From Lachnospiraceae bacterium AC2012 (GTDB lineage Bacteria; Bacillota; Clostridia; Lachnospirales; Lachnospiraceae): 64,000 nt of DNA. Shown here in pieces: positions 1 to 64,000 of the stretch (its first letter is position 1; every line of letters starts with the position of its first letter). The notes beneath the pieces were generated by a model. It had not been told where the DNA came from and did not search any database. It was given only the letters and a program-made list of their open reading frames with translations. Made by a program: the position numbers and the translations under genes. The stretch is taken from positions 1,178,001 through 1,242,000 of the forward strand of contig JNIN01000001.1 in NCBI GenBank assembly GCA_000702525.1. Direction: 5' to 3'.

Positions 1-829
1 AGTTCTTGCTATACAGGTGACTGTTCAAGAACATCAAAAGTGTCATAGAGGATCGATTTGGATTACCACTACCATTTGTCAAAATCTGAGGTACATCGTA
101 CATCTGAAGACCACCGATCAAAGATGTAATCAGTACATATACTAAGATTGGTTTGATATTTGGCAATGTTACCTTGAAGAATACCTGTCTGTGATTTGCA
201 CCATCCAGTTCTGCAGCTTCAAATAAGGATGGGCTGATACCCATAACCGCTGCCATCAGCATGATGGTTGTATTACCAAACCACATTAAGAAATTCATAA
301 GTGCGATCAATGTTCTTGTCCATCCAACCGATGCAAAGAATCGAACCGGATGTTCCAGATCGATGGCACCAATCGTTGCTAAGAATCCATTGACAGGTCC
401 GATATCTGAAAACAGTGCAAAGAATAACATGGAAAATGCACTCGCCATGATTAAGTTTGGCATGTAGATAACAACCTTAAAGAACTGCTTGCCCTTGATT
501 TTAAGTCTCTGATCTGTGAACCAAGCTGCAAGTATCAAAGATACAACAATCTGTGGGATAAATCCTGCAATCCACAGAATGAATGTATTTTTCGCATATT
601 GTAAAAAATCTGATTGAAAAAGAGATTTATAATTTTCTAATCCAACGAAGTTTGGTCCGATAATCTTCAGACCACTTCTATAATATTCAAAAAAACTATA
701 ATAAATTGTTGAAGCAAGTGGTATTAACTGAAAGATAGCAAATGCCAGAAAGAATGGAAGAATGAATATATACCCCCATTTGGCATAGCTAACGGCTCCG
801 CCCTTACTTCTAATCTTTTTTCCTGACAT
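1..829 (-). CDS. Sugar ABC transporter permease, MsmF/UgpA type (3' end outside window)
   Basis: Inner-membrane subunit of a carbohydrate ABC importer. Reading from ATG at 829 (preceded by GAGGTTGAGG) gives a protein beginning MSGKKIRSKGGAVSYAKWGY, with several hydrophobic segments and a cytoplasmic EAA loop (EAAELDGANHRQVFFKVTLP) where the ATPase docks. The frame is still open at base 1, so about 276 codons are visible and only the C-terminal end is missing. It follows the solute-binding protein gene on the same strand with an 82-base gap and is probably cotranscribed with it and the LacI-type regulator. A second permease is expected just beyond the window edge. The ATPase is not in the window; such importers often share one MsmK-type ATPase. 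Substrate is inferred from context to be a cello- or other beta-linked oligosaccharide. Confidence 0.88.
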   Translation of the reverse strand, partial: MSGKKIRSKGGAVSYAKWGYIFILPFFLAFAIFQLIPLASTIYYSFFEYYRSGLKIIGPNFVGLENYKSLFQSDFLQYAKNTFILWIAGFIPQIVVSLILAAWFTDQRLKIKGKQFFKVVIYMPNLIMASAFSMLFFALFSDIGPVNGFLATIGAIDLEHPVRFFASVGWTRTLIALMNFLMWFGNTTIMLMAAVMGISPSLFEAAELDGANHRQVFFKVTLPNIKPILVYVLITSLIGGLQMYDVPQILTNGSGNPNRSSMTLLMFLNSHLYSKN

Positions 830-870
830 AGCCCTCAACCTCATTTCTTATATACAACCTTCTTAAATAT

Positions 871-900
871 TGTGGCACATGGGTTTCCCCACGTGCCACA
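871..900 (-). other. Intercistronic stem-loop between binding-protein and permease genes
   Basis: A 13-bp stem (TGTGGCACATGGG paired with CCCACGTGCCACA, one mismatch) closes a 4-base loop right after the binding-protein stop codon. On the minus strand it is followed by AATATTTAAG rather than a U-run, so it fits a 3' stabiliser or partial terminator better than a full terminator. Such hairpins commonly keep binding-protein mRNA above permease mRNA in ABC importer operons; that role is inferred. Confidence 0.7.
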
Positions 901-911
901 TTTCTTAATCA

Positions 912-2330
912 TTAATCTTCTGGCCAGTTAACCTTTGTAATTTCTGGATACTTCTCTGTGATTGTCTTTTCGAAGTTAGCCTTAGCTTCATCCATTGTTA
1001 CATTTCCATCAAAGTAATCCTTGAATGCCTTCTGAATAGATTCGTTACATCCCTGATCGTATGCACCAGCATTGCTCATATCAATCTTCTGAGCTGTCTC
1101 AGAGAAGAGTGCTACGTGGTTCTGTCCGCCTAAGAAATCGGAACCATAAGATTCATCATTTGCGATTTCTTCCATACCAGAAACAGTATTTGTGTAATCC
1201 TGGATATCCTGATTACGTGTCATAGATTCCATGATATCCTTGTCGCATGTAAGCTTCAGCATGATATCCTTGATTGTATCTACATCATCAGAACCTGCTG
1301 CACCACAGATCCATGTTCCACCCCAATAGTAAGGAGCTGGGCCTTCGCAAACTGCCCAATCGCCATATGCACCATTTCCAACAGCTGCTTCAGCATCTGG
1401 ATCTGCAAGAGAGTTGCCCATTAATGTGAAGTTGATACCCCATGTTGAATAGAAGAATCCGAATACATCTCCATCAGGACCCTGATCAGATGCCCAACCA
1501 TCAGACCAAAGAGAAGTCTTGTTGTTGTATCCGTTATCTGTGTATGTCTTTGTCTGCTCAACCCATCTCATGATTTCTGGATCAACATTTACTTCATTGT
1601 CAGTAACCCAAGGTGCTGACATGTTGTTAGAGAATGTACGATAAGAATCATCATATCCTGATAACATTCTGTAACCAGCATCATTTGCCTGCTTAGCAAC
1701 GGCATCGAACTTATCCCAGTCACTTAATGCGTTCTGTACTTCTGTAGGATCATCTGTTCCAAGCACTGCCTTAGCGATTGATCTACGATAAGCGAACAAA
1801 CCAGGTGTTGCCTGCCATGATGTACCCTTCTGAGCTCCGTTAGAATCTGTAACGATATCTCTTGTGTACTGATACTGATCAGAAAGATCGTCTTCTGTTA
1901 AACCAATATCATTTACTACGTCCAATGTGTAGTCCGAATCAACATACTTTAATGCGTAATCAGCTTCTACTAAGAAGATATCAATCTTGTCATTGTCATC
2001 TGCAGACTCCTGTGCAAGGAGTGCTTCATCCAACTTGTTCTGATAGTTGTTGTTCTGGTTCTCATTGATTGTCCACTTAACAACTGTTCCGTCATTCAAA
2101 GTAGTTGTTGACTTATCCTTAGCTACCTCTTTTACTTCTGGATAATAGTCATTAAATCTGCTCTGGAATTCATCATTCCAGCACCAGATGTTCAAGTAGT
2201 GCTCGTCACCTGAGCTAGAATTAGATGAACCTGAGCTACTTGATGAGTCGCTGCCACCACAGCCGACCATTGGTACTACCATTGCTGCTGCCATTGAAAC
2301 AGCTACAGCCTTTTTCATTAGACCCTTCAT
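912..2330 (-). CDS. Sugar ABC transporter substrate-binding lipoprotein
   Basis: Extracellular binding protein (472 aa) that delivers a carbohydrate to the permease. The N-terminus has a lipoprotein signal: a charged start, a hydrophobic stretch and a VGCGG lipobox near residue 24, then a Ser/Gly-rich linker. The remainder resembles family 1 (CUT1-type) carbohydrate-binding proteins, with Trp/Tyr-rich segments (GTWICGAAGSDDVDTIKDI, APYYWG) suited to stacking on sugar rings. The start at 2330 is supported by GGGAGG eleven bases upstream. It lies 65 bases after the LacI-type gene and before the permease, so the three form one unit. A cellobiose or cello-oligosaccharide substrate is inferred from the divergent cellobiose phosphorylase gene. 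Confidence 0.9.
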   Translation of the reverse strand: MKGLMKKAVAVSMAAAMVVPMVGCGGSDSSSSSGSSNSSSGDEHYLNIWCWNDEFQSRFNDYYPEVKEVAKDKSTTTLNDGTVVKWTINENQNNNYQNKLDEALLAQESADDNDKIDIFLVEADYALKYVDSDYTLDVVNDIGLTEDDLSDQYQYTRDIVTDSNGAQKGTSWQATPGLFAYRRSIAKAVLGTDDPTEVQNALSDWDKFDAVAKQANDAGYRMLSGYDDSYRTFSNNMSAPWVTDNEVNVDPEIMRWVEQTKTYTDNGYNNKTSLWSDGWASDQGPDGDVFGFFYSTWGINFTLMGNSLADPDAEAAVGNGAYGDWAVCEGPAPYYWGGTWICGAAGSDDVDTIKDIMLKLTCDKDIMESMTRNQDIQDYTNTVSGMEEIANDESYGSDFLGGQNHVALFSETAQKIDMSNAGAYDQGCNESIQKAFKDYFDGNVTMDEAKANFEKTITEKYPEITKVNWPED

Positions 2331-2395
2331 ACAAAATTACCTCCCAATTGTTGTACACTCGGGGCTTGGTAGAATTGAATTTGACGTTTCCTTCT

Positions 2396-3403
2396 TTAAA
2401 CGTCCCCTACCGAATGTCCCTCTAATAATTTACCATCAACCTCGATCTGCTCCGTCAAACTGGTCTTTGGATTTTCAATAATCTCCACAAGTTTTCTTGC
2501 CGACTGCCTGCCAATCTCTTCTGTATTCTGATAGTAAGTAGTTAGCTTAGGATGTATGACCTGTGAAATATTGACACCATCGTATCCAGTCACGCTGATA
2601 TCCTCGGGTACTTTGAGCCCTCGTTTCTCGAGGATTTGTCGTCCGCCGAGATAGGAATAATCATCGGGATACATAATCGCTGTCGGTGGATCCGGCAAAT
2701 TCAAGAGTTCCTCTGTGGCTCTAGCACTGTCATGCGTGTGATGATATCTTGCTTCTACAACATATTCATCCGGCACTTCAATTCCTGCCTCTTTCAATGC
2801 TCTGTAAAATCCAACCAGTCGCTTCTCTGTAACCGATGTACGTTCCCCGTGAATCAGTCCGATTTTCCGGTGACCGTGGTCAATTAGGTACTTAGTTAAC
2901 TGATATTGACCTTCAATATTGTCTGACATAATGGAACTATGATTATTGTAAACATAATCAATACTCACTGTCGGAATTTCTGAATCCACCAGATCTAAAA
3001 CTGCCTTTGATCTGAAGTCCACACTGGCGATCAAGACGCCGTCACATTTCCGATATCTCGTGTGTTCCAGGAAGGAAATGTTTCTTCCCCCGATGTTTTG
3101 ACTAATGAAAGTAACATCATATCCCAAACGTTCCAACTCATCTTTCGCACTATTTAATATGGCTGAAAAATACACGTGCGTCAGCCCGCATCGAGTATCA
3201 TCTACAAATAGCACTCCAATATTGTGGGAACTGTTGGTTTTTAATTGTCTCGCTGCTGCATTTGGCATGTAATGTAACTTATCTGCAGCTTTTAAAACTT
3301 TATCGATGGTCTCCTGGCTGATATCGGAATACCCATTCAGCGCTTTACTGACCGTTGCCGGAGAAACACCGCAAGCTCTTGATATGTCTTTAATCGTAAC
3401 CAT
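2396..3403 (-). CDS. LacI/GalR-family transcriptional regulator
   Basis: Sugar-responsive repressor of 335 aa. Residues 1-21 are a LacI helix-turn-helix (MVTIKDISRACGVSPATVSK), followed by the hinge-helix region (LHYMPNAAARQL) that inserts into the minor groove of palindromic operators. Residues about 60-330 are the periplasmic-binding-protein-like effector domain, with the PTAIMYPDDYSYLGGRQIL and ISVTGYDGVNIS segments typical of the family. The start at ATG 3403 has AAGGATGG upstream. It is the first gene of the minus-strand transport unit and is divergent from cellobiose phosphorylase. Palindromes in its own promoter (3554-3567 and 3586-3599) suggest autoregulation. The effector is unknown; cellobiose or a phosphorylysis product is plausible. 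Confidence 0.93.
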   Translation of the reverse strand: MVTIKDISRACGVSPATVSKALNGYSDISQETIDKVLKAADKLHYMPNAAARQLKTNSSHNIGVLFVDDTRCGLTHVYFSAILNSAKDELERLGYDVTFISQNIGGRNISFLEHTRYRKCDGVLIASVDFRSKAVLDLVDSEIPTVSIDYVYNNHSSIMSDNIEGQYQLTKYLIDHGHRKIGLIHGERTSVTEKRLVGFYRALKEAGIEVPDEYVVEARYHHTHDSARATEELLNLPDPPTAIMYPDDYSYLGGRQILEKRGLKVPEDISVTGYDGVNISQVIHPKLTTYYQNTEEIGRQSARKLVEIIENPKTSLTEQIEVDGKLLEGHSVGDV

Positions 3404-3553
3404 AAACGGCCATCCTTTCGACTTGATTTGCTTTAACGTTTCCGAACTACCAGTCTACCAGACTTTAGAAATTCTTTACAGAAATTTCGTACTCCTACGC
3501 TTCCCGCTTTAGAAATAGTTTAGAGAAATTTCCGTCTTTCGTCGAAACAAACC

Positions 3554-3599
3554 CGATAACGTTTTCGCAATTTCATTGTATGGCTCGAATACGTTTTCG
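3554..3599. promoter_or_regulatory. Pair of LacI-type operators in the regulator promoter
   Basis: Two near-palindromes centred on CG: CGATAACGTTTTCG at 3554-3567 and CGAATACGTTTTCG at 3586-3599, the usual form of a LacI-family operator. They start 32 bases apart, about three helical turns, so they face the same side of the helix. The first overlaps the predicted start site; the second sits between -35 and -10. Binding at either should block transcription. Confidence 0.7.
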
Positions 3600-3603
3600 T
3601 CAA
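3575..3603 (-). promoter_or_regulatory. Promoter of the lacI-type regulator/transport operon
   Basis: On the minus strand the -35 is TTGACG (3598-3603) and the -10 is TACAAT (3575-3580), separated by exactly 17 bases. Initiation is expected near 3568, about 165 bases upstream of the regulator start codon. Confidence 0.75.
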
Positions 3604-3678
3604 CTAGTCAAAGTGTCCAACTTTCGACAATGATTTTAGGATAATTTTACACAAAATAAGATTATTCGCCTTTTAATC

Positions 3679-3733
3679 TTGCAATTCCGTTTACTAAACC
3701 TATAATGAAATTAGACTTACGAAATCGTATTCG
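3679..3733 (+). promoter_or_regulatory. Promoter and candidate operator for cellobiose phosphorylase
   Basis: TTGCAA (3679-3684), a 16-base spacer and a perfect TATAAT (3701-3706) form a plus-strand promoter. Directly downstream, 3720-3733 reads CGAAATCGTATTCG, sharing the CGAA-centre CG-TTCG symmetry of the regulator's operators. The leader from there to the start codon (about 190 bases) carries further GAAACGTT-like half sites near 3763 and 3869. The divergent transporter and phosphorylase are therefore probably controlled together by the same repressor. Confidence 0.6.
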
Positions 3734-3901
3734 GAAATGGTTTTCACCTGTTTTCGGTAGTGGAAACGTTGCATTTCCAAGCTTTTCGAGAGTTTCGTAG
3801 TCACGAAATCTACTATAGATAGGGTTGAGGACGAAATCTCTATTTGTAGATTCGTGTACATACGATTGAAACGTTATTTTTTATGTTATTTGGAGGGATA
3901 T

Positions 3902-6406
3902 ATGAAATACGGATTCTTCGACGATTCTAATAAGGAATACGTCATCACCACTCCGGAAACTCCGCTCCCATGGATTAACTACCTGGGATCGAATGAATTT
4001 TTCGGACTATTCTCTAACACTGCAGGTGGATATAACTTCTATAAAGATGCGAAGCTTCTCCGCCTGACCAGATATCGTTATAACAATTGTCCATATGATA
4101 GTAATGGTAGATATTACTATATTAAAGATGGTGACACTGTCTGGAACATCGGCTGGCAGCCAACACAGACACCGCTCGACTCCTATGAATGTCGTCACGG
4201 TATGGGCTACAGCAAGATCACAAGCTCCAAAAATGGGCTCGAAGCTTCGATTCTCGCGTTCGTACCCGTTTCCGACAACTGTGAAATCAACCAGATTACT
4301 ATTACAAATAACAGCGGTATGTTAAAGGACATCGACCTCTTTAGCTACATCGAATTCTGTCTTTGGAATGCCGATGATGACTCCACGAACTTCCAGCGAA
4401 ACTTCTCCACTGGCGAAGTCGAAGTTGTGGGCAGTACCATTTATCATAAGACCGAATACAGAGAGCGCCGAAACCACTACGCTATTTTCCATGTTAATAA
4501 AGAAATCGAAGGTTTTGATACGGACCGCGCAAGCTTCACCGGCTTCTATCATGGTCCGCAGAATCCGGATGCAGTCCTTGCCGGACATTGCACCAATTCC
4601 GTAGCACACGGCTGGTCTCCAATCGGCGCCCATCACTTAAAGGTTCGCCTGAATCCTGGTACGTCGACAACATTCGTCTTCCTGATTGGCTATTGCGAAA
4701 ATCCGGTGGATCAGAAATTCGTCGCTCCAAATGTCATCAACAAGGCTCCGGCTGAGAAACTGATTTCAGCCTATGCAAGCGATGCACAAGTCGAAGCTGC
4801 CTTCAACGAGCTCCGCGAGCATTGGAACAAGCTTCTGTCGGTTTATACTGCAGAAACTGGAAATGAACAGCTGGATCGTTCGGTCAACATCTGGAACCAG
4901 TACCAGTGCATGGTCACCTTTAATATGAGCCGTTCCGCAAGTTATTATGAAAGCGGTATGGGTCGAGGCATGGGATTCCGTGACAGTTCACAGGATCTTC
5001 TCGGATTTGTACATCTGATTCCTTCTCGTGCAAGAGAACGAATCCTCGACATTGCCAATACGCAGTTTGCCGACGGTTCCGCTTATCATCAGTATCAGCC
5101 ACTTACCAAGACTGGTAACCTCGGTGTCGGCTCCGGTTTCAACGATGATCCCCTTTGGCTCATTGCAGGAACCAGCGCTTATATTCGCGAAACTGGAGAT
5201 TTCTCCATTCTTGATGAAATGTGTGATTTCGACAACGGTCGCGGCAACGAGCCTGCTGCACCTCTGATGGAACACCTGCGTAGGAGTTTCCATTATACCG
5301 TTACGCACAAGGGTCCGCACAACCTCCCATTGATTGGTCGTGCCGACTGGAACGACTGCTTGAATCTGAATTGTTTCTCTGAGACACCTGGCGAGAGTTT
5401 CCAGATTACCGGCCCTAGCGAAGGCCCCGTTGCAGAATCTGTATTTATCGCCGGTATGTTCGTAAAATATGGCAAGGAATACGCTGACATCTGCCGTCAC
5501 ATCGGCTTAGATGATGAAGCTAAAGAAGTAGAAAAAGAAGTAGCGATTATGACCGAAGCCGTAGAAACTGCCGGCTGGGACGGACATTGGTTTATCCGTG
5601 CCTTTGATGCAAATTCCAATCCGGTTGGTTCTCATGTTTGCGAAGAGGGACAGATCTATATCGAACCGCAGGGCATGTGTATCATGGGCGGCATCGGTGT
5701 CGAAGATGGAAAAGCCTTGGAAGCTTTGAAATCTGTAGAAGAAAAGCTGGATACCAAGTTTGGTATCATGCTGCATCAGCCAGCTTATACTAGATATCAT
5801 GTGGAGCTTGGAGAAATCTCCTCCTACCCTCCTGGATATAAAGAAAACGCCGGTATCTTCTGCCATAACAATCCTTGGATTGCCTGTGCAGAAACCGTCG
5901 TTGGACATGGCGACAGAGCCTTCGAAGTTTACCGTAAGACAAATCCGGTATTCCTCGAAGACATCGGTGAAATTCACCGCACAGAGCCATATGCATACTG
6001 CCAGATGGTTGCCGGCAAGGACGCGCCTACCCACGGGGAAGGCAAGAACAGCTGGTTAACCGGAACCGCAGCATGGACATTTGCAACCATTAGTCAGAAC
6101 ATCCTGGGTATCAAACCAACCCTGGGCGGACTGATGATTGACCCTTGCATCCCAAGCCATGTAGATGGCTACCGCGTAAATCGAACCTACCGCGGTGTCA
6201 CCTACCATATCGAAGTGAAAAATCCGACTCACGTAGAGAAGGGCGTCAAGTCCATCACGGTGGACGGCGTAGATGTTGCAAAGCTTGCTGGCTCCAGCTC
6301 CGGCGTAGGTACCGCAACATCGAATGGCGCCCAGATGCAGGGACAAATAATTCCAGCAACTGCCATCACTTCAAAAGAAGTGAATGTCGTTGTTGAAATG
6401 GGCTAG
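3902..6406 (+). CDS. Cellobiose phosphorylase-type GH94 glycoside phosphorylase
   Basis: Cytosolic enzyme (834 aa) that splits a beta-linked glucose disaccharide with phosphate, giving alpha-glucose 1-phosphate and glucose. The N-terminus ([20 protein letters not shown] and the LTRYRYNN segment) matches the typical cellobiose phosphorylase opening. [10 protein letters not shown], with Asp482 in the DWND motif, holds the catalytic acid; the C-terminal [20 protein letters not shown] stretch is also typical of the family. The start is ATG 3902 because GGAGGG precedes it; the frame is open further upstream to 3854 without a ribosome site. There is no signal peptide, so the disaccharide must be imported first, which fits the divergent ABC importer. 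Cellodextrin or laminaribiose specificity cannot be excluded. Confidence 0.9.
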
Positions 6407-6450
6407 TGACTAGATAAGGGATCGACTAAAAGACCCTCCTTATTGGAACA

Positions 6451-6485
6451 GAGCCGGTGCATGGAACCCCTCATGCACCGGCTCT
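6451..6485 (+). terminator. Rho-independent terminator of the GH94 gene
   Basis: A 13-bp perfect stem (GAGCCGGTGCATG / CATGCACCGGCTC) with an 8-base loop, followed by TTATTATTTGTTT. It begins 45 bases after the GH94 stop codon. Confidence 0.9.
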
Positions 6486-6526
6486 TATTATTTGTTTGAT
6501 GGCTGTTTTATCTTTTCTTTACTTCC

Positions 6527-6846
6527 CGGGCATATTTTGTGAACTCTTCTTTATCTCCACCATAGTCGGAAGTTTATTTGGGCATATAGCAGTTTTTTCA
6601 TATCCCCTCCACCATATGCATTTTGGGATTTGGGCATATAAGCTTGTTTCTGTTTTCCCTCCACCATGTGCCCTCTTTTATTTTGGAAATATATCCACTT
6701 TTTTAATTTGCCTCCACCATCTTTGGGCATATAGCGCCCCTAACAAATTTTCTCCACCATCCGGTTGGGTATATATGAAATATTTGTTGCGCCTCCACCA
6801 TGTCCCATGGTGGAGCGCTAACACTTTTCGCCTTATATGCCCAAAT
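6527..6846. repeat. Paired-motif array, copy 1
   Basis: About 320 bases repeated with few mismatches and no indel 393 bases downstream. Inside, a two-part unit recurs: motif A (GGGCATATA or a close variant) and motif B (CTCCACCAT), whose starts are 27 bases apart. Forward A starts: 6528, 6580, 6632, 6685 (degenerate, GGAAATATA), 6725, 6767. Forward B starts: 6555, 6607, 6659, 6712, 6752, 6793. One inverted unit ends the copy (ATGGTGGAG at 6807-6815, TATATGCCC at 6834-6842). The intervening 18 bases are variable and AT-rich. The unit-to-unit step is 52, 52, 53, 40 and 42 bases. An open frame crosses the array but its step is not a multiple of three, so conservation is at DNA level. Function unknown. 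Confidence 0.9.
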
Positions 6847-6919
6847 CCAGAAATATTAGAAAACAAGTATGGTGGAGGACAATCAAAAAACTGGCTCTAT
6901 ACCCAAACTTGCTTTTGTT

Positions 6920-7239
6920 CGGGCATATTTTGTGAACTCTACTTTATCTCCACCATAGTCGCAGGTTCCTTTGGGCATATAGCAGTTTTTTCATATCCCC
7001 TCCACCATATGAATTTTGGAATTTGGGCATATAAGCTTGTTTCTGTTTTCCCTCCACCATGTGCCCTCTTTTATTTTGGAAATATATCCACTTTTTTAAT
7101 TTGCCTCCACCATCTTTGGGCATATAGCGCCCCTAACAATTTTTCTCCACCATCTGGTTGGGTATATATGAAATATTTGTTGCGCCTCCACCATGTCCCA
7201 TGGTGGAGCGCTAACACTTTCTACTCTATATGCCCAAAT
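6920..7239. repeat. Paired-motif array, copy 2
   Basis: Near-identical second copy of 6527-6846, offset by 393 bases throughout, with the same six forward A-B units and one inverted unit (ATGGTGGAG near 7200, TATATGCCC near 7227). Between the copies one more inverted unit lies at 6869-6904 (ATGGTGGAG, then TATACCC), again with the 27-base A-B distance, which gives 15 units in all. Substitutions between copies fall mainly in spacer bases. The array lies between the GH94 terminator and the AI-2E gene terminator, so it is probably not part of either transcript. Confidence 0.88.
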
Positions 7240-7308
7240 TCAAAGATTTCAAAACCAAAATCTCCCTTGAGCGGCAGCTCTACTATGCATCTCTGGCTTG
7301 ATTACCTC

Positions 7309-7387
7309 TTCATCATGGAGCGAGCCAGCTGTCAAGGATGCTTCGCACCGCAACGCGGCTCGTCCTTGACAGCTGGCTCGCCCATGA
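7309..7387. repeat. Long inverted repeat (cruciform/hairpin)
   Basis: Arms at 7321-7338 and 7363-7380 are an 18-bp perfect inverted repeat (CGAGCCAGCTGTCAAGGA), with a 24-base GC-rich loop. Pairing extends outward with a small bulge through ATCATGG/CATGAT. There is no T-run on either side, so it is not a simple terminator. It lies 70 bases after the paired-motif array and may be one end of the same element. Confidence 0.75.
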
Positions 7388-7473
7388 TACCCTCCTATTC
7401 AAGCAGAGATTCCATTCCCATAACTAAACTATCTTCTTCCCATTACCACACTTCTTTTCCCCATAAAAAAGCG

Positions 7474-7520
7474 AAAAAAAGAGGCAGTTCTAAGCTCTAT
7501 AAGCACTCAAAGCCACCTCT
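7474..7520 (-). terminator. Terminator downstream of the AI-2E family permease gene
   Basis: On the minus strand an imperfect stem closed by AGAGG/CCTCT is followed by TTTTTTTCGC. It starts about 35 bases after the stop codon of the gene ending at 7556. Confidence 0.65.
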
Positions 7521-7555
7521 TCCTATATAACACGACATTCAAATCACCGCTCTCC

Positions 7556-8785
7556 TCATTTTGAAGCGGCATTCTGATTCTCTTTCAGATCCGTATCCCT
7601 ATCCTCCTCTTCCGAATCTGCGTCCGTACCATTCCGCTCTTCTTTCGGAGCGGCGCTCGCGCCGTAACGCTTCTCTTTTAATTCCTCAATCTTATACAAG
7701 AAATAATTCTTATAAGTGAAATCTAAAATCGCAACCGCAGGAATCGCAAACAAGATTCCAACTACGCCAAACATACGGCCCCCCACAATGATTCCAATCA
7801 GAATCCAAAGTCCAGACACGCCGAAACTCTCACCGAAGAGCTTTGGCTTCAGGATATAGCCGTCGAATGTCTGTAGAATGACAGTAAAGATAAGAAATGC
7901 CAGGGCGTACCATGGCTTTACTAAGAGCAAAATAAATGCGCCAAGTATAGCTCCGACCAATGGGCCGAACGTTGGCGCAAGGTTTGTCACACCAACAATC
8001 ATCGATACGAGAACCGCATACTTCATTCCGCAAATCGCCATAAAAATGGCATTCACAATACCTACAATCAAAGCATCAATCAAACTAAAGGCAATATAGC
8101 GAACCAGAATCTGATCACACTTATGCCAAAATTCAGCAGAACTACGGTAAGCCTTATCCGTAAGAAGCGCCTTCATCAAACGCTTAAAACCCATCTTCAA
8201 TCGCTTCGCATCAATCAGGAAATAAATCGACAAAATAATACCAAGTACAATATTCACTACGCCTGATCCAATATCCTTCGACGTATTAATCACGCCCGAA
8301 GCATCTTCCGGAACCAGTTTCTCCAACTGATCCAGCATAGAATCACTCGAATTTACAAAGGAGCTAATATCGATATTCATGCCAGATGCATTATCACTCA
8401 GTTCCTTCAAGTAATTCTGCAGGCTTACGATATAGTCGCCCATATTGCTCACAAAAGTCATGGCGCTATTAGCAAGCTGTGGAATCATATTTCCAAGCAA
8501 AACGCCTAGAAATGCAAAGATTCCGGCTACGGACAATATCACCGACAGATTTCGACGTAGGATTTCGCCCTTCACCTTGAAGAAGACCTTCTTCTCCACC
8601 AGAACCACCAAGGGATTCAAACAATAGGCAAAAACCAGTCCTAGGAATACTGGAAATACAAACCCTCCAATCACTCCTAAGAATTCAAAAAACGCTCCAA
8701 TATTTGATATTAAAAAGTATAAAATTACTGCCGAACAGGTGGCAATTGTATATGGCACCCATCGATCACTCGAAAACTTCTTCAT
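7556..8785 (-). CDS. AI-2E family transporter (PerM/YdgG/TqsA superfamily)
   Basis: Integral membrane protein of 409 aa. The N-terminal hydrophobic pair, a long soluble segment around residues 100-165 (YIVSLQNYLKEL, then the Ser/Asp-rich NSSDSMLDQLEKLVPEDASG) and the C-terminal block with GVTNLAPTFGPLVGAILGA and LKPKLFGESFGVSGLWILI are the usual pattern of this superfamily. The start is ATG 8785 with AGAGG upstream; an in-frame TTG at 8812 is less likely. The C-terminal tail is highly charged. Members are variously tied to AI-2 export, Na+/H+ exchange or unknown cargo, so the substrate is not assigned. It follows the MATE gene after a 71-base gap and could be the last gene of that unit. Confidence 0.88.
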   Translation of the reverse strand: MKKFSSDRWVPYTIATCSAVILYFLISNIGAFFEFLGVIGGFVFPVFLGLVFAYCLNPLVVLVEKKVFFKVKGEILRRNLSVILSVAGIFAFLGVLLGNMIPQLANSAMTFVSNMGDYIVSLQNYLKELSDNASGMNIDISSFVNSSDSMLDQLEKLVPEDASGVINTSKDIGSGVVNIVLGIILSIYFLIDAKRLKMGFKRLMKALLTDKAYRSSAEFWHKCDQILVRYIAFSLIDALIVGIVNAIFMAICGMKYAVLVSMIVGVTNLAPTFGPLVGAILGAFILLLVKPWYALAFLIFTVILQTFDGYILKPKLFGESFGVSGLWILIGIIVGGRMFGVVGILFAIPAVAILDFTYKNYFLYKIEELKEKRYGASAAPKEERNGTDADSEEEDRDTDLKENQNAASK

Positions 8786-8856
8786 ACTATAACCTCTAAC
8801 TTCCGTCTTCAAAAACTTCCATCTTCCTCAAGTATAGGTCACTTCCCAATCCTCTG

Positions 8857-10269
8857 TCAATTTCGCATCTTCCGATTCCAAAGCACGAGCATCACCAGGA
8901 AGATTGCGCCACGCGTCATCAAGTCCACGCACATCGCAATCCACACGCCCTTAAGTCCCACACGTGTCGCCAGGTATGCTGCGATTGGGATGCGGATCAA
9001 CCACATCGTACAGAGGTTGATCAAGCTTGGCTTCAATGTATTTCCCGTTCCTCTAAATACACCACCGGATACGATGGCCGCTCCAAACAGCGGTTCCGCC
9101 AAAGCTTCGATGCGAAGGCAGATGACACCAAGCTGCTGTACTTCTTCCACCGGCGTCAAAATCTGCATCATCCAAGGCGCCAGGACGTAGAGTAGGATAC
9201 CTGTGCCGGCCATCACCGCCATACCAAGTCCTACGACGAGATAGCCGAATCTACCCGCCAGTCGCTTTCGGTTCGCTCCAATCGACTGTCCGATCAAGGT
9301 CGTTCCCGCAACCGAGATTCCATATCCTGGCATGTAGCAAAAACTCTCCGCCGTGATGGCAAAGGAATTCGCGGACAATGCAACCGCTCCGAGTGGCGAT
9401 ACAATCTTCGTAATCATAACCTGCGCCGAGCCGAGAATCATCTCTTCTATAGCAACCGGATAGCCAATTTTCAACGCTTTCAGAAGATGCTTCTTATACG
9501 TCGTCCAATGAAATCCACGTTCTTCCTTTCGGAAACGTAACTTATCCACTTTAAAGTAGATAAAATACAGCATAATCCCCGTACCGACAGTCTCTGCGCA
9601 CATCGTACCCAGGGACGCGCCCATAACATCGAGGTTTGCGCCATAGATGGTAAAGTGGAAATGAAACATCTCCACAACACGCGTCGGGAAGATCAAAAGA
9701 TAATTAAAAACCACATCCAGCGCGCAGATCAGGATACTGATCAGCGAGCTAATCTTCACCATGCCGCTGGATTGCAACATGCCGGAGCTCATGAATTCCG
9801 TAATCAGAATCGGAAGCGCCAGCACGTAAATAATCAAATAGCGGGAGGCGTCTAACGCAATTTCATCGGTGCCGCCCAGCCAATACGGGAGATATCGAAA
9901 AATCAAAACACCCGCAATCAGAAGAATCGTCGAAAACACTAGTCCCGTCAGGAAACCGTGCTTCATAATCGCTCTGGCTTCGCGATCCGATTCCGCACCG
10001 ATTTTATGCGCCACCTGCACCTGAAAACCGACGGAAAGCGCCGACAGGACACCGCCCGTCAGCCACAACGTCGTTGACATCAGACCGATGGCCGCAGATT
10101 TATAGGTACCGAGTTGTCCCACCATCGCCGCATCGATATACTGCATCACAACGGATGTCAATTGTGCCAAGATAGCAGGAAAAGCCAGAGACAGCACAAG
10201 CTGTATCTGGCTACGAAATGGCATCGCTTCACCTTTTCTAAGTTTATCTAGTAATATCTGGTCTTTCAT
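8857..10269 (-). CDS. MATE family multidrug/Na+ antiporter
   Basis: Twelve-helix exporter (470 aa from ATG 10269) of the MatE family, which expels cationic compounds in exchange for Na+ or H+. Two homologous halves are visible: the first with SLAFPAILAQLTSVVMQYID and MVGQLGTYKSAAIGL, the second with GYPVAIEEMILGSAQ and TLIGQSIGANRKRLAGR. The start overlaps the end of the PatB-type gene by 26 bases, so translation is probably coupled; AGGA lies about ten bases before the ATG. An in-frame TTG at 10278 is an alternative. Its substrate is unknown. Placement behind a cysteine-S-conjugate-lyase-type enzyme raises the possibility that it exports a product or a toxic thiol, which is inference. Confidence 0.9.
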   Translation of the reverse strand: MKDQILLDKLRKGEAMPFRSQIQLVLSLAFPAILAQLTSVVMQYIDAAMVGQLGTYKSAAIGLMSTTLWLTGGVLSALSVGFQVQVAHKIGAESDREARAIMKHGFLTGLVFSTILLIAGVLIFRYLPYWLGGTDEIALDASRYLIIYVLALPILITEFMSSGMLQSSGMVKISSLISILICALDVVFNYLLIFPTRVVEMFHFHFTIYGANLDVMGASLGTMCAETVGTGIMLYFIYFKVDKLRFRKEERGFHWTTYKKHLLKALKIGYPVAIEEMILGSAQVMITKIVSPLGAVALSANSFAITAESFCYMPGYGISVAGTTLIGQSIGANRKRLAGRFGYLVVGLGMAVMAGTGILLYVLAPWMMQILTPVEEVQQLGVICLRIEALAEPLFGAAIVSGGVFRGTGNTLKPSLINLCTMWLIRIPIAAYLATRVGLKGVWIAMCVDLMTRGAIFLVMLVLWNRKMRN

Positions 10270-11428
10270 ATTTTGCAATTCCTGTCTTCAGGCGGCGCAT
10301 ACCGTCCGCCACATTTTTTCTCGTCGTCGCGATATTGATACGAAGGAATTTCGCACCGTCACCGCCGTAAACATCGCCGCCAGTCACCCAGAGGCCCGTT
10401 TCCTTTCTAAGATAGGCAGCCAGTTTTCTGCCATCATCTGAAACCTTGGAGATATCCACCCATAGAAGATAAGTCGCATCCTCCGGAATCAGATGTAGCT
10501 CCGGCAGATTCTCGCGCAGAAATGCCGTCACAAACTGCTTATTTTCATAGATATACGCACGAAGCTCCGTCAGCCAATCCCAGCCATACGTAAACGCCGC
10601 CATCGCAACTTCGTAAGCGAATGCATTGCCTTCGGCTACTTCATCCGTATTCAGTCCGCGCCAAACGCGCTGTCTGAGAAGCGGATTCTCCACATAAACC
10701 GCCGCCGACTGGATGCCCGCGAGGTTAAAGGTCTTGCTTGGCGCAAGACAAGTAATCGAATTCTCTCTCGCCTCCGTAGAAACGCTCGCAAATGCCGTAT
10801 ATTCCTTGTCCGGATCCACGAGGTCGCAGTGCACTTCATCGGAAATGACAACGACGTGATTCTCCTTCGCAAGCTTCGCAATACGCACGAGATCCTCTTC
10901 CGGCCAGATATGCCCGATTGGATTATGCGGATTACAAAGAATCATCAGCGTCGTCTGCGGATCGGCCATCTTCTTCTCGAGATCCTCAAAATCCACGTGA
11001 TACGCCTTGCCATCGTAAACCATCGGACTCTCCAGCACTTTTCGCCCATTATTCAAAATGGAATTAAAGAAAATATTATAAACCGGCGTCATAATCAGCA
11101 CATTTTCCGCAACATTCGTAAGCGAACGCACCATACTGGAAATGGCTGGCACAGCGCCAGTTGCAAAAATCAGATTTTCCTTCTGCATCTGGAAATGATG
11201 ATGCTCTTTCCACCACTTCACATACGCCTCACTCCATCCCTCCGGCTCAATCGCATAGCCAAAGGTTCCATGGCTTGCGCGCTTTTGAATCGTCTCCTGC
11301 ACCTCTGGAACCGTTTCAAAATCCATGTCGGCAACCCACATCGGGAGCTCGCCCGGCTTGATGTCCCATTTCAAAGAATCTACCAGTTCCTCTGTTCTAT
11401 CTACCTGTTTATCAAAGTCGTATCTCAT
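10244..11428 (-). CDS. PatB/MalY-type PLP-dependent C-S lyase (aminotransferase class I/II fold)
   Basis: Cytosolic pyridoxal-phosphate enzyme of 394 aa. The opening (RYDFDKQVDRTEELVDSLKW, then PMWVADMDF) is characteristic of the MalY/PatB subgroup, which cleaves cystathionine or S-conjugated cysteine to a thiol, pyruvate and ammonia. Other markers: CNPHNPIGHIW (substrate carboxylate region), SDEVHCDL (Asp that contacts the pyridine nitrogen) and APSKTFNLAGIQ with Lys232 as the Schiff-base lysine. The ATG overlaps the upstream DUF3737 stop by one base (TAATG), with AGGAGG inside the upstream gene, so the two are translationally coupled. Roles in methionine metabolism or thiol detoxification are both possible. 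Confidence 0.9.
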   Translation of the reverse strand: MRYDFDKQVDRTEELVDSLKWDIKPGELPMWVADMDFETVPEVQETIQKRASHGTFGYAIEPEGWSEAYVKWWKEHHHFQMQKENLIFATGAVPAISSMVRSLTNVAENVLIMTPVYNIFFNSILNNGRKVLESPMVYDGKAYHVDFEDLEKKMADPQTTLMILCNPHNPIGHIWPEEDLVRIAKLAKENHVVVISDEVHCDLVDPDKEYTAFASVSTEARENSITCLAPSKTFNLAGIQSAAVYVENPLLRQRVWRGLNTDEVAEGNAFAYEVAMAAFTYGWDWLTELRAYIYENKQFVTAFLRENLPELHLIPEDATYLLWVDISKVSDDGRKLAAYLRKETGLWVTGGDVYGGDGAKFLRINIATTRKNVADGMRRLKTGIAKYERPDITR

Positions 11429-12327
11429 TAGCTATGATATTCCTCCTCAGAAAAATCTGCATAATCAATGGTTCTTCCTATATTATCGCAGATAATCTGT
11501 GTTTTACTAGGGTCAATCTTCTCTTTTTCTAACATAACCGTGCCGATTTGTTCTGCACGGATCACACCACTGCCAGGATTCAGTACGGAGTCCAGTTTTC
11601 CAACGATTTCCGCATCGATATTCTCGCAGAATTCAAATGCCAGAACCGTATTGATCAGCTTACAATTCACAAGCTTCAGATTCTCGATATAGCAGAATCC
11701 CTGTAAGCTCTCAATCGTACAGTTCACAAGGGTCAGATTCTTCGCATTCCAGCCGAGATATTCGCCGGAAATGGTAGAATCGTAAACCGTCACATTTTCC
11801 GTATTCCAAAAGGCGTCCTTCATCAGAAGTCTGGAGTTATGAATCTCCACATTCTTCGCTCCATCAAAACCATAATTTCCGATAATCGTCACGTTATTCA
11901 ATTTCATATTTTCGGAATTCATCGCGATGTAATGCCCGTGGATATCCACATCCGTAAGCTCGACATCCTTACAGTTCCACAGTGTTTCTTCTGCATTTGG
12001 AAATGTAACATTTCTAAGTGTGACACCATTACAGCGTCTAAAGTTCTTTGGCGCGATCACGGTTGTATCCTCCACCGTGATATTGTCCGTATACCAGATA
12101 CCAGCGCGGCCCATCTCAAAGATCGTAGAATTCTTGAGGTTGATATCCTTGGCATACCAAAGTGGATACTTCCACTTGAATTCCACACTCTCTAAATCAA
12201 TATTTTTCGCCTCTTTCAGAGGGGATTCTCCATCCTTAAAAATGGAATTCTTAACCGTTAAATTCTCACCACGGAATAAGGCTCTCTCACCTGTAAAAAC
12301 TTTCTGATCTAATACTTCTTTATTCAT
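11428..12327 (-). CDS. DUF3737 family beta-helix protein
   Basis: Cytosolic-looking protein of 299 aa with no signal peptide. It is built of short repeats of about 20 residues (for example LTVKNSIFKDGESPLKEA, INLKNSTIFEMGRAGIW, VTVYDSTISGEYLGWNA) with regularly spaced Asn and hydrophobic residues, the pattern of a right-handed parallel beta-helix. This matches DUF3737, whose molecular role is unknown. The start is ATG 12327 with GGAGG twelve bases upstream; an open frame extends to 12384 but lacks a ribosome site. It is first in an operon with the PatB-type lyase and MATE exporter. A conserved pairing with a PLP enzyme would suggest a metabolic rather than structural job, but that is speculation. 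Confidence 0.85.
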   Translation of the reverse strand: MNKEVLDQKVFTGERALFRGENLTVKNSIFKDGESPLKEAKNIDLESVEFKWKYPLWYAKDINLKNSTIFEMGRAGIWYTDNITVEDTTVIAPKNFRRCNGVTLRNVTFPNAEETLWNCKDVELTDVDIHGHYIAMNSENMKLNNVTIIGNYGFDGAKNVEIHNSRLLMKDAFWNTENVTVYDSTISGEYLGWNAKNLTLVNCTIESLQGFCYIENLKLVNCKLINTVLAFEFCENIDAEIVGKLDSVLNPGSGVIRAEQIGTVMLEKEKIDPSKTQIICDNIGRTIDYADFSEEEYHS

Positions 12328-12376
12328 ATGAAACTTATTCCTCCATCTATATCTTTCTAAAAAACAGCCCGTCGTT

Positions 12377-12403
12377 TTAGCCACTCGATTCTCAGAGTGC
12401 TAA
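12377..12403 (-). promoter_or_regulatory. CIRCE-like inverted repeat in the DUF3737 operon leader
   Basis: Reads TTAGCCACTC, 8 bases, GAGTGCTAA on the plus strand. The right half equals the HrcA-binding CIRCE half-site; the left equals TTAGCACTC with one inserted C, and the total length is still 27. It lies 50 bases before the DUF3737 start codon and just downstream of the predicted promoter, the usual CIRCE position. Confidence 0.5.
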
Positions 12404-12433
12404 TTCGATTTTATGCAATCATTTTCACGTTAT

Positions 12434-12462
12434 ACTATACCATCCCTGACTCTATATAACAA
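12434..12462 (-). promoter_or_regulatory. Candidate promoter of the DUF3737-patB-MATE operon
   Basis: Minus-strand TTGTTA (12457-12462), a 17-base spacer and TATAGT (12434-12439). This places the start site near 12427, upstream of the CIRCE-like element. The -35 matches four of six consensus bases. The rest of 12328-12628 shows only the opp terminator and AT-rich spacer. Confidence 0.55.
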
Positions 12463-12540
12463 ATAAAGATTCTGTAAACTTCAGAGGAATCCCATGGCAT
12501 CTATCCATTGCATCTATAAAAAAGACTAGAAAAACGTACA

Positions 12541-12575
12541 AAAAGAGCAGGTGCCAAAAGCACCTGCCCTAAAAA
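12541..12575 (-). terminator. Terminator of the opp operon
   Basis: Minus strand: GGCAGGTGC, a short TTTTG loop, GCACCTGC, then TCTTTTTG. It lies 54 bases after the oppA stop codon and closes the five-gene operon. Confidence 0.88.
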
Positions 12576-12628
12576 TCGTATAAAACTCAAGCTCAAAAAA
12601 GTCGTATAAAAATTATTTGTAAGTCGAA

Positions 12629-14347
12629 TTACTCTGCTGTCTTATGTGCATACATGAAGTACTTGTTACCGAATACTGTAGCGTATACGCCTGTAACATT
12701 TGACTTCTGCATGTAGATATCATTGTAGAAGTAAATAGGAATTACTGCATAAGTATCCATTAACATATCTTCTGCCTGATGAAGAAGTTCTGCACGCTTA
12801 GCTGAATCTGTTTCTGCATAGATCTGCTGGATTAATTCATCGTAAGCTGTCCATTCTGGAGCTGCAGCGCTATCTGTCTTACCAAGCTGTGGATCATCAT
12901 TTCCTGATGCAGAAGAGAAGATTTCAAGCATGTTAACTGGATCATCGTAGTCAGCAACCCAACCTTCACGAGCGAATGTGAAGTTACCATCCTTACGTTC
13001 TTCCAGGAATACGTTCCAGTCTTCTACTTCAATTGTCATCTCGATACCAACGGCTGCAAGATCCTGCTGGATACACTGTGCAATCTTCTTATGTCCATCG
13101 TTTTCGTTCAGGATATAAGGGATAGAGATTGTTTCACCATTTAATGTTGTTGTGTAAGTACCATTTCCGTTGTCTTCTACTTCACAACCAGCCTTTTCAA
13201 GTAACTTCACAGCATCTTCTGTAGATTCTGCACCAGTAGCATCAGCATCATAGTAAGATGATTCATAAGCTTCGCCGTTACCATCTTCCATTCCTTCTGG
13301 AATAAAGGAATCAGCTGCAACCTGGCCTGTCTGTCCAACAGTTTCTACGATGTAGTCACGGTCAATCAGAAGTGAGATTGCTTCACGGAATGCGCTAGCC
13401 TGATCAGATGTCATACCATCGAAGAGGTCAGAACCAACGTTGAATGCAACGTAGTATGTGCCAAGCTGGTCTACAACATTGAATTCATCATTTCCAGATA
13501 CAGATGGGATTTCATCTGTAGGAACATCATCAATGAAATCAAGGTCACCACTGTTGTAAGCAGCATAAGTAGCTGTGTTATCAGCAGAAAGCATGTAGTT
13601 AAGCTTTTCAAGTTCTACCTTGTCTGCATTGTAGAAGTTATCGTTCTTTACATATGTCATAGATTCGTTGTGCTTCCATTCAGAAAGTGTGAAGGCACCG
13701 TTTGATACGAATCCAGCTTCCTGGCACCATGCACCTGGTGTTGTTCCATCTGGGTTAGCAGCTTCTACTGCAGCCTGAGGAACTGGCATGAAGATAGGGA
13801 ATGCAAGTAACTGGTTGAAGTATGGACATGGAGCATTCAGATGGATTGTTAATGTGTAATCATCATCTGCTGTAACTGCAAGTGTACCATCTTCGTTACG
13901 TGCTACTACATCGAAAAGATAAGCATAATCAGATGCTGTTTCTTCTGCGATTGCACGGTTCCAAGAGTATACAAAATCGTTTGCTGTAAGTTCTGTTCCA
14001 TCAGACCACTTAGATTCGATCATATGAACCGTATAAGTTGTTTCATCCTCAGAAACTTCTGGCATAGATTCTGCAAGTGCAGGTGTTAATTCACCAGATT
14101 CATCATAAGTTAATAAACCTACGAATGAGTTAACCGCAAGACATGCACCATCCACAGATGTGTTCAGAGCTGGATCAAGGTAATCTGGCTCAGATGCAAG
14201 GTTTACGTATAATGTGCTAGTGTCTGTATTTACAGCTGTAGCAACATTTTCGCTGTCACTAGAGCTCTTCTTAGAACTTGAACCGCAAGCGGCAAGTGAG
14301 AAGACCATAGTAGCAGCTAACAGTAATGATAGTACTTTTTTCTTCAT
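12629..14347 (-). CDS. oppA: Oligopeptide ABC transporter substrate-binding lipoprotein
   Basis: Extracellular peptide-binding protein (572 aa) of the SBP_bac_5 family. The signal peptide ends in a lipobox (SLAACGSSS, Cys21), so it is lipid-anchored. The body has family features: YLDPALNTSVDGACL near residue 60, SKWSDGTELTANDFVYSW near residue 115, and a C-terminal ADYDDPVNMLEIF segment. AGGAGG sits nine bases before the ATG. Unusually for an importer operon, it is the last gene, after the ATPases. Length and the acidic cleft motifs suit oligopeptides, but dipeptide or nickel-type ligands cannot be ruled out by sequence alone. Confidence 0.93.
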   Translation of the reverse strand: MKKKVLSLLLAATMVFSLAACGSSSKKSSSDSENVATAVNTDTSTLYVNLASEPDYLDPALNTSVDGACLAVNSFVGLLTYDESGELTPALAESMPEVSEDETTYTVHMIESKWSDGTELTANDFVYSWNRAIAEETASDYAYLFDVVARNEDGTLAVTADDDYTLTIHLNAPCPYFNQLLAFPIFMPVPQAAVEAANPDGTTPGAWCQEAGFVSNGAFTLSEWKHNESMTYVKNDNFYNADKVELEKLNYMLSADNTATYAAYNSGDLDFIDDVPTDEIPSVSGNDEFNVVDQLGTYYVAFNVGSDLFDGMTSDQASAFREAISLLIDRDYIVETVGQTGQVAADSFIPEGMEDGNGEAYESSYYDADATGAESTEDAVKLLEKAGCEVEDNGNGTYTTTLNGETISIPYILNENDGHKKIAQCIQQDLAAVGIEMTIEVEDWNVFLEERKDGNFTFAREGWVADYDDPVNMLEIFSSASGNDDPQLGKTDSAAAPEWTAYDELIQQIYAETDSAKRAELLHQAEDMLMDTYAVIPIYFYNDIYMQKSNVTGVYATVFGNKYFMYAHKTAE

Positions 14348-14407
14348 AAAAAGACCCTCCTAAAATTTATATATTCCAATCTCCGCCCTCGCTGGAGTTG
14401 AAACCCG

Positions 14408-15454
14408 TTACTTATTGTGGCAAGCCACGAAGTGACCATTGCCACGGTCCTTGAGCTGTGGCATTTCCATTGCACACTGCTCTGTAGCATACTTACATCT
14501 TGTACGGAATGGACATCCGCTAGGCATGTGAAGTGGACTAGGTACATCGCCTTCTAAGACGATACGCTTGCTCTTTCTAGCTGTTTCCGGATCAGGAATT
14601 GGCACTGCTGAAAGTAAGCTGAGTGTATATGGATGCATTGGGTTGTTGTTGAGTTCGTCAGCATCGGCGATCTCCATCATATGACCCAGATACATAACCG
14701 CGATACGGTCGGAAATATGATGTACAACCAGGAGATCATGCGCGATGAATAAGTAAGCAACACCAAGCTTCTCCTGTAATTCTTCAAACATATTTACAAC
14801 CTGCGCCTGAATGGAAACGTCAAGCGCGGATACCGCTTCATCACAAACGATGAATTTTGGATCTACCGCAAGCGCTCTTGCGATACCGATACGCTGTCTC
14901 TGTCCACCAGAGAATTCATGTGCATAACGCATCGCATGCTCTGCATTCAATCCTACTAATTCCATGAGAGATAAAATCTTCTCTCTTCGTTCTGCCTTAC
15001 TTGTATAAAGCTTATGTACATCCAGCGGTTCTCCAATGATATCCTCAACCGTCATACGTGGGTTCAAGGAAGAATATGGATCCTGGAATACCATCTGCAT
15101 TTCCTTACGATAAGGAAGCATGTCTTTCTTAATCTTCTGTCCGTAGATTGGTTTTCCCATCGCATCTACGATCATCTTGCCGTTCTCATCGTACTGTTCA
15201 CCACTGTCGAAAAGAACTTCGCCGTCAAATGTAATCTTACCGGCGGTTGGTTCGTAGAGACGAAGCAGGGAACGACCTACGGTTGTCTTACCACAACCGG
15301 ATTCTCCTACGAGACCAAGTGTCTCACCTGGACGGATTGCAAAAGAAATATCATCGACCGCCTTCAGAGGCACCTTGTGTAACCCCTGAGAGACTGGAAA
15401 ATACTGTTTTAAATGTGAAACCTCAAGAAGGTTCTTTGTCTCATTCTCACTCAT
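14408..15454 (-). CDS. oppF: Oligopeptide ABC transporter ATP-binding protein OppF
   Basis: Cytoplasmic ATPase (348 aa), one of two that energise peptide uptake. Visible motifs: Walker [10 protein letters not shown] near residue 56, Q-loop [18 protein letters not shown], signature [15 protein letters not shown], Walker [15 protein letters not shown]-loop FIAHDL. The C-terminal Opp/Dpp extension ([19 protein letters not shown], then CAMEMP) carries the cysteine motif that in related OppF/DppD proteins binds an iron-sulfur cluster. It follows oppD after five bases and precedes oppA, confirming a single operon. Confidence 0.94.
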
Positions 15455-15459
15455 TCTTC

Positions 15460-16461
15460 TTAAACCTCCTGTGCTTCATATGCTTTTTTAATATTCATCC
15501 AGCAAGCTGCTGTATGACCTTCGCCAACCTGGACTTCCTCTGGCTTCTCTGTAAGACAAATCTTCATTGCCTCGTCACATCGAGGACAGAACGCACATCC
15601 TTCTGGCATATTTAATAAGTTAATTGGTGTTCCACCGATTGGAACAAGCTTTTCGTCCATATTGTCATGTCTAGGAATGGAACGAAGTAAGCCCTTCGTA
15701 TATTCATGTGCTGGATGATAGAAGATATCATCTGCTGTACCACGTTCACAAACACGACCACCGTACATAACCATGATTTCATCACACATCGATGCGATAA
15801 CACCAAGGTCGTGAGTTACCATGATGATTGCCATACCAAGCTGCTTCTGAAGATCCTGCATCAATTCGAGAATCTGTGCCTGGATGGTAACGTCGAGCGC
15901 TGTTGTAGGCTCATCGGCAATCAGAACATCCGGTTCACAGCAAAGTGCCATTGCAATCATAACACGCTGTCTCATACCACCGGATAATTCGTGAGGATAC
16001 TGCTTCACACGGCTCTCTGGTTCGTTGACACCAACAAGTGTCAGCATCTCGATGGCTCTCGCCTTGGCTTCTTCCTTAGTCTTATTTGTATGAAGAAGCA
16101 CCGCTTCCTCTAACTGATAACCTACGGTAAATACCGGGTTTAAAGATGTCATTGGATCCTGGAAGATGATTGAGATCTTCTCGCCACGGAACTTCTGCAT
16201 CTGCTTCTCATTGTATTCTAAGATATTTTCTCCGCGGAATTTCACTTCTCCGCCAGTTACTCGACCCGTCTCTGCAAGAATCTGCATAATAGAATATGCA
16301 GAAACGGATTTACCGGAACCAGACTCACCTACGATACCAAGTGTCTTACCTGGTTCTAATTTAAATGTAATACCGTTAACGGCCTTAACCTCACCAGCAT
16401 CTGTAAAGAAGCTAGTATTGAGATCATTTACTTCTAAAACATATTTACTTTCTTCACTCAT
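15460..16461 (-). CDS. oppD: Oligopeptide ABC transporter ATP-binding protein OppD
   Basis: Second ATPase subunit (333 aa), pairing with OppF. Motifs: Walker [14 protein letters not shown] near residue 41, Q-loop [20 protein letters not shown], signature [15 protein letters not shown], Walker [16 protein letters not shown]-loop [10 protein letters not shown]. The C-terminal extension has [15 protein letters not shown], the cysteine-rich motif expected in OppD. AAGGAG lies about eight bases before ATG 16461. It follows oppC with an 11-base gap. Confidence 0.94.
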
Positions 16462-16472
16462 GACTTCGCTCC

Positions 16473-17555
16473 TTAATTAAGTTTAGAATCAAATGCATCA
16501 CGAAGACCATCACCAAGAAGGTTCAGAGCCAAAACGATCACGCAGATGATAAGTGCTGGAATAACCAGACGGGATGGATAGGACTGCATCGCACCACGCG
16601 CATCATTTGCCAAACTTCCCAGAGAAGTCAGTGGATCAGAAACACCAAGTCCCAGGAAGGACAGGTAAGATTCTGTAAAGATGGCACTAGGTACCTGAAG
16701 TGCTGTTGTAATAATGATTACAGACAGGCAGTTAGGAAGAATGTGACGTCTTAAGATACGTCCATCTTTCGTACCGATACATCTTGCAGCCAGTACATAT
16801 TCACTATTCTTAATGGTCAGGATCTGTCCTCGAATCAGACGCGCCATGGTTACCCAATAGAGAAGTCCGAATACCAGGAACATCGAAATCATATTTGGTC
16901 CAAGAGCCGCTAACGCAGTACCCTTGATCTTGCTTACCAATACTTCCTTTAATACAACAGAAAGTAAGATGATAATCAACATATCAGGAAGAGAATAGAT
17001 AATATCAACAATTCTCATCATGATCATATCTACTTTTCCACCGAAATAACCGGAAACGGAACCGTAGATCAAACCGATAATCAATACCATGATGGCAGCA
17101 ACCACACCTACGGATAAGGAAACTCTCGTACCGTAGATCACACGGATAAAGTAGTCACGTCCGAGGGAGTCTGTTCCAAAGATATGTGGAAATAAAGACT
17201 CTCCTGTGGATTCCATATATTTCATTTCCGCATCGGAATATTCAAACATACCGAGGTTTGTTGCACCCTTATCTCTCACACCGTTTACGGTAATCATGTC
17301 CGCATAAGAATATGGAACAAAGATTGGTGCAATAATAATGATGGCGATCAATAATACAAGAACTACAATGGAACCCATCGCCAGAGGATTCTTCTTAAGA
17401 CGTCTCATACCATCACGGAAGAATGTTGTAGATTCTCCCATAACTTCCTGCTGCGCCTTCTCATCATCGGTAGCCTTTTCAAAATTCTTACTATTAAACT
17501 TAGACAAATCCACCTGGGAGGAGAGGATTTGTTTCTTCTTTAATTCATTTGACAT
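16473..17555 (-). CDS. oppC: Oligopeptide ABC transporter permease OppC
   Basis: Membrane permease (360 aa) forming the translocation pore with OppB. It has a cytosolic N-terminal extension of about 60 residues before the first helix (MGSIVVLVLLIAIIIIAPIF), a long extracytoplasmic loop containing FGTDSLGRDYFIRVIYGTR (a segment typical of OppC/DppC) and the EAA-like loop LAARCIGTKDGRILRRHILP. It ends in the usual ALNLLGDGLRDAFDSKL. The gene begins 24 bases after oppB. Sequence alone does not set peptide-length preference. Confidence 0.93.
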   Translation of the reverse strand: MSNELKKKQILSSQVDLSKFNSKNFEKATDDEKAQQEVMGESTTFFRDGMRRLKKNPLAMGSIVVLVLLIAIIIIAPIFVPYSYADMITVNGVRDKGATNLGMFEYSDAEMKYMESTGESLFPHIFGTDSLGRDYFIRVIYGTRVSLSVGVVAAIMVLIIGLIYGSVSGYFGGKVDMIMMRIVDIIYSLPDMLIIILLSVVLKEVLVSKIKGTALAALGPNMISMFLVFGLLYWVTMARLIRGQILTIKNSEYVLAARCIGTKDGRILRRHILPNCLSVIIITTALQVPSAIFTESYLSFLGLGVSDPLTSLGSLANDARGAMQSYPSRLVIPALIICVIVLALNLLGDGLRDAFDSKLN

Positions 17556-17579
17556 AATTTAAAATACCTTTCCTCAAGA

Positions 17580-18494
17580 TTAGTTATTGAAGTCAATTCT
17601 TGGATCTGTAAGTTTGTAACAGATATCTGTAATCAAGTTTGCGACAACCATAAGGATTGCCAGGAAAATGGTTACAGCCATGATGGTTGTGTAATCACGG
17701 TTCGTAATCGAAGTTACGAATGCGGATCCAAGACCACCGATGGTAAAGATATTTTCAATTACCATAGAACCAGTCAGGATGTATGCAATCTGAGGTCCTA
17801 AGTATGTAATAACAGGAATTAAAGCATTTCTAAGTGCATGAACGAAAATTAATTTCAATCTTGATACACCCTTCGCCTTCGCTGTTCTCACATAGTCCTG
17901 ATTTAAGGCATCTAACATACTTGTCTTTGTAAGACGCGTAATATATGCCATTGGATATACACTCAAAGCAATAATTGGAAGTACATAATTCGGATTTGCG
18001 GAATTATATACAGGGATCCATTTCAGCTGCAAGCAGAACAGAAGTAATAATAATGTCGCCAATACGAAGGACGGCATCGCGGTTCCTAGCGTCGTGAAGA
18101 ACACGATCAGACGGTCCGGCCATTTATTTCTAGTTAAGGCTGCAATAGATCCAAGAACAATACCAAAAATGGTAGCAACGATCATCGCACTAATACCAAG
18201 CTTTGCAGATACTGCAAATTTCGATGTAATATCTGGCCAGATTTCACGACCAGTTTTTAACGATACTCCCCAATCTCCATGGATTAACTTACCCATGTAG
18301 AGAACATACTGTGTTGGTACTGGCTTATCCAAATTGTAACGGGCCTCTAATTCAGCCTGTACAGCAGGGTCAGTCGCCTTTTCCTTGTTGAATGGTCCAC
18401 CAGGGATGGCATTCATTGCAAAGAAGGTAATTGCACTGACGATTAAGATCGATACGATTGCCAATAAAACACGCTTTCCAATGTACTTAAGCAA
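17580..18494 (-). CDS. oppB: Oligopeptide ABC transporter permease OppB
   Basis: First gene of the opp operon and partner of OppC. The OppB family normally begins LKYIGKRVLLAI, which here corresponds to a TTG codon at 18494 and gives 304 aa, close to the usual 306. The reading frame is open upstream to 18605 (341 aa), but those residues are basic and unlike the family, and a GAGAG stretch lies about 12 bases before the TTG. An ATG at 18530 is a weaker alternative. Family features follow: YNLDKPVPTQYVLYMGKLIHGDWG, then RTAKAKGVSRLKLIFVHALR as the ATPase-docking loop and a conserved C-terminal LTDPRIDF. The start codon assignment is inferred; the function is secure. Confidence 0.92.
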   Translation of the reverse strand: MLKYIGKRVLLAIVSILIVSAITFFAMNAIPGGPFNKEKATDPAVQAELEARYNLDKPVPTQYVLYMGKLIHGDWGVSLKTGREIWPDITSKFAVSAKLGISAMIVATIFGIVLGSIAALTRNKWPDRLIVFFTTLGTAMPSFVLATLLLLLFCLQLKWIPVYNSANPNYVLPIIALSVYPMAYITRLTKTSMLDALNQDYVRTAKAKGVSRLKLIFVHALRNALIPVITYLGPQIAYILTGSMVIENIFTIGGLGSAFVTSITNRDYTTIMAVTIFLAILMVVANLITDICYKLTDPRIDFNN

Positions 18495-18720
18495 TTTACT
18501 TTCACACTCTCTTTCTAGAATACTTCGCATGAATTTGTTATTTCTTTTATAGATGCTTCTCTTATTCAAGTGCACCTCTCTCGTTCGCGCGGTCCTCTCT
18601 AGCACAATTCTGTATGCTTCTACGGCTTGCTGTAATACAGTTGTCGTTCGTGGAAAGACAAATCAACAATTTTGTCATTCTCGCAAATACAGTTGTTGCT
18701 ACCACGCGGACACATTAGGT

Positions 18721-18754
18721 AAAAAATAATGCGTGGTCTAAAAACAACCCACGC
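18721..18754 (-). terminator. Terminator (attenuator) inside the opp leader
   Basis: Minus strand: GCGTGG, a 12-base loop, CCACGC, then ATTATTTTTT. It lies between the predicted opp promoter and oppB, about 230 bases before the start codon. A further GCGTGGT copy at 18701-18707 (minus strand) could pair with the same CCACGC, so alternative folds are possible. Confidence 0.65.
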
Positions 18755-18822
18755 CATTGTGTCTTGCACTTGATGATTTTTACATGTATAAATTGAAATA
18801 TATTCACGTCTTCTTATACAAA

Positions 18823-18849
18823 TTTATATTTTTTTTAAAGTTTTGTCAA
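18823..18849 (-). promoter_or_regulatory. Candidate promoter of the opp operon
   Basis: Perfect -35 TTGACA (18844-18849) and TATAAA (18823-18828) with a 15-base spacer; shifted -10 options in the same AT stretch give 16-17. Transcription from here would make a leader of roughly 320 bases containing the hairpin at 18731-18754. The rest of 18850-18980 is AT-rich without other recognised signals. Confidence 0.55.
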
Positions 18850-18986
18850 TCCTTTTTCACAACTCTTTTGTACCAAAGTTAAAACACTACATCGTCTGAA
18901 TTTTGTGTAATTTTTCAAACTATTTCCACTTTCTTTGATTTGTGGCGGTAATGTTTCATTGTGTTAAAGCGTTAATGTATAAAAAT

Positions 18987-19013
18987 GCAGAGGGTGTATA
19001 TTTTACCCTCTGC
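18987..19013 (-). terminator. Terminator reading on the minus strand
   Basis: A 9-bp perfect stem GCAGAGGGT / ACCCTCTGC with a 9-base loop, followed on the minus strand by ATTTTTAT. The only upstream gene on this strand is thioredoxin, 400 bases away across a large palindrome, so it probably ends that transcript or insulates opp. Confidence 0.65.
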
Positions 19014-19147
19014 GTGTATTTCACTATAAAGTTATTTCTTGGAAACTCTTTCCCCAAAGATGTTTTCTTGTTGTTTTTCAGTGACGAACAGATTCTTTCT
19101 GGGATTCCCTGGTTTCGTTGGACTGTACAGGGGACGATAGTTCTTGG

Positions 19148-19366
19148 GTTCCCCGCGGCTTGGAATTATTCTTATTTCATTATCGTTTGCTAAGCAGAAT
19201 AAACGTAATCTAATTTGTATAGATAGACACCGCTCGTTATCTCAATCCATTTCGTTTACTCGCTCGTGCTGCCTTCCATGGCAGCACGTGTCTATCTATT
19301 ACAAATAAGATTCCGATTCTGCTAAGCGCACTTTATTCATAAAAATAATTCCAAGCCGCGGGGAAC
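19148..19366. repeat. 219-bp nested foldback (MITE-like) element
   Basis: Outer arms 19148-19170 and 19344-19366 form a 23-bp perfect inverted repeat with GC-rich tips (GTTCCCCGCGGC). Inside, GCTAAGCAGAAT...TAGATAGACAC at 19189-19230 pairs imperfectly with 19289-19326. At the core, GTGCTGCC/GGCAGCAC (19266-19281) forms a third hairpin. About 35 unpaired bases lie on the left of the core. There is no coding frame of note. It probably folds as a single long hairpin. Confidence 0.8.
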
Positions 19367-19420
19367 GAAAGAAGGTAAGTCGTCACATGAATTCTCTACT
19401 GTATTCCAATTACAGTAATA

Positions 19421-19738
19421 TTACAGTAATGCTTCCAGCTTCTCTGCTAACGCATCTTCTGTCTGTGCGCCGATAGCATTGTCTACCTTCTCTCCATTCT
19501 TGAAGAAGATAAAGTTTGGAATAGACATTACACCATACTTCTGGCAAAGGGACTGTGCATCATCAGAGTTGATCTTGCCAATCTTTACACGTCCTTCAAA
19601 TTCTTCTGCCAATGCTTCTACTGTTGGCATCATCATCTGACATGGGCCACACCAATCTGCATAAAAATCTACCATTACTGGGATATCGCTATTCAAAACT
19701 TCCTGTTCAAAGTTTGCTTCTGTAAAAATATGTTCCAT
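19421..19738 (-). CDS. trxA: Thioredoxin
   Basis: Small cytosolic dithiol oxidoreductase of 105 aa. The active site is WCGPC at residues 29-33, preceded by VMVDFYAD; the cis-proline loop is MSIPNF and the C-terminal helix ends EDALAEKLEALL. The start is ATG 19738 with AGGAG seven bases upstream; a longer open frame to 19762 has no ribosome site. It has its own strong promoter at 19784-19812 and no cotranscribed neighbour, so it is probably a general-purpose thioredoxin reduced by a reductase encoded elsewhere. Confidence 0.95.
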   Translation of the reverse strand: MEHIFTEANFEQEVLNSDIPVMVDFYADWCGPCQMMMPTVEALAEEFEGRVKIGKINSDDAQSLCQKYGVMSIPNFIFFKNGEKVDNAIGAQTEDALAEKLEALL

Positions 19739-19783
19739 AATTATTCTCCTTTCAGACTTCAAGTGAACTATATTGTGATTTAG

Positions 19784-19812
19784 ATTTTACACAATCTAAT
19801 TTTGCTTGTCAA
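19784..19812 (-). promoter_or_regulatory. Promoter of thioredoxin
   Basis: Minus strand: TTGACA (19807-19812), a 17-base spacer, TAAAAT (19784-19789), about 45 bases upstream of the thioredoxin ATG. Confidence 0.8.
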
Positions 19813-19929
19813 CCGTTTTGGGATACTTCTTTTTCGTATGGCTTCAGACTATGACTTAGGTGTGTACCTACTTCTTGCGCCTTTATACGCCTTTATGTTT
19901 GTTAAAAACAGCTGTTTTCTGTTAAATTT

Positions 19930-20232
19930 GTCAGAATTACGGTAAACCATTGCACATTTTACTATTATTCTGTAACGCATTTTTTAAATCTTCTTCATTT
20001 ACGGTACGAAAGCTAAAACACTTGCTTTGGTACCGTAAAAAAATTCTTCCATACGTTTGTTGTCGCCACTCAATCAACACTTTGTTGTTTAATACATATT
20101 TGTCCGTACTAAAATTCCACTCAGAATTACAGAAAAACAATTATCTATTAGCATGATTCTGTAATCTTAAAAAAAGCACGAAATTCTCTACGGTAAAAAC
20201 AATGAAATTTAACAAAAATACCGTAATTCGAC
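19930..20232. repeat. AT-rich MITE-like palindrome with TTACGGTA repeats
   Basis: Five copies of TACGGTA in alternating orientation (19938-19944, 20000-20006, 20031-20037, 20189-20195, 20219-20225). The ends are inverted: GTCAGAATTACGGTA on the left, TACCGTAATTCGAC on the right. An internal hairpin pairs TTTACGGTAC (19998-20007) with GTACCGTAAA (20030-20039), extended by GAAAGC/GCTTT. ATTCTGTAA-type words recur at 19967 and 20157. Short open frames on both strands merely reflect the palindrome. No gene is called. Confidence 0.6.
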
Positions 20233-20261
20233 TTGTATTTAAAAAATTTTAACTTGTTTTA

Positions 20262-20290
20262 TTGACATGATTGCGCCGTATGGGTATTAT
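20262..20290 (+). promoter_or_regulatory. Promoter of the nitronate monooxygenase-type gene
   Basis: Perfect TTGACA (20262-20267), a 17-base spacer and TATTAT (20285-20290). The transcript would start near 20297, at the inverted repeat that follows. Confidence 0.82.
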
Positions 20291-20297
20291 CAAATAA

Positions 20298-20337
20298 GTG
20301 GTTCTTATACACTTGCTAGTAATTGTGTATAAACCAC
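20298..20337 (+). promoter_or_regulatory. Inverted repeat at the transcription start, candidate operator
   Basis: GTGGTTCTTATACAC (20298-20312) and GTGTATAAACCAC (20325-20337) pair over 13 positions with one bulge. It begins 8 bases after the -10, where a repressor would block initiation or a 5' hairpin would form. No U-run follows. Four CTAG tetramers lie in 20314-20390. The cognate regulator was not identified. Confidence 0.55.
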
Positions 20338-20440
20338 CTAGCTAGTGCAAACCAAAACAACTATAACCAAACACCTAGCATTACAAGCTTTCACTAACTA
20401 TACAAACATCTTAACAACACATACAAATGGAGGTTTTACA

Positions 20441-21523
20441 ATGAATTCTATACTTGAAATCCATGGTCGAAAATTACAGGTTCCCATCATCCAGGGTGGA
20501 ATGGGCGTCGGGGTCTCGCTCGAACGTCTCGCCGGGGCGGTTGCCAAAGAAGGGGGCATTGGCTGCATCAGTACGGCTGACTGTGGTTACCGCGAAGAAG
20601 ACTTTTATAAAAATCCGGAGGAGGCGAACCTACGCGCCCTGCGCCAAGAAATCCAAAAAGCCAAAGAGCTGTCCGATGGCAATGGTCTCATCGGCGTAAA
20701 TGCCATGGTCGCGACGCAACAATACGACGATGCCGTAAGAACCGCTGTAGATGCCGGCGCCGATGTCGTCATCTCGGGGGCCGGCATCCCGATGCACCTT
20801 CCAGAATTGATCCCAGCCGGAAAAGCGCTCATCGCGCCCATTGTATCTAGTGGACGGTGCATCCGTCTGATTTGTAAGAATTGGTGGAATCGCTACAAGC
20901 GCACGCCCGACTTCGTCGTTATTGAAGGACCCGAAGCCGGCGGACACCTCGGTTTCAAAGAGGAAGATGTCCTGAACAATCGTTGCCAGCCGCTCCTCCA
21001 GATTCTTAGCGACGTGAAGCAGGAATTAAAGCAAGTGGAAGAGATCATACAACAGAAGATTCCCGTCTTTGTTGCCGGCGGAATCTGGGACAATAAAGAT
21101 GTCGAAGAAGCGCTTCAAGCCGGAGCCGATGGTGTGCAGGTGGCGACACGTTTCATCGGAACCGAGGAATGCGACGCCAGTGATGCATATAAGCAAATTC
21201 TCGTGAATGCAAGTTCGGAAGACGTCAGAATTATCCACAGCCCGGTTGGGATGCCAGGGCGTGCCATCTATACGCCAATGTTCGAGCGTTTGGAGAAGCT
21301 CGGCCGCATCCGCCCAAAGCATTGCTCGCGTTGCATCAAGACTTGCAACCCTGGTGAAGTCATGTATTGCATCACGCATGCTTTAATTGAAGCTGCGCGT
21401 GGAAATGTTAACGAGGGGCTTTTCTTTACGGGCAGCAACATCGACAAACTCGACCGGATTGTGACGGTAAAAGAAGTGATGGAAAACCTAAAGCTAGGAT
21501 GGAAAGCAGGCGAACATGCGTAG
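20441..21523 (+). CDS. NAD(P)H-dependent flavin oxidoreductase, nitronate monooxygenase family
   Basis: Cytosolic FMN-binding TIM-barrel enzyme (360 aa) of COG2070, which includes nitronate monooxygenases and FabK-type enoyl-ACP reductases. Visible: VPIIQGGMGVGVSLERLAGA (N-terminal FMN region), IGVNAMVA, the phosphate-binding GPEAGGHLGF with His169, and VFVAGGIWDNKDVEEALQAGADGVQVATRF. The C-terminal portion has a conserved Cys cluster (HCSRCIKTCNPGEVMYC) often seen in clostridial members. The start is ATG 20441 because GGAGG precedes it by nine bases; the upstream open frame is Thr/Asn-rich and unlikely to be translated. It is monocistronic, the only plus-strand gene after 6.4 kb. Absence of fab genes nearby argues against FabK. 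Confidence 0.85.
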   Translation: MNSILEIHGRKLQVPIIQGGMGVGVSLERLAGAVAKEGGIGCISTADCGYREEDFYKNPEEANLRALRQEIQKAKELSDGNGLIGVNAMVATQQYDDAVRTAVDAGADVVISGAGIPMHLPELIPAGKALIAPIVSSGRCIRLICKNWWNRYKRTPDFVVIEGPEAGGHLGFKEEDVLNNRCQPLLQILSDVKQELKQVEEIIQQKIPVFVAGGIWDNKDVEEALQAGADGVQVATRFIGTEECDASDAYKQILVNASSEDVRIIHSPVGMPGRAIYTPMFERLEKLGRIRPKHCSRCIKTCNPGEVMYCITHALIEAARGNVNEGLFFTGSNIDKLDRIVTVKEVMENLKLGWKAGEHA

Positions 21524-21546
21524 ACCCAGAAACTGAATACCATATA

Positions 21547-21584
21547 CCAAAAAAAGAAGCAGGTGGACTCGTCCACCTGCTTCT
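21547..21584 (-). terminator. Terminator of the 42-kb minus-strand region
   Basis: A 14-bp perfect stem (AGAAGCAGGTGGAC / GTCCACCTGCTTCT) with a tiny loop; the minus strand continues with a TTTTTTT run. On the plus strand the same hairpin may help end the flavin enzyme transcript, though no U-run follows. Confidence 0.85.
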
Positions 21585-21598
21585 CGCACGTTCGTCTT

Positions 21599-21736
21599 TT
21601 ATTCTTCCTCGTCACTATTTCTCTGCATGAATGCGGAAACCGCACCAGTTGCGGCAGCGATTACAGCAACTACTGCGACAATAATAACAAGCAAAATAAA
21701 TATTCCAAAACAAACTAAAAATCCAGTTCCTGTCAT
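21599..21736 (-). CDS. Small single-span membrane protein
   Basis: Predicted protein of 45 aa: MTGTGFLVCFGIFILLVIIV, then AVVAVIAAATGAVSAF and a charged end (MQRNSDEEE). GGGGG lies seven bases before ATG 21736, which supports translation. It is almost entirely one hydrophobic helix with an acidic C-terminus. No family was recognised. It lies between the terminator at 21547-21584 and the RgpF/HAD gene, 109 bases after the latter, so it could be the last cistron of that operon. Confidence 0.6.
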   Translation of the reverse strand: MTGTGFLVCFGIFILLVIIVAVVAVIAAATGAVSAFMQRNSDEEE

Positions 21737-21845
21737 TTCATAGCCCCCATTTCTAAAAAGGTTATCGATAAAAACTAATTTCAATATAACATACTTCCTA
21801 ATGGAAACTCAATCTCGATTTTATTTCTTTATAAATCCAACAGAT

Positions 21846-24800
21846 CTAGATTTTCCATTTCTTGGATTTTCCATCATAATGCAACGTCGTGTCCTGGCTG
21901 TAAGTGTCCTCGACTGTGAAGATGGAACCAACCTCTTCGCCGATATACGCGCCGGAGAGGAAATGACGATACATCGCCTCCATGTACTGTCGCTCCACAG
22001 CTACCTCGCCATGTGTATCCGCATCCACCGAACTACGTGTATCCGCAGATTCTGCTTCGTTACATAAAGCTGCATCACCCATTGTCAGCGAACGATTCTC
22101 CCCAAACTGCGCGCGCTGCTTCACATAATCGATCAAGCCTTCCTGCAATTTCACGATGCCGTCCGCCGGCTTCGCCTCGTCCTTATAAACCGGACCATCC
22201 GAATCGAAATGTAACAGCTGTCCGTAAGGCGCCTGCAGCACGCTTTCCAGGAACAGCTGCGACTGCTCGAGAGTTTCCGCGAAATCACTGTCCGCTTCCT
22301 TCCGGTACATTGCAAGAACTTCGCAATTCCTTGGCGCCAAGCCCTCGTGCTCCTTAAACACCGCCATGTACGCGCCCGTTACCGGACGGTCCAAAAGCTT
22401 CGACAGATAATACTGAATCGTGCCGGCGTAGCCGATGTCCACGTAAACCGTGCGATCCAGATCCGCATCCGAAATCTGCGACTTGAAATAACGGAGATAA
22501 TTCTCGCGCTCCTCACTCGCGTAGGCCACAATCTCATCGAAATAAGGCTCAATCAACTTCATCGTACGCTCGTATTCATCGTCCACCGCGCCAACCTTGA
22601 AATGCACATACTTCTCCGGCAATTTCGATGTGATTGAATCCGGCGCACCAAGGCGCGAACGAAGCAAGTTTCTAAGGTCGCCATCGTAATCTCTGCGACA
22701 AATCTCGAGGATGTCCTCCTTTGCGCGAATCGCAGCCACGGAAATGGAACGTCTCGACGCCAGGAGATACAGATGCTCCTTCGCACGATCTCCGTACATC
22801 GCTTCGTAAACCTGCTGGAAGATGTAGCCCTCTCGCGCAAGAAATGCCAGCTTCGCATTGTCCGCTGTTGTCTCATGCAGCCAACGCATATATTCATACA
22901 TCAGCGGTCCGAACACCGTATAACCCAAAGTATAAGAATCCCGGAATTCCGGTGCCCCAGCTGGATACAGTGCAAATGGGCTATTGTACAAGCCGCCATT
23001 AATCGTCAGACCATGCAGTAATTCATACGAAACCGTCTGCGTCGTTGCCGCTTTTCCAACTCGATTGGCCTCCTTCGTAACCTCTTCTCGCACACGTCGT
23101 GCTTCACTAAGTAATTTGTGGCTCGCATTCTCGACATCCGCCACCCCGGCGATCTGCTCAGCTTGGCGCGGATTCAAAATCCAACTCGTCTTCTCCTTTC
23201 GATCCGAAAGCATCTGCCAGTCGGACTGCATGTTGTCGCCGACGTGCGCCAGATTCAAGCCCTTGTAGTCGGAGAGAACCTTGGTCCAGAGCGATTCCTC
23301 ATCGGAAAGCGCATCCTTTCTCAGGCCCTCTTCACAGGAAATGTAAAGGCGCTCGAAGCCCGTGATGCCATTCTTCTCCAAGATTGGCTTTAAGATCTCG
23401 GAAGTCAGATACATGTCCGATGTGAGGATGATCTTCTTACCCGAAGCAAGAAGTTCCTGATACAGGGAAACCATCTCGCGGCGAGGCACAAGCGCCATTT
23501 GCTCCACCTGAATTTCCAGGTCATACAGCGTATCACGCTCTTCGTCTGTCAGATGAAGTGCCTGCTGCAGTTCGTTGTAAATGTCACGGAGATTCGTCTT
23601 CGCGCCCTTCGTCTCGGTCGCAGCAATTTCCGCCTGGATACGCGAATTCTTGAAATCGCGATACTTCGCCGTATCTTCGTCATTGCCGTGCGTAAGCACA
23701 TGCTCCATATAGGTAAATACGTCCGCCGGATGATAGAACACCCGCGTCAGAAGCGTATCAAAAATATCAAAACTAATCACATCATACGCCGACAAGTCCA
23801 TCAGCATCTTCTGCTTATCGCGAAGGAATACCGGCGCAAACGTATGCTTGTCGCGGTCAATATGCACTTCCTTTCGCTCATCTGCAACGATGGCGTGATG
23901 GAAACCATTCTGCGTCACGACCTGGCCAAGTGCTCGCTCCAAAACATGTGCGAGAGTACCATCAATCTGGCCAGCCTCCTCATCGAAGTCCGTGTATTTC
24001 AGATTCCGATTCCAAATCTGCGGAATCGCAGCATTTCTCACAAGGAAGAAACTGCCCGCCGGATATAAGAAGATGCCGCCGTGAAATGGCACGCCGATCG
24101 ACTCCATAAATTCGCGGCCCTTCGCCTCGTCGCTAAGCCAGCCGTAGGCCTCCGGTGCCATTTCCACGAAACGCTCCGGATAGATGAGGCCGATCGAATC
24201 GTCCGACTCCAACATGGAAATGATTCGCGTCGCCTGCTCACGGCTACCAATCAGCGAGCCGACGGAATACTGGCGCCAACCGAGCTGCTCAGAGCCCTGG
24301 TACAGCGATTTCTTGGAATGCATGTGGAGGACGTACTTGTAGGTACAGAGTTCCTTGCCGAAGAGGACGTACATCGGCGCGATGTCGCGGCCGCGGTTCT
24401 GCGTTGGCTTCACCGTCACGCTATGCAGCATCGTAATCGCCTGGCACGCCTTTTCGATGTCGGAAATGCGCTGGGCAGTAGCATCCGATGTGCTAGCGCT
24501 CTGCTCTAGGCTAGTGTTCTTTAAGCTAGCGCCCTGCTGCGCACTAGCACTAGCTAAATCTCTTATCGATATATACAAATCGAATGGGCATGGAATGTGA
24601 TTCAGATTCTCCACAAATTCCGGCAGCAAATCTTCATAATAGAGATGCAACTGCACCGCGAGATGTGGCTTACCATTTGCATCGCGAAGATTCTCGAGTG
24701 CGGATGCATCCAACAGATTCAAGTCCGCATACGCAAGAATCTTCTCATCCTGCGGCGCAACATAAACCACATGATTCTCCGCAATTTTCAATTTTACTTT

Positions 24801-24881
24801 ATTCATAAAAGCTTTTGGCCCCTGGCGAAGCAGGATTTCCATACCGCGCTTCGCGTGACGCATCAGAGCTTTTTTGTTCAT
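21846..24881 (-). CDS. RgpF-like/HAD fusion protein of cell-surface polysaccharide synthesis
   Basis: Large cytosolic protein of 1011 aa with at least two parts. Residues about 45-345 resemble the rhamnan synthesis protein F family (HLAVQLHLYYEDLLPEFVEN, NRGRDIAPMYVLFG, KYVLHMHSKKS). Around residue 368, ISFDIFDTLLTR is a HAD motif I with the DxD nucleophile/acid pair, and GKKIILTSDMYLTSEIL plus LAHVGDNMQSD fit later HAD motifs. A C-terminal segment of 350 residues (GYTVFGPLMYEYMRWLH, YVDIGYAGTIQYYLSK) accompanies this HAD type in surface-glycan loci. A Ser/Gln/Ala-rich stretch near residue 115-135 interrupts the first domain. It follows the GtrB-like gene. Probable role: transfer or trimming of a glycan unit; exact reaction unknown. 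Confidence 0.78.
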   Translation of the reverse strand: MNKKALMRHAKRGMEILLRQGPKAFMNKVKLKIAENHVVYVAPQDEKILAYADLNLLDASALENLRDANGKPHLAVQLHLYYEDLLPEFVENLNHIPCPFDLYISIRDLASASAQQGASLKNTSLEQSASTSDATAQRISDIEKACQAITMLHSVTVKPTQNRGRDIAPMYVLFGKELCTYKYVLHMHSKKSLYQGSEQLGWRQYSVGSLIGSREQATRIISMLESDDSIGLIYPERFVEMAPEAYGWLSDEAKGREFMESIGVPFHGGIFLYPAGSFFLVRNAAIPQIWNRNLKYTDFDEEAGQIDGTLAHVLERALGQVVTQNGFHHAIVADERKEVHIDRDKHTFAPVFLRDKQKMLMDLSAYDVISFDIFDTLLTRVFYHPADVFTYMEHVLTHGNDEDTAKYRDFKNSRIQAEIAATETKGAKTNLRDIYNELQQALHLTDEERDTLYDLEIQVEQMALVPRREMVSLYQELLASGKKIILTSDMYLTSEILKPILEKNGITGFERLYISCEEGLRKDALSDEESLWTKVLSDYKGLNLAHVGDNMQSDWQMLSDRKEKTSWILNPRQAEQIAGVADVENASHKLLSEARRVREEVTKEANRVGKAATTQTVSYELLHGLTINGGLYNSPFALYPAGAPEFRDSYTLGYTVFGPLMYEYMRWLHETTADNAKLAFLAREGYIFQQVYEAMYGDRAKEHLYLLASRRSISVAAIRAKEDILEICRRDYDGDLRNLLRSRLGAPDSITSKLPEKYVHFKVGAVDDEYERTMKLIEPYFDEIVAYASEERENYLRYFKSQISDADLDRTVYVDIGYAGTIQYYLSKLLDRPVTGAYMAVFKEHEGLAPRNCEVLAMYRKEADSDFAETLEQSQLFLESVLQAPYGQLLHFDSDGPVYKDEAKPADGIVKLQEGLIDYVKQRAQFGENRSLTMGDAALCNEAESADTRSSVDADTHGEVAVERQYMEAMYRHFLSGAYIGEEVGSIFTVEDTYSQDTTLHYDGKSKKWKI

Positions 24882-24928
24882 AGGGTGGACCTCTTTCTTA
24901 AAACTTTCAAGAACCTTTTCTGTACTAC

Positions 24929-25867
24929 TTATTTTTCAACATTTGATTCCTGCACAAGATATAATGGACGTTTCTTTGTTTCAAGATATGTCTTTGCAAT
25001 ATATTGTCCAAGAATCCCTATACACAATAACTGCACACCACTAACCATCATAATAATACAAACCATAGATGGCCATCCACTTGTTGGATCACCAAAAACT
25101 ATTGTCTTAACACTAATAACAATAATCGCAATAAATGCGATCAAGCAAAAAAGCATACCAACTACAGACGAAATCACAAGTGGAGCCGTTGAAAAAGCTA
25201 CAATTCCATCTAGCGCATAAAGAAATAATTTCCAAAACGACCACTTTGTCTCTCCAGCCGCTCTTTCAATATTCTCATATTCTAGCCATTTTTTCTTGAA
25301 TCCTACCCAACCAAAGATTCCTTTCGAAAAGCGGTTATATTCTCCCATACTAAGAATTGCATTTACGACTTTTCTACTCATCATCTGAAAGTCTCTTGCT
25401 CCATCAACAATTTCTGTCTTAGAAATCTTCGCCATCATCTTATAAAACATCCGCGCAAAGAACGAGCGAATTGGTGGCTCTCCTTTCCTAGTTACTCGTC
25501 TTGAACCAACGCAGTCATATCCTTCTTCCATAACGATATGATACATCTCTGGAAGTAATGCTGGAGGATCCTGTAAATCTGCATCCATAATCACAACATT
25601 TTCGCCAGTAGCATTTTCTAATCCTGCATATATTGCAGCTTCTTTCCCGAAATTCCTTGAAAATGATACATAACGAACCCGCTCGCTTTTTGCAGCTAAT
25701 TCATGAATCACATCCATGGTTCGATCTCTTGATCCATCATCAATAAATAGATATTCATAATCGACATTTGGTAACTTTTCAGACATTACCCTTTCTGTAA
25801 CATCAAAGAATATCGGTAATGATTCTTCCTCGTTATACGAAGGAACTACAATTGTTAAAGATTTCAT
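24929..25867 (-). CDS. GtrB/DPM1-like polyprenyl-phosphate glycosyltransferase (GT2)
   Basis: Membrane-associated family 2 glycosyltransferase (312 aa). The N-terminal GT-A domain has VVPSYNEEESLP, YLFIDDGSRDRT and the metal-binding VIMDADLQDPP; GARDFQMMSR is a typical GtrB segment. Two C-terminal helices (APLVISSVVGMLFCLIAFIA and the MMVSGVQLLCIGILGQYIAK region) anchor it in the membrane. Family members move a sugar from UDP-sugar to undecaprenyl phosphate on the cytoplasmic face; a GtrA-type protein flips it and a third protein transfers it to a polymer. All three kinds occur within 6 kb here. Confidence 0.9.
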   Translation of the reverse strand: MKSLTIVVPSYNEEESLPIFFDVTERVMSEKLPNVDYEYLFIDDGSRDRTMDVIHELAAKSERVRYVSFSRNFGKEAAIYAGLENATGENVVIMDADLQDPPALLPEMYHIVMEEGYDCVGSRRVTRKGEPPIRSFFARMFYKMMAKISKTEIVDGARDFQMMSRKVVNAILSMGEYNRFSKGIFGWVGFKKKWLEYENIERAAGETKWSFWKLFLYALDGIVAFSTAPLVISSVVGMLFCLIAFIAIIVISVKTIVFGDPTSGWPSMVCIIMMVSGVQLLCIGILGQYIAKTYLETKKRPLYLVQESNVEK

Positions 25868-25911
25868 AATTATATCTAATTATCCCTTTCAGTCTTTAAT
25901 ATATAAACTTA

Positions 25912-27474
25912 TTATTCAATCTCTCCTATTTTCACCAAAATATAACCATCCCTCGAAATAATACTACCTTCCGCTGGCCACGTTGGCATTTCTCTAGCCA
26001 CTTCTACGCCTTCACTTACCTGCTCCATAGAGGCTGGTGAATAACTAATCCCATACGTTTTATAGTACTCTGTCATCCACACAGTTCCCCAATAGTAATG
26101 CGGTTCATACTGGTAATTCTGATAGTATGTTGGATAGAATATATCACTCATCCCATCCGAAGGACTTACACATGCACTGTTACTTGTACATCCAATATTA
26201 GATGGATTTCCAACAACTGCAATAGGAAGGTTTCCACTTTCTTCTAATACTTTATCTATATCATAACTCAATTTACATGATATATATTGACTGTTTTCAG
26301 CGACAATATCATATGTATATGTTAACCGCAAGACCGTACTAAGTGGTGAATATAAAGCAATAAACGATATACCTAACACAGCAACAATATATATCCGATT
26401 TCTACTAAAGTTCAGACTAACAACCTTTACATTATATATAAATAACAACGCCGTTGCCAATGGTAAAGCTAATTGACTTCTAATATAAGGTTCTTTTCCT
26501 GTGATAAATCCTAAAATGAAAGGAGTAATTGCTAGTCCCAATAAAATCATTAAATCTATAAAATCATTACTCAACTTCTCTTTCTGCATATACCTAATAA
26601 TTGTATGCACTAGCCACAGCAGTAACGCCAATCCTAGCATTATTGTATATGTAGCTGTATAAAAAGTTCCATATCCAATAAATACATTTTTTATATAAAC
26701 TATTATTGATAATAAAACATCCTTTACTGGTAACTGTCCCCATAATATTTGATTTTCAATATAATCTGATTGACTAAATATATGAGATATTATTTCATAT
26801 GCTAAAAAATCAATCATAAAGAAAGAAATATGAAAAAACATATCTTTAAATAAATTTTTCCAACCACTTCCTCTTCTCTCTGATAACAAATAAAATCCAG
26901 CACATGCAGTAATATATATGTTAAGCATTGATTGATAGACACCAAATGCTAATACACTAAAACAAATACTACATAGGTAACAAATTACATTTGGTAAACA
27001 CAAATCATCTGCAGAAAATAATAAATATAAAGATGTAGCTACCAAAAAAATGGCAAATAATATTTCAAAGGATTGAAATTGAAAATAAATCTGTTCTATC
27101 CAGATTGGATGCACAAATAACATCAAACTAAATAAAACCGCTGTAATAGTATTGAGATTACTTTTTATCAAATATTCAATTATGCAAATAAATGTCATTG
27201 ATGTAACAACAAAGAAAATGGATGAAAGAAATGCTGTATAATACACATTTTGATTAATTGTCCCAAATATATATCGAAGTAATACTAATCCATATCTTCC
27301 TATTTCAAGCCAATTATATGTAGTTCCCTGATTTAAAACAACAGCACCAAAATCTTGGTACACATTAGTAGAAAAAAGCATCTTTCCATAGCACATTTGC
27401 AACAATACGAAAATCAATACTGCTATGACGACTTTGTCTCTTCCCTCGAACATAAGTTCATTTTTATTATTCAT
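25912..27474 (-). CDS. GtrII-like polytopic glucosyltransferase
   Basis: Integral membrane protein of 520 aa with about ten or more hydrophobic segments and a C-terminal extracytoplasmic tail. The NWLEIGRYGLVLLRYIFG segment near residue 55 is typical of the Glucos_trans_II group, which takes a lipid-linked sugar outside the membrane and adds it to a polymer. The C-terminal tail (from about residue 405) ends WPAEGSIISRDGYILVKIGE. A similar tail (WPDSEGIVVEDGLIIVKLS) ends the protein at 28982, so they are paralogues. GGAGGG precedes ATG 27474. Codon use is noticeably more AT-rich than the neighbours. The sugar and acceptor are not known. Confidence 0.75.
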   Translation of the reverse strand: MNNKNELMFEGRDKVVIAVLIFVLLQMCYGKMLFSTNVYQDFGAVVLNQGTTYNWLEIGRYGLVLLRYIFGTINQNVYYTAFLSSIFFVVTSMTFICIIEYLIKSNLNTITAVLFSLMLFVHPIWIEQIYFQFQSFEILFAIFLVATSLYLLFSADDLCLPNVICYLCSICFSVLAFGVYQSMLNIYITACAGFYLLSERRGSGWKNLFKDMFFHISFFMIDFLAYEIISHIFSQSDYIENQILWGQLPVKDVLLSIIVYIKNVFIGYGTFYTATYTIMLGLALLLWLVHTIIRYMQKEKLSNDFIDLMILLGLAITPFILGFITGKEPYIRSQLALPLATALLFIYNVKVVSLNFSRNRIYIVAVLGISFIALYSPLSTVLRLTYTYDIVAENSQYISCKLSYDIDKVLEESGNLPIAVVGNPSNIGCTSNSACVSPSDGMSDIFYPTYYQNYQYEPHYYWGTVWMTEYYKTYGISYSPASMEQVSEGVEVAREMPTWPAEGSIISRDGYILVKIGEIE

Positions 27475-27486
27475 TTTTCCCTCCTA

Positions 27487-27999
27487 TTATTTACTCCTAA
27501 ACGCCCAAAACTTATTCATTAAGAAATTTATTGGTACGCTTACTAACAAATTAATAATTGGCGCAATCAATTTTGAAATGCCAAGCAATTCAATCCATAA
27601 CACCGACAATACAGTATTTAAAAACAATCCGGTAAAGGCGTAAGAGACATAAGTCTTCATTAACACCTTCCACCAAATTCGCTCTGCATCCTCTTCCTTC
27701 TTAAAAACAAACTTATTATTCCAATAAAAAGACCAAAGGACACTAAGAATAAAGGCAATGATTTGAGAAATAATATAATCCGTACTTTCAAACAGCTGAT
27801 ATCGTTCTAAAAACAATAACATAACAACATATATCGCGTACGAAACCACCGTGTTACTCACACCTACTATTCCAAACTTAATAAATTGCATGAAATTCTG
27901 AAACTGTTCCTCTGATAATTTCAAACGAAAAATCTTATATAAAAAGAAATGTATCATCTTCTCCATTATATTCCATGCTTTCGATCCTAAACTCAACAT
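27487..27999 (-). CDS. GtrA family membrane protein (lipid-linked sugar flippase)
   Basis: Four-helix protein of 170 aa. The GtrA signature is clear: FIKFGIVGVSNTVVSYAIY at about residues 40-58, then FYWNNKFVFKK, SYAFTGLFLNT and the terminal NFLMNKFWAFRS. GtrA proteins are thought to flip undecaprenyl-phosphate-sugar across the membrane. AGGAG is eight bases before ATG 27999. It is followed after 12 bases by the GtrII-like gene and lies close to the GtrB-like one, forming a three-part glycosylation set. Confidence 0.92.
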   Translation of the reverse strand: MLSLGSKAWNIMEKMIHFFLYKIFRLKLSEEQFQNFMQFIKFGIVGVSNTVVSYAIYVVMLLFLERYQLFESTDYIISQIIAFILSVLWSFYWNNKFVFKKEEDAERIWWKVLMKTYVSYAFTGLFLNTVLSVLWIELLGISKLIAPIINLLVSVPINFLMNKFWAFRSK

Positions 28000-28013
28000 T
28001 CTATACTCCTAAA

Positions 28014-28967
28014 CTAGTATTCATCTGCAGATACATTTACTCGTTCTACAGACCAATTTCCCTGAACATAATGAAGTATTGTAATACTTGCATTATCTAA
28101 CCCATCGACCGATATCTGCTCCCCAAACATCGACTTCAAACACCAGATCATAGAAGAATGTCCGACAACTAAAGCATTTCCTTCCGTCTCTGCTACTACT
28201 TGATTTAGCGCAGTATGCATTCGAGATATCACCTCCACTTTTGTCTCAGCCTGTATTGGCGAAACAAAACTTTCGTCTGTAGCAGTTCCGATATAGGTAT
28301 CCTCATTGAAATCCGGATAGATGGAAAACACTTCTGATGCTGGCATACCTTCTACCTGGCCCCAATCAATATCATTCCATTGACTTAATACCTCTATCTC
28401 TGGAGTCTCTGATGCATTCTCACTTAAAACTAACTCTGCTGTTTTCTGTGTTCTTGTTAATTCACTTGCGTATACATCGGAAAATGATACTTCTGATAAA
28501 GCTTTTCCCGTCGCTAGTGCTTGCTCCTCCCCCTGCCTTGTAAGAGTTGCATCTGTACCACTTCCTGCAAATAACTGCGCAACATTCGCATCCGTCTGAC
28601 CATGTCGAACAAAATAGATGGTACATTCTCTATTGTTCTTAAAAACAAAATGTTCTGATGATTCATAGATTAATTCAAATCCAGCAGTTTCCACCTGACT
28701 TTGTAATTCTTCCTTATCCGGACATACAAAGTATTCATAATTCATTAAATCATCTATCAAATTATCCTCATCAAACTGTGTTTCCTCATCCTCTTGCACA
28801 AGTACTTTCGGATCATTATGCCCCGCATCTTCTAATATCATCTCATTAATCTTTGCCATCTCATCTGCTGTATTCAATTTCTGTGAAACAAAATACAAAG
28901 CAGCAATCACTACTACAAAGATTATACTTGTCGCTATAAGGCGAATATATTTTTGTTTATTCGTCAT
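28014..28967 (-). CDS. Membrane-anchored histidine phosphatase family protein
   Basis: Phosphatase-superfamily protein of 317 aa with one N-terminal helix (residues about 9-27) after a positively charged start, so the catalytic domain should lie outside the cell. The core begins IYFVRHGQTDANVAQLF with catalytic His122 in RHG; SELTRTQKTAEL, Glu206 in WGQVEGMPASE (candidate proton donor) and VVGHSSMIW with His270 complete the set. Residues 30-110 are an acidic extension of unknown function. It sits between the GtrA gene and a GtrII-like gene, so a surface glycan or lipid phosphate is a likely substrate, but this is inference. RBS GGAGA precedes ATG 28967. Confidence 0.85.
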   Translation of the reverse strand: MTNKQKYIRLIATSIIFVVVIAALYFVSQKLNTADEMAKINEMILEDAGHNDPKVLVQEDEETQFDEDNLIDDLMNYEYFVCPDKEELQSQVETAGFELIYESSEHFVFKNNRECTIYFVRHGQTDANVAQLFAGSGTDATLTRQGEEQALATGKALSEVSFSDVYASELTRTQKTAELVLSENASETPEIEVLSQWNDIDWGQVEGMPASEVFSIYPDFNEDTYIGTATDESFVSPIQAETKVEVISRMHTALNQVVAETEGNALVVGHSSMIWCLKSMFGEQISVDGLDNASITILHYVQGNWSVERVNVSADEY

Positions 28968-28981
28968 TTAAATTATATCTC

Positions 28982-30523
28982 CTACGATAGTTTTACAATA
29001 ATCAAACCATCTTCTACTACAATACCTTCACTATCCGGCCATGATTCCATTGTTTCAGCAACCTCTTTTGCGTATTTAATCTGTTCATCTGTTGGCTTCT
29101 CAACATTCATGCCATAAGCTCTCATTGCTTCCACAACCTTACCACTAACGCTAATATCATTCGCCTCTAAATAAGAGAATCCTACTACTTCCTTTTCTAC
29201 CATAGAACCCGTAAGATAATTCCCTTTTGCTCCAACGAAAACAATGGTATCGCCTTCTTCTGCTCCTTTCTGCATAGCTTCATAATAAATTGTCCACAAC
29301 TGAACTTCATCCATATGCATGATCATATAATCGGTGTATAACAATCTTGTAGTCTTTTGCATCTGAGGTACAATCGCACATGCCAAAATGAAAACGAAAA
29401 ATAAAGCTCGAATATCTGTCACTCTTATTCTAAAGAAATAGTGGTATAATGCACCAAATTCCATAGCTCCCCAGAACGCTAATGTTAATGTAAAACTAAA
29501 CTGACTACGATCAACAATATCCGCTGCTGTTACAATTACAAGGGAAAACGGTATGATCCACGATCCAATAAACAAAAGTAATGCAAGAATTCTTGCTCCA
29601 ATTCTATTTCTAAATGCGTAAATTACCATTACTAAACCAATAATAATTTCAACTGCACCTAAAGCATTATATACTACTCCATCTCCAAGAAGCGTTTCCT
29701 TGATATAACCCAGAATAGTGTTTACATTCTCAGCTAGAGAGTATGTTCCCCAATGAAACTGTGTACTTAGATAATCTGTTCCATAAGTAAGTCCTCTAAT
29801 AGAGCACATATACTTAGCAATACAAGAATAAATAACGTAACAAACAACTGTGAAGAAAGCCAAAAATACAACTTCTCTCCAACAATCTTTCTTTCCTTCC
29901 TGTATATAATCGTAATAAACACGGAATAAAAGATAGATTACAATTGCTTCTGCATAGAGAAACATAAAGCTCTGGTATGCACCAAAACTAAAAATAACGA
30001 ATACAGCTGCAACAATTATTCTTATCCAACGACCATCACTCACTCGATCTGTTAGCAACAACATTGCAATTGGAAGCAAAATCATAATAATTGTAATTGC
30101 TTCCATCTGATTTCTATAGGAAAACTGCATTGCCCAAATAGGATGAGAAATATAAAGACCTGAAAACACTAACAAGGCAAACTTTGACTCTTTAAAATGA
30201 TTCCATTTATAAAAACAAAACCACCAAAGAATAACAGATGCCGGGAAAAAGATTCCCAAAGTTGTCAGCTGAAAATAGGGATTAACAAGCTTTACATTGA
30301 GAATTTTCTTCATAACAACCAATGACCAGCGTCCTAACTGATACCACTGTTCATACCATTTCAAACCAGAATCCTCAAAATAAAATCCTTCTGCATCAAA
30401 AGTAACCAGATTCTGTGCCATCCATACACCATACAATAAGATTGTAAACAGATAGACAAATACTACTTCCATTTTTCGTGTTTTAATATATTTGTATAAT
30501 TCCTGAATATTTGAGTTATTCAT
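28982..30523 (-). CDS. GtrII-like polytopic glucosyltransferase, second copy
   Basis: Integral membrane protein of 513 aa, paralogous to the protein at 25912. Near residue 50 it has LKWYEQWYQLGRWSLVVMKK, matching the EIGRYG region of the other copy and the Glucos_trans_II group. About ten hydrophobic segments follow, then an extracytoplasmic tail of some 100 residues ending DGLIIVKLS. AGAGGTG lies eleven bases before ATG 30523. It is the first gene of the 30.5 to 21.6 kb block, downstream of the last DUF5648 gene's terminator. Two such transferases with one GtrB suggest two linkages or two acceptors for the same lipid-linked sugar. Confidence 0.75.
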   Translation of the reverse strand: MNNSNIQELYKYIKTRKMEVVFVYLFTILLYGVWMAQNLVTFDAEGFYFEDSGLKWYEQWYQLGRWSLVVMKKILNVKLVNPYFQLTTLGIFFPASVILWWFCFYKWNHFKESKFALLVFSGLYISHPIWAMQFSYRNQMEAITIIMILLPIAMLLLTDRVSDGRWIRIIVAAVFVIFSFGAYQSFMFLYAEAIVIYLLFRVYYDYIQEGKKDCWREVVFLAFFTVVCYVIYSCIAKYMCSIRGLTYGTDYLSTQFHWGTYSLAENVNTILGYIKETLLGDGVVYNALGAVEIIIGLVMVIYAFRNRIGARILALLLFIGSWIIPFSLVIVTAADIVDRSQFSFTLTLAFWGAMEFGALYHYFFRIRVTDIRALFFVFILACAIVPQMQKTTRLLYTDYMIMHMDEVQLWTIYYEAMQKGAEEGDTIVFVGAKGNYLTGSMVEKEVVGFSYLEANDISVSGKVVEAMRAYGMNVEKPTDEQIKYAKEVAETMESWPDSEGIVVEDGLIIVKLS

Positions 30524-30610
30524 AAGTATGCACCTCTTTTTTTACATCATACTAGTATATCTTACATTCTTTATACTTACCAAATCAACCCATAGTTTTA
30601 ATATAAAAAA

Positions 30611-30647
30611 GTAGTGTTCCAATTCACTCTTTGAACTGAAACACTAC
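30611..30647 (-). terminator. Terminator after the 30670-31896 gene
   Basis: Minus strand: GTAGTGTTTCAGTTC and GAATTGGAACACTAC pair with one mismatch, followed by TTTTTTATAT. It separates the DUF5648 cluster from the Gtr-like block. Confidence 0.85.
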
Positions 30648-30669
30648 TTCTAATTCTTCAATCTTTAAT

Positions 30670-31896
30670 TTAGAAAATACCTGATATTACACCATTTGAA
30701 ATATCATACTGACTCTGATGGAAACCAAAAGGATCTCCCGCTCCAGGATTCCACTTTGTTACATCTGTTCCTTTTCGAAGTACCTGAATATTTGAAACTT
30801 TACAATTCGTATTTGCATTTACATGAAGAATATATGCGCTTGTGTAACTAGTCATTGAAGCATTTGGTACAACTGTTGTTGTCGGATTCAATTTTGTTCT
30901 AAACTGTCCAACCAAAGTACCATTTACAAAACTCTGCATATAACCAGAAGCAAAATACTTCACAGTTAATCGAACCGTCTGACCATTACTGATTCTTGGT
31001 GCATTCGTATTTACAGAATAATACTGCTGTCCATATGCATTAGAACCAGCCGGGAAATTAATCGATGTTACATTAATACGTCCCTGTGCATATGTCGCAT
31101 CACTACCAGCCTGATAATGAATCTCAACGCCGACCTGTCCATCGGTAGGGCCTGTTCCAGCAATTGCAAACTGTGTTTCGTAATCACTTCCAGAACCATT
31201 CATCGTAACATCTGCTGAAAACTCAACCTCTGGTGTCTGTCCTGATAAGTCTCCCGGATCGAACGTTCTATCAGCATATAACCATCTGTAAGAACCGGCA
31301 ATTGCTTCTTCCTTACCGCCAACACCAGTTACATTACAATCAACCTGCACCCTAGATTTATAATTCGTTCCAGGTGCCATAACCTGCCAAGCGACAGCTC
31401 CATATTTCCAACCAATGCTCAGCAAGCTATTATGCTCAGCATCATTTGTCGTATAATTATGAGCTCCCGATTCCGCATTTGGATTATATTCTACATAAAG
31501 ATTTGTGCTTCCACTAGAATAAAAAGCCGGTTGCCACTCATTATCAATACGCCATCCTAATCCAACCAGCACTTCTGCTTCACCTCTGCTCTTAGTGTAA
31601 TAATGATCTCCACCAATTGCATTTGGATTATATAATCGATATACCGCTTCTCCGGAACTAGCTCCATACCAGCCGATTCCCTCGTCATTCCAGCCTACCC
31701 TCTGAAGATACTCATATTCTACTTCATTTACTGTATAGAAATGTTCTCCCGTATTTGGATTATATAAGCGATATACCGGGATATAGTCCGCTGCCTCTAC
31801 CTTACTTAAATTTGCACTGTACAATAATGTACCTGTTAGCACTAGCGTCATAGCTAAAACCATACTTACTAATCTTGTGAATCGTTTCTTTCTCAT
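30670..31896 (-). CDS. Secreted DUF5648 protein with C-terminal lectin-like beta-sandwich
   Basis: Exported protein of 408 aa. The signal peptide ends SKVEAADY. Uniquely in this cluster the DUF5648 module is N-terminal (residues about 38-175): three subrepeats opening with YRLYNPNTGEHFYT, YRLYNPNAIGGDHYYT and a degenerate VEYNPNAESGAHNYT. The remaining 230 residues (LYADRTFDPGDLSG, VEFSADVTMNGSG, TVKYFASGYMQSFVNGTLVG) look like a concanavalin/laminin-G-type beta-sandwich, commonly a glycan-binding or pentraxin-like fold; no catalytic motif was seen. GGGAGG precedes the ATG. Likely a wall- or glycan-binding protein. The fold is inferred from sequence pattern only. Confidence 0.82.
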   Translation of the reverse strand: MRKKRFTRLVSMVLAMTLVLTGTLLYSANLSKVEAADYIPVYRLYNPNTGEHFYTVNEVEYEYLQRVGWNDEGIGWYGASSGEAVYRLYNPNAIGGDHYYTKSRGEAEVLVGLGWRIDNEWQPAFYSSGSTNLYVEYNPNAESGAHNYTTNDAEHNSLLSIGWKYGAVAWQVMAPGTNYKSRVQVDCNVTGVGGKEEAIAGSYRWLYADRTFDPGDLSGQTPEVEFSADVTMNGSGSDYETQFAIAGTGPTDGQVGVEIHYQAGSDATYAQGRINVTSINFPAGSNAYGQQYYSVNTNAPRISNGQTVRLTVKYFASGYMQSFVNGTLVGQFRTKLNPTTTVVPNASMTSYTSAYILHVNANTNCKVSNIQVLRKGTDVTKWNPGAGDPFGFHQSQYDISNGVISGIF

Positions 31897-31992
31897 ACAC
31901 TACTTCCTCCCATAACTCTGAAATCATGTACGTTCATTATAACAAGGTTCCCCTGATTAACATAGTAAAAAAAATCTAAAACAGAAAAGAAA

Positions 31993-32023
31993 ACAGGGCG
32001 AACCTTAAATCGATTCGCCCTGT
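31993..32023 (-). terminator. Terminator after the 32053-32943 gene
   Basis: Stem ACAGGGCGAA / TTCGCCCTGT with an 11-base loop; the minus strand continues TTTCTTTTCTGTTTT. Confidence 0.85.
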
Positions 32024-32052
32024 CCTATCTATCTTTTTATTTCCTTAAAATT

Positions 32053-32943
32053 TTACAGTCCATACCAAGCAGTTCCTTCATATCTCCATCCGAGATTCTG
32101 AAGAATAGTTGCCTCTGCTGCATTTGTTGTATAATGATGTGCACCTGCTCCCGTTGCATTTGGGTTGTATAATCGATGCAATGTTGATGTTCCAAGTTCG
32201 TTAGAATACCAACCGATTCCCTCATCATTCCAACCAATCGATACTAGATAATTCTTCTCATTTACATTTGTTGTATAGTGATGGTCTCCGGCATTCGGAT
32301 TATATACTCGATATACTGGTGTTCCGGAGCATGCTGGTGCTGTCCAGCCTGCTCCCTCGTAATTCCAGCCAAGAGACACCAGATGATTCTTCTCTGCATC
32401 ATTTGCTGTATAAAAATGTTCTCCAGAATTTGGATTATATAATCTATGCATCGTGCAAGTTGCATTATCAGTTCTTGTTCCCTGAACAGATAGTTCCATC
32501 TGTTTTGCAAGAGTCTGTGACATATAAACACTATACTCATCTTCCGACACCAACTCTGCAGCATTAAATGAATTGGTCTTAAAAATTTGTCCTACATTGA
32601 TTCTTTTTGACGTTACTGCTTCATCATCATAATATTCTGTATCAGAATCACCTGAATTCAAATCATTAATACGAAAAGCATAAAAACTTGCATCATCAGC
32701 TTCCGTATATGCAGTATCAATAACTGTAGCATCGTTTACGATATAAACTTTAATATAAGGCGCTGCATCACCAAAATCTTCTTTCAATATTGCACTTAAT
32801 TCAGACGTAGGTACATATTGTGCATTTCGCACAACATATTTTTCCCCTGCTGCCTCGACCTCTTTTACTCCCAGCATCTGTACACATGCAAGTACCAGTA
32901 CAAATGCCATTAACATAGATACAATGGATTTTATCTTTTTCAT
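32053..32943 (-). CDS. Secreted DUF5648 protein with unknown N-terminal domain (paralogue A)
   Basis: Exported protein of 296 aa (ATG 32943, GGGAGG nine bases upstream; a longer frame to 33015 lacks a ribosome site). The signal peptide ends EVEAAGEK. Residues about 32-160 are a domain I do not recognise (YVVRNAQYVPTSELSAILK, INVGQIFKTNSFNAAELV). The last 135 residues are the DUF5648 module: three subrepeats opening HRLYNPNSGEHFYT, YRVYNPNAGDHHYT and HRLYNPNATGAGAHHYT, ending AWYGL at the stop codon. It is paralogous to the adjacent protein at 33106 over its whole length. Probably non-catalytic and wall-associated. Confidence 0.85.
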   Translation of the reverse strand: MKKIKSIVSMLMAFVLVLACVQMLGVKEVEAAGEKYVVRNAQYVPTSELSAILKEDFGDAAPYIKVYIVNDATVIDTAYTEADDASFYAFRINDLNSGDSDTEYYDDEAVTSKRINVGQIFKTNSFNAAELVSEDEYSVYMSQTLAKQMELSVQGTRTDNATCTMHRLYNPNSGEHFYTANDAEKNHLVSLGWNYEGAGWTAPACSGTPVYRVYNPNAGDHHYTTNVNEKNYLVSIGWNDEGIGWYSNELGTSTLHRLYNPNATGAGAHHYTTNAAEATILQNLGWRYEGTAWYGL

Positions 32944-32991
32944 AGTTTTCCTCCCTTTCTTTTGTAAAATCCTCAAAATGAATAAAAAACA

Positions 32992-33031
32992 CCTTGATAA
33001 TTTTCTCATATCCATGAGTCAATTATCAAGG
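32992..33031 (-). terminator. Terminator between the two paralogous DUF5648 genes
   Basis: An 11-bp perfect stem CCTTGATAATT / AATTATCAAGG with an 18-base loop; the minus strand continues TGTTTTTTATT. It lies between the 33106 stop and the 32943 start. Confidence 0.85.
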
Positions 33032-33050
33032 CCAAAACAACGAAATGAAC

Positions 33051-33065
33051 ACTTTCGTTACATTT
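33051..33065 (-). promoter_or_regulatory. Shared AAATGTAACGAAAGT upstream motif, copy 1
   Basis: Fifteen bases identical on the minus strand to 34117-34131, lying 108 bases before the ATG of the 32943 gene. TGTAAC, five bases, TGTTCA partly matches the WalR box (TGTWAH-N5-TGTWAH, 11 of 12). Because the genes are paralogues, shared ancestry could also explain it. Confidence 0.35.
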
Positions 33066-33105
33066 GTTCTATTTCTTTTACAATCGAACTCCGATTCTTA
33101 ATATT

Positions 33106-34017
33106 TTATAAACCGTACCAGGCAGTACCTTCATATCTCCATCCAAGGTTCTGAAGATTAGTTGCTTCACCTGCATTTGTAGTATAATGATGGGCTCCTG
33201 CTCCTGTTGCATTTGGATTATATAATCTATGAAGTGTCGTTGTTCCAAGTTCATTGGAGTACCAACCAATTCCCTCATCCTTCCAACCAAGAGATACCAG
33301 GTTATTCTTTTCTGCTACACTCGTTGTATAGTGATGATCCCCGGCATTTGGATTATACACACGATATACTGGTGTTCCGGAATATGCAGGAGCTGTCCAA
33401 CCTATTCCCTCATATTTCCAGCCAAGCGAAACGAGATAATTCTTCTCCGTATCATTTGCTGTATAGAAATGTTCTCCAGAATTTGGATTATATAATCGAT
33501 GCATGGTGCATGTTCCATTATCCGTTCTTGTACCTTCTACCGGTAACCCAAGACGCTTTGCTTCCGTCTGTGAAAAAATCAAACAACCACCATCGATATC
33601 TGATGTATATAGTTTTGTATTAAGAATAATAGCATAATTTGCACCATTGGATTTAAACATCTGTCCAATATTGTATCTACCTGCTGATAGAAAATCTTGA
33701 ACTAAAGGTTCTGCATCACCGGTTCCACTCCAGTTAAATAATCCATAAAAAATTTCCGTATTAGAAGAGTTAACTTTTACATCCATCACCGTTGCATCAT
33801 TTGCAGCATAAACAGTGATATTATCGTAATTCGTTGCGCCTGCTTCATCAGCTACTAATGATTTCACGAGTTCCGTATCAATACGCTGTGCATTATACAA
33901 GGTATATGTCACATCGTTAGATGCAGCTTCCACTTTGCTTACACCAACCATCTGTCCACAAGTAACTACCATCACTAGCGTCAACGCTAATGCCAACATC
34001 GATTTTATTCTTTTCAT
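33106..34017 (-). CDS. Secreted DUF5648 protein with unknown N-terminal domain (paralogue B)
   Basis: Exported protein of 303 aa; GGAGG lies five bases before ATG 34017. The signal peptide ends SKVEAASND. Residues 33-165 form the same unrecognised domain as the 32053 protein (YTLYNAQRIDTELVKSLV, YNIGQMFKSNGANYAIIL, FSQTEAKRLGLPVEGTRTDN). The junction GTRTDN-TC-TMHRLYNPNSGEHFYT is almost the same in both. The C-terminal DUF5648 module has all three subrepeats and ends AWYGL. The two genes are evidently a recent tandem duplication. There is no catalytic signature. Confidence 0.85.
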   Translation of the reverse strand: MKRIKSMLALALTLVMVVTCGQMVGVSKVEAASNDVTYTLYNAQRIDTELVKSLVADEAGATNYDNITVYAANDATVMDVKVNSSNTEIFYGLFNWSGTGDAEPLVQDFLSAGRYNIGQMFKSNGANYAIILNTKLYTSDIDGGCLIFSQTEAKRLGLPVEGTRTDNGTCTMHRLYNPNSGEHFYTANDTEKNYLVSLGWKYEGIGWTAPAYSGTPVYRVYNPNAGDHHYTTSVAEKNNLVSLGWKDEGIGWYSNELGTTTLHRLYNPNATGAGAHHYTTNAGEATNLQNLGWRYEGTAWYGL

Positions 34018-34116
34018 AATACCTCCACAAAATAAAACCTAAAAATTTTGATACAACGTCGACCATTTTCTCATGAACACATTGACATATCAATATACAA
34101 AATATACAAATTTTAT

Positions 34117-34131
34117 ACTTTCGTTACATTT
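34117..34131 (-). promoter_or_regulatory. Shared AAATGTAACGAAAGT upstream motif, copy 2
   Basis: The same 15 bases as at 33051-33065, 100 bases before the ATG of the 34017 gene. TGTAAC, five bases, TATAAA resembles a WalR box in 11 of 12 positions. TATAAA could alternatively be a -10 element. Confidence 0.35.
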
Positions 34132-34212
34132 TAAACATCGTTTTAATAAATTCTTCTCATTTTTAATAATCTTTTTCGTATTATTACTATTCCATTTTCT
34201 TTTTATAAAAAA

Positions 34213-34249
34213 GCCTTGCTGACTCTCGTTTACCGAAAGCCAGCAAGGC
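34213..34249 (-). terminator. Terminator after the CHAP gene
   Basis: GCCTTGCTGACT / AGCCAGCAAGGC pair with one mismatch; the minus strand continues TTTTTTATAAAAAG. It ends the four-gene unit that starts at 41049. On the plus strand TACTTTTTTT also follows, so it may act both ways. Confidence 0.88.
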
Positions 34250-34264
34250 TACTTTTTTTCTTAT

Positions 34265-35200
34265 CTACAACCCATACCAGGCGGTTCCTTCATCATTCCA
34301 CCCCAACTGTACGAGGTACTTTGCCTCCTCATAGTTTGTTGTATAATGATGCGCTCCTGCGCCCGTCGCATTTGGATTATAGACACGGTACAAAACCGTC
34401 GATTGCTGATCATCTGAATACCAACCAATGCCCTCATCTTGCCATCCTAAGGAAATGAGATTCTGCGCTTCCGCAGCATTCGTCGTATAATGATGATCTC
34501 CCGCATTCGGATTATATAATCGATACACCGGTGTCGCAGAGGTTTTCGGTGCTGTCCAAGCAACCCCTTCATAATTCCAGCCTATCGATGATAACATCTG
34601 CATCTCCGATGCATTTCCTGTGTAGAAGTGTTCCCCGGAATTCGGATTATACAGTCGATACATCGAAACTGATTCTACATCATCCGGTACTGTTCCATCC
34701 AAATATACATATCCTAGAAATGTATAATTCTTACGAACCATCGTCGTCACCGTGCTACAACGCACTCCCGTATGAAGTTCACCCGTAACGGAATCCGTAT
34801 AGGTAGACGAACTAAATCCACCCTCTGTCAACGTAAGACTACCATCCGCATTCACAGATTCCACATAGGCAACATGCCCATAACCGGCACTTCCACCAGA
34901 CCAAATCGCCAGGCAGTTTGCTTCCGGCACCTGTCCTCTCGGATATTTCGACGGCAAACTATACCACCAATTCGATGCACCATAAACACCACTCGGTTGA
35001 TTGGTCGTCGATGGTAAGGTAAAACCATAAACTTGCGAAGTACGATATCTCGCCCATCTCACACAACCACTGCTGCTATAGTCAGTAGCCTGTACCGATA
35101 ACACCGGCGCCCAAACCAGCATGAACACCAATGCCAATACCGTCACTAATTCTATTACTATACGGTGTTTCTTATAAACCATACCATCCGATTCCTTCAT
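34265..35200 (-). CDS. Secreted CHAP-domain peptidoglycan hydrolase with DUF5648 module
   Basis: Exported protein of up to 311 aa. A hydrophobic segment (IVIELVTVLALVFMLVWAPV) leads to a cleavage-like SVQATD. Residues about 40-170 are a CHAP domain: the nucleophile is Cys in SSGCVRWARYRTS, the His lies in GYGHVAYVESVNADGS and the third residue in LTEGGFSSS. CHAP enzymes cut peptidoglycan as amidases or endopeptidases. Residues about 180-311 are a full DUF5648 module ending AWYGL. The start overlaps the end of the CotH gene: ATG 35200 has a poor ribosome site, ATG 35182 has AGGA five bases upstream; either overlaps, so translation is probably coupled. Confidence 0.87.
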   Translation of the reverse strand: MKESDGMVYKKHRIVIELVTVLALVFMLVWAPVLSVQATDYSSSGCVRWARYRTSQVYGFTLPSTTNQPSGVYGASNWWYSLPSKYPRGQVPEANCLAIWSGGSAGYGHVAYVESVNADGSLTLTEGGFSSSTYTDSVTGELHTGVRCSTVTTMVRKNYTFLGYVYLDGTVPDDVESVSMYRLYNPNSGEHFYTGNASEMQMLSSIGWNYEGVAWTAPKTSATPVYRLYNPNAGDHHYTTNAAEAQNLISLGWQDEGIGWYSDDQQSTVLYRVYNPNATGAGAHHYTTNYEEAKYLVQLGWNDEGTAWYGL

Positions 35201-37412
35201 AATTCCAGCCTAAACTCTTCAGCCATTTTGCCTCGTTATAATCCATCGTGAAATGGTGCGCACCTGCACCCGTTGCATTCGGATTATAAACACGATAAAC
35301 ATTTGTTGTCTGACTATCGTCTGAATACCAGCCGATGCCCTCATAATTCCAGCCTAAACTCTTTAACCACATTGCCTCATTATAATTCAAAGTATAATGA
35401 TGATCTCCCGCATTCGGATTATACATACGATATACTGGAGAACCAGAAGTTGGCGCATTCCAAGCAACACCCTCGTAATTCCATCCAATCTGATCAAGGT
35501 ATGTCGCTTCATTCCAATCCAAAGTATAAAAATGTTCCCCTGAATTTGGATTATATAAGCGATATACTGTTTGCGATGATACTGTATTCTGTACAGGAAT
35601 TACCGGATTTGGCTGACCAGATGCTGTCTTTGCATAGAAGGAACTAGCCATCTGTGAAGCTTTTGGTCCACTTGCATCACCCGTCCATACATGAACAGTA
35701 CACATACCCGTCGTTCCATGAGTCGTCATATCTACCGTTGCACGCCATACACCGTCTGCACCAGGTGTAGCCTCATACCACACTTCATCATTTCTTCCAC
35801 CATCATCAGACCATACAACAAACCATAATCTGTTAAAGCTCTTTCCTAGGCTCTGATATGTCAATTCCGTCGTACGATAATCAGAAGAAACTGTAGCTGT
35901 AAATGTATAATCTGGCTTATAGGTGCTAAATTTACTCTGTCTTGTACTTAGCCATGTCTGTAAATCATTTACTGCTTCTTCATATGTTGCAGGGAAAGTA
36001 TTTCCCTTTGCATCTGTTGTTCCCAGTCTGTACCAACGAAGATAATTCATATTCGCAGAATTTTGAATCTCACTCTGGAGAGTTAATACTTCTTCATCTG
36101 CACTATTTAAAACAGAAGCATACTGGCTATAAACCTGCTGCACTAATGTCTGAAATTCTGACTTCTCAAATAATAACTGTAACAACCAATGCTGATACAT
36201 ATAGAGATCAGAAGCACCAGATGTACCTGCACCCATAGCTGAATCAAAATCCCATACCGGTCCGGCACAGATTTTGCCATTTGCTCCATCCTTGTATAAG
36301 TAGAAGCTGGTGCTAGTACTCTCTTTATTCAGGAAATATTCATTCACAACATACCATTTTGCAAAGGATTCTACATCCAACTTTGCTGAAATGTCTGCCC
36401 AACTATAGCAACCTCGATTTGAATACATCTCCAATTCTAATTCATGAAGTGTGTTCTGGAAATCTGTCATACCCGTAGTATCGTTATCGGTATTAGACTC
36501 TTTCATTACGAAATGTGTTCCCGTAATTTCATCCGTAAAATAATAATCCTCGGACTTATAGAAATCATTATCATATTCCATCAGAACCGCATTCGCATCC
36601 GTAAGATTTAATCTACTACTTCCGATTTCCACCTTCTCTGTCACGAGATAGTTACCGATATAATCGCCATCCACCCAGAGATCTACGTACTCTGCATCCG
36701 GTGTATAGGCAAATCCCATCTGGTTTGCAGCATCAAAAGCAATCTTATTCTTCATCATAGAGCAGTCACTGGAGTTTGCAAGAAGCACCCACTTCTTTGC
36801 CTTTTCCATTCCAAGAACGGATGTCTTCTTGTCGAACTTAATTTGGTAACCCTTCTTGTCATAACATGACCAAGAGGAATTACCTCTCCCCTTCATCTCA
36901 ACATTGGTTTTGTCGAGATCATTTGCTGTATCATCAACATCTGTAATCGTCACAGAATTTCCCTGATGCTTCACATCCTTATCCGCATTAATTTCACTAA
37001 GTGTTGTACCATTCAAGGAAATATACATACATGGGAGATCAGACTGCATCAAAGTAATCTTCTCCGTATTACCATCCTGCATTGTTAATGTCACTGTCTG
37101 ATTTGCGCTAAAATCACCTGAAATCGTTCTTGCATCTACGGTTGCATCAAAACTTAAATCTGTTCGATCAATGCTTGCAATATCTGCATTCGAAGTAATC
37201 GTGATGGCATCCAATGAATTCTGATCTGTTAAAAACAGATAGTTCACATCATCCAATGCAAAATGTGAATTCTGCACATGACTCTTCGCATCTGTCACTG
37301 TAAACGAACCATTTTCAGCGGCTTTTACATCAATTCCATTCCAAATAAATAACATAGCGAAGAGCGCGATTGATAAAATCGCGCCCCTCCAACCCTTTTT
37401 TAATACCTTCAT
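35172..37412 (-). CDS. Secreted CotH-kinase-family protein with GBS Bsp-like and DUF5648 modules
   Basis: Exported protein of 746 aa. The signal peptide ends DVKAAENG. Residues about 125-420 are a CotH kinase domain: KGRGNSSWSCYDKKGYQIKF (177-193 region), KKWVLLANSSDCSMMKNKIA and GPVWDFDSAMG, with the Asp pair expected to coordinate ATP-Mg. Residues about 500-600 (TFTATVSSDYRTTELTY, WFVVWSDDGGRNDEVWYEAT) resemble the GBS Bsp-like repeat found in surface proteins. The last 130 residues are a DUF5648 module ending GWYGL. CotH proteins are best known as spore-coat or invasin kinases; secretion and a wall-binding tail suggest a surface substrate. The phosphate donor outside the cell is unclear. 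Confidence 0.85.
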   Translation of the reverse strand: MKVLKKGWRGAILSIALFAMLFIWNGIDVKAAENGSFTVTDAKSHVQNSHFALDDVNYLFLTDQNSLDAITITSNADIASIDRTDLSFDATVDARTISGDFSANQTVTLTMQDGNTEKITLMQSDLPCMYISLNGTTLSEINADKDVKHQGNSVTITDVDDTANDLDKTNVEMKGRGNSSWSCYDKKGYQIKFDKKTSVLGMEKAKKWVLLANSSDCSMMKNKIAFDAANQMGFAYTPDAEYVDLWVDGDYIGNYLVTEKVEIGSSRLNLTDANAVLMEYDNDFYKSEDYYFTDEITGTHFVMKESNTDNDTTGMTDFQNTLHELELEMYSNRGCYSWADISAKLDVESFAKWYVVNEYFLNKESTSTSFYLYKDGANGKICAGPVWDFDSAMGAGTSGASDLYMYQHWLLQLLFEKSEFQTLVQQVYSQYASVLNSADEEVLTLQSEIQNSANMNYLRWYRLGTTDAKGNTFPATYEEAVNDLQTWLSTRQSKFSTYKPDYTFTATVSSDYRTTELTYQSLGKSFNRLWFVVWSDDGGRNDEVWYEATPGADGVWRATVDMTTHGTTGMCTVHVWTGDASGPKASQMASSFYAKTASGQPNPVIPVQNTVSSQTVYRLYNPNSGEHFYTLDWNEATYLDQIGWNYEGVAWNAPTSGSPVYRMYNPNAGDHHYTLNYNEAMWLKSLGWNYEGIGWYSDDSQTTNVYRVYNPNATGAGAHHFTMDYNEAKWLKSLGWNYEGIGWYGL

Positions 37413-37430
37413 AGAAACAACTCCTATTCC

Positions 37431-39608
37431 TTATAAACCATACCAGCTAATACCCTCAGCTCTCCAGCCTAACGATACTAAATTCTGATTTTCACTATAA
37501 TTTACGGTATAGTTATGACTTCCTGCTTTCGCATTCGGATTATACTGACGATACAATGGGATTGCATTACTTCCCGCGGAGTACCAACCGATTCCTTCAT
37601 CGTTCCATCCTAAACTAACCAAGTAATTCTTCTCATTTGCATCCATGGTATAGTGATGATCACCTGCATTCGGATTATACAATCTGTATACTGGGACAGA
37701 TGATGATCTTGGTGCTTTCCAGCCAATCCCCTCATATCTCCAGCCAGCTTCGATAATATTATCTGCTTCCGCTGTGCTTGCTGTATAAAAATGTTCCCCG
37801 GAATTTGGATTATATAATCGATACATATACTGTGAATAACTATCACCCGTTGTTGGATAATTCACATATCCCTTGGATGAAGGAACCACTACCGTATTGT
37901 CATTCGCAGTACCATTTCTTCCTTCATACTCTCCATATTCAATATAATGATAATAATACTTCGTTAAATCGTCACCAAAGCTTGCACTAATATCCGCATA
38001 ACGATTCTTATAGGCTTTCGCATTAAAGTTCGTACTTGCCTGACGACCCTCTTTCATTCCATAAGTCATGAAATGATTTACATATTCCATTCGATTACTA
38101 CCGTAAGCCGCCTTCAAATCGGCATTGTTATTCATATAATAATTAATATCGAATACCGGACTTGCTACACGACCTTCATTTAAACCATAAGTCAGGAAAT
38201 GGGACAGAAGTTTGTTCTCATCTGTACCAATAGCAGACTGTAAATCCGGATTATTACGATAATAATATTTTGCCTGGAAAACTGCATCATAACTATTTGT
38301 ATCTAAATGATAATAAGATGCTATACCATTCGCATCTGCTACACCAAGCGCCTTCAACTTTGCATCGGATGAAAGATAATTTGCACAATCGGATGCATTG
38401 GACATAAATGCATGTTCAATAATGATTCCCGGGAAGCCATTTAACTTCGAACGCTTGATTACACCATAGTAATCTGCAAGAGAACCATCTGGATAAAGGG
38501 AATTATCCTCGGAATTACGAATCTTCGTTCCATTACTCTTAAGTCCAAGTGCCTTTAAGTTATTTAAAACGCTCTGTGCCAATCCAGCACCTTCTGCACC
38601 AATAGCGCTATTATAACTTCCATTTGGATAATACACTTCTGCTCCGTGTGCAGAACTTGAACCAGAATTTAAATGGATAGAAACATAAACATCTGCACCT
38701 ACAGATTTTGCATATTCCACTCTAGCTGCATTATCCTGCTGCGATGATGTTCCCGGATGTGGGCAATTCATAGACTCTCTTGTCATATAAACTGTCACAC
38801 CGGCATACTTCTGCAATTCTGCCTTACAATACTGTGCAATCTTAAGATTCAAAGTAGCTTCATCATATCCATTGCACTGTGCACCTCTATGCGTTGCATC
38901 ATGTCCTGGATCCAAAACGATAACCATACTCTTAAATGCTTTGAAGTCACTTTTTACTTCCATATCCTGTTCTGTCTCTGAAGACTGAAGCGCATCCGTA
39001 ATCGTATCTGCAGAAGAATCTTCGATTGCTACTTCACCGGCATCTTCACCATCCGGCATTTCTTCTACTGTAATGGCATCATCCATTGCATCTTCATCAA
39101 CTGTTACATCATCTGGGTTTGTCTCAACTTCTGTATCTACGCCCCACTTTGCATCGATTCCCATCGTTTCGAAATCTTCTTCATAGATAGCACCATCTAA
39201 TGTATATGTAATCTTTACCAGACGATAAGAACCAGATTCTGTACAATCAATTGCAAATTCTGCTGCACTTTCTGTCTGATTTGTCATCGAAACTTCTGCC
39301 TGAACACCTGTCGTATCATTCTGATAGGTAAGTGTTGCCTCTGTTAACTCTTTCGTACCATCTCCGATACCAACGGTAATCATCTGCTGACTACCAGATG
39401 TTAAACTTGGCTGATCAACTACTACATAATTAACCAGTGATTCACTTCCTACTGCTGTCTCTTCTGTTATTGCTTCTGTAGTTTCTGCATCCACAACCGT
39501 TTCATTCACTGTCTCTTCAGCATTTGCTGTCACACTGCCAAATGGCATCATCAGCATTGTGCCAATGAGTGTGAGGCATAATGCCTTCCTCATTTTGTAA
39601 AACCTCAT
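37431..39608 (-). CDS. Secreted N-acetylmuramoyl-L-alanine amidase with NPDL repeats and DUF5648 module
   Basis: Exported Amidase_3 enzyme of 725 aa that cleaves the bond between MurNAc and the stem peptide. The start is ATG 39608 with GAGAGG upstream; the frame is open to 39776 but that overlaps the transglutaminase gene and lacks a signal peptide. After the signal peptide (ends VTANAEE) comes a long Glu/Asp-rich region to about residue 230. The amidase core has VLDPGHDATHRGAQ (zinc His), the Glu in YDEATLNLKIA, SIHLNSGSS (zinc His) and IIEHAFMSN (catalytic Glu). Three repeats of the YYxxNPDLxxAxG...HFxxYGxxEGR type follow (about 425-560), then DUF5648, ending SWYGL. Confidence 0.92.
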   Translation of the reverse strand: MRFYKMRKALCLTLIGTMLMMPFGSVTANAEETVNETVVDAETTEAITEETAVGSESLVNYVVVDQPSLTSGSQQMITVGIGDGTKELTEATLTYQNDTTGVQAEVSMTNQTESAAEFAIDCTESGSYRLVKITYTLDGAIYEEDFETMGIDAKWGVDTEVETNPDDVTVDEDAMDDAITVEEMPDGEDAGEVAIEDSSADTITDALQSSETEQDMEVKSDFKAFKSMVIVLDPGHDATHRGAQCNGYDEATLNLKIAQYCKAELQKYAGVTVYMTRESMNCPHPGTSSQQDNAARVEYAKSVGADVYVSIHLNSGSSSAHGAEVYYPNGSYNSAIGAEGAGLAQSVLNNLKALGLKSNGTKIRNSEDNSLYPDGSLADYYGVIKRSKLNGFPGIIIEHAFMSNASDCANYLSSDAKLKALGVADANGIASYYHLDTNSYDAVFQAKYYYRNNPDLQSAIGTDENKLLSHFLTYGLNEGRVASPVFDINYYMNNNADLKAAYGSNRMEYVNHFMTYGMKEGRQASTNFNAKAYKNRYADISASFGDDLTKYYYHYIEYGEYEGRNGTANDNTVVVPSSKGYVNYPTTGDSYSQYMYRLYNPNSGEHFYTASTAEADNIIEAGWRYEGIGWKAPRSSSVPVYRLYNPNAGDHHYTMDANEKNYLVSLGWNDEGIGWYSAGSNAIPLYRQYNPNAKAGSHNYTVNYSENQNLVSLGWRAEGISWYGL

Positions 39609-39630
39609 TTTTTTCCTCTCTAATCTGTTA

Positions 39631-41049
39631 TTACTTTCCATACCAGCCGACACCCTCAAAGCTCCAGCCGATATTCTGCAGATACATTGCTTCTCCATAA
39701 TTTTCTGTGTAATGATGTGTCCCCGTAACTGCATTCGGATTATATAAACGATATAATGCCGTATTCTCACTGTCACTCGAATACCATCCTACACCTTCAA
39801 AGCTCCAGCCAAGCGATGTTAGATTCACAACTTCTGCATAATTTATTGTATAGTGATGATCACCTGCTACCGGATTATACAATCGATATACCGGAATAGC
39901 GGAATACGAAGGAGCTGTCCAAGACTCTCCCTCATAATTCCATCCGATCGCATCCAGATAGTTTCTTTCATTCCCATCTGCTGTATAGAAATGTTCTCCG
40001 GAATTTGGATTATATAATCGATACATCACACTATAACCTATCAAATTCGGATCAAAATCCGATGCGCTTATGGATGGCAATAAACCATTCCATAGAGATT
40101 CTGTCACATGACTACCATCATAATCTTCCGATGCCATCGCTTGAGACCCTATATTTAAGTAAGCATAAATATCATATTGACCATCTCCCCATGTACTATC
40201 CACATTGTACCAAGCACCTCCGATGTTCACGTAATTCCATACATGAGAATCGCTTGTAACGGAAATCGTCTGAATACCTACCGCATTACAAAGCATTGAA
40301 AATGCCAATGCATATCCTGTACATACTGACGTGCCTTCTACAAACACGCTATAAGCACTTTGATCATAAGCACCATATTGGTATATTGTGTTATTGATGA
40401 TTAATTCATATGCCAGTTTCTCTTTTTCATATTGTGAAGACTTCGTATTTATTTGTGAAACAAACTGCGTTGCTCTATTGAATATCTTAGCAGTCGCAGT
40501 AGCTCTTGCATTTCCATCTAGAAATGCATCATATACACCTAATGCAACCATTCCGTTTGACGGACTATCATAAGGGCTGCTCAGATGAAGAATCCCATTA
40601 AAAAAATAAAACTGTGGGTTTGCCATCTGAAAAATCCATGCGGTTCTAGACACCTGTTCTGTCGAAAGTCCCGTGTAAGAGACATAACTTGTGAGCCCAT
40701 AATAGTCTCCCCCATAGTTTCCATAAACTGCTATACTGTCATTATTTAAAAGCAGTCTCTGACACTCAATATACAATCCATCATAAAGTGCCTTCTCACA
40801 ATCTGATAGCCTCGAATAATAATAGTCATTCGTATATTCGCTATAAATCGCATTTGCTACGGATGCATGACTATACTTCGCATCTGTAACAACACAATCC
40901 CCAATATCTTCTACTATAATCTGATGCTTAAGTCCTGTATAGGACTCCATAGATTCCTCTGCTCGAACAACTGCTGGTCCGATACGAATCGACTGAATTG
41001 CCATGATGCCAATCAGCGCAAATGTTAAAAACCCCTTTCGTCTACTCAT
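39631..41049 (-). CDS. Secreted transglutaminase-like protein with DUF5648 module (copy 1)
   Basis: Exported protein of 472 aa; AGGAGG lies six bases before ATG 41049. The signal peptide ends AVVRAEES. The transglutaminase-like core has SVFVEGTSVCTGYALAFSML (Cys243), SDSHVWNYVNIGG (His269) and WYNVDSTWGDG (Asp284), an intact Cys-His-Asp triad. Bacterial members act as proteases, peptide cyclisers or cross-linkers. Residues about 340-472 are DUF5648, ending GWYGK instead of GWYGL. It is about half identical to the next gene. It heads a four-gene unit (transglutaminase, amidase, CotH, CHAP) bounded by terminators. Confidence 0.87.
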   Translation of the reverse strand: MSRRKGFLTFALIGIMAIQSIRIGPAVVRAEESMESYTGLKHQIIVEDIGDCVVTDAKYSHASVANAIYSEYTNDYYYSRLSDCEKALYDGLYIECQRLLLNNDSIAVYGNYGGDYYGLTSYVSYTGLSTEQVSRTAWIFQMANPQFYFFNGILHLSSPYDSPSNGMVALGVYDAFLDGNARATATAKIFNRATQFVSQINTKSSQYEKEKLAYELIINNTIYQYGAYDQSAYSVFVEGTSVCTGYALAFSMLCNAVGIQTISVTSDSHVWNYVNIGGAWYNVDSTWGDGQYDIYAYLNIGSQAMASEDYDGSHVTESLWNGLLPSISASDFDPNLIGYSVMYRLYNPNSGEHFYTADGNERNYLDAIGWNYEGESWTAPSYSAIPVYRLYNPVAGDHHYTINYAEVVNLTSLGWSFEGVGWYSSDSENTALYRLYNPNAVTGTHHYTENYGEAMYLQNIGWSFEGVGWYGK

Positions 41050-41105
41050 AACTCCTCCTAGTTTTTTATCATCCCAAACACTTTTATTATAGGACAAAAA
41101 GAAAA

Positions 41106-41135
41106 GACTGGAAACCGAAAATTACGGTTCCAGTC
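41106..41135 (-). terminator. Terminator after the second transglutaminase gene
   Basis: GACTGGAAACCG / CGGTTCCAGTC pair around AAAATTA; the minus strand continues TTTTCTTTTTG. It ends the GH25-transglutaminase unit. Confidence 0.88.
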
Positions 41136-41157
41136 CTATCTTCAGAATTCTTTAGAT

Positions 41158-42636
41158 TTATAAACCATACCAAGCAAGTCCTTCATATCTCCATCCAATA
41201 GATGCAAGCATATCTTTCTCGGCTGCATTGGTTGTATAGTGATGTGCTCCTGCTATTGCATTCGGATTATACAGGCGATACAGAGGTGTTGTCTGTGAAT
41301 CCGCAGAGTACCAACCAATTCCTTCATAATTCCATCCTGCATTTCTAAGCATGTCTCTCTCAGCTGCATTCGTCGTATAATGATGATCTCCCGCATTCGG
41401 ATTATACATACGATATACTGGTGATCCAGAAGAAACCGGAGCAGTCCAGGCTGTTCCTTCATAATTCCATCCTATCGCATCCAGATATTTTTTTTCATTA
41501 CTATCTGCTGTATAGAAATGCTCTCCGGAATTTGGATTATATAATCGATACATCACCTGAGAGGCAACCGTTGGGGTTGTCGTTGTTGAAGTATTAGTTG
41601 GTGCTACATATCCACTCAACTCACTTCCTGATACTATATAATCTGTCAGTGAAACTTCTGGATATATACCTGTCCATACATCTGACTCTGGAGTATGATA
41701 ACCATTAGAATCTTGAGAAAAAACTGTATTCGAACCACAATCTAAATACAGTTTATCATAAACTTCTCCATTTCCATCATCCCACGTACAATCTACATAA
41801 TACCAATTACCATTTAGTAAAATCAGATTCCACTCATGTGCATAACTTGTCACGCTAACTGTTTGAATACCTGCAGCATTACATAACATAGCGAAAGCTT
41901 CCGAATAACCTGCACAAACAGACAATCCGTTTACAAACACACTATATACTCCTTGATTTGCACTTGCATTAAGAGAATCATCATAAACTGTATTCACACA
42001 GATCAAATCATGAGCCATTCTCTGCTTTGCATATGTTGATGATTGAGCATTTACCTTTGCAAGATATGATTCTACAACACTAAACAACTTATTGGTAGCA
42101 TTTGAACGTGTTGTTCCTGTTCCGAACTCACTATAAACTCCAAGCGCAAAATTATCACCGCTTACCGTCGTAGCATAATTTGCATTTATAAAATAAAACT
42201 GTGGATTATTATATTTCATAATAGATGCAACTCTAACAGCATTGTCACACGTAAGACCACTATATGAAACAAAATCTGTATAGTAGTTACCACTACTATA
42301 ATATGCATCTGCACTGGAAGTCAGAAGTTTCTGACATGCCATAAACATCTTGTTATAAAATGACTTCTCTGTAGTCGTTAACTGGTTATAAAAATAATCA
42401 TTCGTATACTCTGTATACGCACTACTCGTTACATCTGCATGACTGTACTTCTCGTCCGATACAACAACTGTTTCAGAATCATCGACAACAATCTCTGTCA
42501 TCTCCTCTAAACCAGTTCTATCTTCAACAGCTACTGCTTCTTCCGCATAAACGGTTGTCGTTCCTAAATATCCAAAGGAACTACTCATAAGTGTACTAGC
42601 TAATACTACTGCTAATAATCGCTTAAACTTTTTCAT
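41158..42636 (-). CDS. Secreted transglutaminase-like protein with DUF5648 module (copy 2)
   Basis: Exported protein of 492 aa, paralogous to the protein at 39631. AGGAG precedes ATG 42636. The signal peptide ends TVYAEEAV. The catalytic triad is intact: Cys241 in NGLSVCAGYSEAFAML, His267 in SYAHEWNLILLNG, Asp282 in WYYVDCTWDDG. The upstream region (YSHADVTSSAYTEYTNDYFY) is also shared with copy 1 and may be a second domain. A Thr-rich linker (residues 343-357) connects to the DUF5648 module, which ends AWYGL. It follows the GH25 gene after 16 bases, so the two are cotranscribed. Confidence 0.87.
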   Translation of the reverse strand: MKKFKRLLAVVLASTLMSSSFGYLGTTTVYAEEAVAVEDRTGLEEMTEIVVDDSETVVVSDEKYSHADVTSSAYTEYTNDYFYNQLTTTEKSFYNKMFMACQKLLTSSADAYYSSGNYYTDFVSYSGLTCDNAVRVASIMKYNNPQFYFINANYATTVSGDNFALGVYSEFGTGTTRSNATNKLFSVVESYLAKVNAQSSTYAKQRMAHDLICVNTVYDDSLNASANQGVYSVFVNGLSVCAGYSEAFAMLCNAAGIQTVSVTSYAHEWNLILLNGNWYYVDCTWDDGNGEVYDKLYLDCGSNTVFSQDSNGYHTPESDVWTGIYPEVSLTDYIVSGSELSGYVAPTNTSTTTTPTVASQVMYRLYNPNSGEHFYTADSNEKKYLDAIGWNYEGTAWTAPVSSGSPVYRMYNPNAGDHHYTTNAAERDMLRNAGWNYEGIGWYSADSQTTPLYRLYNPNAIAGAHHYTTNAAEKDMLASIGWRYEGLAWYGL

Positions 42637-42652
42637 GAAAACTCCTTACTTC

Positions 42653-44557
42653 CTATAAACCATACCAGGCAATGCCTTCATACTTCCATCCAGCAGATAC
42701 CAGATTATCACGTTCTGCTGCATTGTATGTGAAATGATGTGCACCTGCAACAGCATTTGGATTGTAAAGTCTATACAGTGCTGTTGTCTCTGATGTATCA
42801 GAATACCATCCAATACCCTCGTAGTTCCATCCAAGAGAAACCAGATTCTCAACTTCTGCATAATTCGTTGTATAATGATGATCACCTGCATTTGGATTAT
42901 ATACACGATAAACTGCTACACCAGTTTTTGGTGCATCCCATGCACATCCTTCAAAATTCCAACCCACGGATACAAGATTATTTTTCTCTGCAACACTTGA
43001 TGTATAGAAATGTTCTCCTGAATTTGGATTATACAATCGATACATTACACTAAAATTATCGGACCAAGTTGCATTTTCATAACCCGTTGCAACTCTACCC
43101 TCTGACTTACCACTAGAAATATAATGCTGATAATACTCTACACTATCCTCACCAAATTGAAGTCTTAAATCATAATTTGCATACTCATAAGAATTCAAAT
43201 TAAATGATGCAATCGCCTGACGACCTTCTGCCATACCATTTTCAACAAAATGCTGTAATAATTTTGCATCATCCCATCCAAAAACAGATGCTACATCTGC
43301 ATTATTCTTGTAATAATAATTGAAATCATAAACAGCGGCGTAGTTCACACCCTTATATGTTGTCTGGAAGCCCAGCATCGTGTCTTCGTATCCCGTACCA
43401 TTTCTACCTTCGAAAACACCTGATGTCATATAGTGATTATATAATGACGCCCAATTCTTACCGAAGGCATTTCTCAAATCCGGATACTGGTTATAGTAGG
43501 ACATGACATTGAACGATGCCGATCCCTGACGACCTTCTGCCATACCATTCTCAATGAAATGACGAAGCAGAGCTGCCGGTTCCGAACCATATCCCGCTAC
43601 CACATCCGGATTATGTGCGGCATAATAATCTGCATTAAATACTGCCGCATAATTCTTACCACTAATCGTACCGTCATCATACCAGAAGTCACGGTCGATA
43701 TTTCCAGTGATACCATCCAAAGAACCTCTCGATGTATACTGCCAGAAATCCCAAGCACCTGTATAGTATGTAGGTTCCTTGCTTGGTTCTCCATTATTGG
43801 CACCATATCTTGCCACCCACATCTTATAATTTGCTGCGATGGAATTGCCATCTAAGTAAGTAGCAATAGTATAGTCACTGGAATATAAACCTGCTGCATA
43901 TCCATAGCTTGTCACTCTGGATAAGAATGCTTTTACAGTTGCTGTTCTGGAAACGACATCGCCACCATTTTCTAGTCGATCACCTTCTGTCCATTCATAA
44001 TCCATAATCACAGGCAACTGAATGTTATAATTCTGAACAATACCCAGTGTATAGTTTGCTTCTTCAATCGCTTCTGCTTCATTCAATGCCTGACTAAAGA
44101 AATAAACACCAACCTTGAGACCAGCACTTGCAGCCCCTCGAATATTTGAATCATAATATGCATCAGTATATATAGATCCATCTGTCTTATTTCTACCTGC
44201 AACCTTTACTATTACAAATTCAATTCCTGAATTTTTAACTGCTGACCAATTAATATCGCTACCTGTTTGATTAATCGTCGCACGATTCTGCCACTTTGAC
44301 ACATCGATCCCGCTTCTCTGCGTATAACTGCTAGAACGAATCGCTGCCTTCGCATCGCTTCCGATATACAATTCACCATCGGATACGATTGCCACACTAT
44401 CATCCTCTACCGCATCTTCGTAGCTGATTCCCATATAAGAACCATCGTCTGTTCCTTCTGCATGAACATCCATCTTCGTAAAGCTTACCGCAGCAACAGC
44501 AATTGCCATCATGCCGACAAGCTTTCCGAAACGAGTCCATAACTTCCTCTGTTTCAT
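42653..44557 (-). CDS. Secreted GH25 lysozyme with NPDL repeats and DUF5648 module
   Basis: Exported muramidase of 634 aa that hydrolyses the MurNAc-GlcNAc bond. The start is ATG 44557 with GGAGAG upstream. The signal peptide ends DVHAEGTD. The GH25 domain (about 82-290) has GIDVSKWQ (Asp85), VIVKVAGRN and IMDYEWTEGD, with Asp186 and Glu188 as the family's catalytic pair. Four repeats of about 47-50 residues follow (YYAAHNPDVVAGYG...HFIENGMAEGR; YNQYPDLRNAFG; YYKNNADVASVFG; YANYDLRLQFG), the same kind as in the amidase at 37431. The DUF5648 module is C-terminal and ends AWYGL. It is the first gene of the cluster, beside the glycosyltransferase genes. Confidence 0.92.
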   Translation of the reverse strand: MKQRKLWTRFGKLVGMMAIAVAAVSFTKMDVHAEGTDDGSYMGISYEDAVEDDSVAIVSDGELYIGSDAKAAIRSSSYTQRSGIDVSKWQNRATINQTGSDINWSAVKNSGIEFVIVKVAGRNKTDGSIYTDAYYDSNIRGAASAGLKVGVYFFSQALNEAEAIEEANYTLGIVQNYNIQLPVIMDYEWTEGDRLENGGDVVSRTATVKAFLSRVTSYGYAAGLYSSDYTIATYLDGNSIAANYKMWVARYGANNGEPSKEPTYYTGAWDFWQYTSRGSLDGITGNIDRDFWYDDGTISGKNYAAVFNADYYAAHNPDVVAGYGSEPAALLRHFIENGMAEGRQGSASFNVMSYYNQYPDLRNAFGKNWASLYNHYMTSGVFEGRNGTGYEDTMLGFQTTYKGVNYAAVYDFNYYYKNNADVASVFGWDDAKLLQHFVENGMAEGRQAIASFNLNSYEYANYDLRLQFGEDSVEYYQHYISSGKSEGRVATGYENATWSDNFSVMYRLYNPNSGEHFYTSSVAEKNNLVSVGWNFEGCAWDAPKTGVAVYRVYNPNAGDHHYTTNYAEVENLVSLGWNYEGIGWYSDTSETTALYRLYNPNAVAGAHHFTYNAAERDNLVSAGWKYEGIAWYGL

Positions 44558-44617
44558 AAAAACTCTCTCCTTTATATTATGCCTCAAATCAACGCAACAT
44601 CTAGATTATAAACCACT

Positions 44618-46369
44618 TTATATCGTATATCTACCATGATTATCTTCTTCCATCTCGATGGAATAATCCGCATAGTGCAGTGTAAAGGCAATATTGTAAT
44701 AAGGGTCTCCCTCATCCAGGTCGAACTGCCATCTCTCCTGGAAATGTTTAATCTCGCGTTCGAATCTTTCGCGCTTCTCATCCGTCTCCTCGAGACCTCT
44801 CGACTTCGACTCATAATGATGCAGTGTTGCAAATGGATTAAACAGGATATGATATCCTCGTGCACGAACTCTCATACAGAGATCGACATCATTCAATGCT
44901 ACGACCAATTCCTCATCAAATCCACCAATTTTTTCAAATACCTCTTTTCGCACCATGAGACAAGCTGCGGTACAAGCAGACATCTCTCGCACGACTCTCG
45001 TATATGGATAATACTGTGGATCTGTATACTCTTTACAAGTCAATTCGTTTGCTGCAAAGCCACCGATCTTATAAACAATACCCGCATGCTGAATCGTATC
45101 ATCTGCATAATACAGAAGTGCACCTGCTGCACCCACGCGATTCATCTGACAAGAGGATACCAATTCCGTAATCGTATTTGGACTGATAATCTCTGTATCA
45201 TTATTGAGTAAGAGAAGCATCTCACCCGTTGCAAACTTTGCACCGAAATTATTAATCGCAGAATAATTGAATCCCTGCTTCCATGTGACAATCTTCACCG
45301 TCACACCTTCACAAAGTTTTCCTACGCATTCCTGATCCGGGTCATATTCTGAACCTAGTAACGCACTATAATCACGGAAGGTCTTCTCTTCTTCACTGTT
45401 ATTTTCCACGATGATTACTTCCAGATGGTGATACTGATCAATCTGATACAGCGATTCCACACACTGGATTAAGTCATCGGTATGATCCTTGTTTGGGATA
45501 ATAACCGATACCAGTGGTTTCTCTTTCAATTCCGGAATCCAATGGAAGTACCCAGGCACATCCATCTTCTCGAGCTTTCCTAAGAGACCTCGCTTCTTTC
45601 GATGCGCTGTGATGATTTCCATCACCTTCTCTATCTCTTCTTCCGATTTCCTCCAATCCGATCTGCCCTCCGGCAAAACTTCAGGCTCTGAAACAAGTAC
45701 CGCCTCCATACGCTGCACATAATACGATGCATCACATGGTTTAACCGAAGTATTCATATACTTTTCATTCTCCATCGCACTGATCTTTTCTAAGAGGGTA
45801 AGTTTGAAATCCAACCAATCATAGGCCGATAACACTTCTAGCGTATCATCGAATTCCTCCGCCAATTCCTCTACCCGTGCTTTCTTTACCAGAAAAGTGG
45901 AACCGATATAATCATATCCATAGAGGTATTCCATAGAAAATCCCGGTTTGAATTTTGGATTCTGATACTTCTTTCCTTTCTTTGCATACTGATCTTCATC
46001 ATAATAGATGACATCGACAAATGATCTCATCTTGAGAAACATATAGGTCTCATAATAAAAACTAAAATGAAGTTTCACACCAGGTCTTGTAAACAGAATC
46101 CACCTCACGTCCTTAGGCAGGGATTGTAACATTTCTTTCAAGCTAACCTGCTCTGTTCCATCGATGATTTTCACCTTCGATGCAAAATCCTGCATGGCAT
46201 GTTCTACAGCTTCTTTCCAACTCTTTGGAAGCAGATGATCTTTACGCCACTTCGCATAGAAATCATTCTGCGTCATCTCATAGAGATGAAACTTCGACGC
46301 TGTCTTTTTCATCGTAAATTCGATTCCATAATCGAATAGATATTTCTTCAAATTCGCTAATTTACTCAA
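44618..46369 (-). CDS. Two-part GT2 glycosyltransferase
   Basis: Cytosolic glycosyltransferase of 583 aa. The C-terminal half is a complete GT-A fold: PLVSVIIPNKDHTDDLIQCV near residue 285, VIIVENNSEEEKTF, LLLLNNDTEIISP (DxD-type motif NDTE), and DEELVVALNDVDLCMRVRARG, typical of rhamnan or O-antigen GT2 enzymes. The N-terminal 270 residues include DVIYYDEDQYAKKG, resembling a decayed second GT-A domain. The start is TTG 46369 with AGGAG eight bases upstream; no better start exists. It lies last in the polysaccharide operon, 60 bases before the GH25 gene. Confidence 0.88.
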   Translation of the reverse strand: MSKLANLKKYLFDYGIEFTMKKTASKFHLYEMTQNDFYAKWRKDHLLPKSWKEAVEHAMQDFASKVKIIDGTEQVSLKEMLQSLPKDVRWILFTRPGVKLHFSFYYETYMFLKMRSFVDVIYYDEDQYAKKGKKYQNPKFKPGFSMEYLYGYDYIGSTFLVKKARVEELAEEFDDTLEVLSAYDWLDFKLTLLEKISAMENEKYMNTSVKPCDASYYVQRMEAVLVSEPEVLPEGRSDWRKSEEEIEKVMEIITAHRKKRGLLGKLEKMDVPGYFHWIPELKEKPLVSVIIPNKDHTDDLIQCVESLYQIDQYHHLEVIIVENNSEEEKTFRDYSALLGSEYDPDQECVGKLCEGVTVKIVTWKQGFNYSAINNFGAKFATGEMLLLLNNDTEIISPNTITELVSSCQMNRVGAAGALLYYADDTIQHAGIVYKIGGFAANELTCKEYTDPQYYPYTRVVREMSACTAACLMVRKEVFEKIGGFDEELVVALNDVDLCMRVRARGYHILFNPFATLHHYESKSRGLEETDEKRERFEREIKHFQERWQFDLDEGDPYYNIAFTLHYADYSIEMEEDNHGRYTI

Positions 46370-46407
46370 AGCAACTCCTTACCACTATTTTGTCATCTTC
46401 TCTTCTG

Positions 46408-48585
46408 CTACTCCGTAAGCTTCACAACGGAGATGGTCTGCTGTTCCATATCTTCCACCTGTAAATACAGCTTCACATCCCCATGGAGTTTCTCTGGAAG
46501 ATTCACATCGGCTTCAAATCCGGAGAACAAGATATAATTCTGATCTGCAAATTTTGCCGCCAAATCAAATCGCTCCCGTTTTCTGACCGGAATACGATAG
46601 GATACAAATTCATCTTCCGATGCAACGAGCACATCATAATGGATTTTCAGATTGTTCTTCTCATTCTTCTTAAATGCCCATCCATTGACAAACAATCGAT
46701 CACCGGAAAGAAACCATCGATCCACAGCCGACAGGTAATCCTGAGACACATCGCTAGATACTAACTGCTCATATTCCTGTTTTGATACCGTAGAAACCGG
46801 TGGGTGTTCTACTTCATCCACCTGAATCTGAAGCGGTGACCACTGGTGGAATACACCAGCTTCCGTATGGATTGCCACACCCACCAGGGTATCCGGATAC
46901 ATCAAATATTCTCTTGGGAATACACAGACAAATCCCAGGTTCGATGACTCCGTCTGGAAAATGGACTGTACATCCAATCGCTTCTCCTTCTTCACCGGGA
47001 TCTCCAGGAAATTCGGACCATAAGGAAGGAGTACATACATCGGTGCATTGTCATCCCAGTCAACATTTCCAGAACAGAGCCAGCCCTTCAGATAAACATT
47101 CTCATCAATTATTAGTTTATCGACGGATATCGGCATGTTCTGCTGTGTTCCCGGAAGCTGACTCAACCAACGAACTGCTCCCGTACGAATCTTGGTTTCG
47201 TCCACCTTGATTGCAAAATCCAAGCGATCCTGTACCAGATTGTCATTATAGAAGGGATCGTGCTCTCTAAGATTCTCATGCTTACTATAAAGTCTCTCCT
47301 GCTCCATAAGGAGTCTCTGCTTCTTCGCTTCTGACGCGTTATCCGTACCACGACTGATGGACTCGTAGTGGAATAACTGCACATCATTTCGAACAACATT
47401 GTAGTAGCCCTTTTCATAGAGATTCAAGCAAAAATCCACGTCGTTATAAGCAATGCGGAGGTCTTCATCTAATCCTCCTACTTCCTCATATTTCTGTCTT
47501 GTTACCGCAAGACAAGCCGCTGTTACAATCAAACTGTTATACGTGGCGATATTTCTACCGAAATACAGATCTCCCTCGTCTTCTTCCAGACTAAACGCAT
47601 GCGATGGACCAACTTCCAGATTCACTACACCAATATGCTGAATCTTCTTGGAATCCGGATAATAGAGTTTTACGCCAACAGCACCCGTATGCTCCTGCAG
47701 TGCTTGCTCGACCATAATCTCCAGCCAATCCGCCTGCGAAATCAGGATATCATCATTCAAAAGAATGACCACATCACCCGTCGACTTCGCCACACCATCA
47801 TTACACATCTTCGAGAAATTAAATTCCATCGGCTGATAGAGATATTCCGCTCCCATCTCCTTGAGATACTGAGATATCCACTGACGATTCTCCTCGTTAC
47901 TTCCGTTATCCACAACGATGATTTCATAATTCGGATAAGTGGATAAATGCACAATCGAATCCACGCACTGTTTTAAAATCTTTGGATTATCCTTGGAAGG
48001 AATCACAATACTTGCTTTTGGATAGGTTCCATCTGCTTTTTTTGGTAATTCATAACGAGGGCAGGTGTATTTGCAGACATCATTCGAAACTCTCTCATGA
48101 TAGAAAATCTCTGGCACATGCACAATCTCCTCGCGCCCTGCCTGCGTCTCTTCCAGATAGATTGCTGTCAGTTCATACTGCGACTTCGTAGCAATCGTAT
48201 CCTCGAACTTCTCTACTACCGCTAATAATTTCTCACGGTTATAGATAGAAGCATGTCCCATGTAGAAGAAACTACGAAATGTATCCGGTGACCAATCCGG
48301 TTTAAAGAACGGATGACATCGCTTTCCATCTCGCACTTCATCACTATCACCATAGATGAAAATGGCATCCTCGATTTCCAAAGCCGCTTTATATGCCGCA
48401 TCAGAAACAAGCGATTCCTCCTCGCAAAACATCACATACTTCTTATCCGAATTCGATAATATCGTCTTCAGACTTGATGCATCATATCTTATAATCTCGA
48501 GCGCATCATCGCTACAAGATTTTTCACTCTCATGTTCTCTGATCCATTCTCTATAGATTGGATCATCGGTTGTCATCATTCCCAT
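46408..48585 (-). CDS. Multidomain GT2 glycosyltransferase
   Basis: Cytosolic enzyme of 725 aa with three parts. Residues 1-170 resemble a partial GT-A domain (KKYVMFCEEESLVSD, FIYGDSDEV). Residues about 185-420 are a full GT2 domain: PKASIVIPSKDNPKILKQCV, IIVVDNGSNEENRQ, VVILLNDDILIS and IAYNDVDFCLNLYEKG. Residues about 470-725 are two beta-rich segments with WLCSGNVDWDDN and GWAFKKNEKNN, like the beta-sandwich tails of other surface GTs. The ATG follows the upstream stop codon directly (TAA-ATG) with GGAG nine bases before, so it is coupled to the kinase-like gene. Sugar specificity is unknown. Confidence 0.85.
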   Translation of the reverse strand: MGMMTTDDPIYREWIREHESEKSCSDDALEIIRYDASSLKTILSNSDKKYVMFCEEESLVSDAAYKAALEIEDAIFIYGDSDEVRDGKRCHPFFKPDWSPDTFRSFFYMGHASIYNREKLLAVVEKFEDTIATKSQYELTAIYLEETQAGREEIVHVPEIFYHERVSNDVCKYTCPRYELPKKADGTYPKASIVIPSKDNPKILKQCVDSIVHLSTYPNYEIIVVDNGSNEENRQWISQYLKEMGAEYLYQPMEFNFSKMCNDGVAKSTGDVVILLNDDILISQADWLEIMVEQALQEHTGAVGVKLYYPDSKKIQHIGVVNLEVGPSHAFSLEEDEGDLYFGRNIATYNSLIVTAACLAVTRQKYEEVGGLDEDLRIAYNDVDFCLNLYEKGYYNVVRNDVQLFHYESISRGTDNASEAKKQRLLMEQERLYSKHENLREHDPFYNDNLVQDRLDFAIKVDETKIRTGAVRWLSQLPGTQQNMPISVDKLIIDENVYLKGWLCSGNVDWDDNAPMYVLLPYGPNFLEIPVKKEKRLDVQSIFQTESSNLGFVCVFPREYLMYPDTLVGVAIHTEAGVFHQWSPLQIQVDEVEHPPVSTVSKQEYEQLVSSDVSQDYLSAVDRWFLSGDRLFVNGWAFKKNEKNNLKIHYDVLVASEDEFVSYRIPVRKRERFDLAAKFADQNYILFSGFEADVNLPEKLHGDVKLYLQVEDMEQQTISVVKLTE

Positions 48586-49908
48586 TTATCTTCTCCGTTT
48601 CATCTTCTGTATCAATCGATACCACTTCGATGACTTAATCTCTTCTAACTCATTCTCCAAATTCGAGATTCTACTCTGCAAAGCAAAATATACATCTCGA
48701 TTCGTCTTCTCTAATGCCTTTCTTTCGTTTATCATCTGCGCAGCATCTGCTCGTGCCTCGATTGTCTCATGCATCTCATAGAGATAAATCGAAAATGTAA
48801 GTTCCGAAGCAGATTCTACATCGCATTCTAAAGTCAAAAATCCCTGTAGATTCAGATGCATTCGATCATTTACCGGAATTCCACTCAGTCGGTACTTCAC
48901 CGGGCGCTGCTCCTCATCCACAAGCCTTGCTACATAGCCAAAACCAAAAATGGAACTGACGTAAAACTTCACACGCTTTGCACCTTCCGGTATCGAAATG
49001 GTACCGGAAACGCAATTATTGCCAAGTTTTGCATGACTGATATAAGCGATACCGCCAGCCTCTTCATCATAGCCATCGCCATAATCTGCATAGACAACGG
49101 TATTCTCTACGTCCTCATTAATCTTACGATATTCCAAAATCTCCAAAAGATTCACATGCTTTCCAGGAAGCATCTTATGACTCTCACGAAATGGAATCTT
49201 GCCATTCAGGATATATTCGTTCTGGAAATGATTCTCCCACGTACGGAATTCATGCTCTTCCCTCTCGGACACTTCTAAGAATTCCATCAATTCTTCCCAG
49301 GTTGCCAGCGTATGCCCCTGGCACTCGTTATACCAGAAAAGAATCGAACGGAATCGTAAATACTTCACCGGAACCGGACAGAGGAACGTCCATTCATAAT
49401 CGATGACCGTCCACTTCTGATTCTCTTCACTAATAATGATATTCGATGGAATCATATCGATATCAGCAACTTCTACCGCCGGTTCTCCCGTCCATCGATC
49501 GGATGCTTCTCCAAACACTTCCTGGAAATGTTTCGTCACCTGGAATTTCGCTGGTTGCGCCTGATATGTCACCACCGCTAAATAGGATTCCAAAAGTCGG
49601 AATAATTCTGCTTTCTCACCCTTTGTAATCGCTTCCTTTAACACACGATGATAGGTCTCGCCCTTGATAAATGGGAATTCCACACCATCTTTGATTCTCT
49701 TACAAGGAAGGATTTCCACCTGTTCTAATCCGGAAAAACGTTCTGTCAGAGCATCATAGAGCTTCACCATATAATCCATATAGCTCTCACCCTCCGGATG
49801 GAGATTATGCTTTCTTACCACACGGTTCTCTCCATCCTCCAGAATCTCTGTACGAATCGCAAATTCTTCTCTTCGATCGTCCGAAAATTTATTGTACATA
49901 CTCTTCAT
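48586..49908 (-). CDS. Kinase-like (APH/choline-kinase fold) protein of the polysaccharide locus
   Basis: Cytosolic protein of 440 aa. The first 250 residues fit a small-molecule kinase fold: an N-lobe with RVVRKHNLHPEGESY, then the catalytic loop DIDMIPSNIIISEENQ and VIDYEWTFLCPV, corresponding to the HxDxxxxN and DxE motifs of aminoglycoside or choline kinases (the His is replaced here by Asp-Ile). Residues 250-400 form a beta-rich region; the C-terminus is a coiled coil (ISNLENELEEIKSSKWYRL) ending in basic residues, seen on many polysaccharide glycosyltransferases. It could phosphorylate a sugar or chain end. The substrate is not known. Confidence 0.7.
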   Translation of the reverse strand: MKSMYNKFSDDRREEFAIRTEILEDGENRVVRKHNLHPEGESYMDYMVKLYDALTERFSGLEQVEILPCKRIKDGVEFPFIKGETYHRVLKEAITKGEKAELFRLLESYLAVVTYQAQPAKFQVTKHFQEVFGEASDRWTGEPAVEVADIDMIPSNIIISEENQKWTVIDYEWTFLCPVPVKYLRFRSILFWYNECQGHTLATWEELMEFLEVSEREEHEFRTWENHFQNEYILNGKIPFRESHKMLPGKHVNLLEILEYRKINEDVENTVVYADYGDGYDEEAGGIAYISHAKLGNNCVSGTISIPEGAKRVKFYVSSIFGFGYVARLVDEEQRPVKYRLSGIPVNDRMHLNLQGFLTLECDVESASELTFSIYLYEMHETIEARADAAQMINERKALEKTNRDVYFALQSRISNLENELEEIKSSKWYRLIQKMKRRR

Positions 49909-49923
49909 ATCATAAACCTCGCA

Positions 49924-50592
49924 CTACTTATGCAGCATCACCATATAGGAATTGGAGAAAAATGGAAACATCCCCTGACTGATGATTGTGTCAAAAGCTT
50001 TCGTCTCATCAAATAATTCCATATGTGTGACACCCATATAATAGTTATTGATATTCAATTCACCCTTATGTGGCAAATAGCTGTCACTATAGATTGCCAT
50101 CGGATACGTCGTATTCGGATATGGATAATAGAATTCCTCATATGCCAAACCGGCATCCTGAATCATCTGCTCCAATTCCTTTTTGGTAAATTCATACTTT
50201 GAAATCTCTGTTGTCTCCCCTTGAAGACTTGCAAAGAATGACGTTTCCCCGTCGTTTTCATTGCCCTGACTCATGCCTGCCCAATAACGCATACCGAGCG
50301 GATTGTCACAAGTAATGATGATTCTACCCCCGTCACGTAACTTATTTTTACATGACAAGAGGACCTCTGTGCTTCCACAGAGATCCCCTGAATGCTTAAG
50401 AACATTCGTAAGAAGAATCACATCGAATTTTTCCTCACAATGATTAAGATACATTTCTATCGAATCAACACACGTCAAATCTCCAACGTGCTTTCTGATC
50501 TCTTTTGCGATATTCCAGGATTCTGAGCCCTGCATTAATACTGCATCCTCACTCTTCCAAGGAATCCAACGAACCAGATTCTCTCTACTCAT
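49924..50592 (-). CDS. SAM-dependent methyltransferase-like protein
   Basis: Cytosolic protein of 222 aa with a class I methyltransferase outline: DLTCVDSIEMYLNHC (Asp at the end of strand 2), FDVILLTNVLKHSGDLCGST (motif IV-like) and LLSCKNKLRDGGRIIITCDNPLG. The glycine-rich motif I is poor (VLMQGSESWNIAKEI), so binding of SAM is not certain. Length is normal for a single-domain enzyme. GGGAG precedes ATG 50592. Sitting between a GT2 and a kinase-like gene, it may methylate a sugar, possibly as a chain-ending step with the kinase-like protein, as known for some ABC-exported O antigens. That is inference. Confidence 0.65.
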   Translation of the reverse strand: MSRENLVRWIPWKSEDAVLMQGSESWNIAKEIRKHVGDLTCVDSIEMYLNHCEEKFDVILLTNVLKHSGDLCGSTEVLLSCKNKLRDGGRIIITCDNPLGMRYWAGMSQGNENDGETSFFASLQGETTEISKYEFTKKELEQMIQDAGLAYEEFYYPYPNTTYPMAIYSDSYLPHKGELNINNYYMGVTHMELFDETKAFDTIISQGMFPFFSNSYMVMLHK

Positions 50593-50603
50593 ATCGTTCT
50601 CCC

Positions 50604-52457
50604 TTAAACCTCGTAGTCAAAAGATCCATCTTTCTTAAGATTTGGATTGTAATATGGGTCACCCGCTTCTAATACGCTCTTCCATTTCTTGCCCATATAA
50701 TCTCGATCTGCTGCCAATGTTTCCTCCAGATGATTCATCAACTGAACCACATACACTTCATTGACAACTTCACGACCTGTCGCAGTTACTCTGATACAGA
50801 AGTCGATTCCGATATAATGCGCATCAGATAACTTCGCATCGAAGCCACCGACTTCCTCAAATACAGACTTCTTTATCATCATTCCATAAATAGAAGCTGC
50901 TGACAAGTTATGTACATAATAATTTCTTCCGATATAGCCACCCTGGTTGAAGTGTACTCCTCTATAAATTGGAAGACCAATCTGATCCTCCCCGAGTCCG
51001 AGGATATAACCATTCTCTACCAGTGTCATATCATTTTTCATAAGTCTTGATGCTGTCACACCAATCTCATCCTGCATCTCGTACTGCACCATCATCTTCT
51101 GCCAATCAGAAGTAGTGATTACCGAAGATTCGTGAAGGAAATAATGATATTCCCTATCGCTTTCACGAACCACACGATTCAGAAGCTCTGCCAAAGTCTC
51201 CTCATCCTTCTTGGAAACCACGCTCGCTCCCACTGCTTCCACTATTTCAGATGCACTACCCGTACCACCGCCCGTTAAATCTGCAATGACAACTTGATAG
51301 TTCTTAGACTTCGAACGTTTCTCTAAACTGCAAAGAAGTGTAGAGAGAGCTGTCTCATCACCACGATAAATCACATCAACCTGCACATCCGGAATGGATT
51401 CTAACTGATAGTCCAGTCGATAATGTGTCGCACAGATCGTAACAGAATGCACTTCTGCATCACGTCCTGCACGTTCTTCAAAGTCCTGCACTGCTCTACG
51501 TCCTGCGGTAATCGCATAAGGCTTCGCCGAGATATCTGATGCTACGGACAATGGATGAATTCTCCAGAAATAAAGAATCTTCGGTACATGTACCACTTTC
51601 TTCGCAGCGGCTGTCAGACGAAGAATCATATCATGATCCTGGGATCCATCATAATTATCATCATAGAGTCCATTCGACTCTAAGAGATTCAGATTAAAAA
51701 TCAATAAATGCGTAATATAATTAACACCCTTCAGATTCTGCGGAGCAAAATCCGGCTTGAAATGCAGCGTCTCGATATATTCCAAACCTCTTGTATCAAA
51801 TGTCATCTCATCCGTATAGATGAGGTCTGCTCCCTCATCCTCAATCGCTCTTGCCGCATAATAAAGTGCGGATGGATGAAGCATATCATCATGATCATAG
51901 AGTGCAACATATTCACCCGTTGCCATCTTGATACATTCATTCGTATTTCCTGAAATCCCTTCATTGGATTTCAATCTCTCGTATTTCACACGACTGTCTC
52001 TAGCCATGTATTCCCGACAGATCTCCTCCACAAAGCCATGCGCTTCATCAGAACCATCGGCCAAACAGAGTTCCCAATTCTGGTATGTCTGCCAGATACA
52101 AGAGTCAATCATATCGCGAAGGAAGTTTTCTGCAGTGTTATAGAGCGGAACAATAATACTAATCTTCACATTCTTTTGGAATGGATAATTCTTCTGTTCT
52201 TCTCTCTCTGCATCTGTTGGCATCAAAGTCTTCAGCGTCTCTCGTCCTCTGGCAGCACGTTCGATATCCGCTCTACGATTACGAGGCGCATAGACAACGC
52301 TCTTTACCAGATTCTTCAGCTTCTGCTTCTTAGAAACCGCCATATTTGGCTGTGTCTTAGGCATCACCCAGTCATTGGAATAATATCCAATTTCCTTCAC
52401 TGCCTTTTCTGACTTCTTCATCCACTTTTCTACTTCTTCAGAGTATGTTATAGGCAT
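50604..52457 (-). CDS. Two-domain GT2 glycosyltransferase
   Basis: Cytosolic glycosyltransferase of 617 aa; ATG 52457 has AGGTGG eight bases upstream and follows the wzt stop by one base. A complete GT-A domain starts at about residue 95: VKISIIVPLYNTAENFLRDM, LCLADGSDEAHGF, YVALYDHDDMLHPSALYYA (DHDD metal motif). A second, shorter GT-A-like domain covers residues 350-600 (VDVIYRGDETALSTLLCSL, VVIADLTGGG, KKSVFEEVGGFDAKLSDAHY). Such tandem enzymes often make alternating linkages in a repeat unit. It lies directly downstream of the exporter genes. Confidence 0.87.
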   Translation of the reverse strand: MPITYSEEVEKWMKKSEKAVKEIGYYSNDWVMPKTQPNMAVSKKQKLKNLVKSVVYAPRNRRADIERAARGRETLKTLMPTDAEREEQKNYPFQKNVKISIIVPLYNTAENFLRDMIDSCIWQTYQNWELCLADGSDEAHGFVEEICREYMARDSRVKYERLKSNEGISGNTNECIKMATGEYVALYDHDDMLHPSALYYAARAIEDEGADLIYTDEMTFDTRGLEYIETLHFKPDFAPQNLKGVNYITHLLIFNLNLLESNGLYDDNYDGSQDHDMILRLTAAAKKVVHVPKILYFWRIHPLSVASDISAKPYAITAGRRAVQDFEERAGRDAEVHSVTICATHYRLDYQLESIPDVQVDVIYRGDETALSTLLCSLEKRSKSKNYQVVIADLTGGGTGSASEIVEAVGASVVSKKDEETLAELLNRVVRESDREYHYFLHESSVITTSDWQKMMVQYEMQDEIGVTASRLMKNDMTLVENGYILGLGEDQIGLPIYRGVHFNQGGYIGRNYYVHNLSAASIYGMMIKKSVFEEVGGFDAKLSDAHYIGIDFCIRVTATGREVVNEVYVVQLMNHLEETLAADRDYMGKKWKSVLEAGDPYYNPNLKKDGSFDYEV

Positions 52458-52458
52458 A

Positions 52459-53832
52459 TTAATCCACCTTTTCAATCTTCGTTACCGAGTTCATGTCATA
52501 AAAACCAGTTGTATTCTTGTCAGAAATAACCGTTACGGATGCCATATCATAACATCTATGATGTGCCACCAGGTTACCATCCTCGTAACTTGTACAACTC
52601 ATAGAGAGCAGATATTCTCCACCCTGGAGATTCATCTCCTGCTCGAAGGATGCCACATAAGTCTCACCGGCTTTTGCCTCATCTACATATACCTTCTCAT
52701 ACATGGTATTGGTTCCTGTAACGTCGACACCACGTACTGTCTTAAAGGTAAAAGTAAAAATTGGATCCTTCACCGTTGTATTGAAATAAAGCTTTGACTT
52801 CAATGTAAATTTCGTACCCTTGATAATGGAATTTGACAATCTGCCATCTTCATCGATAATGGCGAAATCCACCATCACTGCCTTCTTATCGCCATATTCA
52901 TTCACATCCGGATTGATCGTGAAGTGGCTCTTCCAACTTGCAGGATCATCGGCGCCATCCAAAATAGATACACGTCCCTTGGCATCTTCTGTCGTAGCAC
53001 CACTGACAGATGCAAAATCTACATCATTTGCTTTGGCACCTTCGCCAAGCTGATAATCCACCGCTGCACGGTCTTCATCGGAACCCGTAAGAATCTTCTT
53101 ATAGAGGTCAATCATCTCCTTTGGAGTTCCCTCTGCCATCTTCTCACCCTTGTTCATCAGGATCACTCGGTCACAATACTTGGAAATGGAACCGAGGTCA
53201 TGACTTACAAAGAGGATGGTCTTACCCTTACGCTTAAATTCATCAAACTTCTTATAACACTTTGCCTGGAAGAATACATCACCTACGGAAAGTGCTTCAT
53301 CGACTACTAAAATCTCTGGGTCGATATTGATTGCCACGGCAAACGCAAGACGGACAAACATACCACTGGAGTATGTCTTTACCGGCTGATTTACGAAATC
53401 ACCAATATCTGCGAACTTCAGAATCTCCGGTAATTTCTGATCAATCTCTTCTCTGGTATAGCCCATCATCGTACCATTCAGGTAAACATTTTCAATACCT
53501 GTATATTCACCATTAAATCCGGCACCAAGCTCGAGAAGTGCAGAGATACGACCCGCGATTTCCAAATCACCGTCTGTTGGATTCAATACCCCTGTAATAA
53601 TCTTTAAGATAGTAGACTTACCGGCACCATTCGTACCGATAATACCAACTGTCTCACCACGTTTTACATCAAAGTTCACATTTCTAAGTGCATAATGCTC
53701 ATGGTAGAGCTTCTTTTTTGAGAAACCAAGCGCTTCTTTTAAACGATCTGTGTTCTTGTCATAAAGCTTATACATCTTGGAGACGTCACGAACACGAATC
53801 GCATATTCTTCTTTCTTATTTTCGTTACTCAT
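52459..53832 (-). CDS. wzt: Polysaccharide ABC exporter ATP-binding protein with C-terminal binding domain
   Basis: ATPase (457 aa) that drives export of a finished polysaccharide through the partner permease. Residues 1-245 are the nucleotide-binding domain: Walker A GIIGTNGAGKSTILK, LLELGAGFNGEYTGIENVYL (typical of Wzt/TagH), signature TYSSGMFVRLAFAVAI, Walker B EILVVDEALSVGD and H-loop FVSHDLGSIS. Residues 300-457 form a beta-sandwich like the Wzt C-terminal domain that recognises the chain-end modification in O-antigen exporters (VDFAIIDEDGRLSNSIIKG, FEQEMNLQGGEYLLSMS). Its presence implies that the polymer carries a terminal tag, which fits the kinase-like and methyltransferase genes next door. 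Confidence 0.92.
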   Translation of the reverse strand: MSNENKKEEYAIRVRDVSKMYKLYDKNTDRLKEALGFSKKKLYHEHYALRNVNFDVKRGETVGIIGTNGAGKSTILKIITGVLNPTDGDLEIAGRISALLELGAGFNGEYTGIENVYLNGTMMGYTREEIDQKLPEILKFADIGDFVNQPVKTYSSGMFVRLAFAVAINIDPEILVVDEALSVGDVFFQAKCYKKFDEFKRKGKTILFVSHDLGSISKYCDRVILMNKGEKMAEGTPKEMIDLYKKILTGSDEDRAAVDYQLGEGAKANDVDFASVSGATTEDAKGRVSILDGADDPASWKSHFTINPDVNEYGDKKAVMVDFAIIDEDGRLSNSIIKGTKFTLKSKLYFNTTVKDPIFTFTFKTVRGVDVTGTNTMYEKVYVDEAKAGETYVASFEQEMNLQGGEYLLSMSCTSYEDGNLVAHHRCYDMASVTVISDKNTTGFYDMNSVTKIEKVD

Positions 53833-53858
53833 ATCTATTTCCTCGTCGTAATTCCTTC

Positions 53859-55268
53859 TTACATTACATCGGCAAAATGAATCTTCAACTTCTTAAATAC
53901 CGTTGTACCGATGATAAACATAATGATTGTAAATGCCCAGAAGTAGATGGTTTCTGCTGGATGTGACCAGAAGTAAACATTGTTAATCATAGAATCTCTA
54001 TAACCAACCACTACGTAATACATTGGGTTTAACTTCAGGATGAAAAGCACCTTCTCAGAGATAATCATGCTATCCATGTTCCACATAATTGGTGTAGCCC
54101 ATACACCAACCTGAAGAATAATATTTACAATCTGTGATAAATCACGGAAGAATACCTGAATTGCCGCATTGATATAACCAAAGCCAAGCGCCAGTACCAT
54201 CATACAGAATGAATAGTAGATGATCTGCAGCATATGCACATTTGGTGTATATCCATAGATTACATACATCACAAGCATAAATCCGATAAAGAAGCAATGT
54301 ACAAATAAACTTGAGATTGCCTTCACCACCGGAAGTGTACTGATATTGAATACGACCTTCTTTACCAGGTAGCTATATTCTAAAAGTACATTCGTTGCTG
54401 TTCCCAGTACTTCAGAGAAATAGAACCATGGTACCAGACCAGCAATTAACCAAAGTACATAAGGTACCGCGATACCCGCCTTTGTAGACTGTGATCCAAC
54501 ATTCAATGCCTTCTGGAATACGAACCAGTATACAACAACAGTTACGATTGGCTGAACGAACGCCCAAACAATACCAAGGTAAGAACCGGAGAACTTCTGC
54601 TTGAAATCGTTCTTTGCCAAATTAAATACCAGCTTTTTATTTCTATATACTTCGAGTGGAATCTCTACTGCAGCCTTGCCCTTAAAGAGAAGGAGCAGAA
54701 GGATTGCATCGATGGAAATCATATAAGCAAGTCTTGTTTTAAGAGTTCTAGCGGAACCAAGCTCTGTAATCTGATCTACTGTTCCCTCTGGAGTTGTATA
54801 AGCAAATGCAATATTACCATCCTGCGATGTCGTTGTAAGCTTATCTCCATTTACCTTGATATCCTTCTCTTTTACAGATTCTGCTTCTGTCCAATCGAAG
54901 GTATCCAGTGTTTCCCCTTCATAAGAGATGGTAAACTCAGAAAACTCAATATTATCCATCGCTGTTACCGCTGGATCGATACGGATATAAGTCACATTGG
55001 CTGGAATCTCAAATTCGAGTGTCTGTGTCTCGCCGGCCGTTGTGTAATTTGTGCCAGACTTCTGACCTTCCATGAAATCCGTCTCTTTGATATCCTGACC
55101 ATCCACCAGATAGTACAGTGTTACCGAAGAAGTTGTATCGCCAGTGACATCTACTGAAAATGTAATCGTCTCTGTAGTATAATCCTTTGGCTTCAGAAAA
55201 ATAGCCAAATTAGAAATCACTGCAAGTAGTAAAATCGCTACTACATAGATAATTTTCTTTTTGCTCAT
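53859..55268 (-). CDS. wzm: Polysaccharide ABC exporter permease with extra N-terminal extracytoplasmic domain
   Basis: Membrane partner of the ATPase at 52459. At 469 aa it is much longer than usual (about 260-270). Residues 5-24 are a first helix; residues about 27-180 form an inserted, Thr-rich, beta-strand-like region (FSVDVTGDTTSSVTLYYLVD, TLEFEIPANVTYIRIDPA) expected outside the membrane; residues 182-196 are a second helix. The remaining 260 residues are a standard ABC-2 permease: FKQKFSGSYLGIVWAFVQP, then the helices around VLWLIAGLVPWFYF and the MYYVVVGYRDSM loop. The gene follows the RgpF gene with one base between. The added domain may bind the polymer or a wall component. Confidence 0.88.
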   Translation of the reverse strand: MSKKKIIYVVAILLLAVISNLAIFLKPKDYTTETITFSVDVTGDTTSSVTLYYLVDGQDIKETDFMEGQKSGTNYTTAGETQTLEFEIPANVTYIRIDPAVTAMDNIEFSEFTISYEGETLDTFDWTEAESVKEKDIKVNGDKLTTTSQDGNIAFAYTTPEGTVDQITELGSARTLKTRLAYMISIDAILLLLLFKGKAAVEIPLEVYRNKKLVFNLAKNDFKQKFSGSYLGIVWAFVQPIVTVVVYWFVFQKALNVGSQSTKAGIAVPYVLWLIAGLVPWFYFSEVLGTATNVLLEYSYLVKKVVFNISTLPVVKAISSLFVHCFFIGFMLVMYVIYGYTPNVHMLQIIYYSFCMMVLALGFGYINAAIQVFFRDLSQIVNIILQVGVWATPIMWNMDSMIISEKVLFILKLNPMYYVVVGYRDSMINNVYFWSHPAETIYFWAFTIIMFIIGTTVFKKLKIHFADVM

Positions 55269-55269
55269 A

Positions 55270-57090
55270 TTATTTCACCTTTAAATCTTTTAATTTACGT
55301 AATGGTTTTGTAATCTTCCAGGAACGACTATCCTCCATCCAACGGATTCGATCTGAAAGTACATGGTTTTCTTCTACCTTTTCGTGGTACATCCCACACC
55401 ATTTATTTCGATCATCAATCATAGTTGTCAATTGATATTCTCGGTTGTCTAGTTCAATCGCTGCATATTCCGTATTTGTCGCAAAACCGGTATAGTATCC
55501 GGCCGCCTGCAGCAGAAGTGGCAGAAGTCGCATAAAGACTTCTCGTATCTGATCCTCTGTATAAGATTTTTCATTTCTCAAATACTTCACGGTACTCAGA
55601 ATTTCGTCTTCTATTTTGCGAAGCGCCTTCACATCGCCAACGAAACTCAAATCCTGCACCAGAATTGGTGATATATCACTCGAGATTCTCACATGCTTAC
55701 CAAGTCTCTCGAGACAATCACAAACATCCGGATATGTCTCGCCCCAACCGAATCTTGCATATTCGATGTAAATACCATGATTCAAGGTTGGCGTTGCAAG
55801 CAGTCCGAGTGTCTTTGCACTCTTCATCTTACGGAACAGATGATGCATATAGTCTCCGCGACCAATCAACGTCTCGAATTCCTTGTAACAAATCGCTTCA
55901 TCCATTGGCTTATGTAAGCTGGATGTGATATCGCGATCCATATACAATGCAATCTCTTCATATCCAGAAACGTCTTCGAAGAATTCCTTGATGCCATCCT
56001 CTGTAAAAATCTCTCCCTGGAAATGTTTCATCGTCTTCGCATCCACATGATACATCTCCATCCTCTTCTTCACATCATCAGAAATCTCTGTATTCACATA
56101 TAAATGTAAATCTAAATCTTTCGGTACCTGCGCGAGATACTGCATCGTATCTTCGATTAATAGTGGCTCCTGTAAAATTACAAATAATCCACATGAATCC
56201 TCGGATTTATCGAGGTTATCCACTGGAAGTACGTAATTCCAGTGGAAATTCTGATAGAGCTCACGCAAATTACGTGCTCTAAGAAGCGTCTCGATAATAT
56301 ATTCCTCAGGATACTCCGTCTCTTCCCGGATGATATCGAGAATTCGACGAGGCTCCTGACCAATATTTGTATTGATGGTCCAATCATATTCATTGAAGAA
56401 TAATCTCTTCTTAAAAATTGGGCATCGATAATTTCGAATGATTAAATCGGCATATGCCATCAGTGGCTGTGAATGTCTCTCTTCGAGTTCCGGTGCGTTG
56501 ATATAGGTATCCCACTTATATCCCAGGTCCTCAAACTTCTTTGTAAATACAATCTCATGTTTTCCAACCGCATCCTCATAAGAATTGATTGGGAATAAAT
56601 TGTCCCAATAATTCTGGAAATCTTCAGACTTCACAAAGCTCTGTCGAAAAACTTCGAAATAAGACTGGATATGTGCAGGGATATAGCCATATACACAGTT
56701 ATATGGATTCGCCATATCCTTGTAGTGGCGTGTAATTCCCCAGAAATCCACATCACGTTTTGCCATCGCATCGAACATCTCTGCAAATGGATAGACTGGT
56801 CCCATAACAGTATCATTCAAGATAACCACTTCGTCATACGCAGATAACTGCTCCCAGCCAATATAGTCCATTCCCTCTTTATAGGCCCAGGTATCGAATC
56901 CCTTATTCTCACGGAAAACAAAGTCACTAGAGAATTTACCGAGGATTTCCTTGCCCTCCTCTGTAATCTTGCCATTTACTACAACGACAAGACGCTCCAG
57001 ATTCTTCATCAAGTCTTCAAGCATATAAGGGATATAACGATCCACAATACCATTTGCATCAAAAAATACGAATATACCGATTCTTCTCAT
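55270..57090 (-). CDS. RgpF-like rhamnan synthesis protein
   Basis: Cytosolic protein of 606 aa from the rhamnan synthesis protein F family. The ATG at 57090 has AGGAG nine bases upstream; a TTG just before it at 57093 is less likely. Family segments: FFDANGIVDRYIPYMLEDL, NKGFDTWAYKEGMDYIGW, EVVILNDTVMGPVYPF and NCVYGYIPAHIQSYFEVF. The C-terminus is DSRSWKITKPLRKLKDL, the Trp-containing basic tail common on polysaccharide GTs. In streptococci RgpF is needed for rhamnose-glucose polysaccharide and is thought to act on rhamnose. Position beside rfbC and rfbA agrees with a rhamnan backbone. Confidence 0.88.
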   Translation of the reverse strand: MRRIGIFVFFDANGIVDRYIPYMLEDLMKNLERLVVVVNGKITEEGKEILGKFSSDFVFRENKGFDTWAYKEGMDYIGWEQLSAYDEVVILNDTVMGPVYPFAEMFDAMAKRDVDFWGITRHYKDMANPYNCVYGYIPAHIQSYFEVFRQSFVKSEDFQNYWDNLFPINSYEDAVGKHEIVFTKKFEDLGYKWDTYINAPELEERHSQPLMAYADLIIRNYRCPIFKKRLFFNEYDWTINTNIGQEPRRILDIIREETEYPEEYIIETLLRARNLRELYQNFHWNYVLPVDNLDKSEDSCGLFVILQEPLLIEDTMQYLAQVPKDLDLHLYVNTEISDDVKKRMEMYHVDAKTMKHFQGEIFTEDGIKEFFEDVSGYEEIALYMDRDITSSLHKPMDEAICYKEFETLIGRGDYMHHLFRKMKSAKTLGLLATPTLNHGIYIEYARFGWGETYPDVCDCLERLGKHVRISSDISPILVQDLSFVGDVKALRKIEDEILSTVKYLRNEKSYTEDQIREVFMRLLPLLLQAAGYYTGFATNTEYAAIELDNREYQLTTMIDDRNKWCGMYHEKVEENHVLSDRIRWMEDSRSWKITKPLRKLKDLKVK

Positions 57091-57117
57091 CAATAAAACT
57101 CCTAAAATTCAGAGGAA

Positions 57118-57702
57118 TTATGCCATTCCATGTTCCTTGCAATAATCCTTGAAGCTTGCGTTTACCTTGTCCTTGTCAGAGAGGATTAAGTCTTCTGCTG
57201 TCATTCCTTCTGGCATTGGCCATTCTACAGCAACGTCAGCATCATTCCACATAAGACCGCCCTCATCATTTGGATGATAGAAATCTGTTACCTTGTAGCA
57301 GAATTCTGCGTAATCAGAAAGTACGATGAAACCATGAGCGAAATTCTTTGGAATGAAGAACTGCTTCTTGTTTTCTTCTGTAAGAGTAACACCATACCAC
57401 TTACCAAAAGTTTCAGAACCTTCTCTAAGGTCAACAGCTACATCGAAAACTTCACCCTTGATTACACGAACAAGCTTGTCCTGTGGGAAGTTCTTCTGGA
57501 AATGAAGACCACGAAGTACACCCTTCTTAGATGCGGACTGGTTGTCCTGTACGAATTCTACATCGATACCAGCCTGATCACGAAGGTCATTCTGGTTGTA
57601 TGTTTCCATGAAATATCCACGTGCATCACCGAACACCTGAGGTTCTACTACTACTAAGCCTTCGATGCCGTTACAATTCTTCTCTACTTTTAATGTTCCC
57701 AT
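57118..57702 (-). CDS. rfbC: dTDP-4-dehydrorhamnose 3,5-epimerase
   Basis: Cytosolic cupin-fold enzyme (194 aa) that catalyses the third step in making dTDP-L-rhamnose. ATG 57702 has GGAG nine bases upstream; an upstream open frame to 57774 is ignored. Signature parts: GLVVVEPQVFGDARGYFMET, FVQDNQSASKKGVLRGLHFQ (catalytic His), DVAVDLREGSETFGKW and FAHGFIVLSDYAEFCYK. Four enzymes are needed; rfbA is adjacent, but rfbB and rfbD are not in the window. Confidence 0.95.
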   Translation of the reverse strand: MGTLKVEKNCNGIEGLVVVEPQVFGDARGYFMETYNQNDLRDQAGIDVEFVQDNQSASKKGVLRGLHFQKNFPQDKLVRVIKGEVFDVAVDLREGSETFGKWYGVTLTEENKKQFFIPKNFAHGFIVLSDYAEFCYKVTDFYHPNDEGGLMWNDADVAVEWPMPEGMTAEDLILSDKDKVNASFKDYCKEHGMA

Positions 57703-57745
57703 AATATTTCTCCAATCTAATATCAATCTTCTAAACATAAAGATA

Positions 57746-57775
57746 GATATGCCCCTTGGATTCAAGAGGCACATC
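57746..57775 (-). other. Stem-loop between rfbA and rfbC
   Basis: GATATGCCCCTTG and CAAGAGGCACATC pair with two mismatches around GATT. The minus strand continues TATCTTTATG, too weak for full termination, so it may stabilise or thin out transcripts between the two genes. Confidence 0.5.
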
Positions 57776-57796
57776 TACAATCATTCTATATTCTTC

Positions 57797-58675
57797 TTAT
57801 AAACCTTCAGCAATATCCATTAAGTACTTGCCGTAATCAGACTTCATAAGAGGTGCAGCAAGCTTCTTGAGCTGATCTGCATCAATAAATCCGCGCTTGA
57901 ATGCAATTTCTTCGATACAAGATACATACATACCCTGTCTCTTCTGGATCGTAGATACGAAGTTTGCAGCTGCAAGTAACATATCATGGTTACCTGTATC
58001 AAGCCATGCAAAACCACGACCAAGTGTCTCAACGAAGAGATCTCCACGATCAAGGTAAGCATTGTTTACAGCAGTAATTTCTAACTCACCACGAGCGGAT
58101 GGCTTGATTGTCTTTGCAATCTTAACAACATCGTTATCGTAGAAGTAAAGACCTGGTACTGCATAGTTTGACTTTGGATTTTCTGGCTTTTCTTCGATAG
58201 AGATAGCCTTACCATTTTCATCAAATTCAACAACACCGTATTCTCTTGGGTCACGTACATAGTAACCAAAGATTGTAGCTCCACCATTCTTCTCTACTCT
58301 GTCATGTGCGTTCTTCAGTGTCTGGCTGAAGGACTGACCGTAGAAGATGTTATCTCCAAGTACAAGTGCAACAGAATCATCACCGATGAAATCTTCGCCA
58401 ATAATAAATGCTTCAGCGAGACCATTTGGTGCTTCCTGTACAGCGTACTGAATATTCATTCCAAGCTGTGAACCGTCTTCTAATAATTCTTTGAATACAG
58501 GAAGATCTCTAGGTGTAGAGATAATTAATACTTCCTTGATTCCTGCCAACATCAATGTTGACAATGGATAATAAATCATTGGCTTATCATAGATTGGCAT
58601 GATCTGCTTTGAGATTGCCTTTGTTAATGGGTACAATCTTGTACCAGAACCGCCTGCTAAAATAATACCTTTCAT
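57797..58675 (-). CDS. rfbA: Glucose-1-phosphate thymidylyltransferase
   Basis: Cytosolic enzyme of 292 aa that makes dTDP-glucose from glucose 1-phosphate and dTTP, the entry to dTDP-rhamnose. Motifs: [55 protein letters not shown], and [27 protein letters not shown] lies nine bases before ATG 58675. A 150-base gap upstream, AT-rich with a GGACATACGTCC near-palindrome at 58693-58704, could hold a separate promoter. Glucose 1-phosphate is also the product of the GH94 phosphorylase at 3902, though no direct link is implied. Confidence 0.95.
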
Positions 58676-58826
58676 TATAGTTTCCTCCTTTTGGACATAC
58701 GTCCTGCTAAACTATTTTTTATTTATAACAAATGAATGTGTCTTTTCTATGTATCTAAAATACAAATCTATCCTAAGGCACAGCTGACGATATTATATAA
58801 CCAAATCGTCATTTGGGCAACTTTTG

Positions 58827-59195
58827 TTATTCCCTCTCGCTATTTGCCTCGATTTTCTTACGATCCGCATACTCTTCCAGCGCTACCTTCTGTGTTAACT
58901 GGCGCATGCTGTCGGCCAGTTTCGAGATAGCAACCGTAAGACTAAAGATTACCGCAATGACAAAGATGAATCCCAGGAAGAATACCATGTTCATCACATC
59001 ATAGATTCCCATCGCGGCTGCAACCCATTCGAGGAGCCCCGGAATCAGGATAATCACCAGGATTACGATTGGCAGAAGAAGCCATACAATACTGTATTTC
59101 AAATCAATCTTACGCTTCTTAATCAAGCGAACCAGATACATCAAACCAAGTAATAGAATCAGAGCCATAATCACTCTGAGCTTCATTGACATCAT
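58827..59195 (-). CDS. DUF2304 family membrane protein
   Basis: Small protein of 122 aa with three hydrophobic segments (LRVIMALILLLGLMYLVRLI, the LLLPIVILVIILIPGLL stretch, and a third around FFLGFIFVIAVIFSLTVA) and a charged C-terminal helix (LADSMRQLTQKVALEEYADR). It matches the DUF2304 pattern. Its start overlaps the GT2 stop by four bases (ATGA). DUF2304 genes are usually paired with a GT2 of this kind and may help it bind polyprenyl-linked substrate. Confidence 0.85.
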   Translation of the reverse strand: MMSMKLRVIMALILLLGLMYLVRLIKKRKIDLKYSIVWLLLPIVILVIILIPGLLEWVAAAMGIYDVMNMVFFLGFIFVIAVIFSLTVAISKLADSMRQLTQKVALEEYADRKKIEANSERE

Positions 59196-59896
59196 ACTGC
59201 TTTACTCCTTCCTCGAAGTCTCTCAATCACGATTGCGATTGTAACCTTCACCATATAATATACGGACTTCGTCATTGTAATCGATGAGACGCCACCCTGA
59301 CGCGCTCTCATAACCACCGGAATCTCTTCAATCTTCAGACCGTGATTCAAAGCAGTAACCGCTGTTTCCGGCTCCGGATAATCCTTCGGATAATTCTCTG
59401 CAAATAATTCGATTACCTTACGACCGCCCAATCGAAGACCGGATGTCGGATCTGTTATCTTATGTCCTGTCAGAAGATGAATCAGCTTTGTGAAATACAC
59501 GATACCGACTCTTCTCAGCGCGGAAGACTGGAATCCCTCGTTTGTAATAAAACGAGAACCAATTACCATATCCAGCTGATGTTCTTCTAAGTATTCTGCC
59601 ATCTGCTGCAGGAATGCCGGATCATGCTGTCCATCACCGTCCACCTGCACTGCGATATCATAACCATACTCCCTGGCATATTTATAGCCCGTCTGCACGG
59701 CACCACCGATTCCCAGGTTAATAGGAAGATTTACATAATTGAAATGATTCTGCTTACAAATCTCCAATGTGTTATCCGTCGAACAGTCATTGATAATAAT
59801 GTAATCAAAATCCGGTGCATTCTCTTCGATATCCCGAACCGTACCCACAATATTTTCGCTCTCATTGTACGCCGGGATAATGATTAGTTTTTTCAT
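59192..59896 (-). CDS. GT2 glycosyltransferase, polyprenyl-phosphate type
   Basis: Glycosyltransferase of 234 aa. Motifs: IIPAYNESENIVGTVRDI, YIIINDCSTDNTLEI, NLGIGGAVQTGYKYA, AVQVDGDGQHDPAFL (metal-binding DGDGQHD) and DPTSGLRLGGRKVIELFAE. These are typical of dolichol/polyprenyl-phosphate mannose-synthase-like enzymes. There is no C-terminal membrane helix, so the overlapping DUF2304 protein may supply membrane contact. Likely role: moving a sugar to a lipid carrier or first sugar of a side chain. Confidence 0.9.
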   Translation of the reverse strand: MKKLIIIPAYNESENIVGTVRDIEENAPDFDYIIINDCSTDNTLEICKQNHFNYVNLPINLGIGGAVQTGYKYAREYGYDIAVQVDGDGQHDPAFLQQMAEYLEEHQLDMVIGSRFITNEGFQSSALRRVGIVYFTKLIHLLTGHKITDPTSGLRLGGRKVIELFAENYPKDYPEPETAVTALNHGLKIEEIPVVMRARQGGVSSITMTKSVYYMVKVTIAIVIERLRGRSKAV

Positions 59897-59900
59897 CTAA

Positions 59901-60728
59901 TTATTTCGCCTTTCCCATGTGCTTCATCAACCAGATGCGAAGCGCTCTCCGCTTCAAAATAATCTGCTGATACATCCATGACTTCTTTGCAAACTTACAA
60001 TATAATTTAAAATCCTTCTGAAAAATCTGGAAACGAATCGCTACACCCTCGTTGTAAACATTCTGATCTCCAGAGAACGTCTGCTCAATCAAACCATCCA
60101 CAACCCGGATATGATTCAATCCATGCTGTCTCAGATTTTCCATCAAGTAGAAGTCTACCATGTCGAGAAACATCTCTTCATCATAAAGACCTATCATATC
60201 ATAGATTGCTCTATTAATAAACAACCCGCTATTGATGCAATAGATATTGTCATAAACACCAACCGACTCCAGCGGATGATTGTTTAACTTCCAGGTATCG
60301 GTACGCGTTGGTCCGAGAATTCGATCCGCCGCATGAATGAGCCCCGTCACAATCTGCTCCTTGCAATCGTTGCTATTGATATATCCAATCGCATGATCAA
60401 GATATTCCTCCGAAAAGAACGTATCATCATCCGCAAACATCAGCCACGCATCCGCATCTTGAATCTCTTTCAAAGCCTTGTTATAGGTCTTTGTAAGACC
60501 TATATTGCCACCGTTCTCTATATAATGAATTCGATCCTGCATCTCCTGATCTGACTTCATCAGGCTTTGATTCTTCAATACGAATACGTCTTTCGAATTG
60601 TCATAAATATGAATCTTAATATTCCGAACACCATATTTATCCTGCATCTTATAGAAATTTTCCAATGATTTAATATTCGAAATCACATCATTATACAGGA
60701 CACATATGATATGTATCTTCTTATTCAT
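59901..60728 (-). CDS. GT2-like glycosyltransferase
   Basis: Cytosolic protein of 275 aa. GT-A features: IHIICVLYNDVISNIKSLEN, KIHIYDNSKD, YIENGGNIGLTKTYNKALKE and WLMFADDDTFFSEEYLD (ADDD metal motif). Later LYDEEMFLDMVDFYLMENLR fits the acceptor region of rhamnosyltransferases. Basic residues dominate the C-terminus (LKRRALRIWLMKHMGKAK), suiting membrane contact. Its ATG directly follows the upstream stop codon, with AAGAGG inside the preceding gene. Specificity unknown. Confidence 0.87.
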   Translation of the reverse strand: MNKKIHIICVLYNDVISNIKSLENFYKMQDKYGVRNIKIHIYDNSKDVFVLKNQSLMKSDQEMQDRIHYIENGGNIGLTKTYNKALKEIQDADAWLMFADDDTFFSEEYLDHAIGYINSNDCKEQIVTGLIHAADRILGPTRTDTWKLNNHPLESVGVYDNIYCINSGLFINRAIYDMIGLYDEEMFLDMVDFYLMENLRQHGLNHIRVVDGLIEQTFSGDQNVYNEGVAIRFQIFQKDFKLYCKFAKKSWMYQQIILKRRALRIWLMKHMGKAK

Positions 60729-61625
60729 TTATAAAAACCTCTTCGTCAAAATCAAAGCACGAACAACCATCTGATCCAAACCGGACTGCCGATGGAAACG
60801 ATTCGACAGCGCAAGTTTTCTACGAATCTTCGCATTGTCTTCGGATGCTAAGAAATCGTCAACCAAAGCATCATATTCCTCTCGCCCACGATTATGCTCC
60901 TTGAATTCCTGCAACTGTGCTTTCAATAAACCGCGGCTCTTATCGAGGTACTTCTTCTTCGCTTTTAATGTACCAATAAAGCTATCTGCCGCACCAATCT
61001 GATTGCCTTCATGCTGTCTATAATACATGTAAGCATTCTGATCAAAATACACTTCGCCATGGTAAGTCGCTACCAGATACACCCACCAGTCATGTACAAT
61101 CGCATGCTTTGGTAAATGTTCGCATACCATCCATACCAGACGTTTCGTCAATACAGATGTACAACCTGTACAGATGGATTCCACTACCGCACCCTCGAAG
61201 GAAGGTTTTAAGTCTGGAAGCTCCACGCCTTCCATCGGAACAAGTTCTGCATCCGTCAAGATTTTATTACCACAATATAAAAGCGCTTCCGGATGATTCT
61301 GTAATGCCTCTACCGCCTTCTCGATCTTCTCCGGAAGCCAATAGTCATCCTGATCTGCAAATGCCACATAATCCGCATCTGACACTCGAAGGAGCTGGAA
61401 GAAACTCCGATTGGAACCCACATTCTTCTCAATAAAAAGACGGATTCTAGCATCCTCTTCTGCGAGACGCTTCAAAATCGAAACGGTCTCATCGGAAGAA
61501 CCATCATCACGAATCAACAGTTCCAGATTTTCCCATGTCTGATTTAAAATACTACGTACCTGCTGCTCCACATAACGCTGTCCATTGTATGTAGACATCA
61601 GCACCTGTACTTTCTTCTGTTCCAT
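60729..61625 (-). CDS. GT2 rhamnosyltransferase-like glycosyltransferase
   Basis: Cytosolic glycosyltransferase of 298 aa. Motifs: VQVLMSTYNGQRYVEQQVRS, LLIRDDGSSDETVSIL, VAFADQDDYWLPEKIEKAVE (DQDDYW, typical of RgpB-like and similar rhamnosyltransferases) and HAIVHDWWVYLVATYHG. The C-terminal region is basic and helical. GAGAGGG precedes ATG 61625. Rhamnose transfer agrees with rfbA and rfbC, but the family also includes galactosyl enzymes. Confidence 0.9.
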   Translation of the reverse strand: MEQKKVQVLMSTYNGQRYVEQQVRSILNQTWENLELLIRDDGSSDETVSILKRLAEEDARIRLFIEKNVGSNRSFFQLLRVSDADYVAFADQDDYWLPEKIEKAVEALQNHPEALLYCGNKILTDAELVPMEGVELPDLKPSFEGAVVESICTGCTSVLTKRLVWMVCEHLPKHAIVHDWWVYLVATYHGEVYFDQNAYMYYRQHEGNQIGAADSFIGTLKAKKKYLDKSRGLLKAQLQEFKEHNRGREEYDALVDDFLASEDNAKIRRKLALSNRFHRQSGLDQMVVRALILTKRFL

Positions 61626-61654
61626 ATATCTACCCTCTCGTAATATATGTTATT

Positions 61655-62881
61655 TTACATTTCTTCTCTATGACATTTACGAGCACGACGTACCGTCAGT
61701 TCACAAACGATTGCCATAAAGATCACATAGATGGCATATGCGATGATCTGCACAACACTCACACCATTCTGGCTCATCGAACCAATGATTGGATATACAA
61801 GCGCCACACAGATTCCAAAATCCACTGCCATACCAATCAATAACCACTTCATCTGGCGCAGTCCAATCAAAATCGCAGACAACACCCAGATAAACGCGAT
61901 CAAAATCGTACACCAAACAATTGGCATAAATAGATTATAATACTTCAAAATCGAAGAACCAAATAATAATGCCAGTCCCCATCGGCCAAGCAACAGTGCA
62001 CCAATGGTTGTCACAACCGCAAGACCCGCGAGTGCGAGATACACCTTGTGCAGTAACTTCAGGAAACGGTCATACTCGCCATTCTGATATACCGATGCAA
62101 ACACCGGAAGGAATGGATTGAATACCACATTTGCAAGGACTGAAATCACCAGTGTTGGGGAGGCAATTGTCGAATACGCACCCAGCGATTCTGTCCCCTC
62201 CATCTGCTGCAGGACATTCTTTGGAATCAGTCCCTCTAAACTGAAAAGGAAACTGAAGACTACAATCGGAACACACTGCAGTAGAAGCGTACGAATCTTC
62301 TTGTTATAGATCACCGGCTTGATTGCTTCTAATGAGGATGTCTTACGCCAGTCAAAGGCAAAAGCAATCAATAAATTCACTACCGCGATGATAAACAATG
62401 TCACCATCAGATTCTGAAGCACCATAAGACCCGCTGTAAAGATCACAACCGTTGCTGTACCACGAAGGATATAGGACTTTCCAATCAAATCATAGCGATC
62501 CAATTTCTGATCCTCACCATTTAACACATCCACCAGTGCCTCCGCTACTCGAATCAACATAAATGCATCGATACAGAGAATCTGATATAAATTGTTGCCC
62601 CAAATCGATGCAATCGCGCAAGTAATAAAAGCGACGATACAAGTCAGGATTCTACTACCTACATATTCATGCTGGCTGTATTCCTTCTTCACATCCGACA
62701 CCTGGTAGCTTCTCATCCCGAAAAGAGAAATCGCAGAGAAGCTACTACTTGTCGTCATCGCCAGTGACAGAAATCCTGCAGAACCGAGATCTGCCACATG
62801 ATATACAATTACCGTAATCAACCATTGGCAGGCAGAATAGAAAATGCTGCCAAAGGTGTTCCAAAAAATATTCTTCTTCAT
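61655..62881 (-). CDS. Wzx-like polysaccharide flippase
   Basis: Polytopic membrane protein of 408 aa with about twelve hydrophobic segments in two halves, resembling MOP-superfamily flippases that move lipid-linked oligosaccharides. The N-terminus is NIFWNTFGSIFYSACQWLIT, typical of this group (WN..G...); later GIVVFSFLFSLEGLIPKNVL-like segments and GLRQMKWLLIGMAVDFGICV follow. AGAAGG lies eight bases before ATG 62881. Presence of both a flippase and an ABC exporter in one locus suggests two lipid-linked products. No Wzy-type polymerase was identified with confidence. Confidence 0.82.
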   Translation of the reverse strand: MKKNIFWNTFGSIFYSACQWLITVIVYHVADLGSAGFLSLAMTTSSSFSAISLFGMRSYQVSDVKKEYSQHEYVGSRILTCIVAFITCAIASIWGNNLYQILCIDAFMLIRVAEALVDVLNGEDQKLDRYDLIGKSYILRGTATVVIFTAGLMVLQNLMVTLFIIAVVNLLIAFAFDWRKTSSLEAIKPVIYNKKIRTLLLQCVPIVVFSFLFSLEGLIPKNVLQQMEGTESLGAYSTIASPTLVISVLANVVFNPFLPVFASVYQNGEYDRFLKLLHKVYLALAGLAVVTTIGALLLGRWGLALLFGSSILKYYNLFMPIVWCTILIAFIWVLSAILIGLRQMKWLLIGMAVDFGICVALVYPIIGSMSQNGVSVVQIIAYAIYVIFMAIVCELTVRRARKCHREEM

Positions 62882-62891
62882 CTAATCCTTC

Positions 62892-64000
62892 TTAAATCAA
62901 CTTCGTAAGCATTGCCTGGCAAATACCAAGAACCAGAACTACGAATTCCGTTCCAAATACCATATAGCCCAAGTAGTTTCGATTAAATTTCACATCTACG
63001 CGACCGGAACCCATCACCGCTACCAGCGGATACATCATAGGGGTCAGGTAACGCGCCTGCACACCGTTGATGTAGTTCGCTCCAACCGCTGTATAAGCCA
63101 TATAAAATGCTGTCGCAATAAGCGCAGCCTCGCCCACCATGAATACAATAGCAAAACTTCTTGTTAACCAGTTTCCTACTGCAATATCACATGACTTCTT
63201 ATCTAAAACAGCTACCACAATCACCATAATAATAACAAGGTTTGCCCCTGCCAGATAATATCCGATATTTCCATAATTTGTAATTGCCTGCTCGATATAT
63301 CCAAGTGAGAAGATATCCTTCATGAAATCCAGCAAAGTCTTCGCATAGGCAGGAATATTTCCAAGGATATAATGTAACTGCTCTACCGGATTGACACCAG
63401 AACCACCACGGATATCACCCGTTGTATTTACTTCTGATAAGGTACGAATCAGAAGTAATCCCGCAAGTGCCACAAATGGAAGCATCGCTGTCAGATAATA
63501 CTTCACACGATTTACCATCTTCTTCTTTGGAAGAAGGAATGGAAGAATCAACATCGGAAGATAAATCTGCTTTGGAATACATGCAATCATGATGGCAAAG
63601 CACATAATCAATTCATCCTTCAAAGTAATCTTCTCATCCAATGTCTGATAAGCCGAAATAAAGTAGGCAATTCCAACAAAGGAGAATCCCAGCACCCAAT
63701 AGTCATAGTTATAGCAGCAAGCCATAAATACATTCGTTGGGAATAAAGCGATAGACGCTAAGATAAATTTACCACTCTTTAATTTATTAATTGCAATCGC
63801 ACAGAGGATAGAATAAACCAGTAAGTTCATCAATTCTCCGAGCATAAAAATCTTGTAGAACGATAATCCAAGCAATCTACCCAGTGCAATACCAACGCCC
63901 GCTGGTACATGTGCAATAGAAATAGAATCGTAACAGTGATCTATGATATCTGTATAACTATCATTTAACTGCGCAATGGTACCCTGGTTTCCAGCATAAT
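62892..64000 (-). CDS. DUF2142-like polytopic membrane protein (5' end outside window)
   Basis: Membrane protein open to the window edge: beyond the apparent internal start the frame continues without a stop (YAGNQGTIAQLNDSYTDIID, then HVPAGVGIALGRLLGLSF). At least 369 residues are visible, with many hydrophobic helices, FPTNVFMACCYNYDYW and a late GVQARYLTPMMYPLVAV. The PAG-LGR-LGL pattern followed by LMNLLVY and the GVQ-RY-TP motif fit DUF2142, whose members resemble GT-C glycosyltransferases. It is first (as far as visible) in the polysaccharide operon and ends ten bases before the flippase ATG. Its donor would be a lipid-linked sugar if the GT-C resemblance holds. Confidence 0.8.
   Translation of the reverse strand, partial: YAGNQGTIAQLNDSYTDIIDHCYDSISIAHVPAGVGIALGRLLGLSFYKIFMLGELMNLLVYSILCAIAINKLKSGKFILASIALFPTNVFMACCYNYDYWVLGFSFVGIAYFISAYQTLDEKITLKDELIMCFAIMIACIPKQIYLPMLILPFLLPKKKMVNRVKYYLTAMLPFVALAGLLLIRTLSEVNTTGDIRGGSGVNPVEQLHYILGNIPAYAKTLLDFMKDIFSLGYIEQAITNYGNIGYYLAGANLVIIMVIVVAVLDKKSCDIAVGNWLTRSFAIVFMVGEAALIATAFYMAYTAVGANYINGVQARYLTPMMYPLVAVMGSGRVDVKFNRNYLGYMVFGTEFVVLVLGICQAMLTKLI

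Follow-up and report, generated by a model that had tools for sequence, protein, structure and literature searches.

The reading favoured here, with moderate confidence, is that the two-part DNA units described below form rows of two-contact sites on one face of the helix for a putative cooperative DNA-binding protein. Three features point to a putative protein that would assemble along these arrays: the distance within each unit is fixed, the units are laid out in whole helical turns, and the boxes are kept while their surroundings mutate. Two of the arrays lie in the window, the 64,000-nucleotide stretch of DNA that was analysed, which belongs to a genome (G000) with two contigs, C1 of 2,065 kb and C2 of 485 kb.

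The T1 array in the window

The first array, of type T1, contains 15 two-part units of the form GGGCATATA-N17/18-CTCCACCAT (A box and B box) between 6528 and 7235, as seen in the sequence itself, with a repeat finder and in a unit scan. Twelve units are forward and three are inverted. The first-pass annotation had reported the same 15 units with three inverted, which the sequence and the unit scan bear out, and it had placed the start of the array at 6527, one base ahead of the first A box at 6528. The units form two blocks in tandem, the second starting 393 bp after the first, also as annotated, and the repeat finder recovered them as a 300-bp direct repeat of 97% identity. The features of this locus are:

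6450..6485, + strand, terminator-like hairpin of the upstream gene (repeat finder), kept in the syntenic congener
6528..6904, T1 block 1, mostly + strand, composed of eight units, six forward (U1-U6) and two inverted (U7, U8) (sequence, unit scan)
6528-6563, 6580-6615, 6632-6667, 6685-6720, 6725-6760 and 6767-6801, + strand, forward units of block 1
6807-6842 and 6869-6904, - strand, inverted units of block 1
6793..6815 and again 7186-7208, no strand, central palindrome CTCCACCAT-5 nt-ATGGTGGAG, the point at which unit orientation switches
6921..7235, T1 block 2, seven units, mostly + strand (repeat finder, unit scan)
6921-6956, 6973-7008, 7025-7060, 7078-7113, 7118-7153 and 7160-7194, + strand, forward units of block 2
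7200-7235, - strand, inverted unit of block 2
7288..7410, no strand, P, an imperfect palindrome of ~125 bp beside the T1 array (repeat finder)

From the start of A to the start of B, 13 of the 15 units measure 27 and the other two, the sixth unit in either block, measure 26, so that the annotated distance of 27 stands for most units and the single exception of 26 becomes a pair. Both boxes are exact in 8 of the 15 units; the seven inexact units carry one or two changes apiece, in the A box only. Variant A boxes are GGGCATATT in unit 1, GGAAATATA in unit 4, GGGTATATA in unit 6 and GGGTATAGA in the inverted unit at 6869-6904. The start-to-start steps of block 1 are 52, 52, 53, 40, 42, 40 and 62. 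The orientation switch consists of two B boxes around a 5-nt centre, and this centre is identical in all 12 T1 blocks and part-blocks found at nine loci.

The possibility that the array is coding was rejected, as it had been at first sight, because steps of 52, 53, 40 and 62 are not multiples of three and break the frame, and because the open reading frame at 6457-7530 starts within the upstream terminator-like hairpin. A generic array detector, which flags T1, T3 and T4 arrays and misses T2, flagged only the T1 stretch in the 64-kb window and gave no flag in two block-shuffled windows. Furthermore, a loose T1 pattern had 43 matches in G000 and its reversed control had 0. Together with the silence of the detector on shuffled windows, this excludes chance as the origin of T1.

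Recurrence of the T1 block in the genome

The T1 array in the window is not isolated, as its block recurs at nine chromosomal loci. A looser T1 pattern gave 76 matches in G000, all at these loci on C1, one of them a lone unit ~0.7 kb from an array:

50, 1160, 1176, 1184 (window), 1429, 1457, 1824, 1889 and 2016 kb on C1, T1 loci

The block order is identical at the nine loci and the steps are nearly so, some loci having lost or gained a unit. The islands that hold the arrays are non-coding. Seventeen of the 18 bordering genes belong to ordinary Pfam families, including GH94, AI-2E transporter, MgsA, peptidyl-tRNA hydrolase, SpoVG, ribosomal protein L17 and FtsH, and one is without a family. 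Pfam assigned no bordering gene at the nine islands (0 of 18) to a recombinase, transposase or replication-initiator family. On this result and the presence of the array at many loci, the annotated alternative of a recombination or replication site array is not supported.

The islands often contain P and copies of TwoAYGGAY RNA (RF01731) alongside the arrays. P is known at 20 places in G000, all of them inside array-holding islands. The arrays that have no P core nearby are L062, L063 and L142, those at 1198, 1288, 1292, 1346 and 1386 kb, and those seen on C2. TwoAYGGAY RNA has 25 copies in G000, on both C1 and C2. Five inverted pairs were noticed among these copies, with starts 0.3-1.5 kb apart and stem sequences that differ in the alignment. 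At the nine T1 loci, Rfam gave 11 matches at gathering score, none of which lies inside a T1 array.

Three further families of arrays

Three further families that share the plan of T1 and have other boxes were found beside copies of P. The pattern searches gave:

T2, TTACRGNA-N22/23-TNCYGTAA, 13 loci on C1 (some of 2-3 units only)
T3, TGGTGYACA-N18-TCTRCACCA, 5 loci on C1
T4, GYACAGT-N19-CTGTACYAC, 4 loci on C1

The four families together occupy 27 distinct loci on C1; T2 adjoins T1 at 1429 and 1457 kb, and T3 adjoins T4 at 1323 and 1386 kb. The supposition that the arrays are confined to C1 proved wrong, since T2 arrays are present on C2, five of them in the 372 kb examined of its 485 kb; at least 25 of the 87 forward T2 matches fall in this part of C2. 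The T1, T3 and T4 patterns had no match on C2. The distance between the two boxes of a unit is 26-27 bp in T1, T3 and T4 and 30-31 bp in T2. The two boxes are inverted copies of each other in T2, T3 and T4 and are unlike in T1.

A second array in the window, of type T2, is flanked by a thioredoxin gene and a gene of the nitronate-monooxygenase family:

19179..19337, - strand, TwoAYGGAY RNA (RF01731) near the T2 array, one of the 25 genome copies
19937..20227, + strand, T2 array, centre steps about 62.5, 127 and 62.5 bp
19937-19975 and 20127-20164, T2 units found by the pattern
19999-20038, T2 unit with four changes
20189-20227, T2 unit read by eye

This array, the families T2-T4 and the palindrome P beside the T1 array had been overlooked in the first-pass annotation. 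A two-unit T2 set (L206 4320-4526, C1 1288 kb) adjoins an LGT-family gene. When eight T2 copies were compared, they were found to have a common core from P to the array, with recurring left flanks and three classes of right flank. The left edge of these copies is near P and the right edge is the last unit in the three flank classes. A CTTGTTTT-like stretch is seen in the spacers of some units of T1-T4, for instance at 6643-6650 in the window; because it occurs in all four families, descent from one array with changed boxes is possible. Beside a T4 and a T3 array, terminator-like hairpins (L206 8640-8690, L207 4095-4140) have the T3 box sequence in their stems.

Conservation of the boxes

The mean pairwise identity of eight T1 loci was 96.1% in the boxes, 55.7% in the spacers and 61.5% between units, as calculated from 8 of the 12 aligned blocks (L061a, L065, L066b and L069b were omitted as incomplete). 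Mismatch over 10 copies (U1-U7, 45 pairs; 10 of the 12 aligned blocks) was 2.3% in the boxes and 39.7% elsewhere. The tandem blocks of the window differ at 0 of 126 box positions and at 14 of 189 other sites (p 6e-4). Likewise, the two copies at the 50-kb T1 locus differ at 1/108 box positions vs 16/156 others (p 0.0013), and a pair of T2 arrays separated by 10 kb on C2 differs at 3/96 vs 52/292 (p 7.5e-5). The contrast covers T1 and T2, and for single T1 pairs p runs from 0.0013 down to 4e-19, with box columns that were picked by likeness to the consensus and with related copies that are non-independent. The count of 0/126 against 14/189 in the window indicates that the boxes are kept in place by selection. 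Since resident copies keep their boxes, a purely transpositional reading is weakened and a function in place is favoured.

Helical phase of the units

The helical repeat of B-DNA is 10.4 bp, and the array steps, which range from 40 to 165 bp, follow multiples of this value. The phase was analyzed on a mechanical list of 201 steps, comprising all steps of 30-200 bp within the arrays analysed, with doubtful units kept, and the best period between 7 and 16 bp was 10.40 bp (cos-mean 0.882). T1 alone gave 10.38 (80 steps) and T2 alone 10.41 (70 steps). The 36 distinct step lengths had a best period of 10.40 (0.689), and when those near 52 bp were omitted the remaining 30 gave 10.39 (0.655). When the distinct lengths were jittered by at most 6 bp, none of 20000 trials attained the observed value. 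An earlier list of 25 centre-to-centre steps was compiled by hand, with one entry averaged (62.5), L153's own steps omitted and four weak T2 units read by eye, and its best period between 7 and 16 was 10.44 bp. Because this list was selected, the phase test was repeated on the mechanical list, and the result held.

Homologous steps have a common ancestry, and the argument therefore rests on the unlike lengths 40-42, 52-53, 62-63, 73, 115, 127 and 134. The steps of T3 and T4 are nearly all 52-53 bp, with separate best periods of 12.99 and 7.45, respectively, so that a whole-turn layout fits there but alone sets no period. Off-phase steps of 56, 79, 60.5, 100 and 165 were also found, and one 165 gap contains a weak unit read by eye. 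Whole-turn unit spacing is demonstrated in T1 and T2.

Position on the replicons

From GC skew, C1 has its origin near 1627 kb and its terminus within 538-560 kb. The 27 array loci of C1 are spread over both arms and all lie at distances of 171-624 kb from this origin, or 0.159-0.628 of the origin-to-terminus arm; they are absent near the terminus and near the origin. A post hoc test on 16 merged clusters gives this range a probability of 9.5e-5. The zone of the TwoAYGGAY copies is almost identical, 158-697 kb from the origin, and the mid-arm position is thus not specific to the arrays and may belong to the repeat islands. C2 shows GC-skew changes of its own near 200 kb and at 368-408 kb, and thus looks like a separate replicon.

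Occurrence in other genomes

Exact T1 boxes with a gap of 15-22 were matched in G000 alone among 61 genomes (0 of 60 relatives). With one mismatch, 5 of 299 family genomes matched, namely G000 and four with a single match each. A looser pattern with one mismatch had a single match in 2 of 3 congeners and in 1 of 4 other relatives. A GTDB-wide scan, which may omit the window's own species, returned 7 single-match T1 stretches against ~7.5 estimated by chance. In viral contigs, the T1 and T4 patterns gave 0 stretches each and the T3 pattern gave 3 with a single match apiece. A phage or plasmid origin was rejected on the absence of T1 from viral contigs and of any blastn match of the window array in the plasmid and phage collections.

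The congener G003 (78% complete) is syntenic at the window, where the terminator hairpin is kept and the array and P are absent; the locus measures about 130 bp, compared with about 1.16 kb in G000. The 1176-kb array is absent from G003 too (100 bp vs 569). With both syntenic sites empty, a genus-wide function at those sites is excluded. The empty site at the window is too diverged to mark a join. In 340 kb sampled of G003, the detector and the T2 pattern revealed no such array, and the detector flagged one stretch of 36-bp period. The T2 pattern was not matched in 400 kb of G007, which belongs to another genus. The detector flagged four stretches in G007, three of which are short-period repeats at contig ends. 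The fourth is a row of CTTACAAA boxes (L224 562-990), with 20-22 bp steps and two boxes inverted. A period of 10.0 bp (0.88) suits these steps more closely than 10.4 (0.73), and the row is perhaps an analogous array in a relative.

The P core pattern matched 8 of 397 family genomes, G000 included. Outside G000, six of the seven matches are terminator-like hairpins and one is an unrelated hairpin. The terminator-like matches adjoin similar sequence in the loci displayed, and some of them also have a conserved gene of a kind known from integrative elements.

These searches show that, among the genomes searched, the arrays are restricted to G000. An isolated tandem duplication absent from related genomes had been named at the outset as evidence against the annotated reading. 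The arrays are indeed absent from the relatives searched, and the congener is empty at the window locus, but the duplication does not stand alone and nine loci retain its spacing.

Interpretation and alternatives

In the proposed mechanism, each unit would be one candidate binding site, contacted at two points separated by 26-27 bp (30-31 bp for T2). An array would be a row of such candidate sites along a single face of the helix. A putative sequence-specific protein would bind cooperatively along this face and may wrap or bridge the DNA to give a nucleoprotein complex. The complex would act where it is located, in the architecture of the replicon, its anchoring or its segregation. The arrays may have spread between intergenic sites within mosaic repeats, often including P and TwoAYGGAY. 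The four box families could reflect an altered specificity of the putative protein, or paralogues, with the geometry retained. A symmetric dimer would fit T2-T4, where the boxes are inverted copies, and the unlike boxes of T1 would need two domains or two partners. The earlier suggestion of a protein that touches both motifs gains support from the spacing fixed at nine loci, the conservation of boxes over spacers and the whole-turn units. A broader proposal, offered only tentatively and at low confidence, is a new chromosome-architecture system in which a fast-evolving protein or its paralogues, with at least four box specificities and one geometry, would organise the arms of both replicons.

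The most serious alternative, possible though unlikely, is a non-autonomous mobile element whose arrays are transposase or recombinase sites (compare subterminal repeats), moved in trans, with box families that track the enzymes. The eight T2 copies with P and array occur in several flanking contexts, as mobile DNA would, and G003 is empty at two syntenic sites. Unlike box families in one genome also recall the REP classes with RAYTs, in the available part of the source (PMC2817692). However, the boxes were held during in-place divergence, the local tandem duplicate included, which is unexpected for dead copies. Moreover, target-site duplications or terminal repeats, the marks of a MITE, were not definable from the eight T2 copies and the diverged G003 empty site, and a rough motif screen of 767 kb yielded 19 candidate ORFs, with 0 of the 6 checked in Pfam being a transposase. 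An architectural function of the arrays appears more likely than transposition.

It is improbable that the boxes serve ordinary transcription factors as operators and that the arrays titrate these factors as decoys. Titration requires no fixed helical phase or block layout, and 76 of 76 loose T1 matches are inside the nine array loci. The decoy explanation draws on the few-unit T2 sets beside the thioredoxin and nitronate-monooxygenase-family genes of the window and the LGT-family gene at C1 1288 kb; it is possible that these particular sets are operators.

Structured RNA or transcribed hairpins are considerably more doubtful. The boxes of T2-T4 do form inverted repeats, and folding was seen for a single unit from each of these families (z -2.0, -2.8 and -5.4) and for the tandem pair of the window on its two strands (z -8.3 and -10.2), but the T1 boxes are non-complementary and the folding of two T1 units did not exceed that of shuffled sequences (z 0.3 and 0.4). 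In T3, the letters that vary on the left and on the right (C/A 17, C/G 12, T/G 9 and T/A 4) are Watson-Crick pairs in 16 of 42 units, no more than under independence; DNA half-sites may behave in this way and paired RNA arms would not. Nor would RNA account for steps that follow 10.4 bp, and the T1 arrays contain no Rfam match at gathering score. Least probable of all is a neutral minisatellite, a functionless 52-bp tandem duplication, which would give the exact 52-bp steps of most T3 and T4 units but neither the box-versus-spacer contrast in T1 and T2 nor step departures from 52 bp that come in whole turns.

The usual view of dispersed bacterial repeats is that they are mobile DNA in decay. 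In the present arrays, which belong to families with unlike boxes, the recognition letters are conserved where they lie and the units are set out along the helical repeat. If the arrays are rows of sites for a cooperative protein, as favoured here, the conserved boxes in their helical layout would make the putative binding protein directly findable by DNA pull-down.

Comparison with known systems

A literature search found no published description of these arrays. The nearest systems in organisation are REP sequences and BIMEs. In the available part of the source, BIMEs are extragenic mosaics, dispersed and specific to a species, whose units are regularly spaced, run both ways and fall into several classes per genome, and they bind IHF and gyrase (PMC2817692). 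The present arrays are likewise dispersed mosaics with regular units in both orientations and several classes, as far as the available parts of the descriptions allow the comparison (PMC2817692, PMC3733652). In contrast, the T1 unit consists of two unlike boxes 18 bp apart and not of a 20-40-bp palindrome, and the array steps follow the helical repeat. T1 lacks the REP-type stem-loop, whereas T2-T4 units do form inverted repeats. According to the available description, one end of a REP sequence carries a GTAG or CGTC tag (PMC3733652). Both tags are absent from both strands of the two T1 boxes, and T4 has GTAG on one strand, overlapping the stem. No RAYT was seen in 767 kb (overlaps included) of 2550 kb, with 6 of 19 candidates checked in Pfam.

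BOX elements of streptococci are, in the available part of their description, modular and intergenic, with a repeated inner module, and cluster with other repeats (PMC3049150). The arrays resemble them in modularity, in the repeated inner unit and in the company of other repeats, but the description available presents BOX by RNA-like folds and not by conserved phased boxes (PMC3049150). Helical phasing with boxes conserved over spacers does not feature in the available parts of the REP/BIME or BOX descriptions (PMC2817692, PMC3733652, PMC3049150). A CRISPR array was rejected because spacers in the same slot are homologous across loci.

The sites of the division regulators Noc (NBS) and SlmA (SBS) are dispersed and under-represented near the terminus, according to the available part of the source (PMC4726725), and the C1 array loci also avoid the terminus-proximal part. 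The NBS, however, is a single 14-bp palindrome, whereas the present units are clustered in arrays. In further difference from Noc and SlmA sites, the arrays are missing near the origin too, and TwoAYGGAY occupies the same zone.

Plasmid and origin iterons are rows of boxes at helical-turn spacing, and in this respect the arrays are similar. They differ in lying at more than 25 loci and in having two-part units with a non-conserved middle, and an iteron origin was rejected for T1 because no replication-initiator gene is among the 18 genes bordering the nine islands. In eukaryotic satellite DNA, the site sequence changes while the geometry stays; the four families described here would be a bacterial case of changing site sequence with constant geometry.
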